A stretch of 64,000 nucleotides of DNA, from positions 59,379 through 123,378 of the forward strand of contig MKTJ01000085.1 of NCBI GenBank assembly GCA_001898225.1. Reading direction: 5' to 3'. The notes under the pieces are model-generated. The model did no database searches, was not told the DNA's origin, and saw nothing but the letters and a program-made list of their open reading frames with translations. The first letter of the stretch is position 1. Every line of letters starts with the position of its first letter. This document shows, in pieces, positions 1 to 64,000 of this stretch. Made by a program: the position numbers and the translations under genes. This stretch comes from Chloroflexi bacterium 54-19. Lineage in GTDB: Bacteria > Chloroflexota > Chloroflexia > Chloroheliales > Chloroheliaceae.

Positions 1-979
1 CATACTCGTCAATCAGCAGGGCCATGTGAATCTGGCGGCTCCGCATCTGTTCCAACAGGTTTTCAATCGGTATATTTTCCGGCACCTTCAGGACCGGTCT
101 TAAAATATCCTTGAGGACAAATTTTTCCTGGTCTTTTATTTTGTGGACGGTGTCGAGCAGGTCCTTGACGTGCAGCACGCCGATGACATTGTCAATCGTG
201 CCATCGTAGACCGGGAAGCGGGTGTAATGCTCGCGGGTAACAATGTCCATTACCCCATCCAGGTCTTTATCTACCGGGATAGCGTAGACCTGGGTCCGGG
301 GCCGCATGACCTGGTTGGCGTCTTTCTCGCCAAAGTCGAAGACCCGCCGCAGCATCACTTCTTCCTGGTTATCCAGCACCCCGGCCTCGCGGCTCTCCGT
401 AACCAGCATTTCAAGCTCAGCTACCGAGTGGACCGAAGCGTGTTCGCTGGCCGCGTTCATACCAAGCAACCGGACAATGGCGTTACCGATGCTGTTCATC
501 AATTTGATAAACGGTTTGAAAACCTGGGCAAAGATGTAGAGAGGTCGGGCGACGAACAGGGCCGTGCCTTCCGCCCGTTGCAGGGCGATGGACTTGGGCA
601 CCAACTCACCCAGGACGATATGGAAAATCGTGATTAGTGCGAAGCTGAAGGCAAACGCGACGGTGTGAGAAAGTTCTATGGCTGCCGGACCAGCGATACC
701 CTCGAAAAGGGGCTCGACCAGGTGCGCCAGGGCCGGTTCACCAATCCAGCCGAGGGCCAGGCTCGCCAGGGTGATACCTAACTGAGTGGCAGCGATATAA
801 TTATCGAGGTGATTTATTTCGTTTTGAACCGTCCTGGCGGCTCTTTTTCCTTCTTCAACCAGTTGTTCAATCCTGGTCTTACGAACCTTTACTAATGCGA
901 ACTCGCCTGCTACAAAAAATCCGTTCAGGGCTACCAGCAGCAATACCGCCAGTAAGCCCAAACTTTGGACACCTTCCAT
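1..979 (-). CDS. CNNM/CBS domain membrane protein (HlyC/CorC family), 3' end cut by window edge
   Basis: Integral membrane protein of the CNNM (DUF21) plus CBS-pair family, linked in other bacteria to Mg/Co efflux or membrane stress; the substrate here is not known. The frame opens with ATG at 979 and stays open for 326 codons to the window edge. Residues 1-30 form a first hydrophobic helix with the LNGFFVAGEFALVKVRKTRI-type CNNM opening. More helices follow to about residue 195, including GELVPKSIALQ, typical of the domain. A CBS region starts near residue 215 (VMRPRTQVYAIPVD, then TRFPVYDGTIDNVIGVLHVK). The second CBS and any CorC_HlyC C-terminal domain lie outside the window. It is monocistronic as far as can be seen. 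Family assignment is secure; transport function is inferred from the family. Confidence 0.9.
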   Translation of the reverse strand, partial: MEGVQSLGLLAVLLLVALNGFFVAGEFALVKVRKTRIEQLVEEGKRAARTVQNEINHLDNYIAATQLGITLASLALGWIGEPALAHLVEPLFEGIAGPAAIELSHTVAFAFSFALITIFHIVLGELVPKSIALQRAEGTALFVARPLYIFAQVFKPFIKLMNSIGNAIVRLLGMNAASEHASVHSVAELEMLVTESREAGVLDNQEEVMLRRVFDFGEKDANQVMRPRTQVYAIPVDKDLDGVMDIVTREHYTRFPVYDGTIDNVIGVLHVKDLLDTVHKIKDQEKFVLKDILRPVLKVPENIPIENLLEQMRSRQIHMALLIDEY

Positions 980-1131
980 GTATTTTATTTTACTCCCAAA
1001 TGGCAATCGGCCTTACCGCACCAAATTTCGGCAAAGCCACCGCCTGTAATTTTAATTCGAGATTCAGTTTAACATCTAATTGTGAAGTGAAAATTAAGAA
1101 AAACTCAAAATCAGATTAGTCGGCCCTTTAA

Positions 1132-1407
1132 TTAATAAAGTTGGCCCTTAAATGGAGAGGCTTCCAGTTCGTCAAGGATGCGGTTGATCAGGAGGAGCGG
1201 TTCACCTTCGAGGTTGTTGGTCAAAAGGTCGCGGTCACGTTCGCCGACCACGATTTGCATCAGGCTCATACCGAGCGGTTTGGTGGCCTCGTCACGCATA
1301 ATCTGGCCGATAAGCAGGCTGATAGTTTGCTGGGCCCCGGTCGAACCCTGGCAGGCCCGGACCATCTCGCTAACAAAACCGTTTGTGCGCGCGTAAAAAT
1401 TGTCCAA
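1132..1407 (-). CDS. Small hypothetical protein (about 91 aa)
   Basis: I do not recognise this protein. It is short, soluble and mixed alpha-helical in character, with no signal peptide, Cys pair or membrane segment. The longest frame starts at a TTG at 1413, but a GGGAG element sits only one base before that codon. It sits seven bases before a second in-frame TTG at 1407, so I place the start there (product begins LDNFYARTNGFV). It lies between the CNNM protein and the carboxylesterase, on the same strand as both, and is separated from the esterase by a terminator. The SD sequence and a plausible amino-acid composition support it as a real gene. The overlapping plus-strand frame at 1141-1479 looks like its shadow. 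Confidence 0.55.
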   Translation of the reverse strand: MDNFYARTNGFVSEMVRACQGSTGAQQTISLLIGQIMRDEATKPLGMSLMQIVVGERDRDLLTNNLEGEPLLLINRILDELEASPFKGQLY

Positions 1408-1452
1408 TTGCAATCTCCCTTTCGCAATTTTTCCCCTGGAATCAGTTTACCA

Positions 1453-1490
1453 CAAAAAAGCGTCCCAATTCGAGCTTGAGACGCTTTTTG
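1453..1490 (-). terminator. Intrinsic terminator behind the carboxylesterase
   Basis: GACGC arms at 1460-1464 and 1480-1484 are flanked by runs of A on the left and T on the right. Read on the minus strand, this gives a stem followed by a T-run, just after the esterase stop at 1502. It also separates the esterase from the small gene downstream. Confidence 0.75.
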
Positions 1491-1501
1491 TTAGTTAAAG
1501 G

Positions 1502-3004
1502 TTAACGACGCCCTTCCCAGAGGGCTCTTTCGGCTCCCTTCGGGTCGTTGACCACGGTGGAGACAGTGTTGAAGACCATGGTGGCGCGGGTGGTGGTATC
1601 GTATTGAGGCCAACCGGGCTGGCCGGTCCTGGCAAAAGCCACCCAGGCCGCGTGCATGGTGTCGGCCAACTCCTGGGGCGGGTTGGGCACGGTCAGGGGG
1701 AAATTGTCGGCTTTGTCGAGGGTATCAAAGCTAAAGCCGATTTCGAGGGCGTGACAGGCTCCCAGCCGACCGTTAAACCGGGGCGATTGCCAGTCGAACA
1801 GGTACATAAAGGTATTGCCGCCCTCCTGTTGGTTGTGGGTTTCGGCCAGGCGGATAGCCGGGATGCGGAAGAACCAATCGGTTACCAGGGCCTCCATAAT
1901 GTCACCGGAGGAAGCGCCGGGCCGGGCTTCCCGGTAGGCCGCCAGGGCTTTTTCTACGTCGAGACCGTAAGCGGCGGCGGTCCCGGCCAGTATCGGTTCG
2001 GACAAATAGTCAATCGCGCCGTTCGGCACCAGGAAAAGGCGTTCCTCGCCGGTATTGGTCCCGACCAGGATGTCCACGTCCCGGCTTGCCCCGGCCTGGA
2101 TGGCTTCTATGGGCCGGGCCGGGATGGTTGTGCCGTCCACCACCGGCTCGAACGGCATCAGGTTGGCAGCCACCTCGCCCCATTTAGCCGGGTCGGGATT
2201 GCCAAAAACTTCGCCACTGACCTGCACCTGGGCCGCCAGGAGTTGCTCGTAAGGTACGGCCCCGATAGCTTCCAGGGTCGGCGGGACGTGCAGGAGTTCG
2301 GCCAGGTAACCGCCGACCAGTTTAGCCGAGGCCGGGGAAATAACGTGATGCCCGGCCCCGCTCTGGCAAATAGCTCGCCGGAAAAGCCCCTGGGTCTGTG
2401 GCAGCGAAAGAAGGGTGGTCACGCTGAACGCGCCCGCCGACTCACCGGCGATGGTAACGTTGGAGGCGTCTCCACCAAAGGCCGCGATATTATCCCGGAC
2501 CCATTCCAGGGCGGCCACCTGGTCCAGGATGCCCCAGTTGCCCCCGCCATCTTCGACAAAAAGGAAACCGTCCGCGCCCAACCGGTAGTTTATGGTCACA
2601 CACACGACCCCATCACGGGCAAATTTGCCGCCTTCGTATATGTCAATGGCCCCGGTGCCGTTGGCGAAAGCGCCCCCGTGAATCCAGACCAATACCGGCA
2701 GAGTCGCCGAGGCGGTCGAAGGGGTCCAGATGTTCAGGTTAAGACAATCCTCGCCGGGGATAACCGGTTCGGGCAAAAGGGTATCAAAGGGAGGGAAGTA
2801 GGGTGGTTTGGGCACCGTCGGGCCATACTGGCTGGCATCGCGGACGCCTTGCCAGGGTTCGTGGGGCCGGGGTGGCTGAAAGCGGTTGGGGCCAAACGGT
2901 GGCGCGGCATAAGGAATTCCCTTGAAGACCAGGCTGCCGTTTTCGGTAGTGCCGCTGACAGCGCCCTGGCGGGTTTGGACAATGTTGCTTTGCAGGGTAT
3001 CCAT
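1502..3004 (-). CDS. Type-B carboxylesterase/lipase
   Basis: Serine hydrolase of the carboxylesterase type-B family (para-nitrobenzyl-esterase-like), cleaving carboxylic esters; about 500 residues, the normal family length. Visible landmarks are GIPYAAPPFGPNRFQPP near the N-terminus, EDCLNLNIWTP, the oxyanion loop HGGAF, and the nucleophile elbow GESAG. Later come GTNTGEE (acidic triad member) and the HALEIGFSF region, probably holding the catalytic His. There is no signal peptide, so it is likely cytoplasmic. The longest frame opens at TTG 3025. An AAGGAGG lies 8 bases before ATG 3004, which is the better start. It is divergent from the Gfo/Idh/MocA gene across a 270-base spacer. The natural substrate cannot be deduced. 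Confidence 0.93.
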   Translation of the reverse strand: MDTLQSNIVQTRQGAVSGTTENGSLVFKGIPYAAPPFGPNRFQPPRPHEPWQGVRDASQYGPTVPKPPYFPPFDTLLPEPVIPGEDCLNLNIWTPSTASATLPVLVWIHGGAFANGTGAIDIYEGGKFARDGVVCVTINYRLGADGFLFVEDGGGNWGILDQVAALEWVRDNIAAFGGDASNVTIAGESAGAFSVTTLLSLPQTQGLFRRAICQSGAGHHVISPASAKLVGGYLAELLHVPPTLEAIGAVPYEQLLAAQVQVSGEVFGNPDPAKWGEVAANLMPFEPVVDGTTIPARPIEAIQAGASRDVDILVGTNTGEERLFLVPNGAIDYLSEPILAGTAAAYGLDVEKALAAYREARPGASSGDIMEALVTDWFFRIPAIRLAETHNQQEGGNTFMYLFDWQSPRFNGRLGACHALEIGFSFDTLDKADNFPLTVPNPPQELADTMHAAWVAFARTGQPGWPQYDTTTRATMVFNTVSTVVNDPKGAERALWEGRR

Positions 3005-3163
3005 ATGGTGATCCTCCTTGATCAATTTTAAAGTAGCAAAAAGTTAGGAAGATAGAGTAATCCTGTTATAAAAACGGGAATTACAGGCTCCAAAGCATAA
3101 AAATGGGTGCCTAAGCCTTTAATTATTCGGTTAGGGAAGTGGTTTGCGTGTTGTCTATCAAAT

Positions 3164-3192
3164 TTTAACATAAAAGGCTAAAGTTATATAAT
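3164..3192 (+). promoter_or_regulatory. Likely sigma-A promoter of the Gfo/Idh/MocA gene
   Basis: A perfect TATAAT at 3187-3192 sits 17 bases after a weak TTTAAC (3164-3169). It lies about 85 bases upstream of the GTG start at 3277. The rest of the 3005-3276 spacer is AT-rich and holds no gene. Confidence 0.5.
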
Positions 3193-3276
3193 CAGGACGC
3201 TTTTGGGCGGATTATGCCCTGGATTGCCGGTTCTTTAAGAAATTCTCAATCTCAAAACCATAAAAGGAGATTTACT

Positions 3277-4263
3277 GTGGCGAAAGTTCGATGGGGAATA
3301 TTGAGTACGGCCAACATCGGAGTTAATAAGGTTATCCCGGCCATGCAAAAAGGCCAGTATAGCGAGGTGGTGGGACTGGCCTCCCGCAACCTGGCAAGCG
3401 CCCAGGCGGCAGCCGCAAAACTGGGTCTGGCGAAAGCCTATGGCTCTTACGAAGAATTGCTGGCCGACCCCGAAATAGACGCAATTTACAATCCTCTCCC
3501 CAACGATTTGCATATCTCGTGGTCAATCAAGGCCCTGGAAGCGGGCAAGCATGTCCTTTGTGAAAAGCCGCTGGCCCTGAATGCCGATGAAGCGCAGCTT
3601 CTGGCCGATGCCGGGCAGAAATATCCCCACCTCAAACTGATGGAAGCCTTTATGTACCGCCACAACTTGCAGTGGCAGGCTACGAGGAAAATGGTCCAGG
3701 AAGGCCGTATCGGTGATTTGAAGACTATTCAATCGTTCTTTTCTTATTTCCTGGACGACCCGAACAATATCCGCAATATCCCTGAGAACGGCGGCGGCGG
3801 CCTTTTCGATATTGGCTGCTACAACATTTCGCTTTCTCGCTTTATCTTTGGTAAAGAGCCGGAGCGCGTGTTGGGGCTGGTAGATTTCGACCCGAACCTT
3901 AAAACCGACCGGTTGGCTTCGGTCATCCTCGATTTTGGCAACGGGACAAGCTCGACCTTTACGTGTAGCACCCAGCTTGTGCCTTTTCAGCGGGTCAATA
4001 TTTTTGGGACGACCGGGCGCATCGAAATCGAGATTCCCTTTAACGCCCCGGAAGACCGTCCTAACAAAGTCTGGGTGACTACCGGCGGCCAGACCGAACT
4101 GATAGATTTGCCGACGGTCGACCAGTACACCATCCAGGGCGACCTGTTCTCCCAGGCGGTCCTCGATGACACGCCGGTCCCGACCCCTATCGAGGACGGT
4201 GTCGCCAACATGCGGGTCATTGACCGGGTCTTCGAAAGCGCCCGGACCAACACCTGGGCTTAA
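3277..4263 (+). CDS. Gfo/Idh/MocA family NAD(P)-dependent oxidoreductase
   Basis: Sugar- or polyol-type dehydrogenase of the Gfo/Idh/MocA family: an N-terminal Rossmann domain (WGILSTANIGVNKVIPAM) followed by an alpha/beta C-terminal domain. The family hallmark EKPLALNADEAQ is present; its Lys is the conserved catalytic or cofactor-contacting residue. Length is 328 residues, normal for the family. The frame is open from 3214, but AAGGAG precedes GTG 3277 by 8 bases and the protein then begins VAKVRWGIL directly before the Rossmann fold, so 3277 is chosen. A strong hairpin terminator follows, so it is a single-gene unit. Substrate unknown; glucose-fructose-oxidoreductase-like or dihydrodiol-dehydrogenase-like enzymes are equally possible. 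Confidence 0.9.
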   Translation: MAKVRWGILSTANIGVNKVIPAMQKGQYSEVVGLASRNLASAQAAAAKLGLAKAYGSYEELLADPEIDAIYNPLPNDLHISWSIKALEAGKHVLCEKPLALNADEAQLLADAGQKYPHLKLMEAFMYRHNLQWQATRKMVQEGRIGDLKTIQSFFSYFLDDPNNIRNIPENGGGGLFDIGCYNISLSRFIFGKEPERVLGLVDFDPNLKTDRLASVILDFGNGTSSTFTCSTQLVPFQRVNIFGTTGRIEIEIPFNAPEDRPNKVWVTTGGQTELIDLPTVDQYTIQGDLFSQAVLDDTPVPTPIEDGVANMRVIDRVFESARTNTWA

Positions 4264-4304
4264 ACCGGACCAGGTTGAAGTTATAAGATAAATAAAGAAG
4301 TATG

Positions 4305-4345
4305 GCCGGGTGGTCCTTCCAGAAAGAAGGATACCCGGCTTTTTT
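4305..4345 (+). terminator. Intrinsic terminator after the Gfo/Idh/MocA gene
   Basis: GCCGGGT (4305-4311) pairs with ACCCGGC (4333-4339), and the inner TCCTTC/GAAGGA pair extends the stem. A run of six T follows. Confidence 0.85.
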
Positions 4346-4465
4346 GTGGGAAAGTTGTAATTTTCCCGGTTAAGTTAGCGTTATAAGATTCAAATAATCT
4401 CTCTGTCGCAAATTAAATAAAATCGGTGCTCACCTGTTACACGCTCGCAGATGGGAGAAGAAGTC

Positions 4466-7201
4466 ATGCGACAAATTTCGAAAAATGCTTGCTGTTTGAT
4501 GTTCCTTACATTTTTAACGCTTTTGAGTTTGCTCGTGGCGGCCTGTGGCGACCTCACGCCGACCGCCCTCCAACCGACCCCGGTCGCGCAGACCAATGCT
4601 TTGAATACCCCGACCAATTCTTCAGGCGGGACAACTTCGGCTGCCGCTTTAACCCCGGCTACGCAACCCGCTACCTCGGCAACCATCACTCCACCGGTCT
4701 ATTCAGGCTTGCAAAAGGGCCAACTCAAAGAGATGTACCCGGTCCTGGCCGGTTTAGTCGAGGCCAAATCATTTCGGATAAACGATGATTGGAGCGGGTT
4801 ATCAATATACCCGGGAGCAGATAAGCAGTTGGCGCACTACTCGGTTGTGCGGCAGCCCAACGGTTTTGAAGGTCAGGCCTTTTTCAGCAAGGGCTATTTC
4901 TACTCTATAAACCAAAGACAAGACCCCAACTATAAAGAAATCAGTAAGGTTATCAATATCCCGCTGGATGTCGCCCGGAAATTTTTGCAAACACTGGCCG
5001 AGGCTCCGGTCTATGTGGGAGACTACAACGGCTCCCCGATTGCAACCCATACCGATGATTATCCCAGCCTGAAGATTTATATTGATACCGGGTCTGGCAC
5101 CCTGGGTGTTGTCAGCAATTCCCAGCAGGACAATTTTTACCCCTGGGCGTTTATTTTTGCCGGTCGCCTTTTTACGGGGACGGATGCGACCGCTTTTGAA
5201 GCTTTCCAACTTCTAAAACCCTACCTGCAAAAGGATGTCCTGGAAGACATGCTGAAATCGGCCAGGGACAACTATACCCCTAACGCCACTCCTAACCTCA
5301 CCCCCAATCCGGGCCTGACGCCTGCCCCGACAAATTCTGGTTCCAACTTAGCTTCGCTGGTTACACCCGGTTTCAGTGTCCTCTCCCAGCCCGGCCATTT
5401 GGGAAGCATTAGAAATGTGACGGTTAGCCCGGACGGTCAAATCTTTGCTACTGCCGGGGACGAATCTGACCGGACCGTCCGCCTCTGGGATAAGAACGGG
5501 CAACTTTTAAAAGTCCTGAACGGCCATACTTCCAACGTAGGCGGCTTGAGTTTTAGCCCCGATGGGAAAATGCTTGCCAGTTCGGGGCGCGAAATAATAA
5601 TCTGGGAAGTTTCCAATGGCAAACAACTGGCGAACTTCGACCTTAATGGCGACCAGGCCAGTTTGCTAAGCTTTAGTACCGATGGTAAAACCCTGGTTAG
5701 TAGTGACAACATTTCAAGTCGCCAGGTCCGGTTGTGGGACGTGTCCGCCTATAAGTTTTTGTTCTCGCTGGAAGGCACCAACGCGATTGTCCTACCTGGT
5801 AGCAGCACCATTATTTATAGCGACCGGCAAATTATCAAACTGATGGACCTGACCAGCCATCAAACAACCCTGTACCGTGATGATATTTTGAGCTTTCACG
5901 GGATTTTTAGCATTAGCCCGGACGGTAAAACCCTGGCTCTCGAAAATAGCGCCAACGATATTGAACTTTATGAAGTTCCGAGCGGTAAAAAGCTTAAGAC
6001 CCTTTCTACCAGCCTGCCCAAAACAGAAGATTTATTTTTTGAACAAATCTTTTACCTGGTTTTCAGCCCGGACGGTAAATACCTGGCCGCTTCCAGGACA
6101 GGTAATACCACTGTCGAAGTCTGGCAAGAGTCGGACGGTAAAGAAGTAACTATAGTTACGGCCGATAAATCTTATTTCCTTCCAATAGCCTTTAGCGCGG
6201 ACAGCCAGCGGCTGTATATAACCGGGACCTCAATATCGGGATGGGATTTACAGGGCAAACAAATATTCAAAAACGCCAATAGCGGTTCCAAAATCAATGC
6301 CCTGGCGCTCAGTCCTGACGGAAAAACCTTTGTTACCGGGACCCAGGGCAAGGAGGTCAAACTCTGGGATAGCGCCAACGGAAACCTGATTACCACTTTT
6401 ACGGGGTCGCAAAGTGAAATCTTCGCAGTGGCTTATAGCCCGGATGGGCGATTGGTGGCCGGGACGGGCGGGGTCAGCTATTACCCGGATACGGATAATG
6501 CTATCCGGCTCTGGGATACCACTACTAAAAACGCGGCCCCAATTTTGACCCTGACCGGGCATTTTGAGCCGGTCCAGGCTTTAGCTTTCAGCCCCGACGG
6601 CAAACAACTGGCTAGTGGCAGTTATGACCGGACTATCCGCCTGTGGGATTTAAGTACGGGCAAGCAAACTGCCGAGTTCAAGGGTAAGGTGCCTGAATAT
6701 TTCCGGTTTTACACCCTGGCCTTTAGCCCGGACGGCAAGATGCTTGCAGGGGCGGGCAGTGGCGACCCCGATAGTAAGGATTTTCCTGTAAAAGTCTGGG
6801 ACATAGCTACGGGGCAGGGAATTGCCTCGCTTCAGGGCCACACCGGCAACGTCCTGACCCTGGCCTTTAGCCCGGACGGTAAAACGCTTGCCAGCGGCAG
6901 CGAAGATGGCTCGGTGCGGTTATGGGATATAGCCGGGAAGAAAGAGTTGGCCCGGCTCGATTCTAAGGCCGGGAAAGGCATTGTTTATTCGGTAGCCTTC
7001 AGCCCGGAAGGTAAAAGCCTGGCGGTGAGTTATCAAAACGGCCTGCTGGCACTCTGGGATACCGTTACCCACCAGGAAATCTCAAATACCATAGCTCAAT
7101 CTTATAGTGGGGCTTTCTACCTGGCCTTTAGTCCTGATGGCCGTTTCCTCATCACAGGCCACCAACAGGATACCGCGCTTAAACGCTGGCAAATAAAATA
7201 A
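4466..7201 (+). CDS. WD40-repeat lipoprotein, long paralogue
   Basis: Secreted, lipid-anchored beta-propeller protein of 911 residues. The signal peptide (MRQISKNACC and a hydrophobic stretch) ends in a lipobox LVAAC with Cys27. A Thr/Pro/Ala linker leads to an unrecognised domain (about residues 80-265) containing INDDWSGLS. About 14 WD40-like blades follow from residue 310 to the end, many with FSPDGK and LWD signatures, enough for two propellers. ATG 4466 is chosen over ATG 4451 because GGGAG lies 8 bases before it, matching the arrangement of the paralogue downstream. The next gene (7302) shares the signal peptide, the INDDW domain and the propeller. The function is probably scaffolding or ligand binding at the cell surface; no catalytic motif is visible. 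Confidence 0.88.
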   Translation: MRQISKNACCLMFLTFLTLLSLLVAACGDLTPTALQPTPVAQTNALNTPTNSSGGTTSAAALTPATQPATSATITPPVYSGLQKGQLKEMYPVLAGLVEAKSFRINDDWSGLSIYPGADKQLAHYSVVRQPNGFEGQAFFSKGYFYSINQRQDPNYKEISKVINIPLDVARKFLQTLAEAPVYVGDYNGSPIATHTDDYPSLKIYIDTGSGTLGVVSNSQQDNFYPWAFIFAGRLFTGTDATAFEAFQLLKPYLQKDVLEDMLKSARDNYTPNATPNLTPNPGLTPAPTNSGSNLASLVTPGFSVLSQPGHLGSIRNVTVSPDGQIFATAGDESDRTVRLWDKNGQLLKVLNGHTSNVGGLSFSPDGKMLASSGREIIIWEVSNGKQLANFDLNGDQASLLSFSTDGKTLVSSDNISSRQVRLWDVSAYKFLFSLEGTNAIVLPGSSTIIYSDRQIIKLMDLTSHQTTLYRDDILSFHGIFSISPDGKTLALENSANDIELYEVPSGKKLKTLSTSLPKTEDLFFEQIFYLVFSPDGKYLAASRTGNTTVEVWQESDGKEVTIVTADKSYFLPIAFSADSQRLYITGTSISGWDLQGKQIFKNANSGSKINALALSPDGKTFVTGTQGKEVKLWDSANGNLITTFTGSQSEIFAVAYSPDGRLVAGTGGVSYYPDTDNAIRLWDTTTKNAAPILTLTGHFEPVQALAFSPDGKQLASGSYDRTIRLWDLSTGKQTAEFKGKVPEYFRFYTLAFSPDGKMLAGAGSGDPDSKDFPVKVWDIATGQGIASLQGHTGNVLTLAFSPDGKTLASGSEDGSVRLWDIAGKKELARLDSKAGKGIVYSVAFSPEGKSLAVSYQNGLLALWDTVTHQEISNTIAQSYSGAFYLAFSPDGRFLITGHQQDTALKRWQIK

Positions 7202-7214
7202 ATGATCTTACAGC

Positions 7215-7250
7215 GCCTGGAAATCAGCCCGGTTTCCAGGCCCTATTTAC
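7215..7250 (+). terminator. Weak hairpin between the WD40 paralogues
   Basis: GCCTGGAAA (7215-7223) pairs with TTTCCAGGC (7233-7241). Only a mixed pyrimidine/AT tail follows, so it may attenuate transcription between the paralogues and not stop it. Confidence 0.45.
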
Positions 7251-7301
7251 ATCTCCAATAAGAAATCCCCTGGTATTTATTCCAGCCGTGGGAGAAAAGT
7301 T

Positions 7302-9065
7302 ATGCAACCCTTTTCGAGAAATGCTTGCTGTCTGACGCTACTTACAATTTTTACTCTTTTAACTTTGGTACTGGCTGGTTGTGGTGAAATAACCGCGCCT
7401 TCCACCCTTCAGAATAAAGCGGTTTCAGCAGCCAACCAGGCCCAAACCGGCAACACCTTTGAAAGTAATTCAGCAATAACACCACCTCTCAACGGAATTA
7501 AAAAAGGCAAGGTAACCGAGCTTTTCCCCGAACTCACCGACCTAAAAACCCTGAAAGCTCTCCAAATCAACGATGATTGGAATGGTCTTTCGGGAGTAAC
7601 GCCTATCCAGGCCCACTATTCTTTTATAATGAATGATGGTCTGACCGGGGAGGGGGTCTTTAGTACGGGCGGTGACAACCCTGGTGGTTTCAGGGCGAGC
7701 CCTTTGTTGGAGACAGCCAGGGTGATTACAATACCCCTGAGCGTTACTCAGAATTTCTGGCAAACCCTGGTCGCTATGCCGGTTGAGGAAGGCGACTACC
7801 GGGGGCCTTACCTGCCGACTATGACCGATACCTTCCCCAGCCTGTTCATGTTTATCCAGACCGACGCCGGGCTTTTACAGGTTTCCAGCGCCTCCCAACA
7901 AAAGGGGTTCTTTCCCTGGTCGTTTTATTATAAGGGCCAGAAGTTTACCGGGACCGATACAACCGCCTATACGGCTTACGGTTTGCTGCTTCCCTATCTT
8001 CACAAAGAAATACTCACCGACCTGGCAAATAAATCGAGTGGGCGTATTTCCAATAAAGTTTCACCTCCAAATCTAAATCCAGGTGTCCCTTCTTTGCTGA
8101 CCAGGGATTATAGCGTCCAGGCCAACTCAAAACCTTATTCCTCCTTCTTTTCTTTCGCCCTGGACCCCACCGGAAAATATCTTGCCACCGGGATTGATAA
8201 AGGAGTAAACCTCTTTTTAGCGAGTGATGGCAAATTAGTAAAAACTTTCAAAGGGCCGGAAAGCTATGTCCTTACCCTGGCTTTTTCCCAGGATGGGCGC
8301 TACCTGGCCGCAAACAGTCCGGTCGCCTTTTATCATAACCCCAACGCCAGCAATTCAATCTGGCTCTGGGATACCCAGGCGGCTACTTCCGACCCGGCAA
8401 TTGTCATAAAGGGGAGTTTTGATAATATAACAACCCTGGCTTTTTCGCCCGACAGTAAGACCATTGCCGCCGCTAACTCCGACCGGGCCATCCGGTTATT
8501 TGACATTGCCACAGGTAAGCAAACAGGTTATCTGCGGGGCAAAATCCCCGAATATTTTACGATTTACACGATTGCCTTTAGCCCTGACGGCCAGACGATA
8601 GCCGGGGCCGGGAGCGGTGATATTCAAACCGGGGCTTACCCGGTAAAGCTGTGGGATGTCACCAGCGGGCAGGAGCGGCCCAGCCTGAAGGGACATACCG
8701 GGCCGGTGCTTTCAATCGCTTTCAGCCCGGACGGTAAAACTCTAGCCAGCGTTGGAAATGAAGGCTCTATCCGCCTGTGGGATTTAAGCAGCGGCGGCCA
8801 GAAAGCCAGCCTGACCGGACCCCTGGATGACAGTCCCTTAACTTCAATAAAGTTCAGCCCGGACGGCAAGCGGTTGGCTGGAGCCTACCAGGATGGTCTG
8901 CTGGTTTTGTGGGATACGGCCAGCGGGAAGGAAATCTCCGAAACAGGTATCGGACCGGTGGCAAATTCCAATAATAGCTTTGAGATGGGTTTTTCCCCGG
9001 ACGGCCAGTCTATTTTCACGGCTAACCGGGTCGACGATACCTTAAACCGGTTTCTGATAAAGTGA
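7302..9065 (+). CDS. WD40-repeat lipoprotein, short paralogue
   Basis: Lipid-anchored beta-propeller protein of 587 residues, a tandem paralogue of the gene at 4466. The first 30 residues match closely (MQPFSRNACC, then lipobox LAGC with Cys27 at the same position). The same uncharacterised domain follows, with INDDWNGLS, a GDY motif and FTGTDTTAY against FTGTDATAF in the long copy. Only about seven WD40 blades are present, one propeller, against about fourteen in the neighbour. GGGAGAAAAG precedes the ATG. The length difference fits gain or loss of a whole propeller by recombination between the near-identical repeat DNA. Function unknown; a surface binding role is likely. Confidence 0.88.
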   Translation: MQPFSRNACCLTLLTIFTLLTLVLAGCGEITAPSTLQNKAVSAANQAQTGNTFESNSAITPPLNGIKKGKVTELFPELTDLKTLKALQINDDWNGLSGVTPIQAHYSFIMNDGLTGEGVFSTGGDNPGGFRASPLLETARVITIPLSVTQNFWQTLVAMPVEEGDYRGPYLPTMTDTFPSLFMFIQTDAGLLQVSSASQQKGFFPWSFYYKGQKFTGTDTTAYTAYGLLLPYLHKEILTDLANKSSGRISNKVSPPNLNPGVPSLLTRDYSVQANSKPYSSFFSFALDPTGKYLATGIDKGVNLFLASDGKLVKTFKGPESYVLTLAFSQDGRYLAANSPVAFYHNPNASNSIWLWDTQAATSDPAIVIKGSFDNITTLAFSPDSKTIAAANSDRAIRLFDIATGKQTGYLRGKIPEYFTIYTIAFSPDGQTIAGAGSGDIQTGAYPVKLWDVTSGQERPSLKGHTGPVLSIAFSPDGKTLASVGNEGSIRLWDLSSGGQKASLTGPLDDSPLTSIKFSPDGKRLAGAYQDGLLVLWDTASGKEISETGIGPVANSNNSFEMGFSPDGQSIFTANRVDDTLNRFLIK

Positions 9066-9282
9066 TTTTCGATTGTGGGCTAAGCCCGGTCACTATTTCA
9101 AAGCGGCTTTCGAACAAAGGATTTTCTTTGCGCCCGGGTTACCGGCATGCTATTCTATTTCAAACTGCTCTGCTCCCTGATTGGACCCGCCAAAGTTGAG
9201 CGGGTGTACCGGCCCGGATTAACATAAATTGGTCCTTTTGGATATTTGAAATAAACTTTGGAGAAAGGAATATAGAGAATTT

Positions 9283-11385
9283 ATGGCTAAACAACCTGTT
9301 GCCAGGGTTGAGGTCGTGCGCGAAACCCACTACGGCTTTACCTGGGATGACCCCTACCGCTGGATGGAAGACTGGCACGGCGACGAACTAAAAGAATGGG
9401 TGACCGCCCAGGGCCAGTATACCGAAGAATACCTGAATAACCTGCCCCAACGCGAAGCCTTACTCAAACGCATCAACGAGCTAAGCCAGATGGGCGGAGC
9501 CGAAATTTCGGCCATCAAGCCGGTGAAAGACCGCTTTTTCTACCTGCGGCACGAAAGCGGCGAGGGGCTGGCAAAACTGGTCGTGCGGGACGGCCTGGAC
9601 GGCACCGAAAAGGTCTTGATTGACCCCAATACGATGCAGGGTGAAGTCCATACTGCCCTCGACTGGTTCTTCCCCTCCCCGGATGGTAAGCTCGTTGCTT
9701 ATGGTCTTTCCCAGGGCGGCTCGGAAGAAAGTGTCCTGTATATTTTAGAGGTCGAGACCGGTGCAAACCGGCCTGAAACGATTAGCCGGACCCGGTTTGG
9801 CATGATTAATTGGCTGGCAGACAGCGGGGGCTTTTTCTATCGCCGCAACCCTCAAACTACGCCTGAAACTCCCGAAACCGAACGTTACCACAAAATGAAG
9901 GTCCATTTGCACCGCCTTGGTGAGGACCCGGAGAGCGACAAGGTGGTTTTAGGCTATGGCCTCAACCCGAATTTCGAACTGTCCGTTACCGATTTCCCCT
10001 ACCTGGCAACTTTCGCCAATAGCGACTGGGTGCTGGGAGTAGCCGTCCACGGCGTGCTTAATGAACTGACCATCTATGCCCTGCCTTCGCTGGCCGAACT
10101 AGATGCTCCGGAGAAAGCAGCCTGGGTCAAGCTTTGCGACATCGAGGAGGGAGTGACCGGGTACGCGGTCAAGGGCGATACCGTCTATCTTCGGACCCAT
10201 AAAGGAGCCCTTCGCTACAAGGTTATCGCCACTTCTCTGGCCCAACCCGACCTGGCAAATGCCCGGTTGGTCCTACCCCCGTCTGAGGCGGTTATCCGGG
10301 GCATCTTCGTGAGTGGGGATTACCTCCTTTCGCAAGACCTTGACGCCGGGTTGGGCAAACTGCGCCGGGTAAAGCTTAACGCGGACGGTACGACCGGGGA
10401 GCCGGAAGCAATCCAGTTACCGTTTGAAGGGACTATCCTGGAAGTGGCCGCCGAGGCTGAAAAGCCGGTCGCCTTTTTCGTAACAACCGCCTGGACCGTT
10501 TCCCAAAGGGTCTACCGGCTGGACATAGCCGAAGGTACTCCCGGTGATACCGGCTGGCTGGCCCCGGCGGCGGTGGATTTTTCCGGAGTTGAGGCCCATG
10601 AAGTCTTTGCTACCTCGAAGGACGGGGTGCAGGTCCCGCTCTCTATCATTCATAAGAAGGGGTTAAAGCTGGACGGGCGCAACCCGACTCTCTTAATGGG
10701 TTACGGCAACTACGGTCTGATTGTTTATCCCTCCGCTTTTAACCCGGTTAACCTGGCCTGGTACGAACTCGGTGGGGTTATGGCGGTTGGGCATATCCGG
10801 GGCGGCGGTGAGTACGGCAAAGAATGGCATTTGGCCGGGCAAAACCTCAACAAGCAGAAAAACGTGGACGACTTTATCGCCTGCGCCGAATACCTGGTTG
10901 AAAAAGGCTATACGTCTCAACCCTACCTGGCCGGGGAAGGTGTCAGCGGAGGTGGGATTCCGAGCGGAAATTCTCTGGTCCAGCGTCCCGACCTGTGGGC
11001 GGTGATGGTCATGAAGGTGGCCGTAACCAATTTCTTACGGTTCGAGTTTACCGAGAACGGTCCGCCCAACATCCCTGAATTTGGGACCATTACGAACGAG
11101 GAAGGGTTTTTGGCCCTTCAGCAGGCCGATTCTTATCACGAAGTCAAAAACGGAGTGAATTATCCGGCGGCTTTTATTACGACCGGCCTGAACGACCCTC
11201 GCGTAGTGGTCTGGCAGGCGACCAAGATGGCGGCCCGGCTCCAGGCGGCCAGCGCTTCCGGCAAACCCATCCTATTGCGGGTGGAGAAGCATGGCGGGCA
11301 TGGTATGGGCTCGACCCGGTTCCAGGTAAACGCCGAGTTGGCCGATAAATTGGCCTTCCTGCTCGACCAGTTCAAAAAAGACTGA
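9283..11385 (+). CDS. Prolyl oligopeptidase family serine peptidase (S9)
   Basis: Cytoplasmic serine peptidase of family S9A, cutting short peptides, classically after proline; 700 residues, the family norm. The N-terminus has the POP signature YGFTWDDPYRWMED. A seven-bladed propeller follows, then the alpha/beta hydrolase domain from about residue 440 (LMGYGNYGLIVYPS, GGVMAVGHIRGGGEYG). The nucleophile elbow reads GVSGGG, keeping the GxSxGG pattern of the family but with an otherwise unusual context (the common form is GGSNGG). The Asp lies in NDPRV and the His in KHGGHG. No signal peptide. It is followed by a strong terminator and faces the gene at 11457 tail to tail. Substrate preference cannot be read from sequence. 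Confidence 0.93.
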   Translation: MAKQPVARVEVVRETHYGFTWDDPYRWMEDWHGDELKEWVTAQGQYTEEYLNNLPQREALLKRINELSQMGGAEISAIKPVKDRFFYLRHESGEGLAKLVVRDGLDGTEKVLIDPNTMQGEVHTALDWFFPSPDGKLVAYGLSQGGSEESVLYILEVETGANRPETISRTRFGMINWLADSGGFFYRRNPQTTPETPETERYHKMKVHLHRLGEDPESDKVVLGYGLNPNFELSVTDFPYLATFANSDWVLGVAVHGVLNELTIYALPSLAELDAPEKAAWVKLCDIEEGVTGYAVKGDTVYLRTHKGALRYKVIATSLAQPDLANARLVLPPSEAVIRGIFVSGDYLLSQDLDAGLGKLRRVKLNADGTTGEPEAIQLPFEGTILEVAAEAEKPVAFFVTTAWTVSQRVYRLDIAEGTPGDTGWLAPAAVDFSGVEAHEVFATSKDGVQVPLSIIHKKGLKLDGRNPTLLMGYGNYGLIVYPSAFNPVNLAWYELGGVMAVGHIRGGGEYGKEWHLAGQNLNKQKNVDDFIACAEYLVEKGYTSQPYLAGEGVSGGGIPSGNSLVQRPDLWAVMVMKVAVTNFLRFEFTENGPPNIPEFGTITNEEGFLALQQADSYHEVKNGVNYPAAFITTGLNDPRVVVWQATKMAARLQAASASGKPILLRVEKHGGHGMGSTRFQVNAELADKLAFLLDQFKKD

Positions 11386-11394
11386 GATACTTAA

Positions 11395-11431
11395 AAGAGC
11401 TTACCCGCGAAAAACGGGTAAGCTCTTGTAA
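11395..11431. terminator. Bidirectional terminator between convergent genes
   Basis: A 13-bp perfect stem (11395-11407 with 11415-11427) has AAAA on the left and TTGT on the right. It can end both the S9 peptidase transcript and the minus-strand gene that stops at 11457. Confidence 0.8.
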
Positions 11432-11456
11432 GCATGAGAGGGATTTAAGTTAGAGG

Positions 11457-12467
11457 TTAAACGGCGGCTAATTGTTTCAGAGCCGCCCGGTAATCCGCCA
11501 CTGTTAGATTGTGAGCAAAAGGGCCGTCCGGGTTATCGAAAATCCAGACGTGCATCATCTCCTCTTTCTCTGTCACCGCCTTCGCCCCGGCAGGGCAATC
11601 GCCCTGCTGGTTTTTCAACGTGATACCACCTGCCCCGGCGCATAAATTGTCGTGGGTGTGCCAAGTCGTCAGGGGGCCACCCGGCGTCGGACCCTGCCCG
11701 ATTGGGGCTAAAAACATCGCCCCCAGCAATACCATTTTTCCACCCGGCATTTTGAAATAGACCAGGGCTTCCGGTTTGGATGGGTCCAGCAACTGGCCGT
11801 CTTTGTCGTAGGCGGCGTTATAAAAGTGGGCCGGGCCGTACTTGGCAGCGCCCTGTCCCAGGACGTAGGGCGTGATTTGTTTGTAGCCTTCCGCAACGGC
11901 GGTATCGTAATCTTCAAGCCGGGCAATCCCGCTTTTGGTGTCGCTGACCAGTTTGCCGGCGGCGGTCTGCTGGTCAGTGGTCGGCGTGATGGTCGTGCCG
12001 GGCGTGGTGGAAGTGCCGCCGTGATTGTGAGCGGAAGGGGTTGTGCTACCTGTACTAGCGCCGGAAGTAACCGTCGGAACCGGGCTCGACCCGGCCACTG
12101 CCGCGTGGTCGTGGTCTTCGTTAAACAGGCTGCCCTCGCTGTTGAGGGCCAGGATTCCCGCGCCCAGGGCCAGGGCCACCACCGCAACTGCCCCCGCGCC
12201 GTAAAAAAGGCGGGCCGGGCTTAAATCGGTGTCGGGCCGCCTTTGTAAGGCTTTACCCACCAGGAAGGCGACCGACCCCACTACAATCAGGCCGATACCG
12301 ACAACCAGCATCAGGTGGCCGGGGTTGCTCAGGGTAAAAATGCCTTCGTGGGCAGCCAGGCCAGGGTCTTGTCCGTGTAAATAGGCGTCTATCCCCAGAC
12401 CGGAAAGGGTCATCACGCACCCCAGCAGACTTACCCACATGGCGTATTTTAGAAGCCGTTTACTCAT
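11457..12467 (-). CDS. Membrane-anchored conserved protein with extracytoplasmic domain
   Basis: About 336 residues. Three hydrophobic segments lie in the first 120 residues (around KYAMWVSLLGCVMTLSGLGI, HLMLVVGIGLIVVGSVAFLV and AVAVVALALGAGILAL). They are followed by a His/Asp patch (NEDHDHAA), a Ser/Thr/Pro linker with HNHGG, and a C-terminal domain of about 150 residues. That domain has conserved-looking TWHTHDNLC, GDCPAG and MMHVWIFDNPDGPFAHN stretches; the His, Met and Cys content suggests metal binding, which is inference. I do not know a named function. AAAGGAG six bases before ATG 12467 sets the start; the frame extends to 12503. It is divergent from the ferric-reductase-like gene, so it may belong to the same redox locus. 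Confidence 0.75.
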   Translation of the reverse strand: MSKRLLKYAMWVSLLGCVMTLSGLGIDAYLHGQDPGLAAHEGIFTLSNPGHLMLVVGIGLIVVGSVAFLVGKALQRRPDTDLSPARLFYGAGAVAVVALALGAGILALNSEGSLFNEDHDHAAVAGSSPVPTVTSGASTGSTTPSAHNHGGTSTTPGTTITPTTDQQTAAGKLVSDTKSGIARLEDYDTAVAEGYKQITPYVLGQGAAKYGPAHFYNAAYDKDGQLLDPSKPEALVYFKMPGGKMVLLGAMFLAPIGQGPTPGGPLTTWHTHDNLCAGAGGITLKNQQGDCPAGAKAVTEKEEMMHVWIFDNPDGPFAHNLTVADYRAALKQLAAV

Positions 12468-12610
12468 TTTCTTCTCCTTTAACGGTTTAAACCCTGGCAT
12501 CAATACATTTCAAAACCAGCTTAACAACCACTTGTAAAGTTTTCGCAAGAAATAGTGATGGAAGTGTAAAGGAGCTCAACTCTTTATAATTATCAGAAAA
12601 TTAAGAACTT

Positions 12611-12654
12611 TCTTACAAACTCTTAACTCCTTTCTCAGAATAGAGGACTAAGAT
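12611..12654 (+). promoter_or_regulatory. Direct-repeat operator and promoter of the ferric-reductase/ApbE operon
   Basis: TCTTA at 12611, TCTTA at 12621 and TCTCA at 12633 repeat at about 11 bp. A TAAGAT -10 element begins 16 bases after the start of the last repeat (12649). Two other promoters in this locus have the same arrangement. It fits an OmpR/PhoB-family activator site. The transcript would carry a leader of about 125 bases. The rest of the 12468-12785 spacer is AT-rich with no gene. Confidence 0.6.
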
Positions 12655-12785
12655 ATGGTTGTAAAAATAAAGGGTTAAAACGAAGTTGGTTCCCGGACAC
12701 CACGGGAAACTCGGCCAAATAAAATCATCAAAAAGTAATTTGACCCGGTAGAAATAGCGAAAAATTTTCTGTTTGGGAGTTAAGA

Positions 12786-13931
12786 ATGTTAGCAACATTT
12801 AGGAAAAGTTATCCTCGTTTATCCAATCATCTCTTGATGGGGCTTGTGACACTGGCCGGTTGTATTATCGCCCTGATGATGGCGACTCCGAGTCAATCTC
12901 CCCTCGAAATGTTATCCATCGGGACCGGCTATGTGGGCCTGGTCCTGATTGCGGCCACTCTCCTAATTGGGCCTATCAACATGTTAAAAGTCCGCAAGAA
13001 CCCGGTAAATATGAATTTCCGGCGGGATGTGGGTATCTGGGCCGGGATTACATCCCTTGCTCACGTGTTGCTGGCCTTCGGGGTCGAAATTAACTGGGGC
13101 GGCACCCTTTTAGGGTTCTTTCTCAACAAAGAAGGTTCCCTGAAATTAAACCTGTTTGGCATCAGCAACTTTATCGGGCTGGCGGCGGCCCTGGTCATCA
13201 TTTTCTTGCTGGTCTTATCGAACAACTACTTTTTAAAAAAGCTAAAGGGCAAACGCTGGAAGGCTATGCAGCGGTTTAACTACCTGCTTTTTGGTGTCGC
13301 TTTCCTGCACACTTTTACCCAGCAAATCAACAACCTGCGGGGCATTCTCCTGGTAGGCGCCGTCCTGGGTGGGGTTTTGCTGGTCCTGGCCGGCCAGCTT
13401 ATCGGGTTTAACATTTACCGTAAACGGGAAGCCCTGCGCAAACCGGCTACTGCCCCCGCGACGGCGCGCCCGGTTGCAGCCCCTGCCCAGGCTGTTCGTC
13501 CGGCGAATCCTTACCTGAAAGTGTCCCAGGCCCCGCAACGCCCGGCCCCGTTTGTCTCTCCACCCCTCGCGAAAACGGGGGATTACAGCAACGGGCAAAT
13601 GGCGGCGGCTTTCGGTGTAACAGCGGTGATGGGTTTAATCGTGGGGTTCCTGGGTTTCAACCTGCTCAACAATTCGGCCAATGCTTCCAATTCCGTTACT
13701 TTTGAACGGAATGATGATAACAACCCTGCCCCGGCCTTTGCCGCCCCTAACTACGGTTCAAATTCCCAGGCTAATAACGGGTATAACAATGGCAATAACA
13801 ACTCGTCGAATGCGGTGGCAGGTTCTAACAGCAATCCTTTTAACGGTGGCTTTGGCGGTTCGCGAAGGGGCCGAGCCTCGGTAAACCAGCCTTCAGGCAA
13901 TTCCGGACCCTTTCACACCGGGGGATCCTAG
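12786..13931 (+). CDS. Ferric-reductase-like (YedZ/MsrQ-type) transmembrane protein
   Basis: Membrane haem protein of the ferric-reductase-like transmembrane superfamily, 381 residues. About six helices occupy residues 15-215. Candidate haem-ligand histidines lie in SLAHVLLAFG and VAFLHTFTQQ, on helices where YedZ/MsrQ proteins bind haem b. Unlike those proteins it has a Pro/Ala-rich linker (about 220-270), a further membrane helix (AAFGVTAVMGLIVGFLGF), and an Asn/Gly/Ser-rich tail ending in PFHTGGS. ATG 12786 follows a weak SD (GGGAGTTAAGA). apbE starts 28 bases after its stop, so the two are an operon. Electron transfer across the membrane is the expected role; donor and acceptor are unknown. 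Confidence 0.82.
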   Translation: MLATFRKSYPRLSNHLLMGLVTLAGCIIALMMATPSQSPLEMLSIGTGYVGLVLIAATLLIGPINMLKVRKNPVNMNFRRDVGIWAGITSLAHVLLAFGVEINWGGTLLGFFLNKEGSLKLNLFGISNFIGLAAALVIIFLLVLSNNYFLKKLKGKRWKAMQRFNYLLFGVAFLHTFTQQINNLRGILLVGAVLGGVLLVLAGQLIGFNIYRKREALRKPATAPATARPVAAPAQAVRPANPYLKVSQAPQRPAPFVSPPLAKTGDYSNGQMAAAFGVTAVMGLIVGFLGFNLLNNSANASNSVTFERNDDNNPAPAFAAPNYGSNSQANNGYNNGNNNSSNAVAGSNSNPFNGGFGGSRRGRASVNQPSGNSGPFHTGGS

Positions 13932-13958
13932 CAGGGGGAAGGTTTGAGGTAATTGTAT

Positions 13959-14939
13959 ATGAAAACCGAATTACCCGGCCCTGAACTTGAAGAAAACCCC
14001 GGTGTGCTGGAAGTGGCTCTGAACTTCAGGGCGATGAATACTCACGTGGAAGTGCTGGTCTACACCGGGGAAGTCGAGAAAGCGGCCAGCGTTTGCGACC
14101 AAATCCAGGACCTGTTCGAGTATAACGAAGCGGTCTTGAGCCGTTTCAAACCGGATAGCGAACTTTCCGAGCTTAACCGTACCGGCTACGCGGAAAATGC
14201 CTCGGAATTGCTTTTCCGAAATGTCGCGGCGGCCTGCGATATGCACGAATTTACCGGCGGGGTTTTTGACGCGACCCTACTTGAGGCTCTTGAAGCTGCC
14301 GGGTACAACCGGAGCTTCGAACTGATTTCCAGCCCTGGCCCACACCTGTTGACGGTTCAACCTCCGGTGGTGGCAGGGCAGTGGCAGCCCCGGAACCTGG
14401 AACGCATTACACTGGATTATGCCCGGAAAAGTATCCGACTGGCGCCGGGCGTCCGGGTGGACCTGGGCGGCATCGCCAAAGGGACCACGGTGGACCAGGC
14501 GGCGGGACTTCTCAGGCAGGCCGGGTTTAAATCTTTTATGGTCGGGGCAGGGGGTGACATGTTCCTGGAAGGATGTCCGCCCCAGGATCGGCGGGGCTGG
14601 AAAATCGTGGTGGATAATCCCCTGGATAAAGAAAATGCCCCGGTAGCCTCGCTGGTAGTGACTAACCGGGCTATTGCCACCTCGTCCCAGATGGGCCGGT
14701 CGTGGTACCTGGGGCGGGAACGCCAGCATCACCTGATAGACCCGCGCACCAACCGCCCGGCATCCAGTCCTTACGCTTCGGTGACGGTCGAAGCGCCTTC
14801 GGTCCAGGTGGCCGATGTGATGGCAAAAGTAGCTTTAATCCTGGGGCCGGACAGGTTCAAAGAGGCCGGGTTTTTTCAGAAAGCCGGGCTGGGTAGAGTT
14901 GTTTTTGTCACCCTTGAGTGTGAAGTTATTCAACTGTAA
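13959..14939 (+). CDS. apbE: FAD:protein FMN transferase (ApbE family)
   Basis: Transfers FMN from FAD to a Thr or Ser of an extracytoplasmic flavoprotein. 326 residues, usual for the family. Visible motifs are MNTHVEVLVY near the start, SRFKPDSELSELN, GGVFDATL, the core VDLGGIAKG, the VGAGGDMFLEG region, the ATSSQM stretch and HHLIDPRTNRPA. No signal peptide or lipobox is present, so it may work in the cytoplasm or be held by a partner, which is unusual for ApbE. GAGGT lies 8 bases before ATG 13959; the upstream TTG at 13953 is less likely. It is the second gene after the ferric-reductase-like protein, followed by a strong terminator. No neighbour shows the usual Dxx[ST]GAT flavinylation motif, so its target is not identified. 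Confidence 0.92.
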   Translation: MKTELPGPELEENPGVLEVALNFRAMNTHVEVLVYTGEVEKAASVCDQIQDLFEYNEAVLSRFKPDSELSELNRTGYAENASELLFRNVAAACDMHEFTGGVFDATLLEALEAAGYNRSFELISSPGPHLLTVQPPVVAGQWQPRNLERITLDYARKSIRLAPGVRVDLGGIAKGTTVDQAAGLLRQAGFKSFMVGAGGDMFLEGCPPQDRRGWKIVVDNPLDKENAPVASLVVTNRAIATSSQMGRSWYLGRERQHHLIDPRTNRPASSPYASVTVEAPSVQVADVMAKVALILGPDRFKEAGFFQKAGLGRVVFVTLECEVIQL

Positions 14940-14971
14940 ATTTTTAGAAATTAACGGTAATTTGAGGGAAG

Positions 14972-15017
14972 CAAAAGATCCTGGGTTAAACGGTGGAGGC
15001 CCAGGATCTTTTGTATT
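14972..15017 (+). terminator. Intrinsic terminator after apbE
   Basis: A 14-bp perfect stem (CAAAAGATCCTGGG at 14972-14985 with its complement at 15000-15013) runs into a T-rich tail. It closes the two-gene operon. Confidence 0.85.
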
Positions 15018-15078
15018 TTCAACACCTCTGCCTGAAGAAAAGGGTTCCTGGCCGGGTAATTTCCGAAAATAAAAAAAT

Positions 15079-15122
15079 TCTCATAATCCTCTTAATCCTT
15101 TCTTAAAGAGCGGGTTTAGGAT
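15079..15122 (+). promoter_or_regulatory. Direct-repeat operator and promoter of the DoxX-Rieske gene
   Basis: TCTCA at 15079, TCTTA at 15090 and TCTTA at 15101 are spaced exactly 11 bp apart. A TAGGAT -10 element starts at 15117, 16 bases after the start of the last repeat. This is the cleanest copy of the element shared by three promoters of the locus and has the geometry of a PhoB-type class II activator site. Confidence 0.65.
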
Positions 15123-15208
15123 AGGGATGAACTCAGGCAACAATACGCCTGGGGTACGGAGAAGTCCTTCAGGGCTTGTAGATTTTCTTTGTGAGACTGG
15201 AGATTGTT

Positions 15209-16516
15209 TTGAAACAGAACCTTCCATTAAAGAAACCAAATAACTATGCCGATACGAACAGACCGGAGATGATTAACCCGGCTCCTTCGAGGGGGTTATT
15301 TTCTTTCAACCAGGCCAATATCTTTTTACCTTTACGCTTATTTCTGGGGATTTCGTTCCTGGCCGCCGGGGTTGACAAATTGTTGGACCCCCAGTTTTTT
15401 GACTCGACCGCTGCCGGGTACATCGGGGCTCAGCTTGGTGGATTTGGCGGCCAGTCACCTATCGGTTTCATGCTGAAATCACTATCTAACCCGCCAATTG
15501 CTTCCATTGTGGGTGGGGTTGTGCTGGTAGGAGAACTGGCAATCGGGCTGGGCACCCTCGTAGGGCTTTATAGCCGGGTGGCCGCCCTGGCCGGGTTTAT
15601 CCTGAGTGTGACCCTCTGGCTATCCGCCAGTTGGAATGTTACGCCCTTCTTTTTAGGCTCGGATTTACCCTACGCCGTGGCCTGGTTGACGTTGTTCATG
15701 GCCGGCGCGCACCCGGTGTTGAGCCTGGACGCGGTCCTCAAAGAACGCGAAACCGGCCAACCGGCCAACGCCGCCTTCGTCGACTCCCCGCTTCCCTACG
15801 CCGGACCTGCCAACCCGGTTACACCTGTCTGGACCAATGACCGGCGAGGCTATGCCGCCGCCGAAGCGCACAGGCATGAAGTAGCACGCCGCCAGTTCCT
15901 GGTCATCACAGGTGGCATTATCCTGGCCGGAGGCTTTACCGGGGTAGCCTGGTTGAAGGGTCTGCACGAACAATTCGAGACGAAGTCTACCGCCGATACT
16001 CAACTAACCCTACCGCCAACCGCCGCCCCGACCACCCAGGATAGCGCTGCGGCTACTACGGCGGCAGCCACAGGTGCCGCCCCGGCCACGGCGGCTACAG
16101 GCCAACAGACTCAGGCCACGAGCCAGGCTTCCGCCGCGACGACCGCCCCGGCAGCACAACCCAAACCGACCGCAGCCCCGGCCCCAACTGCCGCTCCCGT
16201 GGTCAATGGTAAGGTTATCGCAAAGCTTTCGGATATAGCGGTGGGTAACGCCCTGGCCTTCCAGACCCCCACTACCGGGGAAAATGCCTATGTCGTCCAC
16301 GCCAAAGACGGTTCGGTCAAAGCCTTTAGCCGGACCTGTACCCACGAAGGGTGCGACGTGTCTTTCATCCAGAGCGCCCAGGTCTTTGCCTGCCCCTGTC
16401 ACGGGGCCGAGTTCGATGCCAATACCGGCGCGGTCTTGCGACGCCCGGCCCGCCAGCCTTTACCGAGTTACAAGGTAACGGTAGACGGCTCCGGTAATGT
16501 CATCTTTGTGATGTAG
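15209..16516 (+). CDS. DoxX-like membrane domain fused to a Rieske [2Fe-2S] domain
   Basis: About 435 residues with two domains. The N-terminal 180 residues are a four-helix DoxX-type domain (PLRLFLGISFLAAGVDKLLD, then three more helices ending near PYAVAWLTLFMAGAHPVLSL). An internal twin-arginine-like motif, RRQFL, precedes a fifth helix (VITGGIILAGGF). An Ala/Thr/Pro linker then leads to a Rieske domain with CTHEGC and CPCHG, which give the two Cys and two His cluster ligands. The Rieske domain should lie outside the cytoplasm. In QcrA-type Rieske proteins a Tat motif before the last helix lets the folded cluster domain be exported; the same logic fits here. GGAG lies six bases before TTG 15209; GTG 15191 is the alternative. 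Single gene, with its own operator and terminator. Confidence 0.88.
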   Translation: MKQNLPLKKPNNYADTNRPEMINPAPSRGLFSFNQANIFLPLRLFLGISFLAAGVDKLLDPQFFDSTAAGYIGAQLGGFGGQSPIGFMLKSLSNPPIASIVGGVVLVGELAIGLGTLVGLYSRVAALAGFILSVTLWLSASWNVTPFFLGSDLPYAVAWLTLFMAGAHPVLSLDAVLKERETGQPANAAFVDSPLPYAGPANPVTPVWTNDRRGYAAAEAHRHEVARRQFLVITGGIILAGGFTGVAWLKGLHEQFETKSTADTQLTLPPTAAPTTQDSAAATTAAATGAAPATAATGQQTQATSQASAATTAPAAQPKPTAAPAPTAAPVVNGKVIAKLSDIAVGNALAFQTPTTGENAYVVHAKDGSVKAFSRTCTHEGCDVSFIQSAQVFACPCHGAEFDANTGAVLRRPARQPLPSYKVTVDGSGNVIFVM

Positions 16517-16566
16517 GCTTTTCTTTTCGCAGTGAAACCCAGGCCGGGCTATTCCAGGCTAACCCT

Positions 16567-16607
16567 AACCCAGGACTCAAAATGTGAGTCCTGGGTTTTG
16601 CATTTTA
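16567..16607 (+). terminator. Intrinsic terminator after the DoxX-Rieske gene
   Basis: AACCCAGGACTCA (16567-16579) pairs with TGAGTCCTGGGTT (16585-16597) around a 5-base loop, followed by TTG and further T residues. Confidence 0.88.
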
Positions 16608-16657
16608 AAAGTTGGTTACCGGCAATTCATCAAAACAAGATTTGTATACACCTAAAT

Positions 16658-16690
16658 TTTCATCAAATTCTTATAGTTTTATGATAGAGT
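16658..16690 (+). promoter_or_regulatory. Direct-repeat operator and promoter of the two-component system
   Basis: TTTCA at 16658 and TCTTA at 16669 are 11 bp apart. TAGAGT at 16685 lies 16 bases after the start of the last repeat, as in the two other promoters. A competing -10, TATGAT, is at 16680. Only two good repeats are visible here, so this is the weakest copy. It would make the two-component system autoregulated. Confidence 0.45.
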
Positions 16691-16716
16691 TTAAATAAAA
16701 GTTTTTGGAGTATACG

Positions 16717-17400
16717 ATGCGTTTACTGGTTGTAGAGGACGAACCGAGAATTTCAAAATTTATTTGCCAGGGTCTGACCGAGGCCGGGTACGCCGTTGAC
16801 GCGACCTATGACGGCCTGGAAGCCTTTGAATACGCCCTGGCAGCAGATTACGACCTTATTATCCTGGATATAATGCTGCCCGGCCTGGACGGTTTAAGTC
16901 TCCTGAGGCGTCTGCGTAAAAACGGCATCCAGACGCCTGTCTTGCTCCTTACCGCTCGCGATAGCCTGGAGGACCGGGTGGAAGGGCTCGATACCGGCGC
17001 GGACGACTACCTGGTTAAACCGTTCGCCTTCCCGGAACTGCTTGCCAGGGTCAGGGCTTTACTCCGGCGGCCCCCTCTCCAAAATGAGAATATTTTACGG
17101 ATCAGCGACCTTGAGCTGGATAACAAAACGCGGGAAGTGCGGCGAGGCGGGCGGCTAATCGAGTTGAGCCAGCGCGAGTTCATGCTCTTGAATTACCTGA
17201 TGCGCCATCCCAACCAGGTGCTTACCCGCACCCAGATTGCCGAACATATTTGGAACTTTGATTTCGCCAGCGACTCAAATATTGTCGATGTCTATATCGG
17301 TTATTTGCGCCGCAAGATTGACCGCAATTTTACGCCCCAACTTATCCGAACCGTGCGAGGGATGGGCTACCGCATCAGCGCCGAAGCGGGAAACGAATGA
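16717..17400 (+). CDS. OmpR-family response regulator
   Basis: DNA-binding response regulator of 227 residues. The receiver domain (1-120) has the acidic pair in VVEDEP, the phosphoacceptor Asp51 in IILDIMLPGLDG, the Thr in LLLTARD, and the Lys in YLVKPF. A winged-helix Trans_reg_C domain (about 130-225) ends IRTVRGMGYRI. GGAG lies six bases before ATG 16717; the longer frame from TTG 16705 would bury that SD. The stop overlaps the kinase start by four bases, so the two are co-translated. Repeats of 11 bp, as bound by this family, occur in front of this gene and in front of the two redox operons just upstream. Confidence 0.95.
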   Translation: MRLLVVEDEPRISKFICQGLTEAGYAVDATYDGLEAFEYALAADYDLIILDIMLPGLDGLSLLRRLRKNGIQTPVLLLTARDSLEDRVEGLDTGADDYLVKPFAFPELLARVRALLRRPPLQNENILRISDLELDNKTREVRRGGRLIELSQREFMLLNYLMRHPNQVLTRTQIAEHIWNFDFASDSNIVDVYIGYLRRKIDRNFTPQLIRTVRGMGYRISAEAGNE

Positions 17401-18860
17401 AAAACAGAGTTAACCGGAAAATCTTAAACTGGGTGGGATGGGTCTGGCGCTCCCTCTGGTTCCGGCTGATTGCCCTCTACATTGTTTTAGTGGGCTTAAC
17501 CCTGCTTACTTTTAGTATCTATTTTTACTTTCAACTCCAACAACACGAACAAAACCAGGTTGACGCCAACCTGGAAACGGCAGTCCTTCAGATTATCCCC
17601 TCGATTGACCTGGATAATGGCCCGCCCCACTTCCGGCAATACGATGATTCGAAGGACAGCAACGAAAATTCTCCCGGCGACCTTCGCTCTAAAGGTTATA
17701 TGGTGCGGATATTGGGGACGGACGGCAAGGTGGTGGGCGGTCTCAACCAGTTAAATACCCCTATCCCGCTCAATTTACCGCTGGAAAATGGTTATTCCAC
17801 CGTTCCCGCTGAGGACAATAAGACCACCTGGCGTATTTATACCCAGGCCCTCGAATGGCGGCAACCCCGTTCGGGCGGTCAGGGGGGGGAATTTGTCGGC
17901 TGGATCCAGGTAGGGTGGCCGACCTTCCTGACTTATGACGCTCTTGCCGATTCCTACAAGCCGATTCTGCTGGCAATCCCGATTGTCCTGTTGTTAGCGG
18001 CCCTGGGTGGGTGGTTCCTGGCAAGGCAGGTGCTGGGGCCGATTACCCGGATTACCCGCACCGCCCAGGCTATCAGTTCGACCGACCTGGCGGGCCGGAT
18101 TGAACTGACCGGTTCTACTGCCGAGATTGGACGCCTGGCAACCACCTTTAACGATATGTTGGACCGCTTGCAGGGCGCTTTCGAGCGCGAACGCCGCTTT
18201 ACCGCCGACGCTTCCCACGAATTAAGGACGCCTCTAACGGCCCTCAAAGGCCAGATCGAGGTAAGCCTCGACCAGCCGCGCACTCAGACGGAGTATATTG
18301 ATACTCTGAAAGACGCGAACACGGAAGTGGACCGCCTGATTCGTCTCTCCAATTCGCTATTAAGTCTGAGCCGGATGGACCAGGGCCAGCAAAAGTTTCC
18401 CAGGGAAAACGTCGATTTGAGTGATTTGCTCGATTCCTTGGTCGAAACGATGCAGCCCCTGGCCGAAGCCAAGGATATAACCCTTTCCGGCCAGTTCACG
18501 AGCGGACCGATAATATCGGGGAATTTCGACCAGCTTACCCGTCTGTTCATGAATTTGCTCGATAATGCCCTCAAATACACCCCGGCGGCCGGTAAGGTTA
18601 CGGTCTCACTAAAAGAGATAGGTAGTTTTGCCCGAATAGATGTAGCCGATAACGGCCAGGGTATCCCCAAAGAACACCTGCCCCATCTGTTCGAAAGGTT
18701 CTACCGGGTCCACTCCGACCGGACCAGTAGCAGCGGCGGAACCGGGTTGGGGCTGGCTATCGCCTATGAAATCGTGCGCTGGCACCAGGGCAAAATCACC
18801 GTCGAGAGTAAGCTAAACGAAGGGACCGTTTTCTCGGTCTACCTGCCAAAAGCTCACTAA
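17397..18860 (+). CDS. Membrane sensor histidine kinase
   Basis: Partner kinase of the preceding regulator, 487 residues. Helix 1 (about 22-46) and helix 2 (about 189-211) enclose an extracytoplasmic sensor of about 140 residues with no recognised fold. A HAMP linker follows (about 211-263), then the HisKA phosphoacceptor His274 in ASHELRTPLT. The ATPase domain shows NLLDNALKYTP (N box), DNGQGIP (G1) and GTGLGLAI (G2). It overlaps the regulator by ATGA. Position and the shared repeats suggest it senses redox state or an envelope signal handled by the DoxX-Rieske and ferric-reductase-like proteins; that is inference. Confidence 0.95.
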   Translation: MKNRVNRKILNWVGWVWRSLWFRLIALYIVLVGLTLLTFSIYFYFQLQQHEQNQVDANLETAVLQIIPSIDLDNGPPHFRQYDDSKDSNENSPGDLRSKGYMVRILGTDGKVVGGLNQLNTPIPLNLPLENGYSTVPAEDNKTTWRIYTQALEWRQPRSGGQGGEFVGWIQVGWPTFLTYDALADSYKPILLAIPIVLLLAALGGWFLARQVLGPITRITRTAQAISSTDLAGRIELTGSTAEIGRLATTFNDMLDRLQGAFERERRFTADASHELRTPLTALKGQIEVSLDQPRTQTEYIDTLKDANTEVDRLIRLSNSLLSLSRMDQGQQKFPRENVDLSDLLDSLVETMQPLAEAKDITLSGQFTSGPIISGNFDQLTRLFMNLLDNALKYTPAAGKVTVSLKEIGSFARIDVADNGQGIPKEHLPHLFERFYRVHSDRTSSSGGTGLGLAIAYEIVRWHQGKITVESKLNEGTVFSVYLPKAH

Positions 18861-18868
18861 AATTAAAT

Positions 18869-18900
18869 GAGAAGAATAGAGCACCAGCTCTATTCTTCTC
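18869..18900 (+). other. Perfect 14-bp hairpin after the kinase gene
   Basis: GAGAAGAATAGAGC (18869-18882) pairs with 18887-18900 around ACCA, ten bases past the kinase stop. It lacks a T-run on either strand. It may act as a 3' stabilising stem or a poor terminator. Confidence 0.5.
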
Positions 18901-18902
18901 GG

Positions 18903-18944
18903 AAAAAAACCATCCTGGGCGGTTATGCAAATCCGCCCAGGATG
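18903..18944 (-). terminator. Intrinsic terminator of the SDR gene
   Basis: CATCCTGGGCGG (18911-18922) pairs with CCGCCCAGGATG (18933-18944). Read on the minus strand it is followed by seven T residues. It lies just beyond the SDR stop at 18971. Confidence 0.85.
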
Positions 18945-18970
18945 TTCCGGTTAATCCTTCCGGCCAGGCT

Positions 18971-19924
18971 CTAACGCTGCCCGACCAGGCTCTTGCTAAA
19001 ATTTACCCCGGTCAGTTCTTCCGAAACGGCCCATAATTTCGCGGCCAGTTCCGGGTCATTCGATTTCTTATTGGAGTCGACCGCTTTGGGGTAGCCGCGC
19101 ATTTCGAGAAGACCGGAGGGGCCAAAGTATTGCCCGCTTTTGACATCCGGTGCTGTCGACGCGTAGAGGGTCGGCAAGGCTCCCATTTCCGCCGACTGAG
19201 CAAAAATACTGTTCATTAACAAAGACATGCGTTCCCGGAATTTCTTGCCTTCCATAATCGCCCCGGCAGTCTGTAAATTGGTAGCGGCGTAACCGGGATG
19301 TGAAGCCACGCTCAAGATTTTATCGCCCTGGGCGTCGAGGCGGCGCTGCAATTCGTAGGTGAACAGCAGATTGGAAAGTTTGCTCCGGCCATAGGCTTTC
19401 TGGGGAGTATAGCCTTTGCTCCAATTCAGGTCGGCAAAGTTCAGGTCGCCAATCATGTGCAGGCCACTACTGGTCGTAACCACGCGAGGCTGGCCTGGCG
19501 TTTCGAGCATAACCGGCAAAAGCAGACCGGTCAGGGCGAAGTGGCCCAGGTGGTTGGTGCCGAATTGCATTTCGAAGCCCTGCTTGGTCTGGCGGTACGG
19601 GATAGCCATAATCCCGGCGTTATTAACCAGGAGGTCGAGCCGGGAATAGCGCTGTTTGAAATCTTCGGTGAAATGGCGAATCGAGTCGAGGTCGGCCAGG
19701 TCCAACTGCATCAGTTCAACATTGGCATTGGGCAATTCCTTTTTTATTTTTTCGAGGGCCGCCTGCCCTTTTTTGAGGTCGCGGCAGGCCATAATCACGG
19801 TAGCGTTCTTACGAGCCAGTCCGCGGGTGGTTTCGAAACCCAGCCCGCTATTAGCCCCCGTGACAATCGCCACTTTGCCGGTCTGGTCGGGCACATCGTT
19901 AGCGGTCCATTTTGGTGCAGGCAT
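18971..19924 (-). CDS. Short-chain dehydrogenase/reductase (retinol-dehydrogenase-like SDR)
   Basis: NAD(P)-dependent oxidoreductase of the classical SDR family, 317 residues. It shows the cofactor motif TGANSGLG, MACRD, the DLADLDS strand end, NNAGIM, the catalytic Ser region (VVTTSSG), and the YGRSK active-site Tyr/Lys. The long C-terminal part resembles retinol-dehydrogenase/WW-oxidoreductase-like bacterial proteins. AAAGGA eight bases before ATG 19924 sets the start; the frame runs on to 19987. The TetR gene lies just upstream on the same strand, and a candidate TetR operator sits 93 bases before this start. Substrate unknown. Confidence 0.93.
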   Translation of the reverse strand: MPAPKWTANDVPDQTGKVAIVTGANSGLGFETTRGLARKNATVIMACRDLKKGQAALEKIKKELPNANVELMQLDLADLDSIRHFTEDFKQRYSRLDLLVNNAGIMAIPYRQTKQGFEMQFGTNHLGHFALTGLLLPVMLETPGQPRVVTTSSGLHMIGDLNFADLNWSKGYTPQKAYGRSKLSNLLFTYELQRRLDAQGDKILSVASHPGYAATNLQTAGAIMEGKKFRERMSLLMNSIFAQSAEMGALPTLYASTAPDVKSGQYFGPSGLLEMRGYPKAVDSNKKSNDPELAAKLWAVSEELTGVNFSKSLVGQR

Positions 19925-20016
19925 AATAAAAATCCTTTCTTCTCTTCCAAAGTTCCTGGCCGGTGCTTCCAGGGTTTTATCTTTCAAACATCAGCAATAA
20001 GTTAACCACAGTTCCA

Positions 20017-20036
20017 GATTGAACATTCATTCTATC
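20017..20036 (-). promoter_or_regulatory. Candidate TetR operator in front of the SDR gene
   Basis: Read on the minus strand this site is GATAGAATGAATGTTCAATC. It matches the TTGAATGATTATTCAATC site in front of the TetR gene at GAATGA and TTCAATC with the same spacing. It lies between the TetR stop and the SDR start. Confidence 0.5.
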
Positions 20037-20051
20037 TGGAATAAAAAAATA

Positions 20052-20627
20052 TCAGGTTCGGGCCGGTTGGATACTGCGAAAAATAGCCGCACTAACCTGG
20101 TCCAGGATTTCGTCATTTATATGGATAATCCCGGCAGATTGCTGTTTCGCCAGGGATACCGCGACCCCTATCGAAAGCTCGTACAGAACCTCTATCGGCA
20201 GGTCAATTATATTCCCGGCCCGTTTTTCGGCCTCGGTCCACACAAACAACGGTTGCAGTTGCGTGTTAAATTCGTTCAGGCACATCTTTATATAGGGTGA
20301 ATTTTCGAACTGTTCCAGGAAAAGGGTTTCTTTGGGATGGCTGGCGTAATAATGATAGGTGTTCAGCCAGACCTGCTTCAAAACCCCCAGCCCGTTTAGA
20401 TTCTGAAAATCAGCTTCGAGTACCAGGCTTATTATTTTCTGTTTTACCTCGCGGTAAAGTTCCAGGATAAGTTCTTCCTTGCTTTCGAAGTAATGGTAAA
20501 TAATCCCGGCGCTGACCCCTGCCTCTTTAGCAATCAAAGACATCGGGGTATTGTGGAAGCCGTTTTCCACCAGTAAATCGAGTGCGGTATTCAGGATGGC
20601 CGATCTTTTATCAATTACCTTTGCCAT
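20052..20627 (-). CDS. TetR-family transcriptional regulator
   Basis: 191-residue one-domain repressor type. The N-terminal HTH reads AILNTALDLLVENGFHNTPM, then SLIAKEAGVSAGIIYHYFES, the classical TetR helix-turn-helix. The C-terminal ligand domain is all-helical and resembles the TetR_C family of the YxaF/AcrR kind only in general terms. The start ATG 20627 follows TGAGGA. It precedes the SDR gene on the same strand with a 127-base gap that holds one of two similar palindromic sites; the other lies just upstream of its own start. Autoregulation and control of the SDR gene are likely. Ligand unknown. Confidence 0.93.
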   Translation of the reverse strand: MAKVIDKRSAILNTALDLLVENGFHNTPMSLIAKEAGVSAGIIYHYFESKEELILELYREVKQKIISLVLEADFQNLNGLGVLKQVWLNTYHYYASHPKETLFLEQFENSPYIKMCLNEFNTQLQPLFVWTEAEKRAGNIIDLPIEVLYELSIGVAVSLAKQQSAGIIHINDEILDQVSAAIFRSIQPART

Positions 20628-20638
20628 ACGTCCTCAAA

Positions 20639-20656
20639 TTGAATGATTATTCAATC
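20639..20656 (-). promoter_or_regulatory. Palindromic operator in front of the TetR gene
   Basis: TTGAAT-GATT-ATTCAA (20639-20654) is a perfect inverted repeat 12 bases upstream of the TetR start codon. Its right part is repeated in front of the SDR gene. Confidence 0.6.
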
Positions 20657-20720
20657 GAATTTTAGCATATGTCCCCGGTTTGTCAAGAGAGAAATCCCAA
20701 GTTTGAGAAAATTATAAAAC

Positions 20721-20762
20721 AAAAAGAGCCGTACCGGTTTCTAAACCGGTACGGCTCTTTTT
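20721..20762. terminator. Strong bidirectional terminator
   Basis: An almost perfect 19-bp stem runs from AAAAAGAGCCGTACCGG through to its complement ending TTTTT, with a loop of about three bases. It stops the small-peptide gene on the minus strand (stop at 20778). Confidence 0.88.
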
Positions 20763-20777
20763 AGAAACAAAGATTTA

Positions 20778-20990
20778 TCAGTGACTGCCCTGGTTGCCCA
20801 GGATTCTTGGCGGAAGGGGCTGCGGGTTTAAGGCTACCATGTTAATTTTGGACTGAAAGCCGCTTACCGGCTTGCCGCCCACGACGATTATTCCACCGGA
20901 AGCCTCGTCGAGTTCTTCGTCGCTGAGTTCGGTTTCGTCAACCTCGGTTTCCAAAACCTCTTCTTTTTTTATTTCAGAATGATTTTCCAT
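20778..20990 (-). CDS. Small peptide with double-glycine-type leader (putative secreted or RiPP-like precursor)
   Basis: 70 residues, starting at ATG 20990, which has AGGAG seven bases upstream; the frame to 21083 is not needed. The first 33 residues are very acidic and contain ELSDEELDEASGG, the pattern of double-glycine leaders removed by C39-type peptidases. The remaining 37 residues (GIIVVGGKPV and on) include ALNPQPLPP near the C-terminus and no Cys, so a lanthipeptide or disulfide product is unlikely. No maturation enzyme, C39 peptidase or exporter is adjacent: upstream is the fructokinase operon, downstream the TetR/SDR pair. It has its own SD and strong terminator. Its function is unknown; leader-type processing is inferred from the motif only. 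Confidence 0.72.
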   Translation of the reverse strand: MENHSEIKKEEVLETEVDETELSDEELDEASGGIIVVGGKPVSGFQSKINMVALNPQPLPPRILGNQGSH

Positions 20991-21152
20991 ACCTGTACTC
21001 CTATTTATATAAAACCTTTGTTTAAGAAGGTTTCCCACACTAACCACAAACGATAATTGGCGATTGATTGGTAACATGACCATTTTAGTCGGTCATAGTG
21101 CGAGATGGTATGCCTTAAATCACATCTTAATAAAAGTTTGACAGGGTGAACT

Positions 21153-22106
21153 CTAAATGCCAAAGGCATCTACTTCCTGCCGGAAAGGCATTGCCGGGAT
21201 ACCTCCCGGTTTGGATACCGTCAGGGCTCCCACTGCTACCGCCTGGCGGCAGGCCATTTGGACGCTCTGGTCGTCAAAGGCGAAGTCGGCCCGGCGCAGA
21301 CCATCCAATATTCCGGCCATAAAGCCGTCGCCCGCGCCCACGGTATCTACAGCCTGGACCGGGCGAGAAGGGACAAAACCGTGACTGTCGGCGGTGCGGT
21401 AGAAACATCCGGTCTTATCCATAGTGATAACAATCAGCTTGAAATGTTCCTGCCAGAGCCGGGCGGTGCCGACTTCCGGGTCGGTTTCGCCGGTCAGAAA
21501 GCCGAGTTCATGCCGATTGAGTTTTATGATATTGGCATAGGCCAGCGGTTGGTTGACTGTGGCGAGGGCATGTTCCTCATCGGGCCAGAAGGAAAGGCGC
21601 AAATTGAGGTCGTAGGAAAGGAGTAGTCCGGCCTCGGTGGCGATTTTGAGAGCCTGGAAGGTCGCGCTGGCGGAGGGTTCGGTCGCCAGCAGAAGCGAAC
21701 CGAATTGCAAAACCCTGGCCCCTGCCAGGTAATTCTGGTCAATATCTTCGGGCGAGAGCATGGTGTCGGCGGAGGGCTGGCGATAGAAAAGATAGGTGGC
21801 GTCGCCAAGCGAGTCCCAACTTACAAAGGCCAACCCGGTATGGATGCGCGGGTCCATAATCAGGTGGCTGGTATCGACCCCGTTGGTATCCAGCACCTCT
21901 TTGAGATGGTGGCCGAAGAAGTCGTCCCCGACCCGCCCCAGAAAGCCCGATTTAGTGCCGAGCCGGGCCAGACCGACGGCGACATTGGCCGGGGCACCCC
22001 CGGCGGCCATTTTCATTTCCCCGGTCGCCACGATGCTGCTTCCGTAAACCATTGGTAGAATATCGATTAATGCTTCGCCCAGGCAAATAATTTCCGGCTG
22101 TACCAT
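21153..22106 (-). CDS. PfkB-family carbohydrate kinase, probable fructokinase
   Basis: Phosphorylates a sugar with ATP; fructose is the likely substrate because the gene directly follows amylosucrase, which releases fructose. 317 residues. It opens EIICLGEALIDI, has the PfkB substrate region AAGGAPANVAVGLARLG, and ends with the family signature VDTVGAGDGFMAGIL carrying the catalytic Asp and anion hole. The start ATG 22106 has GAGGAAC upstream. The gap to the amylosucrase stop is 54 bases on the same strand, so an operon is probable. Ribokinase-like or 2-keto-3-deoxygluconate kinase activity cannot be excluded. Confidence 0.9.
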   Translation of the reverse strand: MVQPEIICLGEALIDILPMVYGSSIVATGEMKMAAGGAPANVAVGLARLGTKSGFLGRVGDDFFGHHLKEVLDTNGVDTSHLIMDPRIHTGLAFVSWDSLGDATYLFYRQPSADTMLSPEDIDQNYLAGARVLQFGSLLLATEPSASATFQALKIATEAGLLLSYDLNLRLSFWPDEEHALATVNQPLAYANIIKLNRHELGFLTGETDPEVGTARLWQEHFKLIVITMDKTGCFYRTADSHGFVPSRPVQAVDTVGAGDGFMAGILDGLRRADFAFDDQSVQMACRQAVAVGALTVSKPGGIPAMPFRQEVDAFGI

Positions 22107-22160
22107 GTTTTAAGTTCCTCATCGAATTAATCTAAAAATTCCAGAAAGGTTTGACCGAGC

Positions 22161-24161
22161 CTAGCCCTTGACCAGCCACATCGAATCGAAGGGAGCCAGG
22201 ATAACCTGGTTGCCGTCCTTATTCAAGTCCCAGGAGGTGGCTTTGTCCAGGCCCCAGCGTAAATTTTTTACAAGTGGCCACAGGCCAAGCTGCTCAATCT
22301 CGCGGCTCGAAATGGCCTGGTACTGGTCCGAGAAATTCGCCAGCCCTACAAAAGTGCTGCCGGGATATTTGCGGGCGTAAGCCAGGACGTGCGGGTTGCC
22401 GGTCCTGATTATCTCGGATGGTGTACCGGAGTGCAACTCGCGGATACCTTTGCGGGCCTGTATCAGCACCTGGATTTGCTGGTAAATTTTTCCCGGAATG
22501 GTCGTGGGGTCGTGGCGTTGGGCGGCCCTGTCCCAGTCCATCGCGGGGCGGTGCATCCAGCGATTATCGAGGGCCTTTTGAGGGTCGTTCAGGTAGGTGT
22601 AATCGTTGAAAAGCCCGATTTCATCGCCCATATAGATAAGTGGGATGCCGCCGAAGGAGAAAATTACGCTGTATAGCAGTACAATCCGTTCGATAGCGAC
22701 CCGGATGGCTTCGGGATCATTGTCGAGGACGGCCTTTTCAAGCCCGGCCAGCGAAGCCGCCATGCCACTTATCCGGCCATCCCCAGTGCGGGGGTTATAC
22801 TGGAAAATCTCCCCGGTAGCGTAGGAATAGGGAAGCAAACCGGAATAAAACTCATTGAGAAACTTACGGTGAGCAAAGGCGTTCTCGCCGACTGCTGCCG
22901 AGTTTTCGTCGGTGATAGCCCAACCGATGTCATCGTGGCAGCGCACATAGGTGACCCAGGTCGTCAGAATGGGGGTGGCCGGTATCTGTTCCATTGTGAC
23001 ATTCATCAGGTCAACCCTGGTGCTGGCAAGAGCGCTCCAGAGCTGCACCATCAGGGAGTTATTATAGGCGATTTCACATTCTTTGCCGGTGTGCTGCCCG
23101 GTCCCCAGGTAGTGAATCAGGTCGAGGGGCGCGACAATCGCCTCCGCCTTGAAGATAACGCCCGGCGCAACAATCCGGGCCGCCGCCCGGTAGGCCTGCA
23201 AAATCTGGTAGACTTCGGGCTGGTTCTGGCAGTTAGTGCCGAGCCGTTTCCACATAAACGGTACCGCGTCCAGCCGCAAAATATCGACGCCCTTGTTCGC
23301 CAGGTAAAGCATATTTTCCAGCATTTCCCGGAAGACCGCCGGGTTAGTCAGGTTCAAGTCCCACTGGTATTCGTAAAAGGTGGTCCAGACCCATTTGCCC
23401 TTCTCGCCGATTTCGGGATAGAAGGTAAAGCTGCCCGGTTTGAAATCGGGGAAGACCTCCGGCAACGTTTTTTCGTAGGCGTCGGGGGTAGTGCGGTCAT
23501 CGTAAAAGAAGAAGTAATCCTGGTAATAGGGGTCGCCCGCCCGCGCTTTCTGAGCCCATTCGTGTTCTTTGGCGGTGTGGTTGACGACCAGGTCCACGCA
23601 CAGGCTTATACCCCGTTCGTGCATGGCCGAGGCCAGTTGTTGCAGGTCGCCCATGGTACCGTAGTCCGGGTTAACCTCGCGGTAATCCATGACGGCGTAA
23701 CCGCCGTCATTCTGGCCGGGCCGGGGTTTGAGAAGGGGCATCAGATGGACGTAATTCAGGCCAAGTTCGCCCATGTAGTCGAGTTTTTCCTGGACGCCCT
23801 TGAGGTTCCCGGCGAATTTATCCACGTAGAAAATCCCACCGACCATAGTTTCCCACTGGAACCAATCAGGGGTGATTTCCCGGCTGAGGTCTAATATTTT
23901 GAGGTCTTCAGGCCGGTTGAGATAATAATTCGCCAGCATCAGGGCGATAGTTTCGACCTCTTTATCAAAGTCCGGGTGTTGACCGTAGATTGCGGAAAAG
24001 GCCCGGTAGAAATCGCTAAAGTAGCGCTCCAGGCGCAGCCAGAAGATGTCACAATCGCGTTGGGAAAGTTTGAGGTCGGCTTGCAGGGTAGGTTCGATCT
24101 TTTTCCAGAAATCCTCAAAAGGTACCTTCAACTCAGGAGGAATATAAAGCCGGGTTTGCAT
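22161..24161 (-). CDS. Amylosucrase (GH13)
   Basis: Converts sucrose to an alpha-1,4-glucan plus fructose. The 666-residue length and the helical N-terminal domain (residues 1-95, RDCDIFWLRLERYFSDFYRA) are characteristic of amylosucrase and absent from sucrose phosphorylase. The barrel follows: LMPLLKPRPGQNDGGYAV, then DLVVNHTAKEHEW. The nucleophile is Asp298 in ILRLDAV, the acid/base Glu340 in IFKAEAI, and the third carboxylate Asp410 in RCHDDIGW. The first two keep the same offset from the Neisseria enzyme as I recall it. No signal peptide, so it is intracellular. It is transcribed toward fructokinase and is divergent from the alpha-glucosidase gene. No sucrose transporter lies within the window. 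Confidence 0.93.
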   Translation of the reverse strand: MQTRLYIPPELKVPFEDFWKKIEPTLQADLKLSQRDCDIFWLRLERYFSDFYRAFSAIYGQHPDFDKEVETIALMLANYYLNRPEDLKILDLSREITPDWFQWETMVGGIFYVDKFAGNLKGVQEKLDYMGELGLNYVHLMPLLKPRPGQNDGGYAVMDYREVNPDYGTMGDLQQLASAMHERGISLCVDLVVNHTAKEHEWAQKARAGDPYYQDYFFFYDDRTTPDAYEKTLPEVFPDFKPGSFTFYPEIGEKGKWVWTTFYEYQWDLNLTNPAVFREMLENMLYLANKGVDILRLDAVPFMWKRLGTNCQNQPEVYQILQAYRAAARIVAPGVIFKAEAIVAPLDLIHYLGTGQHTGKECEIAYNNSLMVQLWSALASTRVDLMNVTMEQIPATPILTTWVTYVRCHDDIGWAITDENSAAVGENAFAHRKFLNEFYSGLLPYSYATGEIFQYNPRTGDGRISGMAASLAGLEKAVLDNDPEAIRVAIERIVLLYSVIFSFGGIPLIYMGDEIGLFNDYTYLNDPQKALDNRWMHRPAMDWDRAAQRHDPTTIPGKIYQQIQVLIQARKGIRELHSGTPSEIIRTGNPHVLAYARKYPGSTFVGLANFSDQYQAISSREIEQLGLWPLVKNLRWGLDKATSWDLNKDGNQVILAPFDSMWLVKG

Positions 24162-24626
24162 TTTAGCGGCTCTTTTCTATTTATTCAGGTTAGTAAAGCT
24201 TGAAGAAAGCATAAGAAGGTTGACCGTTTCGATAAAATCCCCTGTAGTGTTGCATCAAAAAAATACCACGTTTTGCCGGGTCTGTAAATAGGGTGGTAGC
24301 GGATGGCCGGGAAGGTATGGTATAGGAAAGAGATGCTTTTGATATTAAAATGTGGAAAAGTAGGACTGCTAATTACCAACAATACATATCCCAAGATAAA
24401 AGAAGGGAATAAGCCGGTAGACCTAGATACAAGATAGCAAATCGGGTGAGGCAATAGTATAATCATTTGCCAGACTTGATCTAAATTTTGCAGGTAAAAT
24501 AGTGAGAGGCATGGCCTTCCAACGTGGGGAAGTCTTTTAACAAAATTTATGATTTAACCTGGTCCGGCCCAATGTAAAGAGAAACCGACCTAAATTTAAA
24601 AGTTTATCCGTTTCAGGAGAGGTAAA
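24162..24626. other. Divergent intergenic region of the sugar locus
   Basis: 465 bases between the amylosucrase and alpha-glucosidase starts. It must hold both promoters. An SD (GGAGAGG) precedes the alpha-glucosidase ATG, but I see no clear -35/-10 pair and no LacI-type palindrome. A 93-codon minus-strand frame here (24185-24466) has no SD and an unlikely composition, and is not called. Confidence 0.5.
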
Positions 24627-26231
24627 ATGAGCGAAGACACCGTTTTGTGGTGGCAGTCAGGCACCGTTTACCAGATTTACCCGCGCAGTTTTATGGATAG
24701 TAATGCCGATGGAATTGGCGACCTGGCCGGTATCACTTCAAAGCTCGATTACCTTGGCTGGCTGGGAGTTGAGGCCATCTGGCTGTCGCCTTTCTATCCC
24801 TCCCCGATGGCCGACTTTGGCTATGACATTTCAAACTATGTCGATGTTGACCCGATTTTCGGCAACCTGGCCGATTTCGACCGGCTTCTCGAAGCGGCCC
24901 ACAGCCGGAACATCAAGCTGCTGGTCGATTTCGTACCGAACCACACCTCGGACGAGCATGCATGGTTCAAAGAGTCGCGTTCGTCGCGGGATAACCCCAA
25001 AAGCGACTGGTATATCTGGACCGACCCCAAACCGGACGGCAGCCCGCCCAATAACTGGATAAGCAATTTTGGTGGGAGCGCCTGGCAGTTTGATGAGGTC
25101 CGCCAGCAATATTACCTCCATCTCTTTGATGTCAAGCAGCCCGACCTGAACTGGCGCAATCCAGAAGTCGTCCAGGCGATGCTTGACGTGATGCGGTTCT
25201 GGTTCGACCGGGGCGTGGACGGTTTGCGAATTGACGTGGTCAATTTGCTCTTTAAGGACGAAGCCCTGCGGGATAATCCCCCTAACCCCAATTGGAAAGA
25301 AGGCGACCCCGGTTTTCACCAGCAACTTCGGACCTATACGGAAGACCTGCCCGATATGGACGGCATCATCCTGGAAATGCGGAAGGTAGCCGACGCCTAC
25401 CCCGAACGAGTCCTGATTGGCGAAATCTGGCTGCCCTACGAACGGCTGGTCCACTATTACGGGGCGGAACTTAACGGGCTGCACCTGCCCTTCAACTTCC
25501 AGCTACTTTTGCTGGATGATTGGCAGGCCGAAAGCGTCCGGCAACTGGTGGAGAGCTATGAAACGGCGCTCCCTGAAGGAGCCTGGCCGAACTGGGTCCT
25601 CGGTAATCACGACAAGTCGCGGGTGGCAACCCGGTTGGGCCAGACTCGCTCTCGACTCGCCCAGATGTTACTCCTGACCTTGCGGGGGACGCCGACCCTT
25701 TATTATGGCGACGAACTCGGTATGGTTGATGTAAAAATACCGCCGGAGTTGGCCCGCGACCCCCAGGAAAAAGGCTCGCCAGGTTTTGGCCGCGACCCTG
25801 GCCGGACCCCGATGCAGTGGGACGCTTCACCTGACGCCGGGTTCAGCGCGCCGGGTGTGACGACCTGGCTCCCGCTTGCTCCCGATTACGAAAAGGTCAA
25901 TGTTGACGCCGAAAAGGAAGACCCTGCTTCGATGCTGGCATTTGTCCGGCTATTGCTTGCTTTGCGGAACGCCAACCCGGCCCTGAATAGCGGTTCTTAT
26001 CGGTCGATTGAAAGCTCGGCGGCGGCTTGCTTTGTTTACGAACGGGCCGGGGCCGGGAAGCGGTTCCTGGTAGCTCTCAATTTCTCGGACCAGCCCCAGA
26101 CCGTTTCTATAAATGATGCCGAGACAAGCCAGGGCCGGATAGTAATTTCGACCCGTACCGGGCGGGAAGGTATTGTGAACCTGAGCGGTCTCGAACTGGA
26201 TGCCGCTGAAGGCGTGGTCGTGGAACTGTAG
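24627..26231 (+). CDS. Alpha-glucosidase (GH13, oligo-1,6-glucosidase type)
   Basis: Cytoplasmic retaining glycosidase, 534 residues. Signature regions: VYQIYPRSFMDSNADGIGDL, DFVPNHTSDEHAWF, nucleophile Asp203 in GLRIDVVN, acid/base Glu266 in LIGEIWLP, and Asp329 in LGNHDKSR. The PNHTSDEHAWF region and overall length fit the oligo-1,6-glucosidase, trehalose-6-phosphate hydrolase and sucrose isomerase group of GH13; alpha-glucosidase is the safest call. The start has CAGGAGAGG upstream. The next gene begins 10 bases after the stop. With amylosucrase divergently upstream and alpha-galactosidase downstream, it fits breakdown of sucrose-derived and raffinose-type sugars. Confidence 0.92.
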   Translation: MSEDTVLWWQSGTVYQIYPRSFMDSNADGIGDLAGITSKLDYLGWLGVEAIWLSPFYPSPMADFGYDISNYVDVDPIFGNLADFDRLLEAAHSRNIKLLVDFVPNHTSDEHAWFKESRSSRDNPKSDWYIWTDPKPDGSPPNNWISNFGGSAWQFDEVRQQYYLHLFDVKQPDLNWRNPEVVQAMLDVMRFWFDRGVDGLRIDVVNLLFKDEALRDNPPNPNWKEGDPGFHQQLRTYTEDLPDMDGIILEMRKVADAYPERVLIGEIWLPYERLVHYYGAELNGLHLPFNFQLLLLDDWQAESVRQLVESYETALPEGAWPNWVLGNHDKSRVATRLGQTRSRLAQMLLLTLRGTPTLYYGDELGMVDVKIPPELARDPQEKGSPGFGRDPGRTPMQWDASPDAGFSAPGVTTWLPLAPDYEKVNVDAEKEDPASMLAFVRLLLALRNANPALNSGSYRSIESSAAACFVYERAGAGKRFLVALNFSDQPQTVSINDAETSQGRIVISTRTGREGIVNLSGLELDAAEGVVVEL

Positions 26232-26241
26232 AACTGGGCCC

Positions 26242-28458
26242 ATGGAAAACGAAAAGACTTTTCAACCTATCCGGTATTTCGAAGAAGCCGGGTTCTGGCT
26301 CCTTTCGACCGAAAACACATCTTACCTGTTTGGCCGGGCCAGCGATGGCCGTCTGCAACACCTTTACTGGGGCGAAACTCTCTCCGACCCGGACGACTTC
26401 GCCGCCCTGGGCCTTGAAACCCAGACGGCCCCAAGCGGCGACTATGACGACATTGCGGTCCGGCTTCAATTCAAGGGCAGTCTGCCGGTCGAGGAATACC
26501 CGGCCTGGGGCGATTTTCTCTACAACGAGCCCTGCCTGAAAGCCACTTTTGCCGACGGTGTGCGCGACCTGCATCTCGTCTACGCCTCGCACAGCCAGGA
26601 AACCGGGCCGGAAGGTTTGCCTCTCCTGAAAGTGACGCTTAAAGATACCCTCTACCCGCTTGAGGTAGACCTTTTTCACAGGGTCGTGCCCGGCCTCGAC
26701 CTGCTCGAACGCTGGTCGGTCGTCCGCAACACCGGTTCCTCACCAATAGACCTTGAAACAGTTTTATCGGCGGGCTGGCATTTACCGACCCGGAACCAGG
26801 GGTCTTATCGCCTCACCCACCTGACCGGGCGCTGGTTTGCCGATAGCCGGGTGAGGCGCGCCCTCCTGCCGGATGGCAAAACGACCCTGGAAAGCCGCCG
26901 GAACATCACGAGCGCCGAGGCCAATCCTTTTTTCGCGCTCGACTGGTGGGACCCCGAAAACGGTGGCGCATCCGAAGAAACGGGCGAAGTCTGGTTCGGG
27001 GCGCTCGGTTGGAGCGGTAGCTGGAAGATAACCCTCGAACGGGCCTCCGAGCCTGAACGGGTCTACGTGGCCGGGGGTATCAACGATTTTGACTTTCGCT
27101 GGCAGCTGGCTCCCGGCGAGGAATTTGTGACACCGCCCTTTACCGCCGGGTTCACTCCTAAAGGTTTCGGGCAGGCCAGCCGGAACCTGCACCGCTACCA
27201 GTTGGATTATCTCCTGCCGCGCGCCCACGCTAATAAGCCGCGTAAGGTCGTCTACAATAGCTGGGAAGCCGCCTTTTTTGATTTTAACGAGGCCAAACAG
27301 TTTGAAATGGCCGAGCGAGCGGCCCGGTTGGGGGTCGAGCTTTTCGTGATTGACGACGGCTGGTTCGGCCACCGCTTCTCGGACAGGGTCAGCCTGGGCG
27401 ACTGGTATGTCAGCCCTGAAAAGTTCCCGAACGGGCTTGGTCCTCTCATCCGGCGAGTCAACGAACTCGGCATGGACTTTGGTATCTGGGTCGAGCCGGA
27501 ATCGGTCAACGCCGATAGCGACCTCTACCGCCAGCACCCTGACTGGATTTACCAGTTTCCGGGACGGCCTCACAACGAGGTCCGGCGGGCAAGAATCTTG
27601 AACCTGGCAAAACCGGAGGTTGTGGCTTACCTTTACGATTGCCTCGATAGACTGCTTGGTGAGAATAATATTTCTTATATCAAGTGGGATTTTAACCGCC
27701 CAATCACCGAACCGGGCTGGCTAGATGCCCCACCCGAACGCCAGCGCGAGATGTACGTCCGGCACGTCCGAGCGGTTTACGACCTGGTGGACCGGCTGCG
27801 GGCTAAATACCCGGCAGTAGTCTGGGAAGCCTGTTCGAGCGGCGGGGCCAGGTTGGACCTCGGCACCATGCGCCATTTCGACCAGACCTGGCCGAGCGAT
27901 AATACCGACCCTTTCGACCGGCTGTTCATCCAGGAAGGTTACTCGCTGGCCTACGCCCCCAAGACCATGGTGGCCTGGGTGACCGACTCGAACGGTTCCA
28001 GAGATATAAACAACCAGGCCCTGAACCTGCCTTTCCGGTTTCACTCGGCTATGACCGGGGCGCTTGGCCTGGGCGACGACCTGACCCGTTATACGCCCGA
28101 ACGAGAGCAGGCGGTCATCGAATTTGTGCGGGAGTACAAGGAAATCCGGCCCATCGTCCAGGAAGGGGCTCTTTACCGGCTTTTATCACCCCGGAGCGGC
28201 CCTATCGCGGCCCTCCAATATGTCTTGCCGGACCGGAGTGAGGCGGTCGTCTTTGTCTTCCGGCACACCGAGCATTACTGGCAGGCCGCAACCCGGATTC
28301 GCTTGCAGGGTCTCGACCCGGCCCGGCGTTACCGGGTTACGGGTCTTAAAGCGGGCCAGGAGATTAAGGTAAGCGGGCAAAGCCTGATGAGCCTGGGAAT
28401 TCTGCCGGAGCTTTCGGGCCATTTCGCCAGCACCCTGGTGAAATTGAAAGCCGTTTAG
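26242..28458 (+). CDS. Alpha-galactosidase (GH36)
   Basis: Removes alpha-1,6-galactose from melibiose or raffinose-type sugars. 738 residues, the size of bacterial GH36 enzymes. It has an N-terminal beta-sandwich (about 1-325), then the barrel with YNSWEAAFFDFNE, VIDDGWFG, GIWVEPE, the nucleophile Asp483 in YIKWDFNRP, the CSSGGARLDLG motif, and the acid/base Asp553 in WPSDNTDP. ATG 26242 is the natural start; the frame is open upstream to 26200 but that part overlaps the alpha-glucosidase gene. No clear SD is visible, so translation is probably coupled to the gene before it, which ends 10 bases upstream. No signal peptide. Confidence 0.94.
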   Translation: MENEKTFQPIRYFEEAGFWLLSTENTSYLFGRASDGRLQHLYWGETLSDPDDFAALGLETQTAPSGDYDDIAVRLQFKGSLPVEEYPAWGDFLYNEPCLKATFADGVRDLHLVYASHSQETGPEGLPLLKVTLKDTLYPLEVDLFHRVVPGLDLLERWSVVRNTGSSPIDLETVLSAGWHLPTRNQGSYRLTHLTGRWFADSRVRRALLPDGKTTLESRRNITSAEANPFFALDWWDPENGGASEETGEVWFGALGWSGSWKITLERASEPERVYVAGGINDFDFRWQLAPGEEFVTPPFTAGFTPKGFGQASRNLHRYQLDYLLPRAHANKPRKVVYNSWEAAFFDFNEAKQFEMAERAARLGVELFVIDDGWFGHRFSDRVSLGDWYVSPEKFPNGLGPLIRRVNELGMDFGIWVEPESVNADSDLYRQHPDWIYQFPGRPHNEVRRARILNLAKPEVVAYLYDCLDRLLGENNISYIKWDFNRPITEPGWLDAPPERQREMYVRHVRAVYDLVDRLRAKYPAVVWEACSSGGARLDLGTMRHFDQTWPSDNTDPFDRLFIQEGYSLAYAPKTMVAWVTDSNGSRDINNQALNLPFRFHSAMTGALGLGDDLTRYTPEREQAVIEFVREYKEIRPIVQEGALYRLLSPRSGPIAALQYVLPDRSEAVVFVFRHTEHYWQAATRIRLQGLDPARRYRVTGLKAGQEIKVSGQSLMSLGILPELSGHFASTLVKLKAV

Positions 28459-28476
28459 TGGCTTCTATAGCGAATT

Positions 28477-28515
28477 AAAAAACCTGGCCTCTCTTGAAAG
28501 AAAGGTCAGGTTTTG
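28477..28515 (+). terminator. Terminator of the alpha-glucosidase/alpha-galactosidase operon
   Basis: AAAACCTGGCCT pairs with AGGTCAGGTTTT (one mismatch) and a T-rich tail follows. It may also serve the convergent lipoprotein gene. Confidence 0.7.
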
Positions 28516-28544
28516 TCTTGGAATAAATTTGCCGCTACCAGGTT

Positions 28545-29204
28545 TTAAGAATCTGGCGTCGCGGTAGCCGGGGTGATGTTAAAGGTGATATTGGCCGTTA
28601 CGGAGCCGTCCTGGGTGGTGGCCTTGATAAGGTTAGCACCCGGTTCGATGTCCGAGCCGTCACCATAGGCCCTCAGGATAAGCGGGCTGTTGAACTTGCC
28701 CGTACTGTCGACCAGGGCCAGCGAGGCTACCTGCCGGGTGGTGGTACCAGGCCCAAACTCGATGGTGACCCAGGAATTGGCCGGGTAGCCCTCCCCTTTA
28801 ACCTGGATGGTAGTGCCAGCCTGGGCGGTGGGATTGTCCAGCGAGAGTTTAGCCGGGCCGGTGCTTGCCACAGCGGCGGCTGTGGTGCCACTTGCGGTCG
28901 GGGCGGTGGTAGTAGCCGAGGCGGTCGTCATAGCAGCGGTCGTGGCGGTCCCGGTCGTCGCTGCCGCCGGGGTGGTTACGGCTGCGGTCGTCATAGCGGC
29001 GGTAGTAGCAGCGGCAGTAGTCGCGGGTGCGGTGGTGCTGGCAGGTGTGGTAGTGGAGGCTGCCGTGGTGGGTGCGGTGGTCGCGGTATTGTCACCACAG
29101 GCGCTTACCAGCAGGCTCAGCCCCAGGAAAACCACGGCCACCGTTAAAGACTGAAATCTTAAGCCAGCCCGTACCCCCGCAAATTTTTGATTGTTAAGTT
29201 GCAT
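28545..29204 (-). CDS. Lipoprotein with Ala/Thr-rich linker and Ig-like C-terminal domain
   Basis: 219 residues. A signal peptide ends in lipobox LVSAC with Cys36. Residues 40-115 are almost only Ala and Thr (TTAAATTAA-type repeats), a cell-wall-spanning or glycosylated linker by analogy. The last 100 residues form a probable beta-sandwich (LDNPTAQAGTTIQVKGEGYP, WVTIEFGPG) like an IPT/TIG or similar Ig-like domain with a recurring GEGYPANSWV turn. The start ATG 29204 has AAGGAG eight bases upstream. It converges on the sugar operon. Function unknown; adhesion or binding is possible. Confidence 0.8.
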   Translation of the reverse strand: MQLNNQKFAGVRAGLRFQSLTVAVVFLGLSLLVSACGDNTATTAPTTAASTTTPASTTAPATTAAATTAAMTTAAVTTPAAATTGTATTAAMTTASATTTAPTASGTTAAAVASTGPAKLSLDNPTAQAGTTIQVKGEGYPANSWVTIEFGPGTTTRQVASLALVDSTGKFNSPLILRAYGDGSDIEPGANLIKATTQDGSVTANITFNITPATATPDS

Positions 29205-29292
29205 ACTCTTCTCCTTACATGCTTTGGAACTTGTTTCCCGTTAAAATCCCCCGGTGGGAAGAGAGTTTTAGAAAAATTGCCGGGCGATTTAA

Positions 29293-29323
29293 TATGAGAC
29301 ATTTTTGCGGGAAATATCTCATA
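29293..29323. promoter_or_regulatory. Inverted repeat upstream of the Ala/Thr-rich lipoprotein gene
   Basis: TATGAGA (29293-29299) and TCTCATA (29317-29323) face each other 17 bases apart, about 90 bases upstream of the lipoprotein start. A second dyad, GACTTT-N5-AAAGTC, lies at 29403-29419. Both are candidate operators in the 276-base spacer, which holds no gene. Confidence 0.35.
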
Positions 29324-29438
29324 GTATTTAGACGAAAATTTTTACCAGAATGGCCCATTATTCCTTAGAAAAAGCTAAGCATTTCTACTTAATTTTCGTT
29401 TGGACTTTGGTCTAAAGTCATATTTTCCGGGTAGAAAA

Positions 29439-29465
29439 TAAAAAAACGCCCATTAACTGGGCGTG
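29439..29465 (-). terminator. Terminator of the lipoprotein gene at 29481
   Basis: On the minus strand ACGCCCA pairs with TGGGCGT around a short loop, and seven T residues follow. Confidence 0.85.
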
Positions 29466-29480
29466 CTGCTAACTCAAGCT

Positions 29481-30353
29481 CTAGTAAAGATAGAGGTGCC
29501 CGCCGTTAAGTTCGACGTGAATCGTTAATTTGAAGTCGTCAGGTCCGGCCAGACCCCAGGCGGCGTTTCGATAGGTACGGCCTGATTTGGTCCAATTACC
29601 CGCCGAAACCTGGCTTTGCTCGCCCGCATCGAGGACAATTTCCGCCGGGATGGGCGCGGTAAAGAGGGTCAGGTTCGAGTTTTTACCTTTAACCAGCACT
29701 TTTTGGACTGGCCGTTCGAGCTTGCCGTTATCCTTGAAGAAGTCGAGGGACAAATCGCCCTCTTTGCAGATAAAGGTGGCGGTTTGGAGGTGAGCCTCGC
29801 TCAGCCCGGCTACCAGGAGTTTTGAGGAAGTAATTTCGACGGCCAGGTTTTCGAGGTCAAGGCGGTTTGGCTGGCTAAAATAAAGCCGGGAGTCTCCGCC
29901 GTCCTGGGTGTAATTCAAACCTTTAAGGGAAAGGCCGCCCAGGTTGTACGCGCCGGAGGTTTTCCCAGTCTCAAAATCGAGGTTTAGCGGCACTTTCGGG
30001 TTGAGGTTTAACTTCCATTCGGATTTGGCTCCTTCAGGGAGGTCACCCTGGAAAATTGGTTCGGTGATGCGGGTATGGTTGCTCTCAGTTTGGACCCCCG
30101 GTTTAAGTTCGGGGGCATTGTAAAGAAAGCTGCCCTCGTACAGGTTGTTCTCGGTTGTCCCGAAGCTGATTGTGGCCTGGTGGGTTTGCAAGGACAGGTT
30201 GTATGGCCCGGTCGGGTCGTTCGGGACGGGCATAATCAATTGACCGGTCCGGGTGGAACCCACCGTCACCGGGGAGCCACAGGCGGCCAGAGAGAAACTC
30301 AAAACCAGTAAAAATCCGACGGTCCGGGAAAATAAGTAAAATCGTTTTTTCAT
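29481..30353 (-). CDS. Lipoprotein of unknown function with beta-rich domain
   Basis: 290 residues. The signal peptide (MKKRFYLFSR and a hydrophobic core) ends in lipobox LAAC with Cys25. The mature part is rich in beta-strand patterns with recurring short motifs (LNLDFETGKTSGAYNLGGL, LEITSS-like, LSLDFFKDNG, LTIHVELNGGHLYLY). This resembles the parallel-beta proteins of the LiaF or DUF2807/DUF4097 type in layout. I see no catalytic motif. It is a single gene with its own terminator. The ATG at 30353 has only a weak SD. A role in envelope stress sensing would be consistent with LiaF-like relatives but is speculative. Confidence 0.75.
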   Translation of the reverse strand: MKKRFYLFSRTVGFLLVLSFSLAACGSPVTVGSTRTGQLIMPVPNDPTGPYNLSLQTHQATISFGTTENNLYEGSFLYNAPELKPGVQTESNHTRITEPIFQGDLPEGAKSEWKLNLNPKVPLNLDFETGKTSGAYNLGGLSLKGLNYTQDGGDSRLYFSQPNRLDLENLAVEITSSKLLVAGLSEAHLQTATFICKEGDLSLDFFKDNGKLERPVQKVLVKGKNSNLTLFTAPIPAEIVLDAGEQSQVSAGNWTKSGRTYRNAAWGLAGPDDFKLTIHVELNGGHLYLY

Positions 30354-30479
30354 TCCAGGCTCATTTATTATAATTTCCGATAAATTTACTGAGCTTATGG
30401 TAACCTTTATGGTCTTTTCTCGCTGTGACTTTTCGCAAACTCAACAAAATCCTCAAACAACCCGGTGATTTCAAACCAA

Positions 30480-30510
30480 TAAAAAAAAGAGGCGGTTTTA
30501 TCCGCCCCTT
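30480..30510 (-). terminator. Terminator of the F420-reductase/sulfatase/LLM operon
   Basis: On the minus strand GGGGCGG pairs with CCGCCTC around ATAAAA, followed by eight T residues, directly beyond the LLM gene stop at 30541. Confidence 0.88.
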
Positions 30511-30540
30511 TAGCCCTTTAGCCCTTTAATTGGGCCAGTT

Positions 30541-31542
30541 TTAAGATTTGAAGCAAGGCAGCACTTTCTCACCTAGCAAGTTGATGCCGACTTCAGGGTT
30601 GAGACCGTGGGGTGTGCCGAACTCCACCCGGCTGGCCCCGGCTTCAATGAGTTTCTCCACCTGCCGGATAATGTCCTGGGGGTTCCCGGCAAAGGCGAAC
30701 TTGTCGAGCATTTCGTCCGAAATCTGGCGGCTGACATAGTCGTAGTCGCCCCGTCCCGCCGCTTCCTGGACCCGCTGGAGCCATTCGGGGTCTTGCAGGG
30801 TCGGGTCCAGTTCGGCCACAACGGGAATGTATAACGCCGCTTCCCGCCGGACTAAAGCCCTGGCCGCCTCCCGGTCCTCGTCTACCACCGTCACTGCGCC
30901 CAGACAGACGCCGACCATCCCGGCTTCCCGCCCGGCTTTGGCTTCCCCCGCCGCTATTTCCGGTTGTAAGACGCCAACCATCGCCGGGTTGGACGACCCG
31001 CCGATTTTTATCTCGTTGGCGATTTCCCCGGCCATGCGGGCGGTCAATTTGCCCCAGGTGCCAATCATAATCGGCACATCGGCCCGTAAGGGCTGGTAAT
31101 TCAGGGTCGAATTGGCGGCAAGCTGGAAGATTTGACCCTCAAAGGGAGCCGGGTCGCGGGCCAGCAGATGTTTTACCAGCATGGTCGCCTCGCGCAGAGT
31201 CTGGTAAGATTTCTTGCCTTCGATACCGAGCCGGTCCAGCCAGCTTCCCCGGACCAGCCCCATATACGACCGGCCTCCGCTGACCATGTCGAGGACCGCC
31301 GCCTGCCCGGCTATTTCGAGCGGGTGCAGTGTATAGGGGTTGAGGGCCGCGAACCCAACCTGGGCGCGGTGAAGACGCTGCGCCATCAGGATTAACGGGC
31401 CCAGGGCCGGTTGGAAAAGCAAATCGTTGTAGACGCTAACCACGTCAAAAGGATAAACGTCGACCAGTTCGGCTAACGCCTGGTATTCGACCGGCGATTT
31501 GTTGCTTTGGAAGGCGATACTAAAACGAAACGGTTGCTTCAA
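30541..31542 (-). CDS. LLM-class flavin/F420-dependent oxidoreductase
   Basis: Luciferase-like TIM-barrel oxidoreductase of 333 residues, probably using F420 or reduced FMN. The family pattern is visible in FRFSIAFQSN at the start, LILMAQRLHRAQVGFAALNP, LDMVSGGRSYMGLVRGSWLDRLG, and ADVPIMIGTWGKLTARMAGE. The start is TTG 31542. It is the last of three genes on this strand: a F420-oxidoreductase-type NAD(P) protein, a sulfatase, then this gene (57-base gap). The pairing with an F420-reductase-like gene suggests F420 as cofactor, as in methylene-tetrahydromethanopterin-reductase-like members. Substrate unknown. Confidence 0.9.
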   Translation of the reverse strand: MKQPFRFSIAFQSNKSPVEYQALAELVDVYPFDVVSVYNDLLFQPALGPLILMAQRLHRAQVGFAALNPYTLHPLEIAGQAAVLDMVSGGRSYMGLVRGSWLDRLGIEGKKSYQTLREATMLVKHLLARDPAPFEGQIFQLAANSTLNYQPLRADVPIMIGTWGKLTARMAGEIANEIKIGGSSNPAMVGVLQPEIAAGEAKAGREAGMVGVCLGAVTVVDEDREAARALVRREAALYIPVVAELDPTLQDPEWLQRVQEAAGRGDYDYVSRQISDEMLDKFAFAGNPQDIIRQVEKLIEAGASRVEFGTPHGLNPEVGINLLGEKVLPCFKS

Positions 31543-31599
31543 CGGTCCTGAACCTTTCTGTTGTTTTCAACTACATCTTTACTCAAAAATTAAAAGTTG

Positions 31600-33072
31600 C
31601 TAGACACGGGCCAATACATCCGCCGGGTGCCGTTTGAGTAGCGTTTCGGCGTGGTGGGCCCGCCCGGACGCCCTTAACCTTTCGAGATAGGCCGGTAACT
31701 GGTTGCGGGTGTGGTGGGGACCACCTTCGCGCAAAACGGTCAGCATGGGGTCATTCCCGACCAGGCTGGTCAGGGCTTGCTGTTGCTGCCAATCTACCAG
31801 GAAAGCCATCGCCTGGTTGACGATTTCCGGTTTCTGCGAGGCCAAATCGTTCAATTCGTGGGGGTCTTCGGCCAGGTTAAAGAGCATGACCGGTTCGAGC
31901 ATTTTATAGCCGTCGTGATAGGTCCGCAAGCAGATATAATCGCCAAAGCGGACGCCTCGCTGGCAGGACCAGGCCATCTGGCTCGTCACCAGGAAATCGC
32001 GCCCGGCCTCCCGCCCTTCCCGGAAAGCGGCGGTAAACGGCTGGCCGTCCCAGTTAGATGGGACAGTAGCCCCGGCCAGTTCAAGAAGGGTCGCCGCCCA
32101 GTCGAAATGATAATGCAGGCCCTTGTCCACGCGCGGCGTACCGGTCAGGCCCGGCCAGGACACCAGCAGGGGCACCCGGCAGGTAATCGCGTCGGCGGTC
32201 TGGTGGTCGCCCCAGACATTCAGTTCGCCCTGGGTCTCGCCGTGGTCGGAACTGAGAAAGATAACCGTGTCGTCCAGGACGCCCAGGTCCGTCAGGGCCT
32301 CTATAATCTTGCCCACGTGGTCGTCGGCGTAGCGGATGCCGGTATCGTAGCCGTCAATCCAGCGTTTAACCGCGTCCATCGAATCGAGAATCAAGGGTGT
32401 ATCAAACTGGGCCATATCGGGGTTATTATCGAACCCGTGCGGTTCCTGGGGGCTGTGAGGGCCGTAGCCTTCCCAGCCCTTGCGCCAGATTTCCTCGGTC
32501 AGCCAGGCCGGGAGTGGGTCATCCTTGAAGGGGTTGCCGAATTCGACAGGGGTCCGATAGGGCGTATGGGGGTCCCACAAATTGACGTGCAGGAACCAGT
32601 TATCCGTCGCGCCTTTGCGTTTAAGCCAGTCCAGGGCCAGCGGAGTAACCATCTCGGCCCGTTCGAGGCCTCCGAACCCCGGGTTGTAGACTTCCTTGTA
32701 CCCGGCCAGCCAGTGCCAGGCCGAATGCCGCTCCGCGAACGGGCTGACCGTCACGGTGTGGAACCCGGCCTTACGCAGCGCGCTCATCCAGCTTGTCTTG
32801 CCAAAGACATCGGTGAAATCCCGTGTCGGACCCTCGATATAGGGGTCGGCGGGAGTGCCACCGTGCCCGACAACCCCGGTATGGTAGCCGGTCCGCCCGC
32901 TCCACAGGGCCGTCCGCGACGGCAAGCAGGGCGCGTCCGTAACGTACAAATTGTCGAAACGCACACTCCGGCGGGCAATTTCGTCAATGTTCGGGCTGGT
33001 GTTGCGGTGATAGCCGTAGCAGCCCAGGTGGTCGGGCCGCAGGGTATCAATGTCCAGGTACAGGATACGCAT
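31600..33072 (-). CDS. Sulfatase (formylglycine-dependent type I)
   Basis: Hydrolase of the alkaline-phosphatase superfamily, 490 residues, removing sulfate from an ester. Metal ligands are visible in LDIDTLRPDHLGCYGY near the start. The modification motif is C49-L-P51-S-R53 followed by ALWSGR, so Cys49 should be converted to formylglycine. Further on are ADDHVGKIIEAL and FLSSDHGETQGELN with the second metal-ligand pair. No signal peptide is seen, so it acts in the cytoplasm. No formylglycine-generating enzyme lies in the window. AAAGGA precedes ATG 33072. It starts 13 bases after the F420-type gene stop, so the two are an operon. Phosphonate monoester hydrolase is a less likely alternative. 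Confidence 0.92.
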   Translation of the reverse strand: MRILYLDIDTLRPDHLGCYGYHRNTSPNIDEIARRSVRFDNLYVTDAPCLPSRTALWSGRTGYHTGVVGHGGTPADPYIEGPTRDFTDVFGKTSWMSALRKAGFHTVTVSPFAERHSAWHWLAGYKEVYNPGFGGLERAEMVTPLALDWLKRKGATDNWFLHVNLWDPHTPYRTPVEFGNPFKDDPLPAWLTEEIWRKGWEGYGPHSPQEPHGFDNNPDMAQFDTPLILDSMDAVKRWIDGYDTGIRYADDHVGKIIEALTDLGVLDDTVIFLSSDHGETQGELNVWGDHQTADAITCRVPLLVSWPGLTGTPRVDKGLHYHFDWAATLLELAGATVPSNWDGQPFTAAFREGREAGRDFLVTSQMAWSCQRGVRFGDYICLRTYHDGYKMLEPVMLFNLAEDPHELNDLASQKPEIVNQAMAFLVDWQQQQALTSLVGNDPMLTVLREGGPHHTRNQLPAYLERLRASGRAHHAETLLKRHPADVLARV

Positions 33073-33084
33073 GGGAAATCCTTT

Positions 33085-33714
33085 CTAAAAAGAGTCGCGG
33101 GTTAGTAATTTGAAAGACAGTAAACGTCCTCGTTTCTGCTCCATCGCCAGGGCTACAAACAGGGCCAGGAAAGAGTCGACCAGGTCAACTTTTTCGGGGC
33201 CTCCCAGGTAGACCGGGTTGACTCCGGTATCGGCAATCAACTGTTCGGCGGTCTCGATAGCGGAAGTATCGCCGCAATAAAAGGCGTCAGCCTGTATCCC
33301 ATTGTAATCGCTATTTACAAAATTTTCCCAGCCCAGGTTGTTAAAGGCCCGGTAGATTTTGGCGTTAGGGGTGTGTTCCTGGAGGGCCTTGAAGGCGCTT
33401 TTATCCGGAGAAGCGAAATTGTTGGTAGCGTCAATAATGATTTTGTCGTCAAGTTGGGCGGCGTGCCGGGCGATAATGTCGCCCACCCGGACGGCGGGGA
33501 CAGCCAGCAAGATTACCTCGGGGCCGGCAGCCAGGGCTTCATCCACGCTGCCAATTTTTACGCCAGCGCCCAGGTCGTTACGGAGCGCCTGGGCGTTCTT
33601 TCCGTTGTGGTCATTCACGCCAAAGGCCACCTCGTGCCCGGCGGCTACCCATTTTCGACCGATGTTACCGCCAATGTTTCCGCCGCCAAGCACGGCAATT
33701 TTAAGTGATGGCAT
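33085..33714 (-). CDS. NADPH-dependent F420 reductase family protein
   Basis: 209 residues of Rossmann fold with the NAD(P) loop IAVLGGGNIGGNIGRKWV, followed by AAGPEVILLAVPAVRVGDII, IIDATNNF and a C-terminal helical part with RAFNNLGWENF. This is the F420_oxidored/NPD-type family also found in eukaryotic STEAP proteins. It probably moves hydride between NADPH and F420 or a ferric or flavin partner. First gene of a three-gene operon, with a sulfatase 13 bases downstream and an LLM oxidoreductase last. The start ATG 33714 has a weak SD. Use of F420 is inferred from the family and the LLM neighbour; no F420 synthesis gene is in the window. Confidence 0.88.
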   Translation of the reverse strand: MPSLKIAVLGGGNIGGNIGRKWVAAGHEVAFGVNDHNGKNAQALRNDLGAGVKIGSVDEALAAGPEVILLAVPAVRVGDIIARHAAQLDDKIIIDATNNFASPDKSAFKALQEHTPNAKIYRAFNNLGWENFVNSDYNGIQADAFYCGDTSAIETAEQLIADTGVNPVYLGGPEKVDLVDSFLALFVALAMEQKRGRLLSFKLLTRDSF

Positions 33715-33874
33715 TTTATAAAATCCTCGCCTCTTTACAAAATTTTTTAATATAAGCCAGGAACGTCTGATTATAGACGGGCCTGGCCTAATTTAACTAC
33801 TACTATCCTTTTTTTGCAAAGAAGGGTGCGGTTGCGCCGGGTGTAAAGGGGGAAGAAAAGGCAGGTGACGATTA

Positions 33875-35569
33875 TTAGCCAGCCTGCCCGGTAAATAAGC
33901 CATAAAAGAGGATGGCGGTAGCCGCGAACATAATGATCGCGGCCAGCACCAGACCCAGGTTGGTCGGCCAACCCAGCCGGAAGTTTTTCATAATCTTGCG
34001 GTTATTGCCAACCAGGAGGAGGAAGACCACCATGACCGGGGCCAGGACGCCGTTGAGGACATTGGCCCAGAACATCAATTGGACCGGGTCGAGCCCTAGC
34101 AGGGCTATAATCAGGCTGATGACCAGCGCACCTGTCAGGATGATATAAAAACCTTCGTTCTGCCAGGGTTTTTTGGATAGTCCGCCGGGCCAGCCAAAGG
34201 TGCCGGAAATGGCATAGGATACGCTTGCCAGCAGCACCGGGATAGCGATTAACCCGGCCCCAATCAGGCCGAAAGCGAACAAATACTTGGCGAATGAACC
34301 AAGCAGCGGTTCGAGAGACCGGGCGGCGTCAGCGGCAGTAGTAATCTGGCCGTGATGGGTAAAAATGGTGGCCGAGGTGCAGACAATGATGGCATAGGCT
34401 ACCAGGTTGCCGCTGATAACCCCGCTCCCAATATCCAGGGCGGCAGTCCTGAGCTTGGTCTTGGTCGAGCCTTCGCGCTTTTCCTCTTTCTCGCCCTGGA
34501 CCTGCCAGAACAGGTTATAGGGCGAAATGGTCGCGCCGAGCAAGGCCACGGCGCTGCTGATGCTGGTAAAGCTGAAATCTAGCTGTGGCACAAAGGTATT
34601 TTTCACTACCCCCAGCCAGTCCGCCCCGGACATTACTGCCGTTACCAGGTAGGTAACAAAGGCCAGGCTCATTATCAGGAATATCTTTTTGATGCTGTCG
34701 TAATTTTGAAAGACCGTGATATACCAGAGCAACAGGGCTACCGGGACCACGAACCAGAGCCAGTTGATACCGGTTACCAGTTCGAGGCCGCTCCCGACCG
34801 CCACCAGGTCCGCCGCGATAAGGGCGACGTTTGCTACGATTAAAATAACTGAGGCCAGCCCGGCTACCCCCAGGCCGTAATGTTCTTTCAGGATTTCAGC
34901 CAGCCCTTTTTGGGTTACACGCCCGACTTTGGCGCAGGCGTATTGGGCTGCCTGGTATAGCGGGGTCGAAATCAGCATCAACCAGAGATGACCGTTGCCG
35001 TTGGAAGCGCCGTCCACCGAATAAGAAGTGACCGCCGAGGCATCATTTCCGGCCATCCCGGCCAGGAAGCCCGGCCCCAGCATTTTCAATATATTTTTCT
35101 TTTTTCCGTCAGACGGCTGGTTTTCCTGGTCGTTTTGCTGCTCCAGGCGGCGCAACCCGGCATCGGTCGGGAGGGCTTCCTCGACCTTGTCCAGGACATC
35201 GCTGCCTTCGGCTGGTTTTGGGGCAGGTTCGAGGGTTTCCTGTCCTGTTGCCCCTAACGCTTCGGTTTCGGCTTCATTGGCGGCGATAACAACCTTGGCA
35301 GATTCTTCACCGTGGGCAGGGGCTATTTCAGGGGAGTTTTTTCCGTTTTCGGTTACAACTTCCTTGACCCGCTCGACCGGCACTTCTACCTTTTTTTGAA
35401 AAATAACCCCTTTTTTGACGATTAACTTCTCAACTTCGCCTTTTTCGTTCTCAACCACTTCTTCCACTCGTGGTTTGGAAACGTCCGTCTCGCCAAGGTC
35501 GCCTTCGGTGGCTTCAACCAGCGCGCCAGGCTTTATTTGAGGAAGCCGCCTGGCTTCTCTTTTATCCAT
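33875..35569 (-). CDS. Nramp-family metal transporter with N-terminal PRC-barrel-like domain
   Basis: 564 residues. Residues 1-65 look like a PRC-barrel (GALVEATEGDLGETDV, VKKGVIFQKKVEVPVERV). A charged linker follows to about 150, then about eleven membrane helices of the Nramp (SLC11) fold. The first begins GPGFLAGMAGNDASAVTS. In canonical Nramps this helix carries DPGN; here the Asp is kept but Pro, Gly and Asn are replaced (DASA). The helix-6 metal motif, usually A-x-M-P-H-N, reads TISPYN, so the metal-binding Met and the His are missing. A similar loss is known in Nramp-related Mg transporters (NRMT), so the substrate may not be Mn/Fe. A tandem palindromic operator lies about 80 bases upstream. 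Specificity is an inference. Confidence 0.88.
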   Translation of the reverse strand: MDKREARRLPQIKPGALVEATEGDLGETDVSKPRVEEVVENEKGEVEKLIVKKGVIFQKKVEVPVERVKEVVTENGKNSPEIAPAHGEESAKVVIAANEAETEALGATGQETLEPAPKPAEGSDVLDKVEEALPTDAGLRRLEQQNDQENQPSDGKKKNILKMLGPGFLAGMAGNDASAVTSYSVDGASNGNGHLWLMLISTPLYQAAQYACAKVGRVTQKGLAEILKEHYGLGVAGLASVILIVANVALIAADLVAVGSGLELVTGINWLWFVVPVALLLWYITVFQNYDSIKKIFLIMSLAFVTYLVTAVMSGADWLGVVKNTFVPQLDFSFTSISSAVALLGATISPYNLFWQVQGEKEEKREGSTKTKLRTAALDIGSGVISGNLVAYAIIVCTSATIFTHHGQITTAADAARSLEPLLGSFAKYLFAFGLIGAGLIAIPVLLASVSYAISGTFGWPGGLSKKPWQNEGFYIILTGALVISLIIALLGLDPVQLMFWANVLNGVLAPVMVVFLLLVGNNRKIMKNFRLGWPTNLGLVLAAIIMFAATAILFYGLFTGQAG

Positions 35570-35647
35570 CTAGCCCTACTTTCTTAACCCTTTTCCAACC
35601 CTTTACCAAGCTCATTAGTTATTTGCCCAAATTTTGGCACACTCAAA

Positions 35648-35682
35648 ATTCTTAAAGAAGTCTAAAAGACTTCTAAAGAAGT
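35648..35682 (-). promoter_or_regulatory. Two tandem 14-bp palindromes upstream of the Nramp gene
   Basis: ATTCTT-AA-AGAAGT (35648-35661) and ACTTCT-AA-AGAAGT (35669-35682) are near-identical dyads with centres 21 bp apart, two helical turns. The second is perfect. They lie 79 bases upstream of the Nramp ATG and look like a two-dimer operator. Confidence 0.6.
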
Positions 35683-35757
35683 TAAAAAATCAATTGCAAA
35701 TGTTGTGCCTGAATTAAATTAAATTGCGGATATTTGTTTTTAGCGAACTTACCGGGT

Positions 35758-35784
35758 AAAAAAATAGGCCCTTTTTTAGGCCCC
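35758..35784 (-). terminator. Weak terminator of the LuxR/TPR regulator
   Basis: On the minus strand GGCC pairs with GGCC around eight bases, followed by TA and seven T residues. The stem is short. Confidence 0.4.
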
Positions 35785-35802
35785 ATTAGGTCACAAGAAG
35801 GT

Positions 35803-38523
35803 TTAAGGAACGAGGTGATTTTCCAGGGCATAGCGAGTGGCGGCGGTCCGCGAGGTCACGCCGATTTTGCTATAAATCGAGGTTAGGTGCACATTCACGG
35901 TGCGCGGCGCCATACTGAGTTTATCGGCTACCTGGGTATTGCTCAAACCCTGGGCAACCAGACCCAGGACCTCGATTTCACGGCTCGTCAACTCGTCGAG
36001 GGCCCGGTTCTGAGGATTGCGCCCGCGTTTTTCGGGCAGAGCTTCGGTTTCGGCGGGGAGATCGCCACTGAACCAGGGTAATTGCATATTTTTGGCCTGG
36101 CCGGTCTGGATGTTTTCGCGCTCGGTCAGGGCTTTCTCAAAATCGAGCTTTTCGGCGACTTCTTCGGGGGAAAGGTTTACGCTTTCAGCCCAGATTTGCT
36201 CGAATCTTTCTTTGCCCAGCCGGGCAACCAGCTTGTCGTTCAAGTCGTTGAACTTGTCGTTGTACAGGTTTCCGTTAGGGGTTCCGACTTTTTCCTGGTA
36301 GGTCTCCATCACCGCCTGTAACCGGGCGCTTTGTTCATACAGGCCGAGTTCCTCGCTGAGAAGGGCCAGGCTGTTGATAGAATAAATCGTCCCCAGTTTG
36401 TCGCCGCCACTTAGCCGCAGTTCCAGGCTTTCCAGGTTGTGGCGGACCCCTTCGCGCCAGCGGCCTTGCGAAAAGACCGTCAGGCCGAGGAAGTTGAGAG
36501 TGCGGGAAATACCGGGGCGGTAGCCTTCTTGCTGGAACCGGACCAGGCTTTCGGTCAACCTGGTTTCGGCTTCGGGAAGTTTACCCTGGTCGAAATCAAT
36601 CCCACCGAGATACATCAGCGAATAGGCGATACCCCAGTTGTTGCGAACCTGCCTGAACAACTGCAAACTCTCCTGGAGTCTTTCGCTGGCTTCGGGCCAG
36701 TTCCCCTGGATCCAGGCCAGGAAGCCTAGCCGCAGCATCGAGAAGACGCCGTGCAGGGGGTCGCCAACCTGCCGGAACAGCCGCAAACTACCTTTATAAG
36801 CCGTAGCGGCCCGGTCGTACTGAGCCAGGCCGGATTCGACCTCGCCCAGGCCGTGATAAGAACGGGCCATGCTCCAGGTGTCGTTAAGTTCGGCCCCGAC
36901 TTCCAGGCTTTCTTCCAGGTAGCCGCGCGCTTTGACAAAATCGCCCTGGGCCCAGGCTACCGCCCCGACCCCGTAGAGCGCATCGAGGATACCTGGTTTA
37001 TCGTCCAGGGCCCGGCAAAAATCGAGACTGCGTTCGCAATAAATTTCGGCCTGGCGGAAGTCACCCTGGTTGCGGGCCATCATCCCGGCAAAGAACCAGG
37101 CTTCGGCCTGGACGGGGTGAAGCCTGGTTTTATCCCAGCGGGTCAGGGCCCCGGTCTTTTCTAAAATGAGCTCGAGCCAGTGGCGGCCCTCGCCCAGGTA
37201 GCCGTAGGTATACCAGAACCAGCCGAGGGCTACCCCCATGCGGGCGGCTAGCAACAAATATTCCCCGGCCTTTTCCGCCGGGGCCTGGGCAGGGGCGACT
37301 TCCAGCAGCCAATCCAGCGCGACCCGGACATTATCGTGTTCGGCTTCGACCCTTTCCAACCAGACCAGTTGATCGGCCCCTTGCAAACCTTTTTTGGCGG
37401 CCTCAGCGACCTTCAAGAAATAGCGGGCGTGCCGTTCCCGGATGGTATTGGCCTGTTCGCTTTCCAGCAGTTTATCCTGGGCGTATTCCCGCAGGGTTTC
37501 GAGCATACCAAAGCGCGATTCAAGGTTTTTCGCGCCGGCCTGGGGTGGCTCAAGCTGACGAACCAGGCTTTTGTCAACCAGCGAGCCCAGGCATTCGAGG
37601 ACGGCCAGGTTGTCTTCGCCCGGTTCGTGGCAGATAGTCTCGACCGCTTCGAGGGTCCAACCGCCCAGAAAGGCCCCCAACCGGGCAAATAGCCGTTTCT
37701 CGCGTTCGTCCAGGAGGCCATAACTCCACCCGATAGCATCGCGCAGAGTTTGCTGGCGGCGGGGCAGGTCGCGAGCGCCCCCGGTCAGGATTTGCAGCCG
37801 TTTGTCCAGCCGGTTTAAGAGGGCCTGGGGGCTGAGAAATTTGCCACGGGCGGCGGCCAGTTCGATTGCCAGGGGCAATCCGTCCAGCCGGGCGCAGATT
37901 TCGACCACTGCCGGGGCGTTCTCCCTGGTTAACTGGAAGTCGGGACGCACCGCCTGGGTCCGCAGCACGAAAAGGTTAATCGCCTCAAAGCGGAGCAATT
38001 CGGATGGTTCGTACTCGTTGACCCGGGACAACGGTGGAATTGCGAGGGGCTGGACCTGGTATTCCTGTTCGCCGTAGACGTGCAGCACCTCGCGGCTGGT
38101 GACCAGGATTTTAAGACCGGGCGCGACCGCAAGCAAATCGGCCAGCAGCCCGGCGGCCCCTATAACTTGCTCGAAATTGTCCAGGATTAAGAGGAGTTCT
38201 TTTTCTTCCAGGAATTGGTTGAGGTTCTCGTCGACCGGGAGGTTGCCGCTATCCTTGACCCCCATCACCTGGGCAATAGCCGGGCCGACCTGGGCCGGGT
38301 CGTTCAAGGAGGCCAGCGAGACAAAGAAAAGCCCGTCCGGGAAAATATCGCGCAGTTCGTTTGCGACCTGCAAGCAGAGACGGGTTTTGCCGGTGCCAGC
38401 CGAGCCAGTGAGGGTGAGCAGCCGAATATCGGGGTGCATAAGTAAGCCGGAAACTTCGGCTACCTCACGCTCCCTACCTATTAACCGGGTAGTTAAATTA
38501 GGCAATTCAGACTTGGACCACAC
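35803..38523 (-). CDS. Large ATP-binding LuxR-family regulator (NTPase, TPR, HTH)
   Basis: 906-residue STAND-type regulator. The N-terminal NTPase (about 15-330) has TRLIGRE, Walker A GSAGTGKT, and Walker B LLLILDNFEQ, followed by ILVTSRE and GLPLAIELAA. Residues about 370-780 are helical repeats of TPR type (repeated ARSYHGLGEVESGLAQYDRA-like units). The C-terminal LuxR HTH reads LTSREIEVLGLVAQGLSNTQ, then VADKLSMAPRTVNVHL. GTG 38523 has AGGAG seven bases upstream. It probably activates transcription on binding an unknown ligand. It sits upstream of the Nramp gene on the same strand with a weak terminator between. Its own upstream region carries two TAATTTTA-centred palindromes. Confidence 0.93.
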   Translation of the reverse strand: MWSKSELPNLTTRLIGREREVAEVSGLLMHPDIRLLTLTGSAGTGKTRLCLQVANELRDIFPDGLFFVSLASLNDPAQVGPAIAQVMGVKDSGNLPVDENLNQFLEEKELLLILDNFEQVIGAAGLLADLLAVAPGLKILVTSREVLHVYGEQEYQVQPLAIPPLSRVNEYEPSELLRFEAINLFVLRTQAVRPDFQLTRENAPAVVEICARLDGLPLAIELAAARGKFLSPQALLNRLDKRLQILTGGARDLPRRQQTLRDAIGWSYGLLDEREKRLFARLGAFLGGWTLEAVETICHEPGEDNLAVLECLGSLVDKSLVRQLEPPQAGAKNLESRFGMLETLREYAQDKLLESEQANTIRERHARYFLKVAEAAKKGLQGADQLVWLERVEAEHDNVRVALDWLLEVAPAQAPAEKAGEYLLLAARMGVALGWFWYTYGYLGEGRHWLELILEKTGALTRWDKTRLHPVQAEAWFFAGMMARNQGDFRQAEIYCERSLDFCRALDDKPGILDALYGVGAVAWAQGDFVKARGYLEESLEVGAELNDTWSMARSYHGLGEVESGLAQYDRAATAYKGSLRLFRQVGDPLHGVFSMLRLGFLAWIQGNWPEASERLQESLQLFRQVRNNWGIAYSLMYLGGIDFDQGKLPEAETRLTESLVRFQQEGYRPGISRTLNFLGLTVFSQGRWREGVRHNLESLELRLSGGDKLGTIYSINSLALLSEELGLYEQSARLQAVMETYQEKVGTPNGNLYNDKFNDLNDKLVARLGKERFEQIWAESVNLSPEEVAEKLDFEKALTERENIQTGQAKNMQLPWFSGDLPAETEALPEKRGRNPQNRALDELTSREIEVLGLVAQGLSNTQVADKLSMAPRTVNVHLTSIYSKIGVTSRTAATRYALENHLVP

Positions 38524-38714
38524 AACCTGGCTCCTGGGTCAGATGTTATCAGCCGATACGTCAGGAAGCTTTGCATGTCTAACGTCGTGGCAGTTGGATA
38601 ATTAATTCTAACTACATGATGCCTTATATCGCAGCGGGTTTCTGTGACATAAGTCATATTTACAGGCCCAAAAGTGGATTATACTTAGAAAAATTCAACC
38701 CAGGCAAACCGTGA

Positions 38715-38757
38715 CTATGTAATTTTACATAGCTTTTTTGGTTATAGTAATTTTACT
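38715..38757. promoter_or_regulatory. Pair of palindromes with TAATTTTA core upstream of the LuxR regulator
   Basis: CTATGTAA-TT-TTACATAG (38715-38732) is a perfect 18-bp dyad. AGTAA-TT-TTACT (38746-38757) is a shorter copy with the same core, 28 bp away centre to centre. They lie about 190-230 bases upstream of the regulator start. The rest of this 260-base spacer holds no gene. Confidence 0.45.
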
Positions 38758-38784
38758 TATTCCCCAGACCTATATTTTTGCCTG

Positions 38785-40224
38785 TTAAAACCAATCAAAA
38801 CCCAGGCAGCCCGCCAATAGTGACCGGGCTTGCTGGCCGCTGGCGTCGGCCACGAATAATATTCCAGCATCACTTCCCAGGTAGGCGAGCTCCTGGCTGT
38901 CCGGCGACCAGGCCGGGCGGCGGGTTTCGCTGCGTGTGGCCGCCTGCCCCAGCAAAGTCTTCACAGGGAAACTGTTATCCAGACTGATGTCATCTACGAC
39001 GGCGACCTGGTTGGCGCTTTTGGCCGTCACCGGGTATTGGGGTTGGGTTTCAAAAGCCAACTCTTTGCCGTCCGGAGCCCAGGTAACCCGCCCGGCGGCA
39101 TCCCCGGCGGCTGTCAACACCCTGGGTGTCGAATCATCCAGGGTCAGGGTCAGGACGACCCCGGCTCGCAAACCATTTGGCCCGGTCAAGTCGGCGCTCG
39201 CCGTAATATGGGTGCTGTCGGGGTGCCAGGTAACCGCTTTGAAATAACGTAAATCCAGTTTCTGGTCGGGCGGAATGGGCGCGAAACCGGCGTTTGCCAG
39301 CCCCAGCGCTTGCCCTTTACTTTCGAGCAAAGTCTTTTTGCCCTTGTTGGTGACATTATAGACGGCCAGGGCGTTCGGGCCACGCTCCAACTGGCGGGTG
39401 GTCGGGTCGAGGGTGGTTCCAAACGGGCCGGGGATAATATAGACCAGCCTGACGCCATCGGGGGACCAACTGGCCCAACCACCTTCTCCGAGACTTTGCT
39501 GTTTGCCGGTTGCCACGTCATAGAGGACCAGGGTCGTCTGGTCGAACTCGTCGGCCAGGCCATCGCTATTGGTATCGGTAGCCCTGGTCAGGGCCAGGGT
39601 TTTACCGTCCGGCGACCAGCTTGCGGCCAGGACGACTCCGCCACTATCAAGGTTGACCGGTTTTGTATTACCTGCGAGATCGACCACGACCAGTTGGCTC
39701 AGGCGGCTAATGGGGTCTTGCCGGAAAGCCGCGATACGGGTGCCATCGGGAGCTATTTTCGGGTCGCTAAACCCGGCCTTGCCCGCAATAAGTGCTGCCG
39801 CTCCGTCTTTGGGGTTTACCAGGTACAGCCCTGTAGAAGTCCCCACCACTAAAGAATCTTTCGGTAGGGTCTGGTTAGGCGCGGCCTGGAAGGGCGTGGT
39901 GGTCGGGTTCAGGGTCGAGGGTGGCGTTGGTAAGGGGCCATAACCGCCAGGCGTTATTTTGGGGGTAGTCGTGGCTGTCGCGGCGGGCTGGTTTGGAAAA
40001 GTCACCGCCGGGGTCGGCGCATGGATAGGGTCGGCTTCCTGGGTCGTGGCGGGCACAGGTTGGATGGTGTTACCGGTGGTAGAGGTAGCCGGGGCAGGGG
40101 TTGCGGTTACAACATCCCCACCACAGGCGACCAGGAGCAGGGCCAGTATCAGGGTCGGGAGTAGGGCCGGGACGAATTTTGCCCACCTGGCTGTTTTTTT
40201 GCGATTGAAAAGGACGTAGTTCAA
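38785..40224 (-). CDS. TolB-like beta-propeller lipoprotein
   Basis: 479 residues. The signal peptide ends in lipobox LVAC with Cys34. A Thr/Pro/Ala linker (about 40-115) leads to a PD40/TolB-type propeller from about 125 to the end, with repeated WSPDGK, WSPDSQELAYLG and FETQPQYP units. It also carries an EF-hand-like loop DTNSDGLADEF that may bind calcium. It starts with TTG 40224 (AGGA eight bases upstream). It begins 16 bases after the stop of dprA, so it is probably co-transcribed. Surface-located and of unknown binding partner; unlike the genes at 4466 and 7302 it lacks the INDDW domain. Confidence 0.82.
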   Translation of the reverse strand: MNYVLFNRKKTARWAKFVPALLPTLILALLLVACGGDVVTATPAPATSTTGNTIQPVPATTQEADPIHAPTPAVTFPNQPAATATTTPKITPGGYGPLPTPPSTLNPTTTPFQAAPNQTLPKDSLVVGTSTGLYLVNPKDGAAALIAGKAGFSDPKIAPDGTRIAAFRQDPISRLSQLVVVDLAGNTKPVNLDSGGVVLAASWSPDGKTLALTRATDTNSDGLADEFDQTTLVLYDVATGKQQSLGEGGWASWSPDGVRLVYIIPGPFGTTLDPTTRQLERGPNALAVYNVTNKGKKTLLESKGQALGLANAGFAPIPPDQKLDLRYFKAVTWHPDSTHITASADLTGPNGLRAGVVLTLTLDDSTPRVLTAAGDAAGRVTWAPDGKELAFETQPQYPVTAKSANQVAVVDDISLDNSFPVKTLLGQAATRSETRRPAWSPDSQELAYLGSDAGILFVADASGQQARSLLAGCLGFDWF

Positions 40225-40240
40225 GACGAATTCCTGTTTT

Positions 40241-41401
40241 CTACTGGCCGAGGCGGGTCAGGGCGTAGCGCGGACCACTCATACTCGTAACAAAGCCCTT
40301 AAGTTCAAGCATTACAAGCTGGCTATTAACTTCGGCGACGGGCAACCCACTTTCCTGGCAAATTTCATCCACGAAGACGGGTTCCCCGGCCTGGCGCAAA
40401 ATTTTTAGAAGCTGGCGTTCGATTTCGGTATCTCCGGCCCCCAAAAGCTCCTGTTGAGTCTGGCGGTCCTGGGCATCGAAAAGCCCGCCGGGCCGCAATT
40501 CCTCCAGAATTTCTTCCGCGCTGGTGACGAGCCGGGCTGAACCCTGCCGGATTAGCCGGTTGACGCCAGCGCTGGCATTATTATAGATGCTGCCGGGTAA
40601 GGCGAAAACTTCCCGGCCCTGCTCGATAGCGAAATCTACCGTGATTAGGGCGCCACCTTTTAGATTTGATTCGACCACGAAGACCCCTAGCGAGAGGCCG
40701 CTCACAATCCGGTTGCGCGGCGGGAAGTTGACCGCTTCCGGTTGGACACCGGGGGCATATTCGGAAATTATCGCGCCGTTTTGGGCGGCTGGGTCGGTAA
40801 TTTTAGCGGCCAGGTGGCGGTTTTCGGGCGGGTATATCACGTCCACACCGCTGCCAAGTACGGCCAGGGTCCGGCCTCCCGCTTTGAGGGCCGCTTCGTG
40901 CGCGACTGTATCAATTCCCTTGGCGAGGCCACTCACGATAGTCACGCCCTGACCGGCCAGTTCAGCGCAGATGCTGGCAGTGGCAGACCGCCCGTACCCG
41001 GTCGCCTGGCGGGTGCCGACCACGGCCAGGGCTAGGTTATCCTGCGGGGTTAGGGCGCCCCTTATATAGAGAATGGGTGGTGGGTTATAAATTTGGGCCA
41101 GCCGTTCGGGGTAATTGGGCGCGCCGATGGTAGCAAGCTCGATATTCTGGGCGGCCAGTTTTTCCAGTTCCCGGTCGGGGTCGAAGCCGGGCCGGAAGTT
41201 TACTACCCGTTCGATGAGTTTCGGTTCGAGGCCAGCCTGCATGAAGTCTCCGGCGCGGGCGGCCCAGGCCATTTCGAGACTGCCAAAGTAATCGAAAAGT
41301 CGCCGTAACCGGACTATCCCGATGCCACCAACCCGGCTAAAAGCCAGCCAGTATTTTTCGTCACCGGCAATATAGGGTTTATCTTCTTCAACCAGGGGCA
41401 T
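40241..41401 (-). CDS. dprA: DNA-processing protein DprA
   Basis: Loads RecA onto incoming single-stranded DNA during natural transformation. 386 residues from ATG 41401; the open frame runs on to a TTG at 41488, but no SD decides between them. An N-terminal helical/SAM-like part (GIGIVRLRRLFDYFGS) leads to the Rossmann-like core with YPERLAQIYNPPPILYIRG, AVVGTRQATGYG, VSGLAKGIDTVAHEAAL, GSGVDVIYPPEN, FPPRNRIVSGLS and GSIYNNASAGVNRLI. A C-terminal winged-helix domain (residues about 320-386) is present, as in full-length DprA. It is upstream of the propeller lipoprotein gene. Other competence genes are not in this window. Confidence 0.95.
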   Translation of the reverse strand: MPLVEEDKPYIAGDEKYWLAFSRVGGIGIVRLRRLFDYFGSLEMAWAARAGDFMQAGLEPKLIERVVNFRPGFDPDRELEKLAAQNIELATIGAPNYPERLAQIYNPPPILYIRGALTPQDNLALAVVGTRQATGYGRSATASICAELAGQGVTIVSGLAKGIDTVAHEAALKAGGRTLAVLGSGVDVIYPPENRHLAAKITDPAAQNGAIISEYAPGVQPEAVNFPPRNRIVSGLSLGVFVVESNLKGGALITVDFAIEQGREVFALPGSIYNNASAGVNRLIRQGSARLVTSAEEILEELRPGGLFDAQDRQTQQELLGAGDTEIERQLLKILRQAGEPVFVDEICQESGLPVAEVNSQLVMLELKGFVTSMSGPRYALTRLGQ

Positions 41402-41528
41402 GGCGGTTTTTACGGTTAACAGGTAAGTAAATTGTTTTGATTTTGGATGTGTCCCCGGAAATGTATCATAACTTGCCGGGTGGCGCAACTATCTATTTTG
41501 AGGCTTTTCAATGGTTTAATAAACAAAA

Positions 41529-43439
41529 CTAGGCAGGCTTCATGGGCAGGGTCAATCCGGTCAAACGCGACAGGGCTGCTTTTAGCAGGTCCTGGTCTAC
41601 CGGTTTGTCGAGCCATTCGATAGGACCGGACGGCAAGTCCGGTACTTCCCGGCTGGTGTCCCGGCCCTGGCTTGATACCACCACTACCGGCAGGTGCCCG
41701 GTTTGGGGGGACCGGCGTAACTCGCGCAATAAATCAAGGCCGCTCTCGCCCGGTAAAACAAGGTCCAGGGTCATCGCTGTATAAGTGTTGGCGGCCAGCA
41801 GTTCGCGGGCTTGCCCTGTATTGTAAGCAATATCGCAACTAAACCCGGCCTCTTTGAGAATGACTTTTAATACCCTGGATACGTCGGGGTCGTCCTCACA
41901 GATGAGGATGCGGGGCTGGTCGACCGGGGTAGCGGGGTCGAGCAGGGGTGAACTGGCCTTTAATTCGGGTAGTTCGAAATAAAAAGTGGTGCCTTCTCCC
42001 GGTTGGGTATCGAAACCAATCTGACCGTTGTGTCTCTCGACGATGGCTTTCGAGATCGAAAGGCCCAACCCGGTGCCCCCTTTCTGGCGGGTGGTAGACG
42101 CGTCGGCCTGGGCGAATTTCTGGAAAATGTTCTTGCGAAACTCGTCCGAAATGCCCGGCCCGTGGTCGCTGATGCTAACCCGGACGGTCTCGTTGCGACT
42201 GGTGACCTCGACCTGGACGGTATCCCCGGTGGGTGAGAATTTGGCGGCGTTTGAAAGCAGGTTCGTCAAGACCTGTAAAATCCGGTCGTAATCGCCCATA
42301 ATTTTAACTTCGGGCACCGGGTTGACCAGTTCCAACTTTACGCCAAACTGGGCGGCATAAGATTGGTTTGTTTCAAGAGCCTGTTCGATGACCGGGCCGA
42401 GTTCCAGGGGGACCACTTCAAAAACCATCTTACCCGACTCGATTTTCTCTATATCGAGGATGTCATTGATGAGCCGGACCAATCTCTCGCTATTTTTATA
42501 AGCGATTTCAATCATTGAATTGACCTGTTCCGGAATGGCTCCGGCTACCCCGCCCAGCACCAGCCCAAGCGAACCTCGAATAGAGGTCAGGGGTGTCCTG
42601 AGTTCGTGGCTGACGGTCGAGACGAATTCGGTTTTGAGTTTTTCTACCAATTTGCGGTCTGTAATGTCCTGAATCATTACCATCCCGGCCACGATTTCGT
42701 CCTCGTCGTTGCGGACCGGGAGAGCTTTAACCCAGTATGTCTTGCCGTTGCCGGGATTGTCTTCGAAACTTTCCTCTCGCCCTTCCAGGGCCGCCCGGTA
42801 ATAGGGGGCTAGTTTCTGGTAGCGTTGGGGTGAAAGAAGCTCACTCAGCAGTTTCCCTTCCATCCCATCCATCGAAAGGTTTACCGATTTCATGAGGGAG
42901 CCATCAACTTTTAAAAAGCGTAAATTGGTGTCATAAAGGAAAACGGCTGAGTCGGGCAGGTTGCGGGTCAGGGTGCGATAGAGTTCTTCGCTCCTAAGTA
43001 GCACCTCGCGGTCCTCTTTGGTTTTGGTAATATCGTGAAAGGCGCTGAGGGCATAATATTTCTGGCGTAGCATTACTACCTGGCTGGAAACAATCACAAA
43101 CCTGATTTCACCGTTTTTGTGGTAAACGATTGTTTCAAATTTTTGAATTGAGTCCAGGTCGGTTAATAAACTGCTGAGTTGCAGGCGTAATAAAGGGTTG
43201 ATAGGAGCGCCTTCGGGGGTTACCCTCTGGGCGAGTTCGGGTTGAGAATAGCCGGTTAATTGCTGGAACAGATTGTTGGAGTTCAGAAAGTCGCCGTTTT
43301 CGAGGTCGGTAAAGGCCATTGGGACGGGCGCCGTGACAAAAAGGTCCGAATAAACTTCCAGTTGGGCCACCCTGGTCCTCAACCGGTTGATTTCATCCAG
43401 CAGTTCCTGGCGGGTTAATTCATCTGACTTTGAAGTCAT
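41529..43439 (-). CDS. PAS-containing hybrid histidine kinase with C-terminal receiver
   Basis: 636-residue cytoplasmic hybrid sensor kinase. A short coiled coil at 5-32 (LTRQELLDEINRLRTRVAQL) is followed by two PAS domains (about 33-145 and 150-260). HisKA follows with the phosphoacceptor His in SHELRTPLTSIRG. The HATPase domain has NLLSNAAKFSPTG, DHGPGISDE and GTGLGLSI. A receiver domain (about 510-630) has ICEDDPDV, the phosphoacceptor Asp in MTLDLVLPGESG, and DKPVD. No membrane segment is present. It stands alone between dprA and a divergent NTPase gene; no output regulator is adjacent. Signal unknown. Confidence 0.94.
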   Translation of the reverse strand: MTSKSDELTRQELLDEINRLRTRVAQLEVYSDLFVTAPVPMAFTDLENGDFLNSNNLFQQLTGYSQPELAQRVTPEGAPINPLLRLQLSSLLTDLDSIQKFETIVYHKNGEIRFVIVSSQVVMLRQKYYALSAFHDITKTKEDREVLLRSEELYRTLTRNLPDSAVFLYDTNLRFLKVDGSLMKSVNLSMDGMEGKLLSELLSPQRYQKLAPYYRAALEGREESFEDNPGNGKTYWVKALPVRNDEDEIVAGMVMIQDITDRKLVEKLKTEFVSTVSHELRTPLTSIRGSLGLVLGGVAGAIPEQVNSMIEIAYKNSERLVRLINDILDIEKIESGKMVFEVVPLELGPVIEQALETNQSYAAQFGVKLELVNPVPEVKIMGDYDRILQVLTNLLSNAAKFSPTGDTVQVEVTSRNETVRVSISDHGPGISDEFRKNIFQKFAQADASTTRQKGGTGLGLSISKAIVERHNGQIGFDTQPGEGTTFYFELPELKASSPLLDPATPVDQPRILICEDDPDVSRVLKVILKEAGFSCDIAYNTGQARELLAANTYTAMTLDLVLPGESGLDLLRELRRSPQTGHLPVVVVSSQGRDTSREVPDLPSGPIEWLDKPVDQDLLKAALSRLTGLTLPMKPA

Positions 43440-43755
43440 CTATAAAAAACAAACCTCATTCCGAAAAATCCAGGGTATGGCTATTGCTTTAGTTGTGTTT
43501 GGAACCCCTGGAAATACCCGGCAAAAGATAAGAGCCGGGTAGCTGGTAAAGAACTTTAAAAAGTATTACTATCCAAGCCAGGTCATAAATCAGCCTTCAA
43601 AGGTAATTATAACCGCAAATTGCTACCGGGTAGACCCCCCGGTTGTACTATAAATTAAAAAGTACCTGTTAAAAAGATAACCTAAAGTAAATTATAAAGT
43701 TTACCGGTCTGCCAAGATTGGTCCTGAAACCAGGTCCTAAAGAAAGAAAAGACCT
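43440..43755. other. Divergent spacer with hairpins between the hybrid kinase and the NTPase
   Basis: 316 bases without a gene. A perfect 8-bp hairpin, TACCCGGC with GCCGGGTA, lies at 43515-43541, and a short dyad CTACC-G-GGTAG lies at 43623-43633. The sequence is AT-rich from 43640 to the NTPase start, the probable promoter region. Confidence 0.4.
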
Positions 43756-45693
43756 ATGCCACTACAAAACATATCAACAAATGGGCCAGAAAATTCCGAA
43801 AAAGATTTGTCGCCCCTGGATTCAAAACCGGCCACCATCTCCGAAAAGCCGGGCCTGACTCGCAATATCCTTGACAAAGTGGGCCAGGGGGGCACGCTGG
43901 CCGGGAATGTAGCCGGGACCACCTTTCAAACCCTGGCAAACGCGGTTGGCTCGACCGGGCAGATAGCAGGGTTGGTTCTGGCCGGGAAACTTCACCGGGG
44001 CGAGGTGCCGAATTACGAACTGGCCGAACTGGCCGGGCTTTTTGGAAGCTGGCTTGAAAAACAAAAACGGGGTGAAGTTAGCACTTCGAGCTTGACGGTC
44101 GAAGGCTTGCCTGTCTTCCAGATAACTCTCAAGGAAAGTGGGTTCCTGGGGGGCACCTACCTCTTTATCTTCGCTGCTACCAACACCCCGCCCCTGGATG
44201 CTTATGCGCGGTCCCAGAAGACAGGCGCTAAAGATTTTTCAGGGATAGCCCTGGTCCTGCAAACCTGGGATGCGCGGCGTTTCAGCCTGGAAAAAGAATG
44301 GAGCTATTTTGTCTGGTGTGATAGCGCCCGGCTGGGCAAAGGTGGGGCCGCTGCCGATTATCTATCGGCCTGGCTGGTAGACCTGACCGGGCGGCAATTC
44401 GAAAAGCGCGACCTGCTAGAAGACGAGCCTCGTCATCGCGCCCCGGCCCACCCTGACGCCACCTTCACCGGGCGCGGGGAAATCCTGGATGTTATATCGC
44501 GGTCGCTTCTCTCGACCGACCTGGCCGGGCAGGGTTTGCCCTGGCTTTTTTCCCTTAGCAGCGTGGGTGGGGCCGGTAAAAGTTATCTTCTCAACTTAAT
44601 CCGCCAGACTTACGCGCCCCGCTTGCTATCGGTCCGGCTCGACCATCTCGATTACGGCGAGGCCAATAACGATTTGCTAAACCTGCTTGGGTTGGTAGCA
44701 GCCCGGTTTCGCCAGGCCGGTTGCCCGACGCCCGGTTTTGACAAATTGTACCGTCAGCTCACCCAGTCTGCCGATGAGGCTGAGAAAAAGCGTAAGAAAA
44801 TTGATTTCGCCCGGCAAGTCGGGCAGGTAGTGAGTGGGGCGACCGCCCGCAAGATTGCCCTGCAACTGAGCAAGACCTTTAACAAGTTCTGGTTCGTCAA
44901 GCACGTGCCGGGGATTATCGGGGTGGGGGCGTCGGTAATTGAAATTGGGCTCGGACTGTTCGGGCAACTGACTCAGGAGCAACAGGCCGAAATTGATACC
45001 CTCCTGGGCAGCCAACCGGTCCAGGACTTAACCCATACCCTTATCAAGGACGTTGCCAGGTTCGTAAACCAGCAGCAGGAAAAATATTATCTCTGGCGGC
45101 GGCCTTTACTCGTATTCGATACCTACGAGCAGGCCGGGCCGGTGATTGACCAGTGGCTGCGGACGGTCTTGCTGGCAAGCCCCGCCTTCCGGGTGCTGGA
45201 GCCGGTCGTGCTGGTGGCGGGGCGGTTCGAACTGCTCACCTACGACTCGCGCTGGTCGGAGTTCCAGGGAAGTCTGCGCAGTTTCCGGCTGCAACCCTTT
45301 AACTATAACGAAACCGCCGAATATCTCTATAAGCTGGGGATTACCGAACCACGGCGGGTCGCCAATTTGTATGAATTGACCGGGGGTTTACCGTTATTCC
45401 TGCACCTGGCGGCCAATCTCAACAGCGAAGCGACGATTATCAAGGTGCTGGCCGAGCGGTTGCTGGAAGAAGTTGACCCGGACTGGCGGGCCGGTTTCCT
45501 GGAAATGGCCGTGCCGGACGGCTTTAACCTCGAAACGGTTCGCAAGTACACCAACCCGAAATCCCAGGCCGAACCTTTTTTTGATGTGCTTCGGGCCGCC
45601 TCCTTCTCCGAATACCGGGGCGGAATGTGGCATTTCCTGGGGCCGGTCCGCCAGACTTTCTTGCGCTACCGCGAAATGAAGGGACACGCTTAA
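43756..45693 (+). CDS. Orphan STAND-like P-loop NTPase
   Basis: 645-residue protein of unknown role. An N-terminal region (1-225) is Gly-rich and hydrophobic at 43-80 and has no recognised fold. After a linker (PAHPDATFTGR, typical of the entry to NACHT/STAND ATPases), the P-loop reads SVGGAGKS around Lys275 and Walker B reads RPLLVFDTYE (449-458). A VLVAGRFE-like sensor follows, then GGLPLFLHLAA, the GxP motif of STAND NTPases. Between them lie a charged helical stretch (about 338-352) and a hydrophobic Gly-rich stretch (385-402). There is no TPR, WD40 or HTH tail, so no sensor or effector domain is obvious. Single gene, with a terminator hairpin at its stop codon. A defence or signalling role is possible but unproven. 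Confidence 0.75.
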   Translation: MPLQNISTNGPENSEKDLSPLDSKPATISEKPGLTRNILDKVGQGGTLAGNVAGTTFQTLANAVGSTGQIAGLVLAGKLHRGEVPNYELAELAGLFGSWLEKQKRGEVSTSSLTVEGLPVFQITLKESGFLGGTYLFIFAATNTPPLDAYARSQKTGAKDFSGIALVLQTWDARRFSLEKEWSYFVWCDSARLGKGGAAADYLSAWLVDLTGRQFEKRDLLEDEPRHRAPAHPDATFTGRGEILDVISRSLLSTDLAGQGLPWLFSLSSVGGAGKSYLLNLIRQTYAPRLLSVRLDHLDYGEANNDLLNLLGLVAARFRQAGCPTPGFDKLYRQLTQSADEAEKKRKKIDFARQVGQVVSGATARKIALQLSKTFNKFWFVKHVPGIIGVGASVIEIGLGLFGQLTQEQQAEIDTLLGSQPVQDLTHTLIKDVARFVNQQQEKYYLWRRPLLVFDTYEQAGPVIDQWLRTVLLASPAFRVLEPVVLVAGRFELLTYDSRWSEFQGSLRSFRLQPFNYNETAEYLYKLGITEPRRVANLYELTGGLPLFLHLAANLNSEATIIKVLAERLLEEVDPDWRAGFLEMAVPDGFNLETVRKYTNPKSQAEPFFDVLRAASFSEYRGGMWHFLGPVRQTFLRYREMKGHA

Positions 45694-45723
45694 TAAAATT
45701 TTCCAACTGGAAAATTTTATTAA
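45690..45723 (+). terminator. Hairpin at the stop of the NTPase gene
   Basis: A 15-bp perfect stem (TTAATAAAATTTTCC with its complement) around AACT overlaps the stop codon at 45691. AT-rich on both flanks. Confidence 0.6.
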
Positions 45724-45782
45724 GGTCAAACTGGTTTCCCACCTTCAAAGGTGGGTTGTCCGTGCAAGGGTAAATTAAAATT

Positions 45783-45822
45783 AAAAATCCCTCTACCCGG
45801 TTTCCAGGATAGAGGGATTTTT
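45783..45822. terminator. Bidirectional terminator between convergent genes
   Basis: AAAAATCCCTCTA (45783-45795) pairs with TAGAGGGATTTTT (45810-45822). T-runs occur on both strands. It sits between the NTPase and the dehydrogenase gene ends. Confidence 0.88.
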
Positions 45823-45823
45823 G

Positions 45824-47671
45824 TTAGTTGCCGTAGCTAATGCGGTAGACGGCTCCTGCCGTGTCGTCGCTGACGTAGAGCGCGCCGTCGGCTCCGACGA
45901 GCGGGAAGACCGTCCGGCCCCAGTAACTCTTTTTGTCGGAGTTAATCCAGCCGTTTGCGAAGGGGGTGACCCCTTTTTGGAGTTTGCCGGGCCGGGTCGA
46001 GACAAACCAGATGCCATCGCCAAAGACCTGGGGTGTCTCCGATGGGGCCGAGCCGTGGGTGACCACGAACAGGCCGCCCCGGTAGACTTCCGGGAACATG
46101 GTGGCGTTATAGAAGGTCAGGCCGAGCGGAGCGATATGGGCGTGCATGGTCAGGAGAGCCCGGTCCACCTGGTTGGCGCAGAAATCGGCCTTGCCCGCGC
46201 CGAATTGGGGGTCAGGTTGGGGAGGGTAAGTCCCCGCGCAGTAAGGCCAGCCGTAGTTGCCGCCGTCCCGTAAGGGAGTCAATTGTTCGGGCGGGAAATC
46301 GTCGCCCAGGCCGTTACGCCCGTTCACCCCGGCCCACAACAGGTTTGTTTTCGGATCGAAACCGAGCGCTACGGCGTTGCGCAACCCGGTGGCATAGGGC
46401 CGCCCCCCGGTCCCATCGGGGTTATACTGCCAGACCGAGGCCCGCAAGGGGTCGGTTTCGATACACGCATCGCAGGACGAGCCTATCTGGACATACATTT
46501 TGCCGTCCGGTCCAAAGACGATGGTGCGGGTGTTGTGCCCGTTGGCGACGCCGCTCTGGCCTTGTGGCAGGTTGTTTATGATGGTCTGGGCCGGGGCGCG
46601 GGGTGTCAGGTCACCTGCCACGTATGGGTAGCGAATGACCTTTGTTTCGAGGGCCACGTATAGATAGCCTCCATAAAAAGCGATGCCGTGGGGATAAGGA
46701 CTGAGACCACTGGCGTAGACCCGGATTTCGTCGGCGATGCCATCTTTATTGAGGTCACGCAGGATTTTAATGGTTCCAACGCCGCCGCCGCCGTTGAAGC
46801 GTTCGGTCACGAAAATATCACCGGTCGGAGCCAGGGCCATCAGGCGTGAGTCGGTCAGCCCGCCAGCAAAGACACTGATTTTGAAACCGGGCGGCAGGTT
46901 AATGTAACGGTCCTGCTGGAATGGCTGGGTGCGGTACTGGTTCGGCACCACCAGTTTGGTAGAGACGTTGTTTGGCAGGGGGTCGGGATACGCAAACCCA
47001 CCCACAATCTGGTTGCCCAGGAGACCCAACAAGACATCGTAAGGGGTGCCTTTATTCTCCGGGTGATATTCAAACCGGGCTCGCTCGAACCACTGGGTTG
47101 TATAAACCTGGCCGTTGGTGCTCATCTCCTGGAATTCTTCGGTGACGGGGTAGCCAAAGAGGGAGAGACCTCCATGGGCTTCCCAGTATTCTCTGAACGA
47201 GTTTGCCAGGGTGTGTCCGGTCTGAGGGAAATAGGAAAAACCGGGAGCGTGGGGGTCCGGCACGCTCTTGAAGGGCGGTTCGTTTTCCCTCCCGATGGTT
47301 AGCTGGCGCCCCAACAGCCCCAGCAAGACCTCGTACTGGGTGCCTTTGAATTCGGGGTGATACTCGAAACGGTTGCGCTCGAACCACTGCACGATATAGG
47401 TCTTCTGGTCGGCGGGATTGACTTCCAGGATTTCAGGGGTAATCGGGTAGCCGAACTGGGCCAGGCCGCCGTGGTTCTGCCAGTAACTCAGAAAATGATG
47501 CTCGTCCGAAAGAGTGAGGTTTGTTTCTTTGAAATAGATGGAGGTTTCGGCGCGGGCCGGGACGACCGGGCCGGCGACAACCCCGCAAATCAGGCTTGCC
47601 AGCAACAGCGCCAACCAGATTTGCCCCAGTCCATGGTGAGCGCCAGTCCTTTCTTGATAAAACTTTATCAA
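45824..47671 (-). CDS. Secreted sorbosone/glucose dehydrogenase-like propeller with two N-terminal repeats
   Basis: 615 residues. A hydrophobic signal segment (about 16-42, ending PARAET) implies export. Two tandem repeats follow (about 55-120 and 145-210), each with HGGLxxFGYP and FERxRFEYHPE, then VLLGLLG; this module is common in Chloroflexota secreted proteins. The rest (about 245-615) is a six-bladed propeller like PQQ-dependent soluble aldose or L-sorbosone dehydrogenases (LPPGFKISVFAGGL, GDIFVTERF, ANGHNTRTIVFGPDGKMYV, GGNYGWPYC). Cys pairs (SSCDACIE, YCAG, FCAN) fit an extracellular location. AAAGGA seven bases before TTG 47671 supports the start. PQQ use is inferred; no PQQ genes are present. 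Confidence 0.85.
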   Translation of the reverse strand: MIKFYQERTGAHHGLGQIWLALLLASLICGVVAGPVVPARAETSIYFKETNLTLSDEHHFLSYWQNHGGLAQFGYPITPEILEVNPADQKTYIVQWFERNRFEYHPEFKGTQYEVLLGLLGRQLTIGRENEPPFKSVPDPHAPGFSYFPQTGHTLANSFREYWEAHGGLSLFGYPVTEEFQEMSTNGQVYTTQWFERARFEYHPENKGTPYDVLLGLLGNQIVGGFAYPDPLPNNVSTKLVVPNQYRTQPFQQDRYINLPPGFKISVFAGGLTDSRLMALAPTGDIFVTERFNGGGGVGTIKILRDLNKDGIADEIRVYASGLSPYPHGIAFYGGYLYVALETKVIRYPYVAGDLTPRAPAQTIINNLPQGQSGVANGHNTRTIVFGPDGKMYVQIGSSCDACIETDPLRASVWQYNPDGTGGRPYATGLRNAVALGFDPKTNLLWAGVNGRNGLGDDFPPEQLTPLRDGGNYGWPYCAGTYPPQPDPQFGAGKADFCANQVDRALLTMHAHIAPLGLTFYNATMFPEVYRGGLFVVTHGSAPSETPQVFGDGIWFVSTRPGKLQKGVTPFANGWINSDKKSYWGRTVFPLVGADGALYVSDDTAGAVYRISYGN

Positions 47672-47893
47672 AGCCTTGTCCTTTACTTTTTACTCGATTG
47701 AGATTTCAACCTGTTTAAGTTTTTAACCAGCGAGGCCGGATATACCTGTCTGGCGGGCAGGAAATAGGCAGACCAAAACTGTGCCAGACCGCTAAATAAA
47801 TAAACGGTTAGGGGCACTAAAAGTTCTGGGTCCAGGACAGGTAAATGGAAAAAATAACCGGTTAAGCTACCCCGGCATTTTTGCAAACCAACC

Positions 47894-48415
47894 TTAAAAA
47901 TCGGCCATGCCCAGCCTGTTAACCCGGTGTGGGTTACCATTTAGATTATCTTGTTTGGTAATGGCCGCGAGATGGGTTGTAGCGAAAGGGTGTTCGCCTT
48001 CCTCGCTACCGTCTGTATTGAGGACAATCCAACCGCTCCGGCCTTCCTGTTTGAAGGTCCAGGGTTCGGAAGTTGTCACATCTTCCAGGAAAAGCAAGCT
48101 GGCAAATTTCGACTCCATTTTCCTGGCTAGAAAGTCCTCGGATAAAGCCAGTTCAGCCCGGTATTTTGTCGTAAGGTCTTCAATCTGTTGAGGGGTTAAA
48201 TTTTCAAACTCTTCCACCTGAGCAACCCTGGCGTAACCCAACACCGGGCCGCCGCTAAGTTTGAAATAAACTTTATCTCCGGCGGTTATCTGGCCGAAAG
48301 GGGGACTTTTGACCCGGCTAAACCGCGATTCGATGGTTTTTTCACCTGCAAAGATTTTATCCAGAAGGCTCCTATGACTCATGATAGCAATATGGCTCGT
48401 CATTGTAGTATCCAT
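47894..48415 (-). CDS. ASCH-like domain protein
   Basis: 173 residues. The N-terminal part, IAIMSHRSLLDKIFAGEKTI followed by ESRFSRVKSPPFGQ, then GDKVYFKLSGGPVLGYARV, matches the ASCH/PUA-like fold that binds RNA or modified nucleosides. The remainder is unrecognised, with WTFKQEGRSGWIVLN resembling the final strand of an EVE/ASCH domain. Two start codons are possible: ATG 48415 has AAGG only one base before it, and ATG 48403 has GGA seven bases before it. I keep the longer frame. Lone gene between the dehydrogenase and the deacetylase-family gene. An RNA-related role is inferred from the fold. Confidence 0.75.
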   Translation of the reverse strand: MDTTMTSHIAIMSHRSLLDKIFAGEKTIESRFSRVKSPPFGQITAGDKVYFKLSGGPVLGYARVAQVEEFENLTPQQIEDLTTKYRAELALSEDFLARKMESKFASLLFLEDVTTSEPWTFKQEGRSGWIVLNTDGSEEGEHPFATTHLAAITKQDNLNGNPHRVNRLGMADF

Positions 48416-48495
48416 ACCTTAACTTGGGGGACTGAATATTATGAGTTTAACTAAGAAAGATACGGGAAACCATCGCACCAAAGAAAGTGTTTTAA

Positions 48496-49635
48496 TTATA
48501 GCATCTGTTTAATTACTTGCAATAGCCGGGTTACCTCGTTTACCGCCTCTGGAACGGGCTCCGGTATTTTGGGTGGGTCGTCGTAGAGGTCGGAATAGCG
48601 TGGGCCGAGTTGAGCGCGTTTTCCGCTCAGGTTTGCCAGCAAAATCCCCCAGCACCGCGCGACCATGTCCGGTTCGTAGCCGCCTCCGCCCACGACCAGC
48701 AACCGCCCTTCACACAATTGGTGGGCCAGTTCGTGGACTCCTTCGGATATTTGCTCGTAGGCCCGCGTGGAGATTTTAAGGCCAGTCATGCGGTCCATAA
48801 AATGAGCGTCGGTGCCGTATTGCAGGATAATCGCCTGGGGCCGGTAAGCCTCGATTTGCTCGAAGGCAATTTCCAGTAAGGGCAAGTATTCTTCGTCGGT
48901 GGAAAAGCGGGGTAACGGCAAATTGACGGTATACCCCCAACCTGGTCCACTTCCTCGTTCGCCGAGCGCCCCGGTCTTTGGGAAAAAGCGCCCATCGTAA
49001 TGGTGGATGGAAACCTTCAGGACTTGTTCCTGGTAGAGCAAGCTCTGGGTGCCGTCGCCGTGGTGGCCGTCCACGTCCAGGATAGCAATCCGTTCATAGC
49101 CAAAGTTTTTTTGCCAGTATCGGACTGCCGCGACAATATCGTTAAAGATGCAAAAGCCCGATACCCGGTCGTAGTGGGCGTGATGCAGACCCCCGGCCCC
49201 GTGAAAGACGTGGTTGGCGTGGCCTCTCCCAATCAGTTCGGCCCCGACTAGGGTGCCGCCCACCGCCAGGGCCGCCCGACGGTAGACGCCCGGCCAGGCC
49301 GGGGTATCGTTGCGGTCGAACATGCCGGTCCCCTGGGCATCCATCTCTTTGACGTGCCGGACATGTTCGGGGCTGTGGACCATTAAAAGCTCGGCCTCGC
49401 TGGCCTCGCGGCTGGAAACCACCGGCAGAAAAGGTTCGTCCAGGTCAGGCCGGAAGGAAACAGGGTTGTAAGGGATTGGGTGGTCGGGCGAACCGGGCCG
49501 GATAAAGCCCAGTTCGGCAAATTTGTCGGTGCCCAGTCGGTAGCGGCCCCAACTCCGGTCTATGCGGGAAAAGCCCCGGCCATCGTACATCGGGTGATAA
49601 ATAACGGCGGTCGTACAGTTTTCAGGTGATGCCAA
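48496..49635 (-). CDS. Histone-deacetylase-family (AcuC/HdaH-like) amidohydrolase
   Basis: Zn-dependent deacetylase family, 379 residues. Active-site residues look complete: the His pair in GGLHHAHYD, the metal ligands in LDVDGHHGDGT and in YGTDAHFMD, and the active-site Tyr region VVGGGGYEP. Substrates in bacteria are acetyl-lysine proteins (AcuC acts on acetyl-CoA synthetase), acetylpolyamines or other acyl amides; which applies cannot be told. The frame begins with TTG 49635 with no convincing SD. A start downstream of TAVIYHPMYDGR would remove conserved N-terminal sequence, so a start near 49635 is needed. Flanked by the ASCH gene and oligoendopeptidase F, both on the same strand. Confidence 0.9.
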   Translation of the reverse strand: MASPENCTTAVIYHPMYDGRGFSRIDRSWGRYRLGTDKFAELGFIRPGSPDHPIPYNPVSFRPDLDEPFLPVVSSREASEAELLMVHSPEHVRHVKEMDAQGTGMFDRNDTPAWPGVYRRAALAVGGTLVGAELIGRGHANHVFHGAGGLHHAHYDRVSGFCIFNDIVAAVRYWQKNFGYERIAILDVDGHHGDGTQSLLYQEQVLKVSIHHYDGRFFPKTGALGERGSGPGWGYTVNLPLPRFSTDEEYLPLLEIAFEQIEAYRPQAIILQYGTDAHFMDRMTGLKISTRAYEQISEGVHELAHQLCEGRLLVVGGGGYEPDMVARCWGILLANLSGKRAQLGPRYSDLYDDPPKIPEPVPEAVNEVTRLLQVIKQML

Positions 49636-49712
49636 GCCAGTTTTGCTTTCTAGAAAATACCAACCTTAGTTATAAAGTCTTTTCTTATGAGATTTCTCTA
49701 TTATTTAAACAT

Positions 49713-49748
49713 GAAAGACGGCCCGGAAAACGAAATTATCCGGGCCGT
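49713..49748 (-). terminator. Terminator of the pepF gene
   Basis: ACGGCCCGG (49718-49726) pairs with CCGGGCCGT (49740-49748). On the minus strand CTTTC follows. It lies just after the pepF stop at 49763. Confidence 0.75.
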
Positions 49749-49762
49749 TCGGCTGCCGCCGG

Positions 49763-51565
49763 TTAGGCGGTAAGCTGCTCCATTTCGTCGAGCAATTCGC
49801 CAAAATAGTCAATGGCCTGCTGGACCGGTTGGGGCGTGGTCATATCCACCCCGGCGTTATACAGGAGGTTGGTCGGGTAGTCCGAGCCGCCGGTAGTCAG
49901 AAAATGGCGATAACGCTGCCGGGCTGGTTCACCTTCCTGGATAATCTGGCGGGAGAGCGCGGTCGCCGCCGAAATACCCGTGGCGTACTGATAGACATAG
50001 AAAGCGTTGTAGAAGTGCGGAATCCGCATCCACTCGGTGGCTATCCGGCGGTCGTACAGGACTTCCGGCCCGTAATAGCGGCTGTTAAGCTCGAAGAACA
50101 GGTCGTTGAGTACATCTGGCGTCAGGGCTTGCCCGGCCTCGGCCCGGTTGTGCGCTTCCAGTTCAAACTCGGCAAACATAGTCTGGCGGAACAGGGTGCC
50201 CCGGAATTTTTCCAGCTCATTGTTAATCAGGTAAGTCCTGATTTCTTTGTCGGTAGTCCGGTCCAGGAGGTAGTGGGTCAAAAGGGCCTCGTTGGTAGTG
50301 CTGGCGACCTCCGCCACAAAGATGCTGTAGTTGGCATAGACAAAAGGCTGGGTCCGGTTGGTATACAGGCTGTGCAACGAGTGGCCGAGTTCGTGGGCCA
50401 GGGTAAACATGTTGTCCAGGTTATCCTGGTAGTTCAGCAAAATATAGGGCTGGGAGGTGTAAGAACCGGAACTATAGGCTCCGCTGGTCTTGCCGACATT
50501 CTCGTAAACATCAATCCAGCGCGATTTGATGCCTTTATCTACCTCGGCCACATAGTCGTCACCCAGGATTTGGAGGGCTTTGAGGACCGTTTCGACCGAT
50601 TCCTGGTAGGGAATCTTCTTTTTGGCGTTAGGAATCAGCGGGGTGTACAAGTCGTACATTTGCAGGTCGTTCAGACCCAAAAGCTTTTTGCGCAACCGGA
50701 TATAGCGGTGCAGCACCGGCAAATTCCGGTTGACCGTCTCGACCAGGGTCGAATAGACCTCCTGGGGGATATTCTCCGGGCTCATGGCCGCGTCAAGCGA
50801 ACTTTTGTAGTTGTGGGCCTGGGCGTAAAAGATGTCTTTCTTGACCGAGGCGGCGTAGGTAGCCCCTATGGTGTTGCTGTATTTGCCAAAGGTGTCGTAG
50901 AAAGCCTCAAAAGCGTCCTTGCGGACCCGCCGGTTGGAGCTTTCCAAAAATTCGATGTAGCGGCCTTTGGTCAGCTCGACCGGGTCGCCATCCTCGTCAA
51001 TGATAGTCGGGAATTTCAGGTCGGCGTTGGAGAGCATCCCGTAAATATTGCTCGGTCCCTGGGAGAGTTCGAGGGTCTGGGCGAGGATTTCCTCGATTTC
51101 CGCCGAGCGGACGTGTTCGCGCTCCCGGCGCAACTGGTCAATATACTGGCGGTAAACTTGAAGTCCCGGTTCGCCATCCAGTAATTCGGTCAGTTTTTCG
51201 TCAGGGAGGGCCAGGATTTCGGGTGTGATAAAGGATGCCACCATCGAAAGTTGCGACCACAGGCCAATAGCGCGGTCAGTCAGGGCCTGGTATTCGGGAT
51301 TGGTATTGTCCTCGTCTTTGCGCATGTTGGCATAGACTATCAACTGTTCGAGTTTGACGCCAAGTTCATCCTGCATTTTGAGGGCGCCCAGGAGCGTTTT
51401 GGGCGAATCACCGAGATGGTCTTTATAGGCTTCGAGACCGGGCAGGCGTTCGCCGACCAATTCGAAATCTTTTTCCCAGAGCGAATTGTCGCTGTACATG
51501 CTTTCGAGGTTCCAGGTATATTCCAGGGCGATTTCACTTCTGCGGGGTAGGGTTGCAGTGGCCAT
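49763..51565 (-). CDS. pepF: Oligoendopeptidase F (M3 metallopeptidase)
   Basis: Cytoplasmic zinc peptidase that cuts short peptides, 600 residues, normal for PepF. The N-terminal helical part shows TWNLESMYSDNSLWEKDFE and ALTDRAIGLWSQLS. The middle has NYKSSLDAAMSPENIP and MYDLYTPLIP. The zinc motif is H391-E-L-G-H395 in FTLAHELGHSLHSL, with the third ligand expected in IFVAEVASTTNEAL. The C-terminus has ATGISAATALSRQI and FLTTGGSDYP, both typical of PepF. ATG 51565 has AAAGAGA upstream. Single gene with its own terminator. Confidence 0.96.
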   Translation of the reverse strand: MATATLPRRSEIALEYTWNLESMYSDNSLWEKDFELVGERLPGLEAYKDHLGDSPKTLLGALKMQDELGVKLEQLIVYANMRKDEDNTNPEYQALTDRAIGLWSQLSMVASFITPEILALPDEKLTELLDGEPGLQVYRQYIDQLRREREHVRSAEIEEILAQTLELSQGPSNIYGMLSNADLKFPTIIDEDGDPVELTKGRYIEFLESSNRRVRKDAFEAFYDTFGKYSNTIGATYAASVKKDIFYAQAHNYKSSLDAAMSPENIPQEVYSTLVETVNRNLPVLHRYIRLRKKLLGLNDLQMYDLYTPLIPNAKKKIPYQESVETVLKALQILGDDYVAEVDKGIKSRWIDVYENVGKTSGAYSSGSYTSQPYILLNYQDNLDNMFTLAHELGHSLHSLYTNRTQPFVYANYSIFVAEVASTTNEALLTHYLLDRTTDKEIRTYLINNELEKFRGTLFRQTMFAEFELEAHNRAEAGQALTPDVLNDLFFELNSRYYGPEVLYDRRIATEWMRIPHFYNAFYVYQYATGISAATALSRQIIQEGEPARQRYRHFLTTGGSDYPTNLLYNAGVDMTTPQPVQQAIDYFGELLDEMEQLTA

Positions 51566-51786
51566 AAATTCTCTTTCGTTTCGTTTTTACTGCGCGGCTT
51601 GCCTCTGGAAGGCAACAGGGCAGGAATTTAGCACCAGTCAAAGAAAAGACCAGTCGCTTTATTTTACTCCTACGTTAACACCAGTCAAAGGAAGACCAGT
51701 TTGTCTATTTTACTACTTAATGCGAGATTTTGTATTAGAAAAGTTAGGATTGGTTTAAGAATTGAATAAGAATAAATTAATTTGTG

Positions 51787-51818
51787 TAAAGAAAAGGACC
51801 GCCTGGTTGGGCGGCCCT
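51787..51818 (-). terminator. Terminator of the 655-residue unknown gene
   Basis: GGACCGCC (51796-51803) pairs with GGCGGCCC with one mismatch. On the minus strand the stem is followed by TTTTC. It lies just after the stop at 51832. Confidence 0.7.
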
Positions 51819-51831
51819 TCATATTTTACTC

Positions 51832-53799
51832 CTAGCGGCGGAAACCGGACTGCGGAGGCTTGTAGTAGAAAGCGTCCGGGGTGGATTCGTCGGGCTGGAA
51901 CATCGAGTTACCGTGAGCCAGGAGTTGGCGCAGGTAGTTGCGGCTGAAAGGCCGTTCGATGTTGGCGACCGGGTAAAGGTCGTCCAGCAACGCGTAGAAG
52001 CCCAGGGACGATTTCTGGCCGGTGTATTCAAACGACTGCGCGACAACCTGGTCGGTCTTCTTGCGGTCGCTATCTTCCAACCGTTTCTGGCCGTTTAACT
52101 TGGCGTAGCGGTCGGGCGTCAGCAAGCCTTCCCCGATGACTTCGCAGGCGAAGACGATGGGCCGGAAGACAAACTTCTGGCGGCGCTCGTCGTAGAACAG
52201 GACGTTGGCGTTCTGCTCGTCGCTCTGTTCGTACTCAATCGTGAAGTGGTTGCTCTTGTCACCCTGCCGGATAACCAGCACCGCGCCCGGAACCAGGTTT
52301 TCTTCGAAGAACTGTTCCAGGCCTCCAACCCAACCGCCCCGGCTACCGGTGGGGTAGCGCAGTTCGGCGGTGTAGGTGAAGTACAACTGGGGCGCTTCGA
52401 AACGCAGCACCAGCGACTTCTGCTCCTCCAGGAGCGGGGCCGGGAACATGTCGCGGGAAGAATTGTCGTAGGGTAGCACACCGTTTTCATATTCGTAGAA
52501 AGTCAGCATGTGCCGCCAGACCTTGTAACCGTCTTCCTCGGTAACTTCCGAAGGATCAACCAGTTGGGGGTCTTCCAGGAACTTGTAATCGGTGCCGATT
52601 TCGGTCGCTTTGTGGCGCGGGTTGCCAATCTGAGGCAGACCGGGAGCGGTCCAGACAAAGTCGTCGGCAGCGCCTACGAACTCGAAGTCTTTCTTTTCCC
52701 GGAAGAGCCGGAAGTTCAGGGCGAACCGGGTCGCCTCGTAATCGGCGTCGGTGGTGCGTTTACCCCACAGGTCGGCCAGCATCGCGGTATCGCTGACCGG
52801 GCCTTCGTTATCCTGCATGTATTCGCGGATACGCCGGAAGTCGCCTTTGTTGTAACGCCCGGTGATGTCTTCCAGGTAGTAGCTATTGGCAAAATTGATA
52901 AACCGGAAGTCTTCTTCCAGGGCCGGGGCCAGGGCTGAGGCGAAGTAATCGCCAGCATCTGCCAGTACATCGGCGGAAGGCCGGTTCAGGTCCACCGTCA
53001 CACCGTCGGCCACGGTAATTTCGATAGGTCCGCTCGAAACCGGGGTCGGGGCCAGGGCCGGGGGCGGCGTAACCTGGATAGACGGGGCCGAGGCTGCCGG
53101 GCGGGCCGGTTGGGCCACCACCGGGGGCGGGGTCTGGGCCGCAGTAGGCTGGACGACCGGGCGCACCGGTTGGACCACAGGCGGTTGAGCCGGGACCGGG
53201 GTCGCTGGGGCCGGGCGGACCGGTTGAGCGGCGGTCGGAGCAGGCTGTGCCGGGGTCGCCGGGCGAGCCGCCGGTTGTTGGACCGGAGTGGCCGGGGCGG
53301 GCTGCTGGGTCGCAGCGACCGGCAGGTTCAACGAATGGGTCGGCTGCGGGTGTTCCGCCGGGCGGGCGGCTTCCTCGTCGGTCTCCTGGGTAACGGGCTT
53401 GGCATCCTGGAACAGGCGCGTCTTGAAGCTATGCTGGTCCAGGTTTTCGCTAACCGGGGCTTTGCCGCTCTTGGTAGTCTTAAAGGTTATCAGGGAGTTG
53501 GCCGCGGCGGAATCTTCCGCTTCGGAAGCATCGTCTGTTTCGGTTTCCTCGCGCAAGAAAACCACCGGGCTGGCCGATAACGCTTTGTCTATAAGCGGGG
53601 CGAGTTCAGCCGGGTTATCCAGGCCCTGGTATTTCTGCCCGGCATAATACTCGGCCAGTTGTTCCAGGGTTAAAGAGATAGGCCGGGTTACGGCATAGGA
53701 GAAACCGCGCATCCGCATCAAGTTCCAAACCTGACCGGCCAACTCTTGCTCTTCCTTGGTGCCACCCAACTCAAGCTTGGGCATATTTGTTTGCATCAT
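51832..53799 (-). CDS. Large protein of unknown function with Pro/Ala-rich linker
   Basis: 655 residues, not recognised. Three parts are visible. The N-terminal helical region (1-100) contains QELAGQVWNLMRMRGFSYAV and LTLEQLAEYYAGQ and looks like a small DNA-binding or protein-binding fold. A long linker (about 145-265) is made mainly of Pro, Ala, Gln and Val. The C-terminal globular domain (about 275-655) is rich in aromatic and acidic residues (YFASALAPALEEDFRFINFA, REYMQDNEGPVSDTAMLADL, VWRHMLTFYEYENG). The C-terminal domain has no known catalytic motif to my eye. No signal peptide, so it is cytoplasmic. It lies 141 bases downstream of a 50-residue gene on the same strand, with no terminator seen between, and is divergent from an ECF sigma factor operon. 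Confidence 0.8.
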   Translation of the reverse strand: MMQTNMPKLELGGTKEEQELAGQVWNLMRMRGFSYAVTRPISLTLEQLAEYYAGQKYQGLDNPAELAPLIDKALSASPVVFLREETETDDASEAEDSAAANSLITFKTTKSGKAPVSENLDQHSFKTRLFQDAKPVTQETDEEAARPAEHPQPTHSLNLPVAATQQPAPATPVQQPAARPATPAQPAPTAAQPVRPAPATPVPAQPPVVQPVRPVVQPTAAQTPPPVVAQPARPAASAPSIQVTPPPALAPTPVSSGPIEITVADGVTVDLNRPSADVLADAGDYFASALAPALEEDFRFINFANSYYLEDITGRYNKGDFRRIREYMQDNEGPVSDTAMLADLWGKRTTDADYEATRFALNFRLFREKKDFEFVGAADDFVWTAPGLPQIGNPRHKATEIGTDYKFLEDPQLVDPSEVTEEDGYKVWRHMLTFYEYENGVLPYDNSSRDMFPAPLLEEQKSLVLRFEAPQLYFTYTAELRYPTGSRGGWVGGLEQFFEENLVPGAVLVIRQGDKSNHFTIEYEQSDEQNANVLFYDERRQKFVFRPIVFACEVIGEGLLTPDRYAKLNGQKRLEDSDRKKTDQVVAQSFEYTGQKSSLGFYALLDDLYPVANIERPFSRNYLRQLLAHGNSMFQPDESTPDAFYYKPPQSGFRR

Positions 53800-53940
53800 A
53801 GAGGCAGTTTATCCTCTCGTCTCACTGCTTGTGGTAAACAACCGTTTTGCGACCGGAGCGGGCTGCCGCCCGGATTGCTCACTGGTTTTTCACTTAAAAA
53901 TAAAGCTACGGAAAGCCCCACCCTCATTGTCATCCGATTA

Positions 53941-54093
53941 TTAGCGGTGGCTGGCTTCATCCTTTAGTAACTCGATGTAACGTTTGGTCAGAGCTTCCAG
54001 GGTCTGGGGACGACCGCTACGGCGGACGAATTCCACCAGTTTTTCCAGTTGCTCCGGCGTTACTTTCAAGGTTGTTTCTTTGGTTGTGTCCAT
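53941..54093 (-). CDS. 50-residue helical protein upstream of the 655-residue unknown
   Basis: Small protein beginning MDTTKETTLKVTPEQLEKLV and ending KDEASHR, read from ATG 54093 to the stop at 53941. AGGA lies four bases before the start, rather close. It is charged and almost certainly alpha-helical, with an RRSGRPQTLEALTKRYIELL stretch that resembles the C-terminal helices of small DNA-binding proteins; that resemblance is weak. Codon use is like its neighbours and there is no competing frame. It is the first gene before the 655-residue unknown protein and may be co-transcribed with it. Confidence 0.6.
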   Translation of the reverse strand: MDTTKETTLKVTPEQLEKLVEFVRRSGRPQTLEALTKRYIELLKDEASHR

Positions 54094-54291
54094 TAAATCC
54101 TAACCTTTTAAATTTCACGGCAATAAACCTGGCGGGCCTTTGCCGCCGAGTTGCTATTTTACACTAAAATTGAGTTTGAATCAATTTGAATAGCCAGCTT
54201 AAAGCCAGCCTTAAAAAATCAAGGAACTAACACCACCTTTTATATTTCGTGAAAACCGGAACTAATTTTAAGAATTGAATTATAAAAGTTG

Positions 54292-54319
54292 GGAACCCTT
54301 TCGCGCTTTTTTGTGACTA
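54292..54319 (+). promoter_or_regulatory. Candidate ECF-type promoter of the sigma/anti-sigma operon
   Basis: GGAAC at 54292-54296 is followed after exactly 16 bases by GTGACTA (54313-54319), the layout of an ECF promoter (GGAAC -35). It lies about 50 bases upstream of the sigma factor start, as expected for autoregulation. A TATACT overlapping the -10 region is the competing sigma-A reading, but no good -35 fits it. Confidence 0.45.
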
Positions 54320-54375
54320 TACTGGTGAGGAGTAGCTACCCTTCCTACGACAATCCAGGGTAATAAGGAGAAGGC

Positions 54376-54960
54376 TTGGAAAAAAACAGTACCACCCTTG
54401 TGTTAAATGACCACCCTGACGAATCCGACCTGGCCTTACTGCGCGAGATGGCAGTAGGCCGGGTCGAGGCGCTAAATCTACTTTACGCCCGCTACGGCAG
54501 TTTGCTCCTGGTCTACCTGACGGCCAGGCTGCACGACCGCCAGTGGGCCGAGGAAGTATTGCAGGATGTTATGCTGACCGCCTGGAACGGCGCGGGTAAC
54601 TTCCAGGGTCGAAGTAGTGTCAAGACCTGGCTATTTACAATCGCCCGGAACCAGGCCGTGAATGCCTACACCCGCCGCAAGCCCGGACCTGACCCACTCG
54701 ACCCGGAAATGCCCGGCCTGGCCGGAGTCTCGCCGGAGAAACTCCTGGAAAGGAGCCTGGACGGCGCAACTTTGCAGGAAGCCCTCTTGCAATTGCCGGA
54801 GGAGCAGCGCGAAACGCTCGAACTGCTCTTTTTCCAGGAGCTTTCCCAGGCGGAGGTGGCTCAGGTCATGCGGGTAGCGCCCGGCACCATCAAGAGCCGT
54901 TTATCAAGAGCCAGGACCAATTTACGCAAGTTTTTTAAGGTAAGGGAGGATTTTGAGTGA
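54376..54960 (+). CDS. ECF-type RNA polymerase sigma factor
   Basis: 194 residues. Region 2 (about 30-100) has ALNLLYARYGSLLLVYLTAR, EEVLQDVMLTAWNGAG and the -10 reading helix ending KTWLFTIARNQAVNAYTRR. Region 4 (about 130-185) has LLQLPEEQRETLELLFFQEL and an HTH SQAEVAQVMRVAPGTIKSRL, then SRARTNLRKFF. It starts with TTG 54376, which has AAGGAG five bases upstream. The stop overlaps the start of the anti-sigma gene by four bases (GTGA), so the two are co-translated. Group membership within ECF factors cannot be fixed by eye. Confidence 0.95.
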   Translation: MEKNSTTLVLNDHPDESDLALLREMAVGRVEALNLLYARYGSLLLVYLTARLHDRQWAEEVLQDVMLTAWNGAGNFQGRSSVKTWLFTIARNQAVNAYTRRKPGPDPLDPEMPGLAGVSPEKLLERSLDGATLQEALLQLPEEQRETLELLFFQELSQAEVAQVMRVAPGTIKSRLSRARTNLRKFFKVREDFE

Positions 54961-56759
54961 AAAACGACCATACCCAGGTGACGGATTTATTGCCTTTCTA
55001 CGCTGCCGGGACGGCTGACCTGCCCGACCGAGTTTTGGTGGAAGCTCATCTGCCCGGTTGCCTGGTCTGCCAGCGCGAGTTACAGGAGTGGCAGAAAATA
55101 GGCCGGAACGTGCGCTCCGTCATGGTCGCCTACCAGCGCCAGCTTGAACTGCCGCCGCTCAAACTGCCCCTACCGACCCGGGCGGCCAGCCGCACAGCCT
55201 CTCCCACTTTGCCCGCCCACCATGAAGTTTACCGGACCCCAACCCTGACCGAACGGCTGACCGATAGGCTGGCTGCGTGGTTCAGGTTGGCCCCAAACCC
55301 GGCAAAGAAAGGGAATGTTTTTATGAGGGAATACTCCACGCGTGAGGAAGAAGATTTGGTAACTCTACCCCCGACCCGGCAGCGCGGTTTTTACCGGGCT
55401 CTGGTCGGCGGCCTGGTGACGGCCTGCCTGGTAGCGGTGCTGGTGCTGGCTCTCGCCATCGCCAACCGGCCCGATACCTCACCGAACACCGCCAGCCAGC
55501 CGCAGGGCCAATTAGGTGCAAAGGCCACCCAGGCTGTACCTACGGCAGTACCGACCCCCACTGTCCCGGCCAAACCGACCGGCGAGGTTACCACGGCGGC
55601 AGCCGCGGCTAATTCTGCCGGGTTTAGCGGCCAACTTGTCAGCAGCATCAAATTCAATCCGAACGCCGGGGCCAACCCATCCGTACCGGAAGTCCCCGGC
55701 CATACCAATGTAGCCGCTTCCCCGGACAGCCAAATGGTCGCTATTAGTGAGGAAGGGACGGTAAAACTTTTTAAGACCGCCGATGGCAGCCTCGTTAAAA
55801 CGGTTGACCTGCCGGCCCAGTACAAAAGCAGCGTTACCTGGGCTTTGCTGTCCTGGTCGCCGGATAGCCAGACCCTGGCTGTAAGCTACTATTACCAGCA
55901 GAAAGCCGGGCCGGAAGGTGTAACGTCACAGGTGCAGTTCTGGACCGCGCAGGGTGAGTTAAAGACCCAGCTGGCCGGGCTGACCGAGGAAGTGGATATT
56001 ATCAACTGGTCGCCCGATGGCAACTATTTCCTGACTTCCAGCCACAGTTATAACGGCCAGAATGACGCTTTTAACCTGCAACTCTGGGACAAAAACGGCA
56101 AGCCGGTCCAGCGGCTGATGCAAAATGCCTCTATTCCACCCATTCGGATTGCCTGGTCGCCGGACAGCCAGCTTATTGCGGCGACAGTCGAGAACGGTAA
56201 CGTGGTCGGGCCGCTCTCCTTGCAACTGTGGCAGCCGGATGGCAAAGTGGTCGCCACTTATGACCAATTGCCCAAGGCTTCCGCCAACAGCCTGGCCTGG
56301 TCGCCGGACAGTCAGTCCCTGGCGGTCGGATTGGCGGCTCCTAGCGACAACCTGTGGATTTTTAACCGGCAGCAACTGCTTGCTAAAGCGGCCAAACCCT
56401 ACGTGACCCTGGTCGGCCACATGGACATCGTCCTGGCGGTGGCATGGTCCGCCGATAGCAAGACCCTGGCAAGCAGTTCGGTTGACAACACTGTGCGGGT
56501 GTGGGATGTGGTAAGCGGCCACTCTACGGCTACCATCAAAGTCGGTCAGTTAAGCGAAATCGGGATAGCCTGGTCGCCGGATGGCAACCTCCTGGCGGTC
56601 GCGGCCAGCGGTCAGAATACCCTGGTCGTTGACAAGACCGGCCAGACAGTCGCTACCCTAAAAGAGACCGGCAAGGTCGAATACCTGGGTTGGTCGAAGG
56701 ATGGTAAGGTGCTGCAAAGCACGCTCGATACGGGCGCTTTCAATACCTGGCTAAAATAG
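54957..56759 (+). CDS. Anti-sigma factor (zinc-finger type) fused to an extracytoplasmic beta-propeller
   Basis: 600 residues. The N-terminus carries a putative zinc-binding anti-sigma domain with H31-x3-C35-x2-C38 (EAHLPGCLVC). After a cytoplasmic linker, one membrane helix spans about 148-170 (ALVGGLVTACLVAVLVLALA). Outside, a Pro/Thr/Ala linker (to about 235) leads to a WD40-like propeller with WSPDSQ and WSPDGN blades to the C-terminus. The layout implies a one-protein sensor: the propeller senses something outside and the inner domain holds the ECF sigma factor. GTG 54957 overlaps the sigma stop. No site-1 or rhomboid protease is adjacent, so how release occurs is not visible. Confidence 0.9.
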   Translation: MKNDHTQVTDLLPFYAAGTADLPDRVLVEAHLPGCLVCQRELQEWQKIGRNVRSVMVAYQRQLELPPLKLPLPTRAASRTASPTLPAHHEVYRTPTLTERLTDRLAAWFRLAPNPAKKGNVFMREYSTREEEDLVTLPPTRQRGFYRALVGGLVTACLVAVLVLALAIANRPDTSPNTASQPQGQLGAKATQAVPTAVPTPTVPAKPTGEVTTAAAAANSAGFSGQLVSSIKFNPNAGANPSVPEVPGHTNVAASPDSQMVAISEEGTVKLFKTADGSLVKTVDLPAQYKSSVTWALLSWSPDSQTLAVSYYYQQKAGPEGVTSQVQFWTAQGELKTQLAGLTEEVDIINWSPDGNYFLTSSHSYNGQNDAFNLQLWDKNGKPVQRLMQNASIPPIRIAWSPDSQLIAATVENGNVVGPLSLQLWQPDGKVVATYDQLPKASANSLAWSPDSQSLAVGLAAPSDNLWIFNRQQLLAKAAKPYVTLVGHMDIVLAVAWSADSKTLASSSVDNTVRVWDVVSGHSTATIKVGQLSEIGIAWSPDGNLLAVAASGQNTLVVDKTGQTVATLKETGKVEYLGWSKDGKVLQSTLDTGAFNTWLK

Positions 56760-56780
56760 TCTCGTTTCAATATAAAAAAG

Positions 56781-56810
56781 TGGTCCGGTATAACGCCGGG
56801 CCATTTTTGT
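56781..56810 (+). terminator. Terminator of the sigma/anti-sigma operon
   Basis: TGGTCCGG (56781-56788) pairs with CCGGGCCA (56796-56803, one wobble) and five T residues follow. Confidence 0.82.
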
Positions 56811-56911
56811 TTTGAGCGATAAGGGAAAAGTTTTCCCAAGATTTAGAGATTTTGTTATTATGGTCCTACTTTATACCAAACAATGTTTATCCGTAAACAG
56901 AGGAAACGCCC

Positions 56912-57844
56912 ATGTCACTCGACCCCCAGGTCCAGGCTTATCTTGCAAGGCTGGCTTCGCTAAATATTCCTTCCAAATACGAACTCGGCCCCGAAAAAGT
57001 GCGCCAGCAAGCCAGGGCGGGGAGTTTTGCCCTATCCGGTGAGCCGCCCGCGATAGCCAAAGTTGAAGACCTGGTTGTTCCCGGCCCAACCGGGCAGGTA
57101 CCGGTCAGGGTCTATACGCCTGCCGGGAGCGGACCTTTCCCGGCCCTGCTCTACAGTCACGGCGGCGGGTGGGTCAATTGTGACCTGGATACGCATGAGG
57201 TTATCTGCCGGAGCCTGGCAAACGGGGCGGGATGTATCGTGGTGTCGGTGGATTATCGCCAGTCACCGGAGTACAAATTTCCGAGTGGGCTTGAGGATTG
57301 TTACGCGGTCCTGACCTGGTTGGCCGCTAGCGCCGCCGAGCTAAATGTTGACCCGGCCCGATTGGCGGTGGGTGGGGACAGTTCGGGCGGGAACTTCGCA
57401 GCGGCCCTGGCCCTTATGGCGCGGGATAGAGGCGGTCCCGACCTGGCCCTGCAACTTTTGATTTACCCGATTACCGATTTGCGGCTGGAAACTCCTTCGA
57501 TGGCGCGCAACGGTACCGGATACGCCCTGACCGAAGAGGACATGGAATGGTACCGGGAGCAGTATATTCGCGACGAAGCCGACATCGAAAACCCGCTGGT
57601 CTCGCCGGGGCTGGCTGCCGATTTAACCGGTTTGCCATCGGCCTTTATCCTGACCGCGGAGTTCGACCCGCTTGTTGATGAAGCCGAGATTTACGGGGAA
57701 CGGCTGGCCGAGGCCGGGGTGCCGGTAAAAGTCTCGTGCTATGACGGGCAGATTCACGGCTTTGTACGGATGACCGCCGTTATCGACCGCAGCTATGTCG
57801 CCCTTGCTGAATGTAGCCAAGTCCTTAAATTAAGTTTTAAATAA
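56912..57844 (+). CDS. Alpha/beta hydrolase of the hormone-sensitive lipase family
   Basis: 310-residue carboxylesterase of the HSL group, family IV of bacterial esterases. The oxyanion motif is YSHGGGWVNCD, the nucleophile elbow GGDSSGGNFA, the Asp in TAEFDPLVDEA and the His in QIHGFVRM. A cap region occupies about residues 1-55. No signal peptide. AGAGGAAAC precedes ATG 56912 by a few bases. It is single, behind the sigma operon terminator. It is in a different esterase family from the gene at 1502. Confidence 0.94.
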   Translation: MSLDPQVQAYLARLASLNIPSKYELGPEKVRQQARAGSFALSGEPPAIAKVEDLVVPGPTGQVPVRVYTPAGSGPFPALLYSHGGGWVNCDLDTHEVICRSLANGAGCIVVSVDYRQSPEYKFPSGLEDCYAVLTWLAASAAELNVDPARLAVGGDSSGGNFAAALALMARDRGGPDLALQLLIYPITDLRLETPSMARNGTGYALTEEDMEWYREQYIRDEADIENPLVSPGLAADLTGLPSAFILTAEFDPLVDEAEIYGERLAEAGVPVKVSCYDGQIHGFVRMTAVIDRSYVALAECSQVLKLSFK

Positions 57845-57922
57845 TCTATTTAAATACCCGTAAAGAAACCCTATAATACATATAGAGTATATAGATGTCC
57901 TTGCCCAATACTAAATATAGAG

Positions 57923-57951
57923 TTGACAGAGAAATAAGCCTAAAGTATACT
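57923..57951 (+). promoter_or_regulatory. Near-consensus sigma-A promoter
   Basis: TTGACA (57923-57928) is followed after exactly 17 bases by TATACT (57946-57951). This is among the best promoters in the window. Transcription would start near 57959, far ahead of the first gene at 58327. Confidence 0.72.
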
Positions 57952-57958
57952 CTATTTG

Positions 57959-58326
57959 AGTAATAGGAAACTTTATTTTGAACGAAGGTTTTTCAGTTAC
58001 TCAAAAAGAACCGCCCTTGCTATCATTAGTTAGTAGCTAAAGATAGCATGCCCATAGAGTTTATAGGCAAGGCGGCTCGGAAATTAACAAAGAGTTTCTT
58101 TAAGTCGAATACCCTTGTGTTAATTTGATATTTGGAACATATCAATTATGTCACAACTTCGGAACTACTGCAATTCTTTTTATTATTCTGAGTCGTACCC
58201 ACTCTGACGGTTCCTCCTTTTATCTGCAATAAGAATAGCAATTTTGAAGACAAGCTTTAGAATGCCTAACTTTAGTTTGTCTCTTAACGGCTTTTCTTAA
58301 TAGCCATTTTAGGAAAGGAAAAAGAA
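57959..58326 (+). ncRNA. Candidate structured leader or small RNA upstream of the DUF2188 gene
   Basis: About 370 bases are transcribed from the strong promoter without a convincing gene. A long-range stem joins CCGCC-c-TTGC (58011-58020) to GCAAGGCGG (58067-58075). Inside it is a smaller hairpin, TATC-A-TTAG with CTAA-A-GATA (58021-58045). A second hairpin, TTGATAT with ATATCAA, lies at 58125-58145. The right ends of the elements are followed by AT-rich sequence with no clear terminator before 58582. This fits a long 5' leader of the DUF2188 gene or a separate RNA; no known RNA family is recognised. Confidence 0.4.
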
Positions 58327-58563
58327 ATGGCTAAAAATCAACATGTAGTTCCTCGAAATGGTGGGGAACAATGGGCAGTACAGGGTGAAGGAAATAGCCG
58401 TGCTAGTAGCCTTCACAATACTCAACGAGAAGCTATTGCTGCGGCTCGTGAGATTGCTCGGAACCAGCAATCTGAGCTCTTAATCCACGGTCAGAACGGC
58501 CAGATTCGGAGCAGGGATAGCTACGGTAACGACCCAAACCCGCCCCGTGATAAAGACTCCTAA
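58327..58563 (+). CDS. DUF2188-like small protein
   Basis: 78 residues. The first 50 match the DUF2188 pattern: QHVVPRNGGEQWAVQGEGNS, then a region of aligned AAAREIARNQQSELLIHGQN and GQIRSRDSYG. These are small beta-alpha-beta proteins of unknown role, often found near mobile or stress genes. ATG 58327 has AAAGGA nine bases upstream. The codon use is more AT-rich than in the flanking genes, which suggests recent transfer or an atypical origin. It is behind a strong promoter and a long leader and has its own terminator. Confidence 0.82.
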   Translation: MAKNQHVVPRNGGEQWAVQGEGNSRASSLHNTQREAIAAAREIARNQQSELLIHGQNGQIRSRDSYGNDPNPPRDKDS

Positions 58564-58581
58564 TTTATAGGAGTTTGGAAT

Positions 58582-58624
58582 AAGGTCTTGCTGATTATAT
58601 TATTGGCAAGACCTTTTCCATTTT
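58582..58624 (+). terminator. Terminator of the DUF2188 gene
   Basis: AAGGTCTTGC (58582-58591) pairs with GCAAGACCTT (58606-58615) and a T-rich tail follows. It may also serve the convergent DeoR gene ending at 58623. Confidence 0.82.
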
Positions 58625-59378
58625 AACCCCGCAAAACCGTGAGGCCAATGGCCCGGTAAGGGTCTAATATTTCCTCCGAAACCCCGCTTTCGGTGACGAG
58701 GTGGGTAATTTCACCGATAGGCCCGACAATGTACTGGGCGGCGGTATTGAGTTTTTCCTCGGAAGCCAGGGCCACGACCTCGGTGGCGCTGGCAAGCATG
58801 GCCCGTTTGACCTCGGCCTCGTCCATATTTGGCACGCTGATGCCAACCTCAGGATGAAGACTACATATCCCCAAAATCAAAATATCAGCTCGAAAGCTAC
58901 GCAATTTATCAACAGGATCAAGACCAACCGTGACCTGGGCATTCTTATAGATTTTTCCTCCCAGCATGAACACCTCGATTTTAGGATAATCAGCCAGGGC
59001 CACGGCTATAGGTGGGCTGTTGGTAATAATGGTCGCCTGTAGACCGGGCGGCAGATTTTGCGCAACCAGTAAATTGGTCGTGCCCCCGTCCAGGATGATA
59101 ACCTGCCCATCCCGGATAAACTGTACGGCTACCCGGGCTAACCCGGCCTTAACCTCGGCCCCCTGGTGCTGGCGGGCTATAAAATTAGCCGTTTCGGGCG
59201 CTCTCAGCAGGGCACCACCGTGGACGCGCTGGATGTATTTTTCTTCGGCCAGGTCGTTGAGGTCGCGCCGTATGGTATCTTCCGAAACCTCAAGTTTATC
59301 ACTGAGAGCCGAGGCCATTACCTTGCCTTCACGCCGCAAAATCTCCAGGATACGTTGCTGTCTTTCTTCTTTAAGCAT
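58623..59378 (-). CDS. DeoR/GlpR-family transcriptional regulator
   Basis: 251-residue sugar-metabolism type repressor. The N-terminal winged helix reads RQQRILEILRREGKVMASAL, then DKLEVSEDTIRRDLNDLAEE and VHGGAL, the DeoR signature. The C-terminal ligand domain (about 75-250) has VIILDGGTTNLLVAQNLP (phosphosugar-binding loop) and ILGICSLHPEVGISVPNMDE. It is divergent from an MFS transporter gene. Three 10-bp GCGTNTT repeats lie just upstream of its start, a plausible operator. The effector is probably a sugar phosphate, as in the family; which sugar is not evident. Confidence 0.94.
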   Translation of the reverse strand: MLKEERQQRILEILRREGKVMASALSDKLEVSEDTIRRDLNDLAEEKYIQRVHGGALLRAPETANFIARQHQGAEVKAGLARVAVQFIRDGQVIILDGGTTNLLVAQNLPPGLQATIITNSPPIAVALADYPKIEVFMLGGKIYKNAQVTVGLDPVDKLRSFRADILILGICSLHPEVGISVPNMDEAEVKRAMLASATEVVALASEEKLNTAAQYIVGPIGEITHLVTESGVSEEILDPYRAIGLTVLRG

Positions 59379-59387
59379 TTAGATTTA

Positions 59388-59417
59388 GCGTCTTTCTGCG
59401 TTTATATGCGTTTTTAA
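59388..59417. promoter_or_regulatory. Three tandem 10-bp repeats upstream of the DeoR gene
   Basis: GCGTCTTTCT (59388), GCGTTTATAT (59398) and GCGTTTTTAA (59408) repeat exactly every 10 bp, 10 bases from the regulator start codon and close to the MFS promoter. DeoR-family proteins often bind direct repeats of this kind. Confidence 0.5.
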
Positions 59418-59421
59418 CCCA

Positions 59422-59450
59422 TTGATTATTCTGGTTTTTGCGGTTATTAT
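59422..59450 (+). promoter_or_regulatory. Likely promoter of the MFS transporter gene
   Basis: TTGATT (59422-59427), 17 bases, then TATTAT (59445-59450). It adjoins the GCGT repeats, so a bound DeoR protein could block it. Confidence 0.5.
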
Positions 59451-59543
59451 ATACAGGTGCATTGTAAATAAGCAAACCTGCCCGGTCAAGGTTTTCTCAC
59501 AACCCAACCTGACAGGTCGAAAAATAGGGGTAACTTAAATTCG

Positions 59544-60755
59544 ATGGCAGAAACAATCAACGGCCCGACCACTTCCGCACGGACCACTTCCCTCAAACTT
59601 CAAATCGCCCTGGCCTTTTTCGCCTTTATCCTGATTGGCGCGGCGGAAGGGGGCGTGGGTGTCCTTATTCCCAGCCTGCGCGGGTTTTACGGGATTGACA
59701 AAGGAACGGTTAGTTTCATCTTTTTGTTTGGGACCAGCGGCTATTTGCTGGCGGCCTTCAGCAGTGGACCACTCACCGAGCGGCTCGGTCACAAAGCCTT
59801 CTTGATGCTGGGGGTGTGCATCTTCCTGGCCGGGGCGGTCACGGTCAGCCTGACCCCACCTTTCGCGGTGGTGGCGGTTATCTGGCTTTTGATAGGGTGC
59901 GGTATTGCCATGATAGATGCCGGGTTGAACTCATATGTCGCCTCACTGCCCCGCCCGGCCCGGTTGCTAAATTTTCTGCATGCCTTTTACGGGATTGGGG
60001 CACTCCTCGGCCCGGCGGTGGCCTCGACCATCCTGGCTTTCAACCTGAGTTGGAATTTAACTTACCTGGTCTGGATAACCCTGGGATTATTAGCGCTGGC
60101 TGGTTTCGCCCTTCTATACAACACCAGTACAGGTGATACCCAAACCGAAACAGAGGCAAAACCGGTTGGGAACCCCCTGGGTCAGATCCTTAAGATGCGG
60201 CTTATCTGGATTGCGGCTTTTTTCCTGGTCTTTTATGTTGGCACCGAGGTAAGCCTGGGCAACTGGTCGTATAGCTATCTGACCGAGTGGCGGCACGAAC
60301 CGACCATTTTGTCGGGCTACTTTATTACGGGTTACTGGTTGGGCCTGACCATCGGGCGGCTAACCCTGGCTAACCTGGCCGAACGGCTGGGCAACAAACG
60401 GCTGATTCAGCTATGCCTGGTCGGGGTGGTCGCCGGGGTGTTAATCATCTGGGTCTTCCCCGCAACCTGGGTCTCGGCCTTTGGTCTGTTGCTGGCCGGG
60501 TTTAGCCTTGGCCCGATTTTTCCGACCACTATCGCAATAATCTCAGACCTGCTGCCGGTTTCGCTGCGGAGTAGCGCAATTGGATTTGTTATCAGCCTGG
60601 GGAGCATGGGTGCGGCTTTACTACCCTGGATAGCCGGGAACCTGGCCGAACAGGCCGGGCTTTGGACCCTGATGCCTTACGTTATTGTCACTACCGCGAT
60701 AATGCTGGGTCTCTGGCTGGGTTTGCAGGCGCTAACGGTGGTCAAACATCGCTAA
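59544..60755 (+). CDS. Major facilitator superfamily transporter
   Basis: 403-residue membrane protein with about twelve helices in two halves. First half: LQIALAFFAFILIGAAEGGV and GTSGYLLAAFSSGPLTERLG (the loop 2-3 region), LLIGCGIAMIDAGLNSYVAS. Second half from about residue 215 (LIWIAAFFLVFYVGTEVSLG). The G-x-x-D/E-R-x-G-type loop reads SGPLTERLGHKAF and is repeated as LANLAERLGNKRL. The pattern resembles fucose-permease/FHS-type sugar transporters (the NSYVAS and HAFYGIG segments are typical of that group). With a DeoR regulator divergent, a sugar substrate is plausible. Confidence 0.9.
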   Translation: MAETINGPTTSARTTSLKLQIALAFFAFILIGAAEGGVGVLIPSLRGFYGIDKGTVSFIFLFGTSGYLLAAFSSGPLTERLGHKAFLMLGVCIFLAGAVTVSLTPPFAVVAVIWLLIGCGIAMIDAGLNSYVASLPRPARLLNFLHAFYGIGALLGPAVASTILAFNLSWNLTYLVWITLGLLALAGFALLYNTSTGDTQTETEAKPVGNPLGQILKMRLIWIAAFFLVFYVGTEVSLGNWSYSYLTEWRHEPTILSGYFITGYWLGLTIGRLTLANLAERLGNKRLIQLCLVGVVAGVLIIWVFPATWVSAFGLLLAGFSLGPIFPTTIAIISDLLPVSLRSSAIGFVISLGSMGAALLPWIAGNLAEQAGLWTLMPYVIVTTAIMLGLWLGLQALTVVKHR

Positions 60756-60783
60756 AATCTTTAGAGTTAAGCCCTAAATAACG

Positions 60784-60812
60784 TTGACTTTAGGGCCGGG
60801 GTACTGTATAAT
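60784..60812 (+). promoter_or_regulatory. Promoter of tRNA-Lys
   Basis: TTGACT (60784-60789), exactly 17 bases, TATAAT (60807-60812). The tRNA begins 16 bases after the -10 element. Confidence 0.85.
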
Positions 60813-60827
60813 TCCGTTTGCCTTTAT

Positions 60828-60900
60828 GGATCGCTAGCTCAACTGGCAGAGCAACTGACTCTTAATCAGTGGGTTCAGAGTTCGAGTCTCTGGCGATCCA
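60828..60900 (+). tRNA. tRNA-Lys (anticodon CUU)
   Basis: A 73-base cloverleaf. The acceptor stem GGATCGC (60828-60834) pairs with GCGATCC (60893-60899) with A as discriminator. The anticodon stem ACTGA/TCAGT encloses loop CTCTTAA, anticodon CTT. The T arm is CAGAG-TTCGAGT-CTCTG. CCA is not encoded. Its 3' end is immediately followed by an integrase gene, so it is the likely attachment site. Confidence 0.97.
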
Positions 60901-60969
60901 TTTTTCCCTTTTGCAAAGCCCTGAATAGAGACTGTTTTGTTGCGTCGCCCCTCAAAAAAGGGGTGAAAA

Positions 60970-62256
60970 ATGATAACCAGAGCAAATGTCTCTCAAAAAA
61001 TCCCTCCGAAAAATACCAGGAATTCGAAGGGTTTTTCTGATTCTGCCACATCAATTCCCGGTGCCTCCTGTGGTGCCGGCCCTTCTTCCGCCAGCCCTTC
61101 CCCGGCTACCTCAACTAAGGTAGTAAAGACTGACTCCTCCTCAACCGCTTCCTCCTCAGCCCCCCTTCCCGCTTCAAGAGGGGCCCTGGCAGTCTTACCG
61201 CTCCCTGCTACCCAGGAGTGTCCTTTTAACCGCCTGATTGATGAGTTTGTGATCTCGTGCCGGGCCGATGGCCTCAGCCCTAAAACTCTTTCCGACTACA
61301 CTTCAAAGTTGCCCAAGTTTCGGTGGTGGTGGGTTGATTACTCCAAAAACGCCGAGAAACTGGGCGTCCATCCCCGCTACGTTACCACCAAAGAAGCCCG
61401 GGCTTTTGCGGCTTACCTGCGCGAACCGCAAGCCTTTCGGTGGGGGATTGCTCAGAAAGGAGCAAAGAATAAGTTTGAACTCTCCCCTTTCTCGGTTAAT
61501 TCTTATGGTCGTGCCATAAAAGCCTTTTTCAACTGGCTGGAGCGCGAGCAGTATATTGAACAAACTCCCTTTAATAAGAGCGTCAAATTCACAAACCGCC
61601 ACAAACAGGACCGTATCATCAAGCGAGTAGAGACCGAAGAGCTGGCCCGTCTTTTCGACTACCTGGCCGACCCTGACCTCTGCCAGACTTTCCCGGGTAT
61701 CCGCAACCTGGCGATGATCTCTTTCCTCCTGGATACCGGTATCCGAAAAGGCGAACTGCTATCTTTACGACTGGGTAACCTGAACCTGGATCAAAATCGC
61801 TGTGTGGTGAGAGGAAAGACTGGTCAACGCCTGGTGCCTTTCAGCCAGCCCTGCCGTGACACCTTAAGGCGTTATTTGCAGCATTCGCTCTATCCCGGGG
61901 TAGCCCGATCCGAGGGTATTAAAGCGGCTGAAACAGCCCTTTGGCTGACCCATGAAGGCAAAGAGCTATCTTATAACGGTTTTAGCCAAGTGGTACGGAA
62001 AATAGTTCAAGAGAGCGGAGTGAAGTTTCACGCTCACCGTCTCCGGCATACATTTGCTACCCTTATGGCCAGCCGGGTATCTGTCTTTGACCTAAAAGAG
62101 CTGATGGGCCACACTTCGGTTACCACGACCCAGATTTACGTCCAGCAAAATCCCGAACATCTCGCCCAGGTCCAGCGGGTCAATTCACCCCTGGCGACTC
62201 TTCCACTCCAGCATCCAATTAAGCGCGGCCGAGGCCGCCCCAGGCAGCGTATTTAG
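60970..62256 (+). CDS. Tyrosine recombinase/integrase
   Basis: 428-residue site-specific recombinase. Residues 1-80 are rich in Ser, Thr, Ala and Pro and look disordered, an odd extension. A core-binding SAM-like domain runs about 85-205 (FNRLIDEFVISCRADGLSPK). The catalytic domain (about 215-410) has Arg259 in DTGIRKGELL, Lys283 in VRGKTGQR, the H-x-L-R motif in HAHRLRHTFA (His356, Arg359), His381 in LMGHTS, and the nucleophile Tyr390 in TQIYVQQ. All six signature residues are present, so it should be active. The start ATG 60970 has GGGGTG four bases upstream. It probably uses the tRNA-Lys 3' end as attachment site. Confidence 0.94.
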   Translation: MITRANVSQKIPPKNTRNSKGFSDSATSIPGASCGAGPSSASPSPATSTKVVKTDSSSTASSSAPLPASRGALAVLPLPATQECPFNRLIDEFVISCRADGLSPKTLSDYTSKLPKFRWWWVDYSKNAEKLGVHPRYVTTKEARAFAAYLREPQAFRWGIAQKGAKNKFELSPFSVNSYGRAIKAFFNWLEREQYIEQTPFNKSVKFTNRHKQDRIIKRVETEELARLFDYLADPDLCQTFPGIRNLAMISFLLDTGIRKGELLSLRLGNLNLDQNRCVVRGKTGQRLVPFSQPCRDTLRRYLQHSLYPGVARSEGIKAAETALWLTHEGKELSYNGFSQVVRKIVQESGVKFHAHRLRHTFATLMASRVSVFDLKELMGHTSVTTTQIYVQQNPEHLAQVQRVNSPLATLPLQHPIKRGRGRPRQRI

Positions 62257-62422
62257 CTATTATTAACTGGAAAGCGGTTTATGCTATGTTGGAAACCGGT
62301 AATTGCGATAGGTGAATTACTTTTTCTTAAAAATCGGTTCGATGGCCCAGCTTTCATAGGGCGGCCTTTTAAAACCCAAGTTTAGAGGTTTATTGAGGTT
62401 GGGATACTTAGAAAACTCTCTC

Positions 62423-62443
62423 TTTATCCTGAAACAGGATAAA
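62423..62443. other. Perfect 9-bp hairpin behind the integrase
   Basis: TTTATCCTG, AAA, CAGGATAAA. No T-run follows, so it is not a standard terminator. Nearby, TGCTCTTTCTT occurs at 62450 and 62490, the second with a following AGAAAATAAAAG. Region 62257-62551 holds no gene. Confidence 0.45.
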
Positions 62444-62504
62444 CCCACATGCTCTTTCTTCAAATGCTTTTACTTTTAGATAATAAAAGTGCTCTTTCTT
62501 TAGA

Positions 62505-62532
62505 AAATAAAAGCGGCGAATTATTCGCCGCT
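62505..62532 (-). terminator. Terminator of the HTH gene
   Basis: AGCGGCGAA (62512-62520) pairs with TTCGCCGCT (62524-62532) around TTA. On the minus strand the stem is followed by TTTATTTT. It lies 20 bases beyond the HTH stop at 62552. Confidence 0.8.
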
Positions 62533-62551
62533 GGTTATTTGTTTTTCCCTT

Positions 62552-62926
62552 TTACGAGCCTGGATTGTTGCGTACGCCCATTATTAAAAAACTAAAATCG
62601 GTTTGAAGAACCCGGCAGAACTCTCGGCCGAGATAGCTATCCGGGTCAATCATTAAGCGGCGGTTGCAATAAAGATTGATGGTCTGAGCGGTTCTGTGAA
62701 CTCTTTTTGCAAGATCATGACGGGTTAGCCCGAGTTCTTTTAACCGCACATCAATAGGATGTTCTCCTTTGACGAATACACTTTTTTTATTTTTCAGCCT
62801 ATTCCGTTGATTAGACTGAAAGGGGGTGCCTCCTTTCTGCCCACGAGGTATAGTCCTTGCCCTACCGGTACCAGGAGGGTTTTGAGAAAAAGGAATAATG
62901 GAGATATTGTTAGTAGAGATAAACAT
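62552..62926 (-). CDS. Small XRE-type helix-turn-helix protein
   Basis: Up to 124 residues. The recognisable part is an HTH in the C-terminal half: DVRLKELGLTRHDLAKRVHR and then TAQTINLYCNRRLMIDPDSY, like XRE/Cro repressors. The N-terminal 60 residues of the long frame are basic and low in order and may not be translated. An AAAGGAG lies eight bases before an ATT codon (product I-DVRLKEL) and 14 bases before a GTG, so a shorter start is possible. It probably controls an element function such as integrase or excision. It converges on nothing: the integrase is read toward it, with its terminator between. Confidence 0.55.
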   Translation of the reverse strand: MFISTNNISIIPFSQNPPGTGRARTIPRGQKGGTPFQSNQRNRLKNKKSVFVKGEHPIDVRLKELGLTRHDLAKRVHRTAQTINLYCNRRLMIDPDSYLGREFCRVLQTDFSFLIMGVRNNPGS

Positions 62927-63635
62927 TGCTCTTTCTATTTCCGGGTTTGATTGGTCCCTTTTACTCTTACCAAAAGCTCTTTTCTTTTAAAAGGGTTAGA
63001 TTGGTTGCAATAAAGTTCTTTGATAAACCAATCTATTATCATGGGCAACTTAACTCTAACCCTCAAGTCTTACCGGATCCTTACGGGGAGCGAACAAGGC
63101 TGTCAATTAGTAATTTTGTTATAAGGAAGAATATCGATTACAGAAAATTTGGGGGTTTTAAAAATCCAACAGCCTATTTTGCCGGTATTGAACCAATTTC
63201 AACTGAAAATTGTTGCAAAATTGGTTCAATGATTCCGGTTTTTGCTTAAGCAGAAGATATTCGAAAGGAATCCTAATCGTACCTTGTATAACTCTTTACA
63301 AACTTACTGGAAAATTATTGCCATTTTGTTCACAATTTTCCTGGCCCTAGAAGGATTTATAGAGATGGATAAAAGGAACCCTTTCTACCTATACTCAACT
63401 ATACTTAATCACCATTAGGTTCTGCCTTACCTAAGTAATTAAGCCGGCACACTTATCCAAATTCAGCTCGGCCGTAATAGCGAAAATTAGCCGCTTGAAG
63501 CGCCTTTATGTAGTATGGAAAGAAGCTATAAGGTATACTTATCTTTAAAAAGTAGCTGGTATAAGTATTGAATAACGCCCAGCCAACCTTTGCAAGTATG
63601 TTAGCAGCAGCAACAAAGGAGTAACAACAATCGCT
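62927..63635. other. AT-rich stretch of the element, no clear gene
   Basis: 709 bases. The only longer plus-strand frame (62926-63249, 107 codons) overlaps the HTH start and has an implausible composition; it is not called. A large inverted repeat occurs at 63187-63230. Nothing else is recognised. Confidence 0.55.
63187..63230. repeat. Large inverted repeat (hairpin of about 18 bp)
   Basis: ATTGAACCAATTTCAAC (63187-63203) pairs with GTTG (63212-63215), one bulged C, and AAAATTGGTTCAAT (63217-63230). CCGG flanks both sides and TTTTTG follows at 63235, so it may end transcription from the left or be a protein site. Confidence 0.6.
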
Positions 63636-63848
63636 ATGATGAATATGACCGTAGCAACCGTTATTTCAATTCTTAATTCAGGTGCTCGGAAAAAGATCGA
63701 TCCCAGAGATCTTAAACTGTACCAGGAAACTCTGCGAAACTATGAAGCGATAGGCCCGGCAAAGTTTAGCCCAGTGGATCAGAGAAACGCTGAAACGGTC
63801 AGGACAAAGTTAGAACAAATAAAGGCGGATCAGCCGCCGGGTGAGTAA
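63636..63848 (+). CDS. Small hypothetical protein of the element
   Basis: 70 residues, not recognised. Sequence is helical and hydrophilic (MTVATVISILNSGARKKIDP, DLKLYQETLRNYEAIGPAKF, KADQPPGE at the end). AAAGGAG is present 14 bases before the first ATG, longer than usual; ATG 63642 is the alternative. No signal peptide or Cys. It sits between AT-rich DNA and a hairpin at 63929 and is likely an accessory gene of the element. Confidence 0.5.
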   Translation: MMNMTVATVISILNSGARKKIDPRDLKLYQETLRNYEAIGPAKFSPVDQRNAETVRTKLEQIKADQPPGE

Positions 63849-63928
63849 AAGCGGATTAAAGTTTGAAGGTCGGACTTCCCTGGGCAGATAATAACTGAAA
63901 CCACAAAATCTGTGATTATCTAAATATA

Positions 63929-63964
63929 AGGAGAGTTTTCCCTAATCAATGCTAAAACTCTCCT
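63929..63964 (+). terminator. Hairpin after the small gene
   Basis: AGGAGAGTTTT (63929-63939) pairs with AAAACTCTCCT (63954-63964) around 14 bases. It lacks a T-run on the plus strand; the stem itself is perfect. Confidence 0.5.
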
Positions 63965-64000
63965 AGCTTGAAAAAATTGATTGTTAGCTAAAGCAACAAA

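Follow-up and report, generated by a model that had tools for sequence, protein, structure and literature searches.

An operator of one inverted and three direct units upstream of membrane electron-transfer genes beside an OmpR-family two-component system

Two promoters in a 64,000-nt stretch of DNA (the window, G000:C85:59379-123378 on MKTJ01000085.1), part of a 9.25-Mb genome of 93 contigs (G000), have in common a real and highly specific putative regulator-binding site. One precedes a ferric-reductase-like/apbE operon and the other a DoxX-Rieske gene, and a response regulator and a sensor kinase encoded next to them probably drive both, together with an unlinked ferric-reductase/Rieske fusion gene, through this operator of four half-sites. 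Because relatives place the same site beside the same regulator and similar membrane electron-transfer genes, we regard the system as very probably a true two-component redox switch, assembled from known kinds of parts.

Gene organization of the locus

The first gene of the operon encodes a ferric-reductase-like membrane protein with a low-complexity C-terminal tail (12786–13931, + strand; PF01794, MsrQ-like), whose nearest NCBIfam model, MsrQ (NF003831), is matched far under cut-off (36.9 bits, threshold 130 bits). A 27-bp gap separates it from apbE (13959–14939, +; FAD:protein FMN transferase, from its domain match), and the two genes form one operon, a pairing kept on contig C49 of the same genome and in the related genomes G003 and G004. 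Between apbE and the next gene lies a perfect 13-bp, terminator-like hairpin, AAAAGATCCTGGG...CCCAGGATCTTTT (14973–15012, +), which was read by eye, its loop being too long for the terminator scan. The DoxX-Rieske gene that follows (15191–16516, +), assigned from its ORF and domains, fuses a DoxX/DoxD membrane domain to a Rieske [2Fe-2S] domain; GTG at 15191 gives the longest ORF, and TTG at 15209 agrees with the start in G002, a genome of the same genus. The terminator scan places an intrinsic terminator after it (16567–16597, +), and the two hairpins suggest separate transcription units. Downstream are an OmpR-family response regulator (16717–17400, +; Response_reg and Trans_reg_C in Pfam, recognition helix SNIVDVYIGYLRRKID) and, by domain match, a membrane sensor histidine kinase (17397–18860, +; HAMP, HisKA and HATPase_c), followed by a hairpin from the same scan (18869–18900, strand unassigned, listed on the − strand). 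No MsrP-like gene was recognised at the locus, and among the eight neighbouring proteins scanned none has the FMN-binding domain that is typical, though not constant, in flavinylation clusters.

On the other side of site 1, a divergent gene (11457–12467, −) encodes a 336-aa membrane protein with a His/Met/Cys-rich C-terminal part and no match in Pfam or NCBIfam; it has its intergenic region in common with site 1 and is possibly co-regulated with the genes there.

An inverted unit precedes the direct units

The first-pass annotation had described three promoters of this locus as sharing an operator of 11-bp direct repeats at a fixed distance from the −10. Its units and hexamers were all found in the sequence where it had placed them, and at each of the three sites a −10-like hexamer starts 16 nt after the start of the last unit. 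At site 1 (12602–12654, +) the parts are TAAGA (12602–12606), a 4-nt gap, TCTTA (12611–12615), a middle unit, TCTCA (12633–12637) and the −10 TAAGAT (12649–12654). At site 2 (15070–15122, +) they are TAAAA (15070–15074), again 4 nt, TCTCA at 15079, TCTTA at 15090, TCTTA at 15101 and the −10 TAGGAT (15117–15122). The 11-bp period is strict at site 2; at site 1 the best middle unit, TCTTA at 12621, gives spacings of 10 and 12, and site 3 has two units only. Keeping strict register at site 1 would make the middle unit CTTAA (12622–12626), which resembles the TTTAA of paralogous operators.

The annotation had missed the inverted unit 9 bp upstream of the first direct unit, TAAGA at site 1 and TAAAA at site 2. 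TAAGA is TCTTA inverted, with a 4-bp gap between them, so that an operator taken to be purely direct-repeat in fact begins with an inverted repeat of CopR/AgrR type. An alignment of promoters shows TAAGA also at C36 of the same genome, in G001, twice in G002 and in G003, and TAATA in G008. The inverted block was spotted by eye; in a test that scores the best block of each shuffle, its conservation in the 40 nt upstream of five sites was reached in none of 5000 shuffles. Between orthologous promoters, moreover, the units vary less than their flanks. The geometry of half-sites inverted 4 bp apart occurs as TAAGA-N4-TCTTA in site 1, C36, both G002 sites and G003, and as TAAAA-N4-TCTCA in site 2, with two further in-phase units at 11-bp steps beside it. 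The consensus ATKACANNNNTGTMAT of AgrR/CopR-type boxes is not matched, the sequence of the operator being different.

Both promoters have the layout of class II promoters, with the box in place of the −35 and no good −35 hexamer. The −35 match is 1/6 at site 1 and 2/6 at site 2, and 1–2/6 across sites 1, 2, C36 and G003; it reaches 4/6 at the DoxX-Rieske promoter of G002. Because sites 1, 2, C36 and G003 have no −35, the polymerase most likely needs the regulator there, as in class II activation. The units do overlap the −35 region, as they would if the regulator instead repressed these promoters, the box blocking polymerase until a signal relieved the repression, and site 3 coincides in part with a usable promoter, TTTTCA-17-TATGAT. 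We consider repression quite unlikely, given the poor −35 matches, which point to dependence on an activator, and given the type II activation described for AgrR, whose box is similar (PMC7380067).

Occurrence of the operator in the genome and class

The motif as first described is near background genome-wide and is therefore weak evidence that is unusable alone. TCTYA-N6-TCTYA occurs 31 times in the G000 genome and 49 times in the reversed control, and a TYTYA pair with a −10 occurs 28 times against 18. A genome scan with the triple and the −10 had been expected to rank the three sites at the top with few others. Site 2 is indeed the sole zero-mismatch triple in 9.25 Mb, but at up to 2 mismatches there are 70 matches against 61 in the reversed control.

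The extended pattern, TAARA-N4-TCTYA-N7-YTNA-N6-TCTYA-N11-TANNNT, behaves differently. In the G000 genome it has three zero-mismatch matches (site 1, site 2 and C36:96007), none at 1–2 mismatches and six at 3 mismatches, where the reversed control has 5. The annotation's claim that one operator is common to the upstream regions of the ferric-reductase/apbE operon and the DoxX-Rieske gene thus stands, with zero mismatches at both. The operator at C36:96007, unlinked to the regulator locus, precedes a ferric-reductase/Rieske fusion gene. When 158 genomes of the class were scanned with 1 mismatch allowed, the pattern matched 8 times and its reversed control never; seven of the eight matches fall in the family of the source organism, at the regulator locus or at the ferric-reductase/Rieske fusion gene. 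The extended pattern was built on known sites and so recovers those by construction; the informative, independent parts are the near-absence of other matches, a match in G001 and the L029 site described below. A hand-set scoring over 464 kb, its weights picked once the sites were known, ranks site 2 (28.1) and site 1 (24.6) as the best two with no other at 20 or above, and site 3 fifth (18.7).

These counts also bear on whether the repeats are chance A/T-rich matches chosen after the fact. The background-level frequency of the motif as first described fits such an origin, which we nonetheless judge very unlikely: three genomes keep the extended operator between flanks that have diverged, a second class has it beside the corresponding genes, and the reversed control is empty in 158 genomes. 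For sites 1 and 2 chance is contradicted, and for site 3 it is possible.

Two other runs were seen in the genome. At about 51723–51771 (−), upstream of a gene for a 600-aa peptidase-like protein (49763–51565), TCTTA-N6-TCTTA-N6-TCCTA stands with the hexamer TACAAAAT and scores 19.0, about genome background. G000:C47:158564 and G002:C46:4737 share a conserved TCTAA-N6-[GT]TTCA-N6-TTTCA upstream of a gene, with a −10 at 16 nt.

A weaker site before the regulator gene

Site 3 (16657–16690, +) lies before the regulator gene and is weaker, consisting of two units, TTTCA at 16658 and TCTTA at 16669, and TAGAGT at 16685, without the inverted unit or the first unit. It overlaps a conventional promoter, TTTTCA-17-TATGAT (16657–16685), in which TATGAT (16680–16685) is the better −10; in G002, TATGAT is fully kept and TAGAGT has become TAAGCT. 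The proposal that three promoters share the operator is accordingly narrowed to two, the promoter of the regulator having another plausible −10. Weak positive autoregulation through site 3 is possible.

Linkage of the operator to the regulator in most relatives

Several comparisons support the link to the neighbouring OmpR-family regulator that the annotation had drawn. First, in G002, where the regulator is 89%, the kinase 74% and the DoxX-Rieske protein 60–65% identical to those of G000, the operator lies before the DoxX-Rieske gene and before the ferric-reductase/Rieske gene (C14). At the DoxX-Rieske locus (G002:C173:7561-8370, L169), a gene for a siderophore-interacting FAD-binding protein replaces ferric reductase/apbE upstream of DoxX-Rieske.

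Second, in G003 (regulator 70% identical), the only zero-mismatch triple is at the regulator locus, directly downstream of the kinase gene. It precedes a gene for a PMT_2/YkcB-like glycosyltransferase, not a redox gene, and the redox genes of G003 have no operator. Because this target is not redox, the term redox regulon fits G000 and G002, not every relative.

Third, a survey of 80 loci of regulator relatives (1.14 Mb) returned the operator at up to 3 mismatches in only one, L029, from an Anaerolineae metagenome-assembled genome (MAG), which had the top score by far. Its regulator is the best-ranked relative (58% identical; helix SNIVDVYVGYLRRKL), and its operator has 2 mismatches and TACAAT at 16 nt, followed in order by genes for two small proteins, ApbE, a PF01794 protein, the regulator and the kinase. 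L029 is also the only locus of the 80 with a match to the G000 ApbE or ferric-reductase protein. No other single piece of evidence is as strong as this recurrence of both gene set and operator in another class, which, with G002, bears out the annotation's redox theme.

In G008, from a different family, the regulator (51%), the kinase and DoxX-Rieske are adjacent, and a degenerate site with 3 mismatches and TACAAT at 16 nt precedes DoxX-Rieske.

In G001, the one match sits close to a contig end (C134, 38 nt away), next to the neighbour that the ferric-reductase/Rieske gene has in G000 and G002; the ferric-reductase/Rieske gene of G001 begins 76 nt from an end of another contig, C53. These ends probably join, which would place the operator before this gene. 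The description of the regulon as self-contained did not survive: an unlinked ferric-reductase/Rieske fusion carries the operator in G000, G002 and probably G001, and G003 has a glycosyltransferase gene as its target.

The full operator is absent at the ferric-reductase/apbE copies in C49, G003 and G004, and at DoxX-Rieske copies without a nearby regulator (C40, G004). In a set of 200 genomes, no strong DoxX-Rieske ortholog was found outside G000. Fusions of a ferric-reductase-like domain to a Rieske domain recur in the family (G000:C36:96168-97647 and C42:19095-20544; G001, G002, G003 and G004).

A regulator close to the heavy-metal group

The regulator belongs to the OmpR/PhoB family (Response_reg 104.6 bits, cut-off 30.2; Trans_reg_C 97.2 bits, cut-off 26.2). 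Its best model, TIGR01387 for heavy-metal response regulators, is missed narrowly (278.5 against 279.2 bits), HprR (NF008567) more widely (247.9 bits, cut-off 353), and the kinase falls under its own best model, TIGR01386 (282.0 against 292.55 bits). The regulator is best read as a member of the OmpR family that stands near the CopR/AgrR/HprR group. The recognition helix is identical in G000, G002 and G003 except for I/V at one position, and is absent from the other G000 paralogs in the comparison shown. The sensor part of the kinase has no conserved Cys in three orthologs, so we infer no signal from it.

The G000 genome encodes 45 DNA-binding domains of OmpR type, and the own promoters of some 40 paralogous regulators hold a few related sites, the best at C70. 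Paralog own-promoter boxes of similar layout, with units TCTCAT/G and TCTAAG, lie at G000:C70:40822, C31:28805 and G001:C90:152573. Judged by these sequences, the operator layout may be common to the regulator clade, and because the sites are similarly built, cross-binding is possible. A TYTYA pair, considered as a family-wide box, was rejected as such because it occurs on the forward strand in only 3 of 78 upstream regions of relatives, with 0 for the reversed pattern.

What was computed directly is how the sites are built, how rare and how conserved they are, and that they are linked to the regulator gene; it is from the linkage that we infer which regulator binds. Since G001 keeps the operator with no detectable regulator ortholog (best 54%), another regulator could bind. 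The operator might thus belong to a different OmpR-family regulator, a paralog active at this locus too, with the adjacent two-component system a bystander, as the number of such domains and the related units at C70 and C31 would allow. We consider this unlikely, as no more than about 5 kb separates the operator from the regulator ortholog or nearest relative in G000, G002, G003 and the Anaerolineae MAG, whereas no site scoring at least 15.5 was found within up to 14 kb of other regulators 51–58% identical in related genomes.

Relation to known boxes and gene clusters

The AgrR box is an earlier example of this operator type; what is new is the sequence, the layout and the regulon. AgrR of Cupriavidus metallidurans, likewise an OmpR-family heavy-metal-type regulator, recognises a 6-4-6 inverted repeat accompanied by direct repeats in phase with it, and activation draws on both kinds of repeat (PMC7380067). 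By contrast, the half-site is TTAAGA/TCTTA in G000 rather than ATTACA, every full G000-type site has two further direct units at 11-bp steps, the targets are redox proteins rather than silver/metal resistance genes, and the regulator's own promoter has no inverted repeat. HprSR and CusSR of Escherichia coli control msrPQ via CATTACAAAATTGTAATG (PMC9302797), a box of the same inverted geometry with a different half-site. The G000 locus resembles the hiuH-msrPQ system in pairing a CusR/HprR-like regulator with an MsrQ-type (PF01794) membrane heme protein (PMC9302797), and differs in having apbE and DoxX-Rieske genes with no recognised MsrP-like gene, and in falling below the HprR and MsrQ model cut-offs.

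The 11-bp period recalls PhoB and PhoP boxes, with their 7-bp motif and 4-bp spacer (PMC4971064, PMC4832192); PhoP reads 7-bp direct repeats with a strict 4-bp spacer and binds triple repeats more tightly than a pair (PMC4832192). The G000 operator differs from these in sequence, in its extra inverted unit and in one best middle unit that is out of register. A PF01794 membrane protein with apbE is also found in MsrQ-like flavinylation clusters (PMC8238504); unlike these, the G000 locus has no recognised FMN-binding-domain gene and adds a two-component system and a DoxX-Rieske gene. Response regulators, DoxX and Rieske are not mentioned in the text on flavinylation clusters in PMC8238504. CutR (TAWATAAA) was considered as an analogue and dropped.

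Model of regulation

In our model, the kinase would phosphorylate the regulator encoded at 16717–17400, which would bind (W)TAAGA-N4-TCTYA-N6-NYTNA-N6-TCTYA directly. The operator, whose last unit starts 16 nt ahead of the −10, would stand in for the −35, and the bound regulator would recruit RNA polymerase by class II activation. Switched on would be the ferric-reductase-like/ApbE operon, the DoxX-Rieske gene and the unlinked ferric-reductase/Rieske fusion gene, whose products are predicted to be membrane modules that carry electrons across the membrane. The signal may be envelope redox or metal stress, and the regulator may autoregulate at site 3.

The regulon might instead be one of envelope or metal stress at large, with redox genes only one output. 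The best family models are those of heavy-metal regulators and kinases, the G003 target is a PMT-type glycosyltransferase, and a related triple with 1 mismatch lies in a CopC-domain gene cluster at C83 (G000:C83:30435-30478, L327; TCTCA-N6-TCTAA-N6-TCTCA, with TATTCT at 16 nt). However, the C83 triple needs 3 mismatches to the extended pattern, where the reversed control does equally well, and every zero-mismatch site in G000 and G002 precedes redox genes; we regard this wider regulon as somewhat unlikely.

The redox switch, if correct, gives a sequence-defined regulon for three kinds of membrane electron-transfer module (ferric-reductase-like/ApbE, DoxX-Rieske and ferric-reductase/Rieske fusion), and its one operator and one regulator offer a direct handle on the signal that induces them. 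The site would join the inverted repeat of AgrR/CopR and the 11-bp direct repeats of PhoB type at a fixed −10 distance, and its specificity would suffice to define the regulon from sequence alone. More tentatively, and with slightly less than even confidence, we suggest that a heavy-metal-type (CopR/CusR/HprR) regulator lineage has been re-used as a switch for flavin/heme/Rieske trans-membrane electron transfer in at least two classes of probable Chloroflexota, as judged by the best protein relatives, reading a regulon-defining operator of four half-sites (one inverted and three direct 11-bp-phased units).

Downstream of the locus, a small protein (20778–21083, −) ends in ...VALNPQPLPPRILGNQGSH, a tail like that of a peptide precursor.
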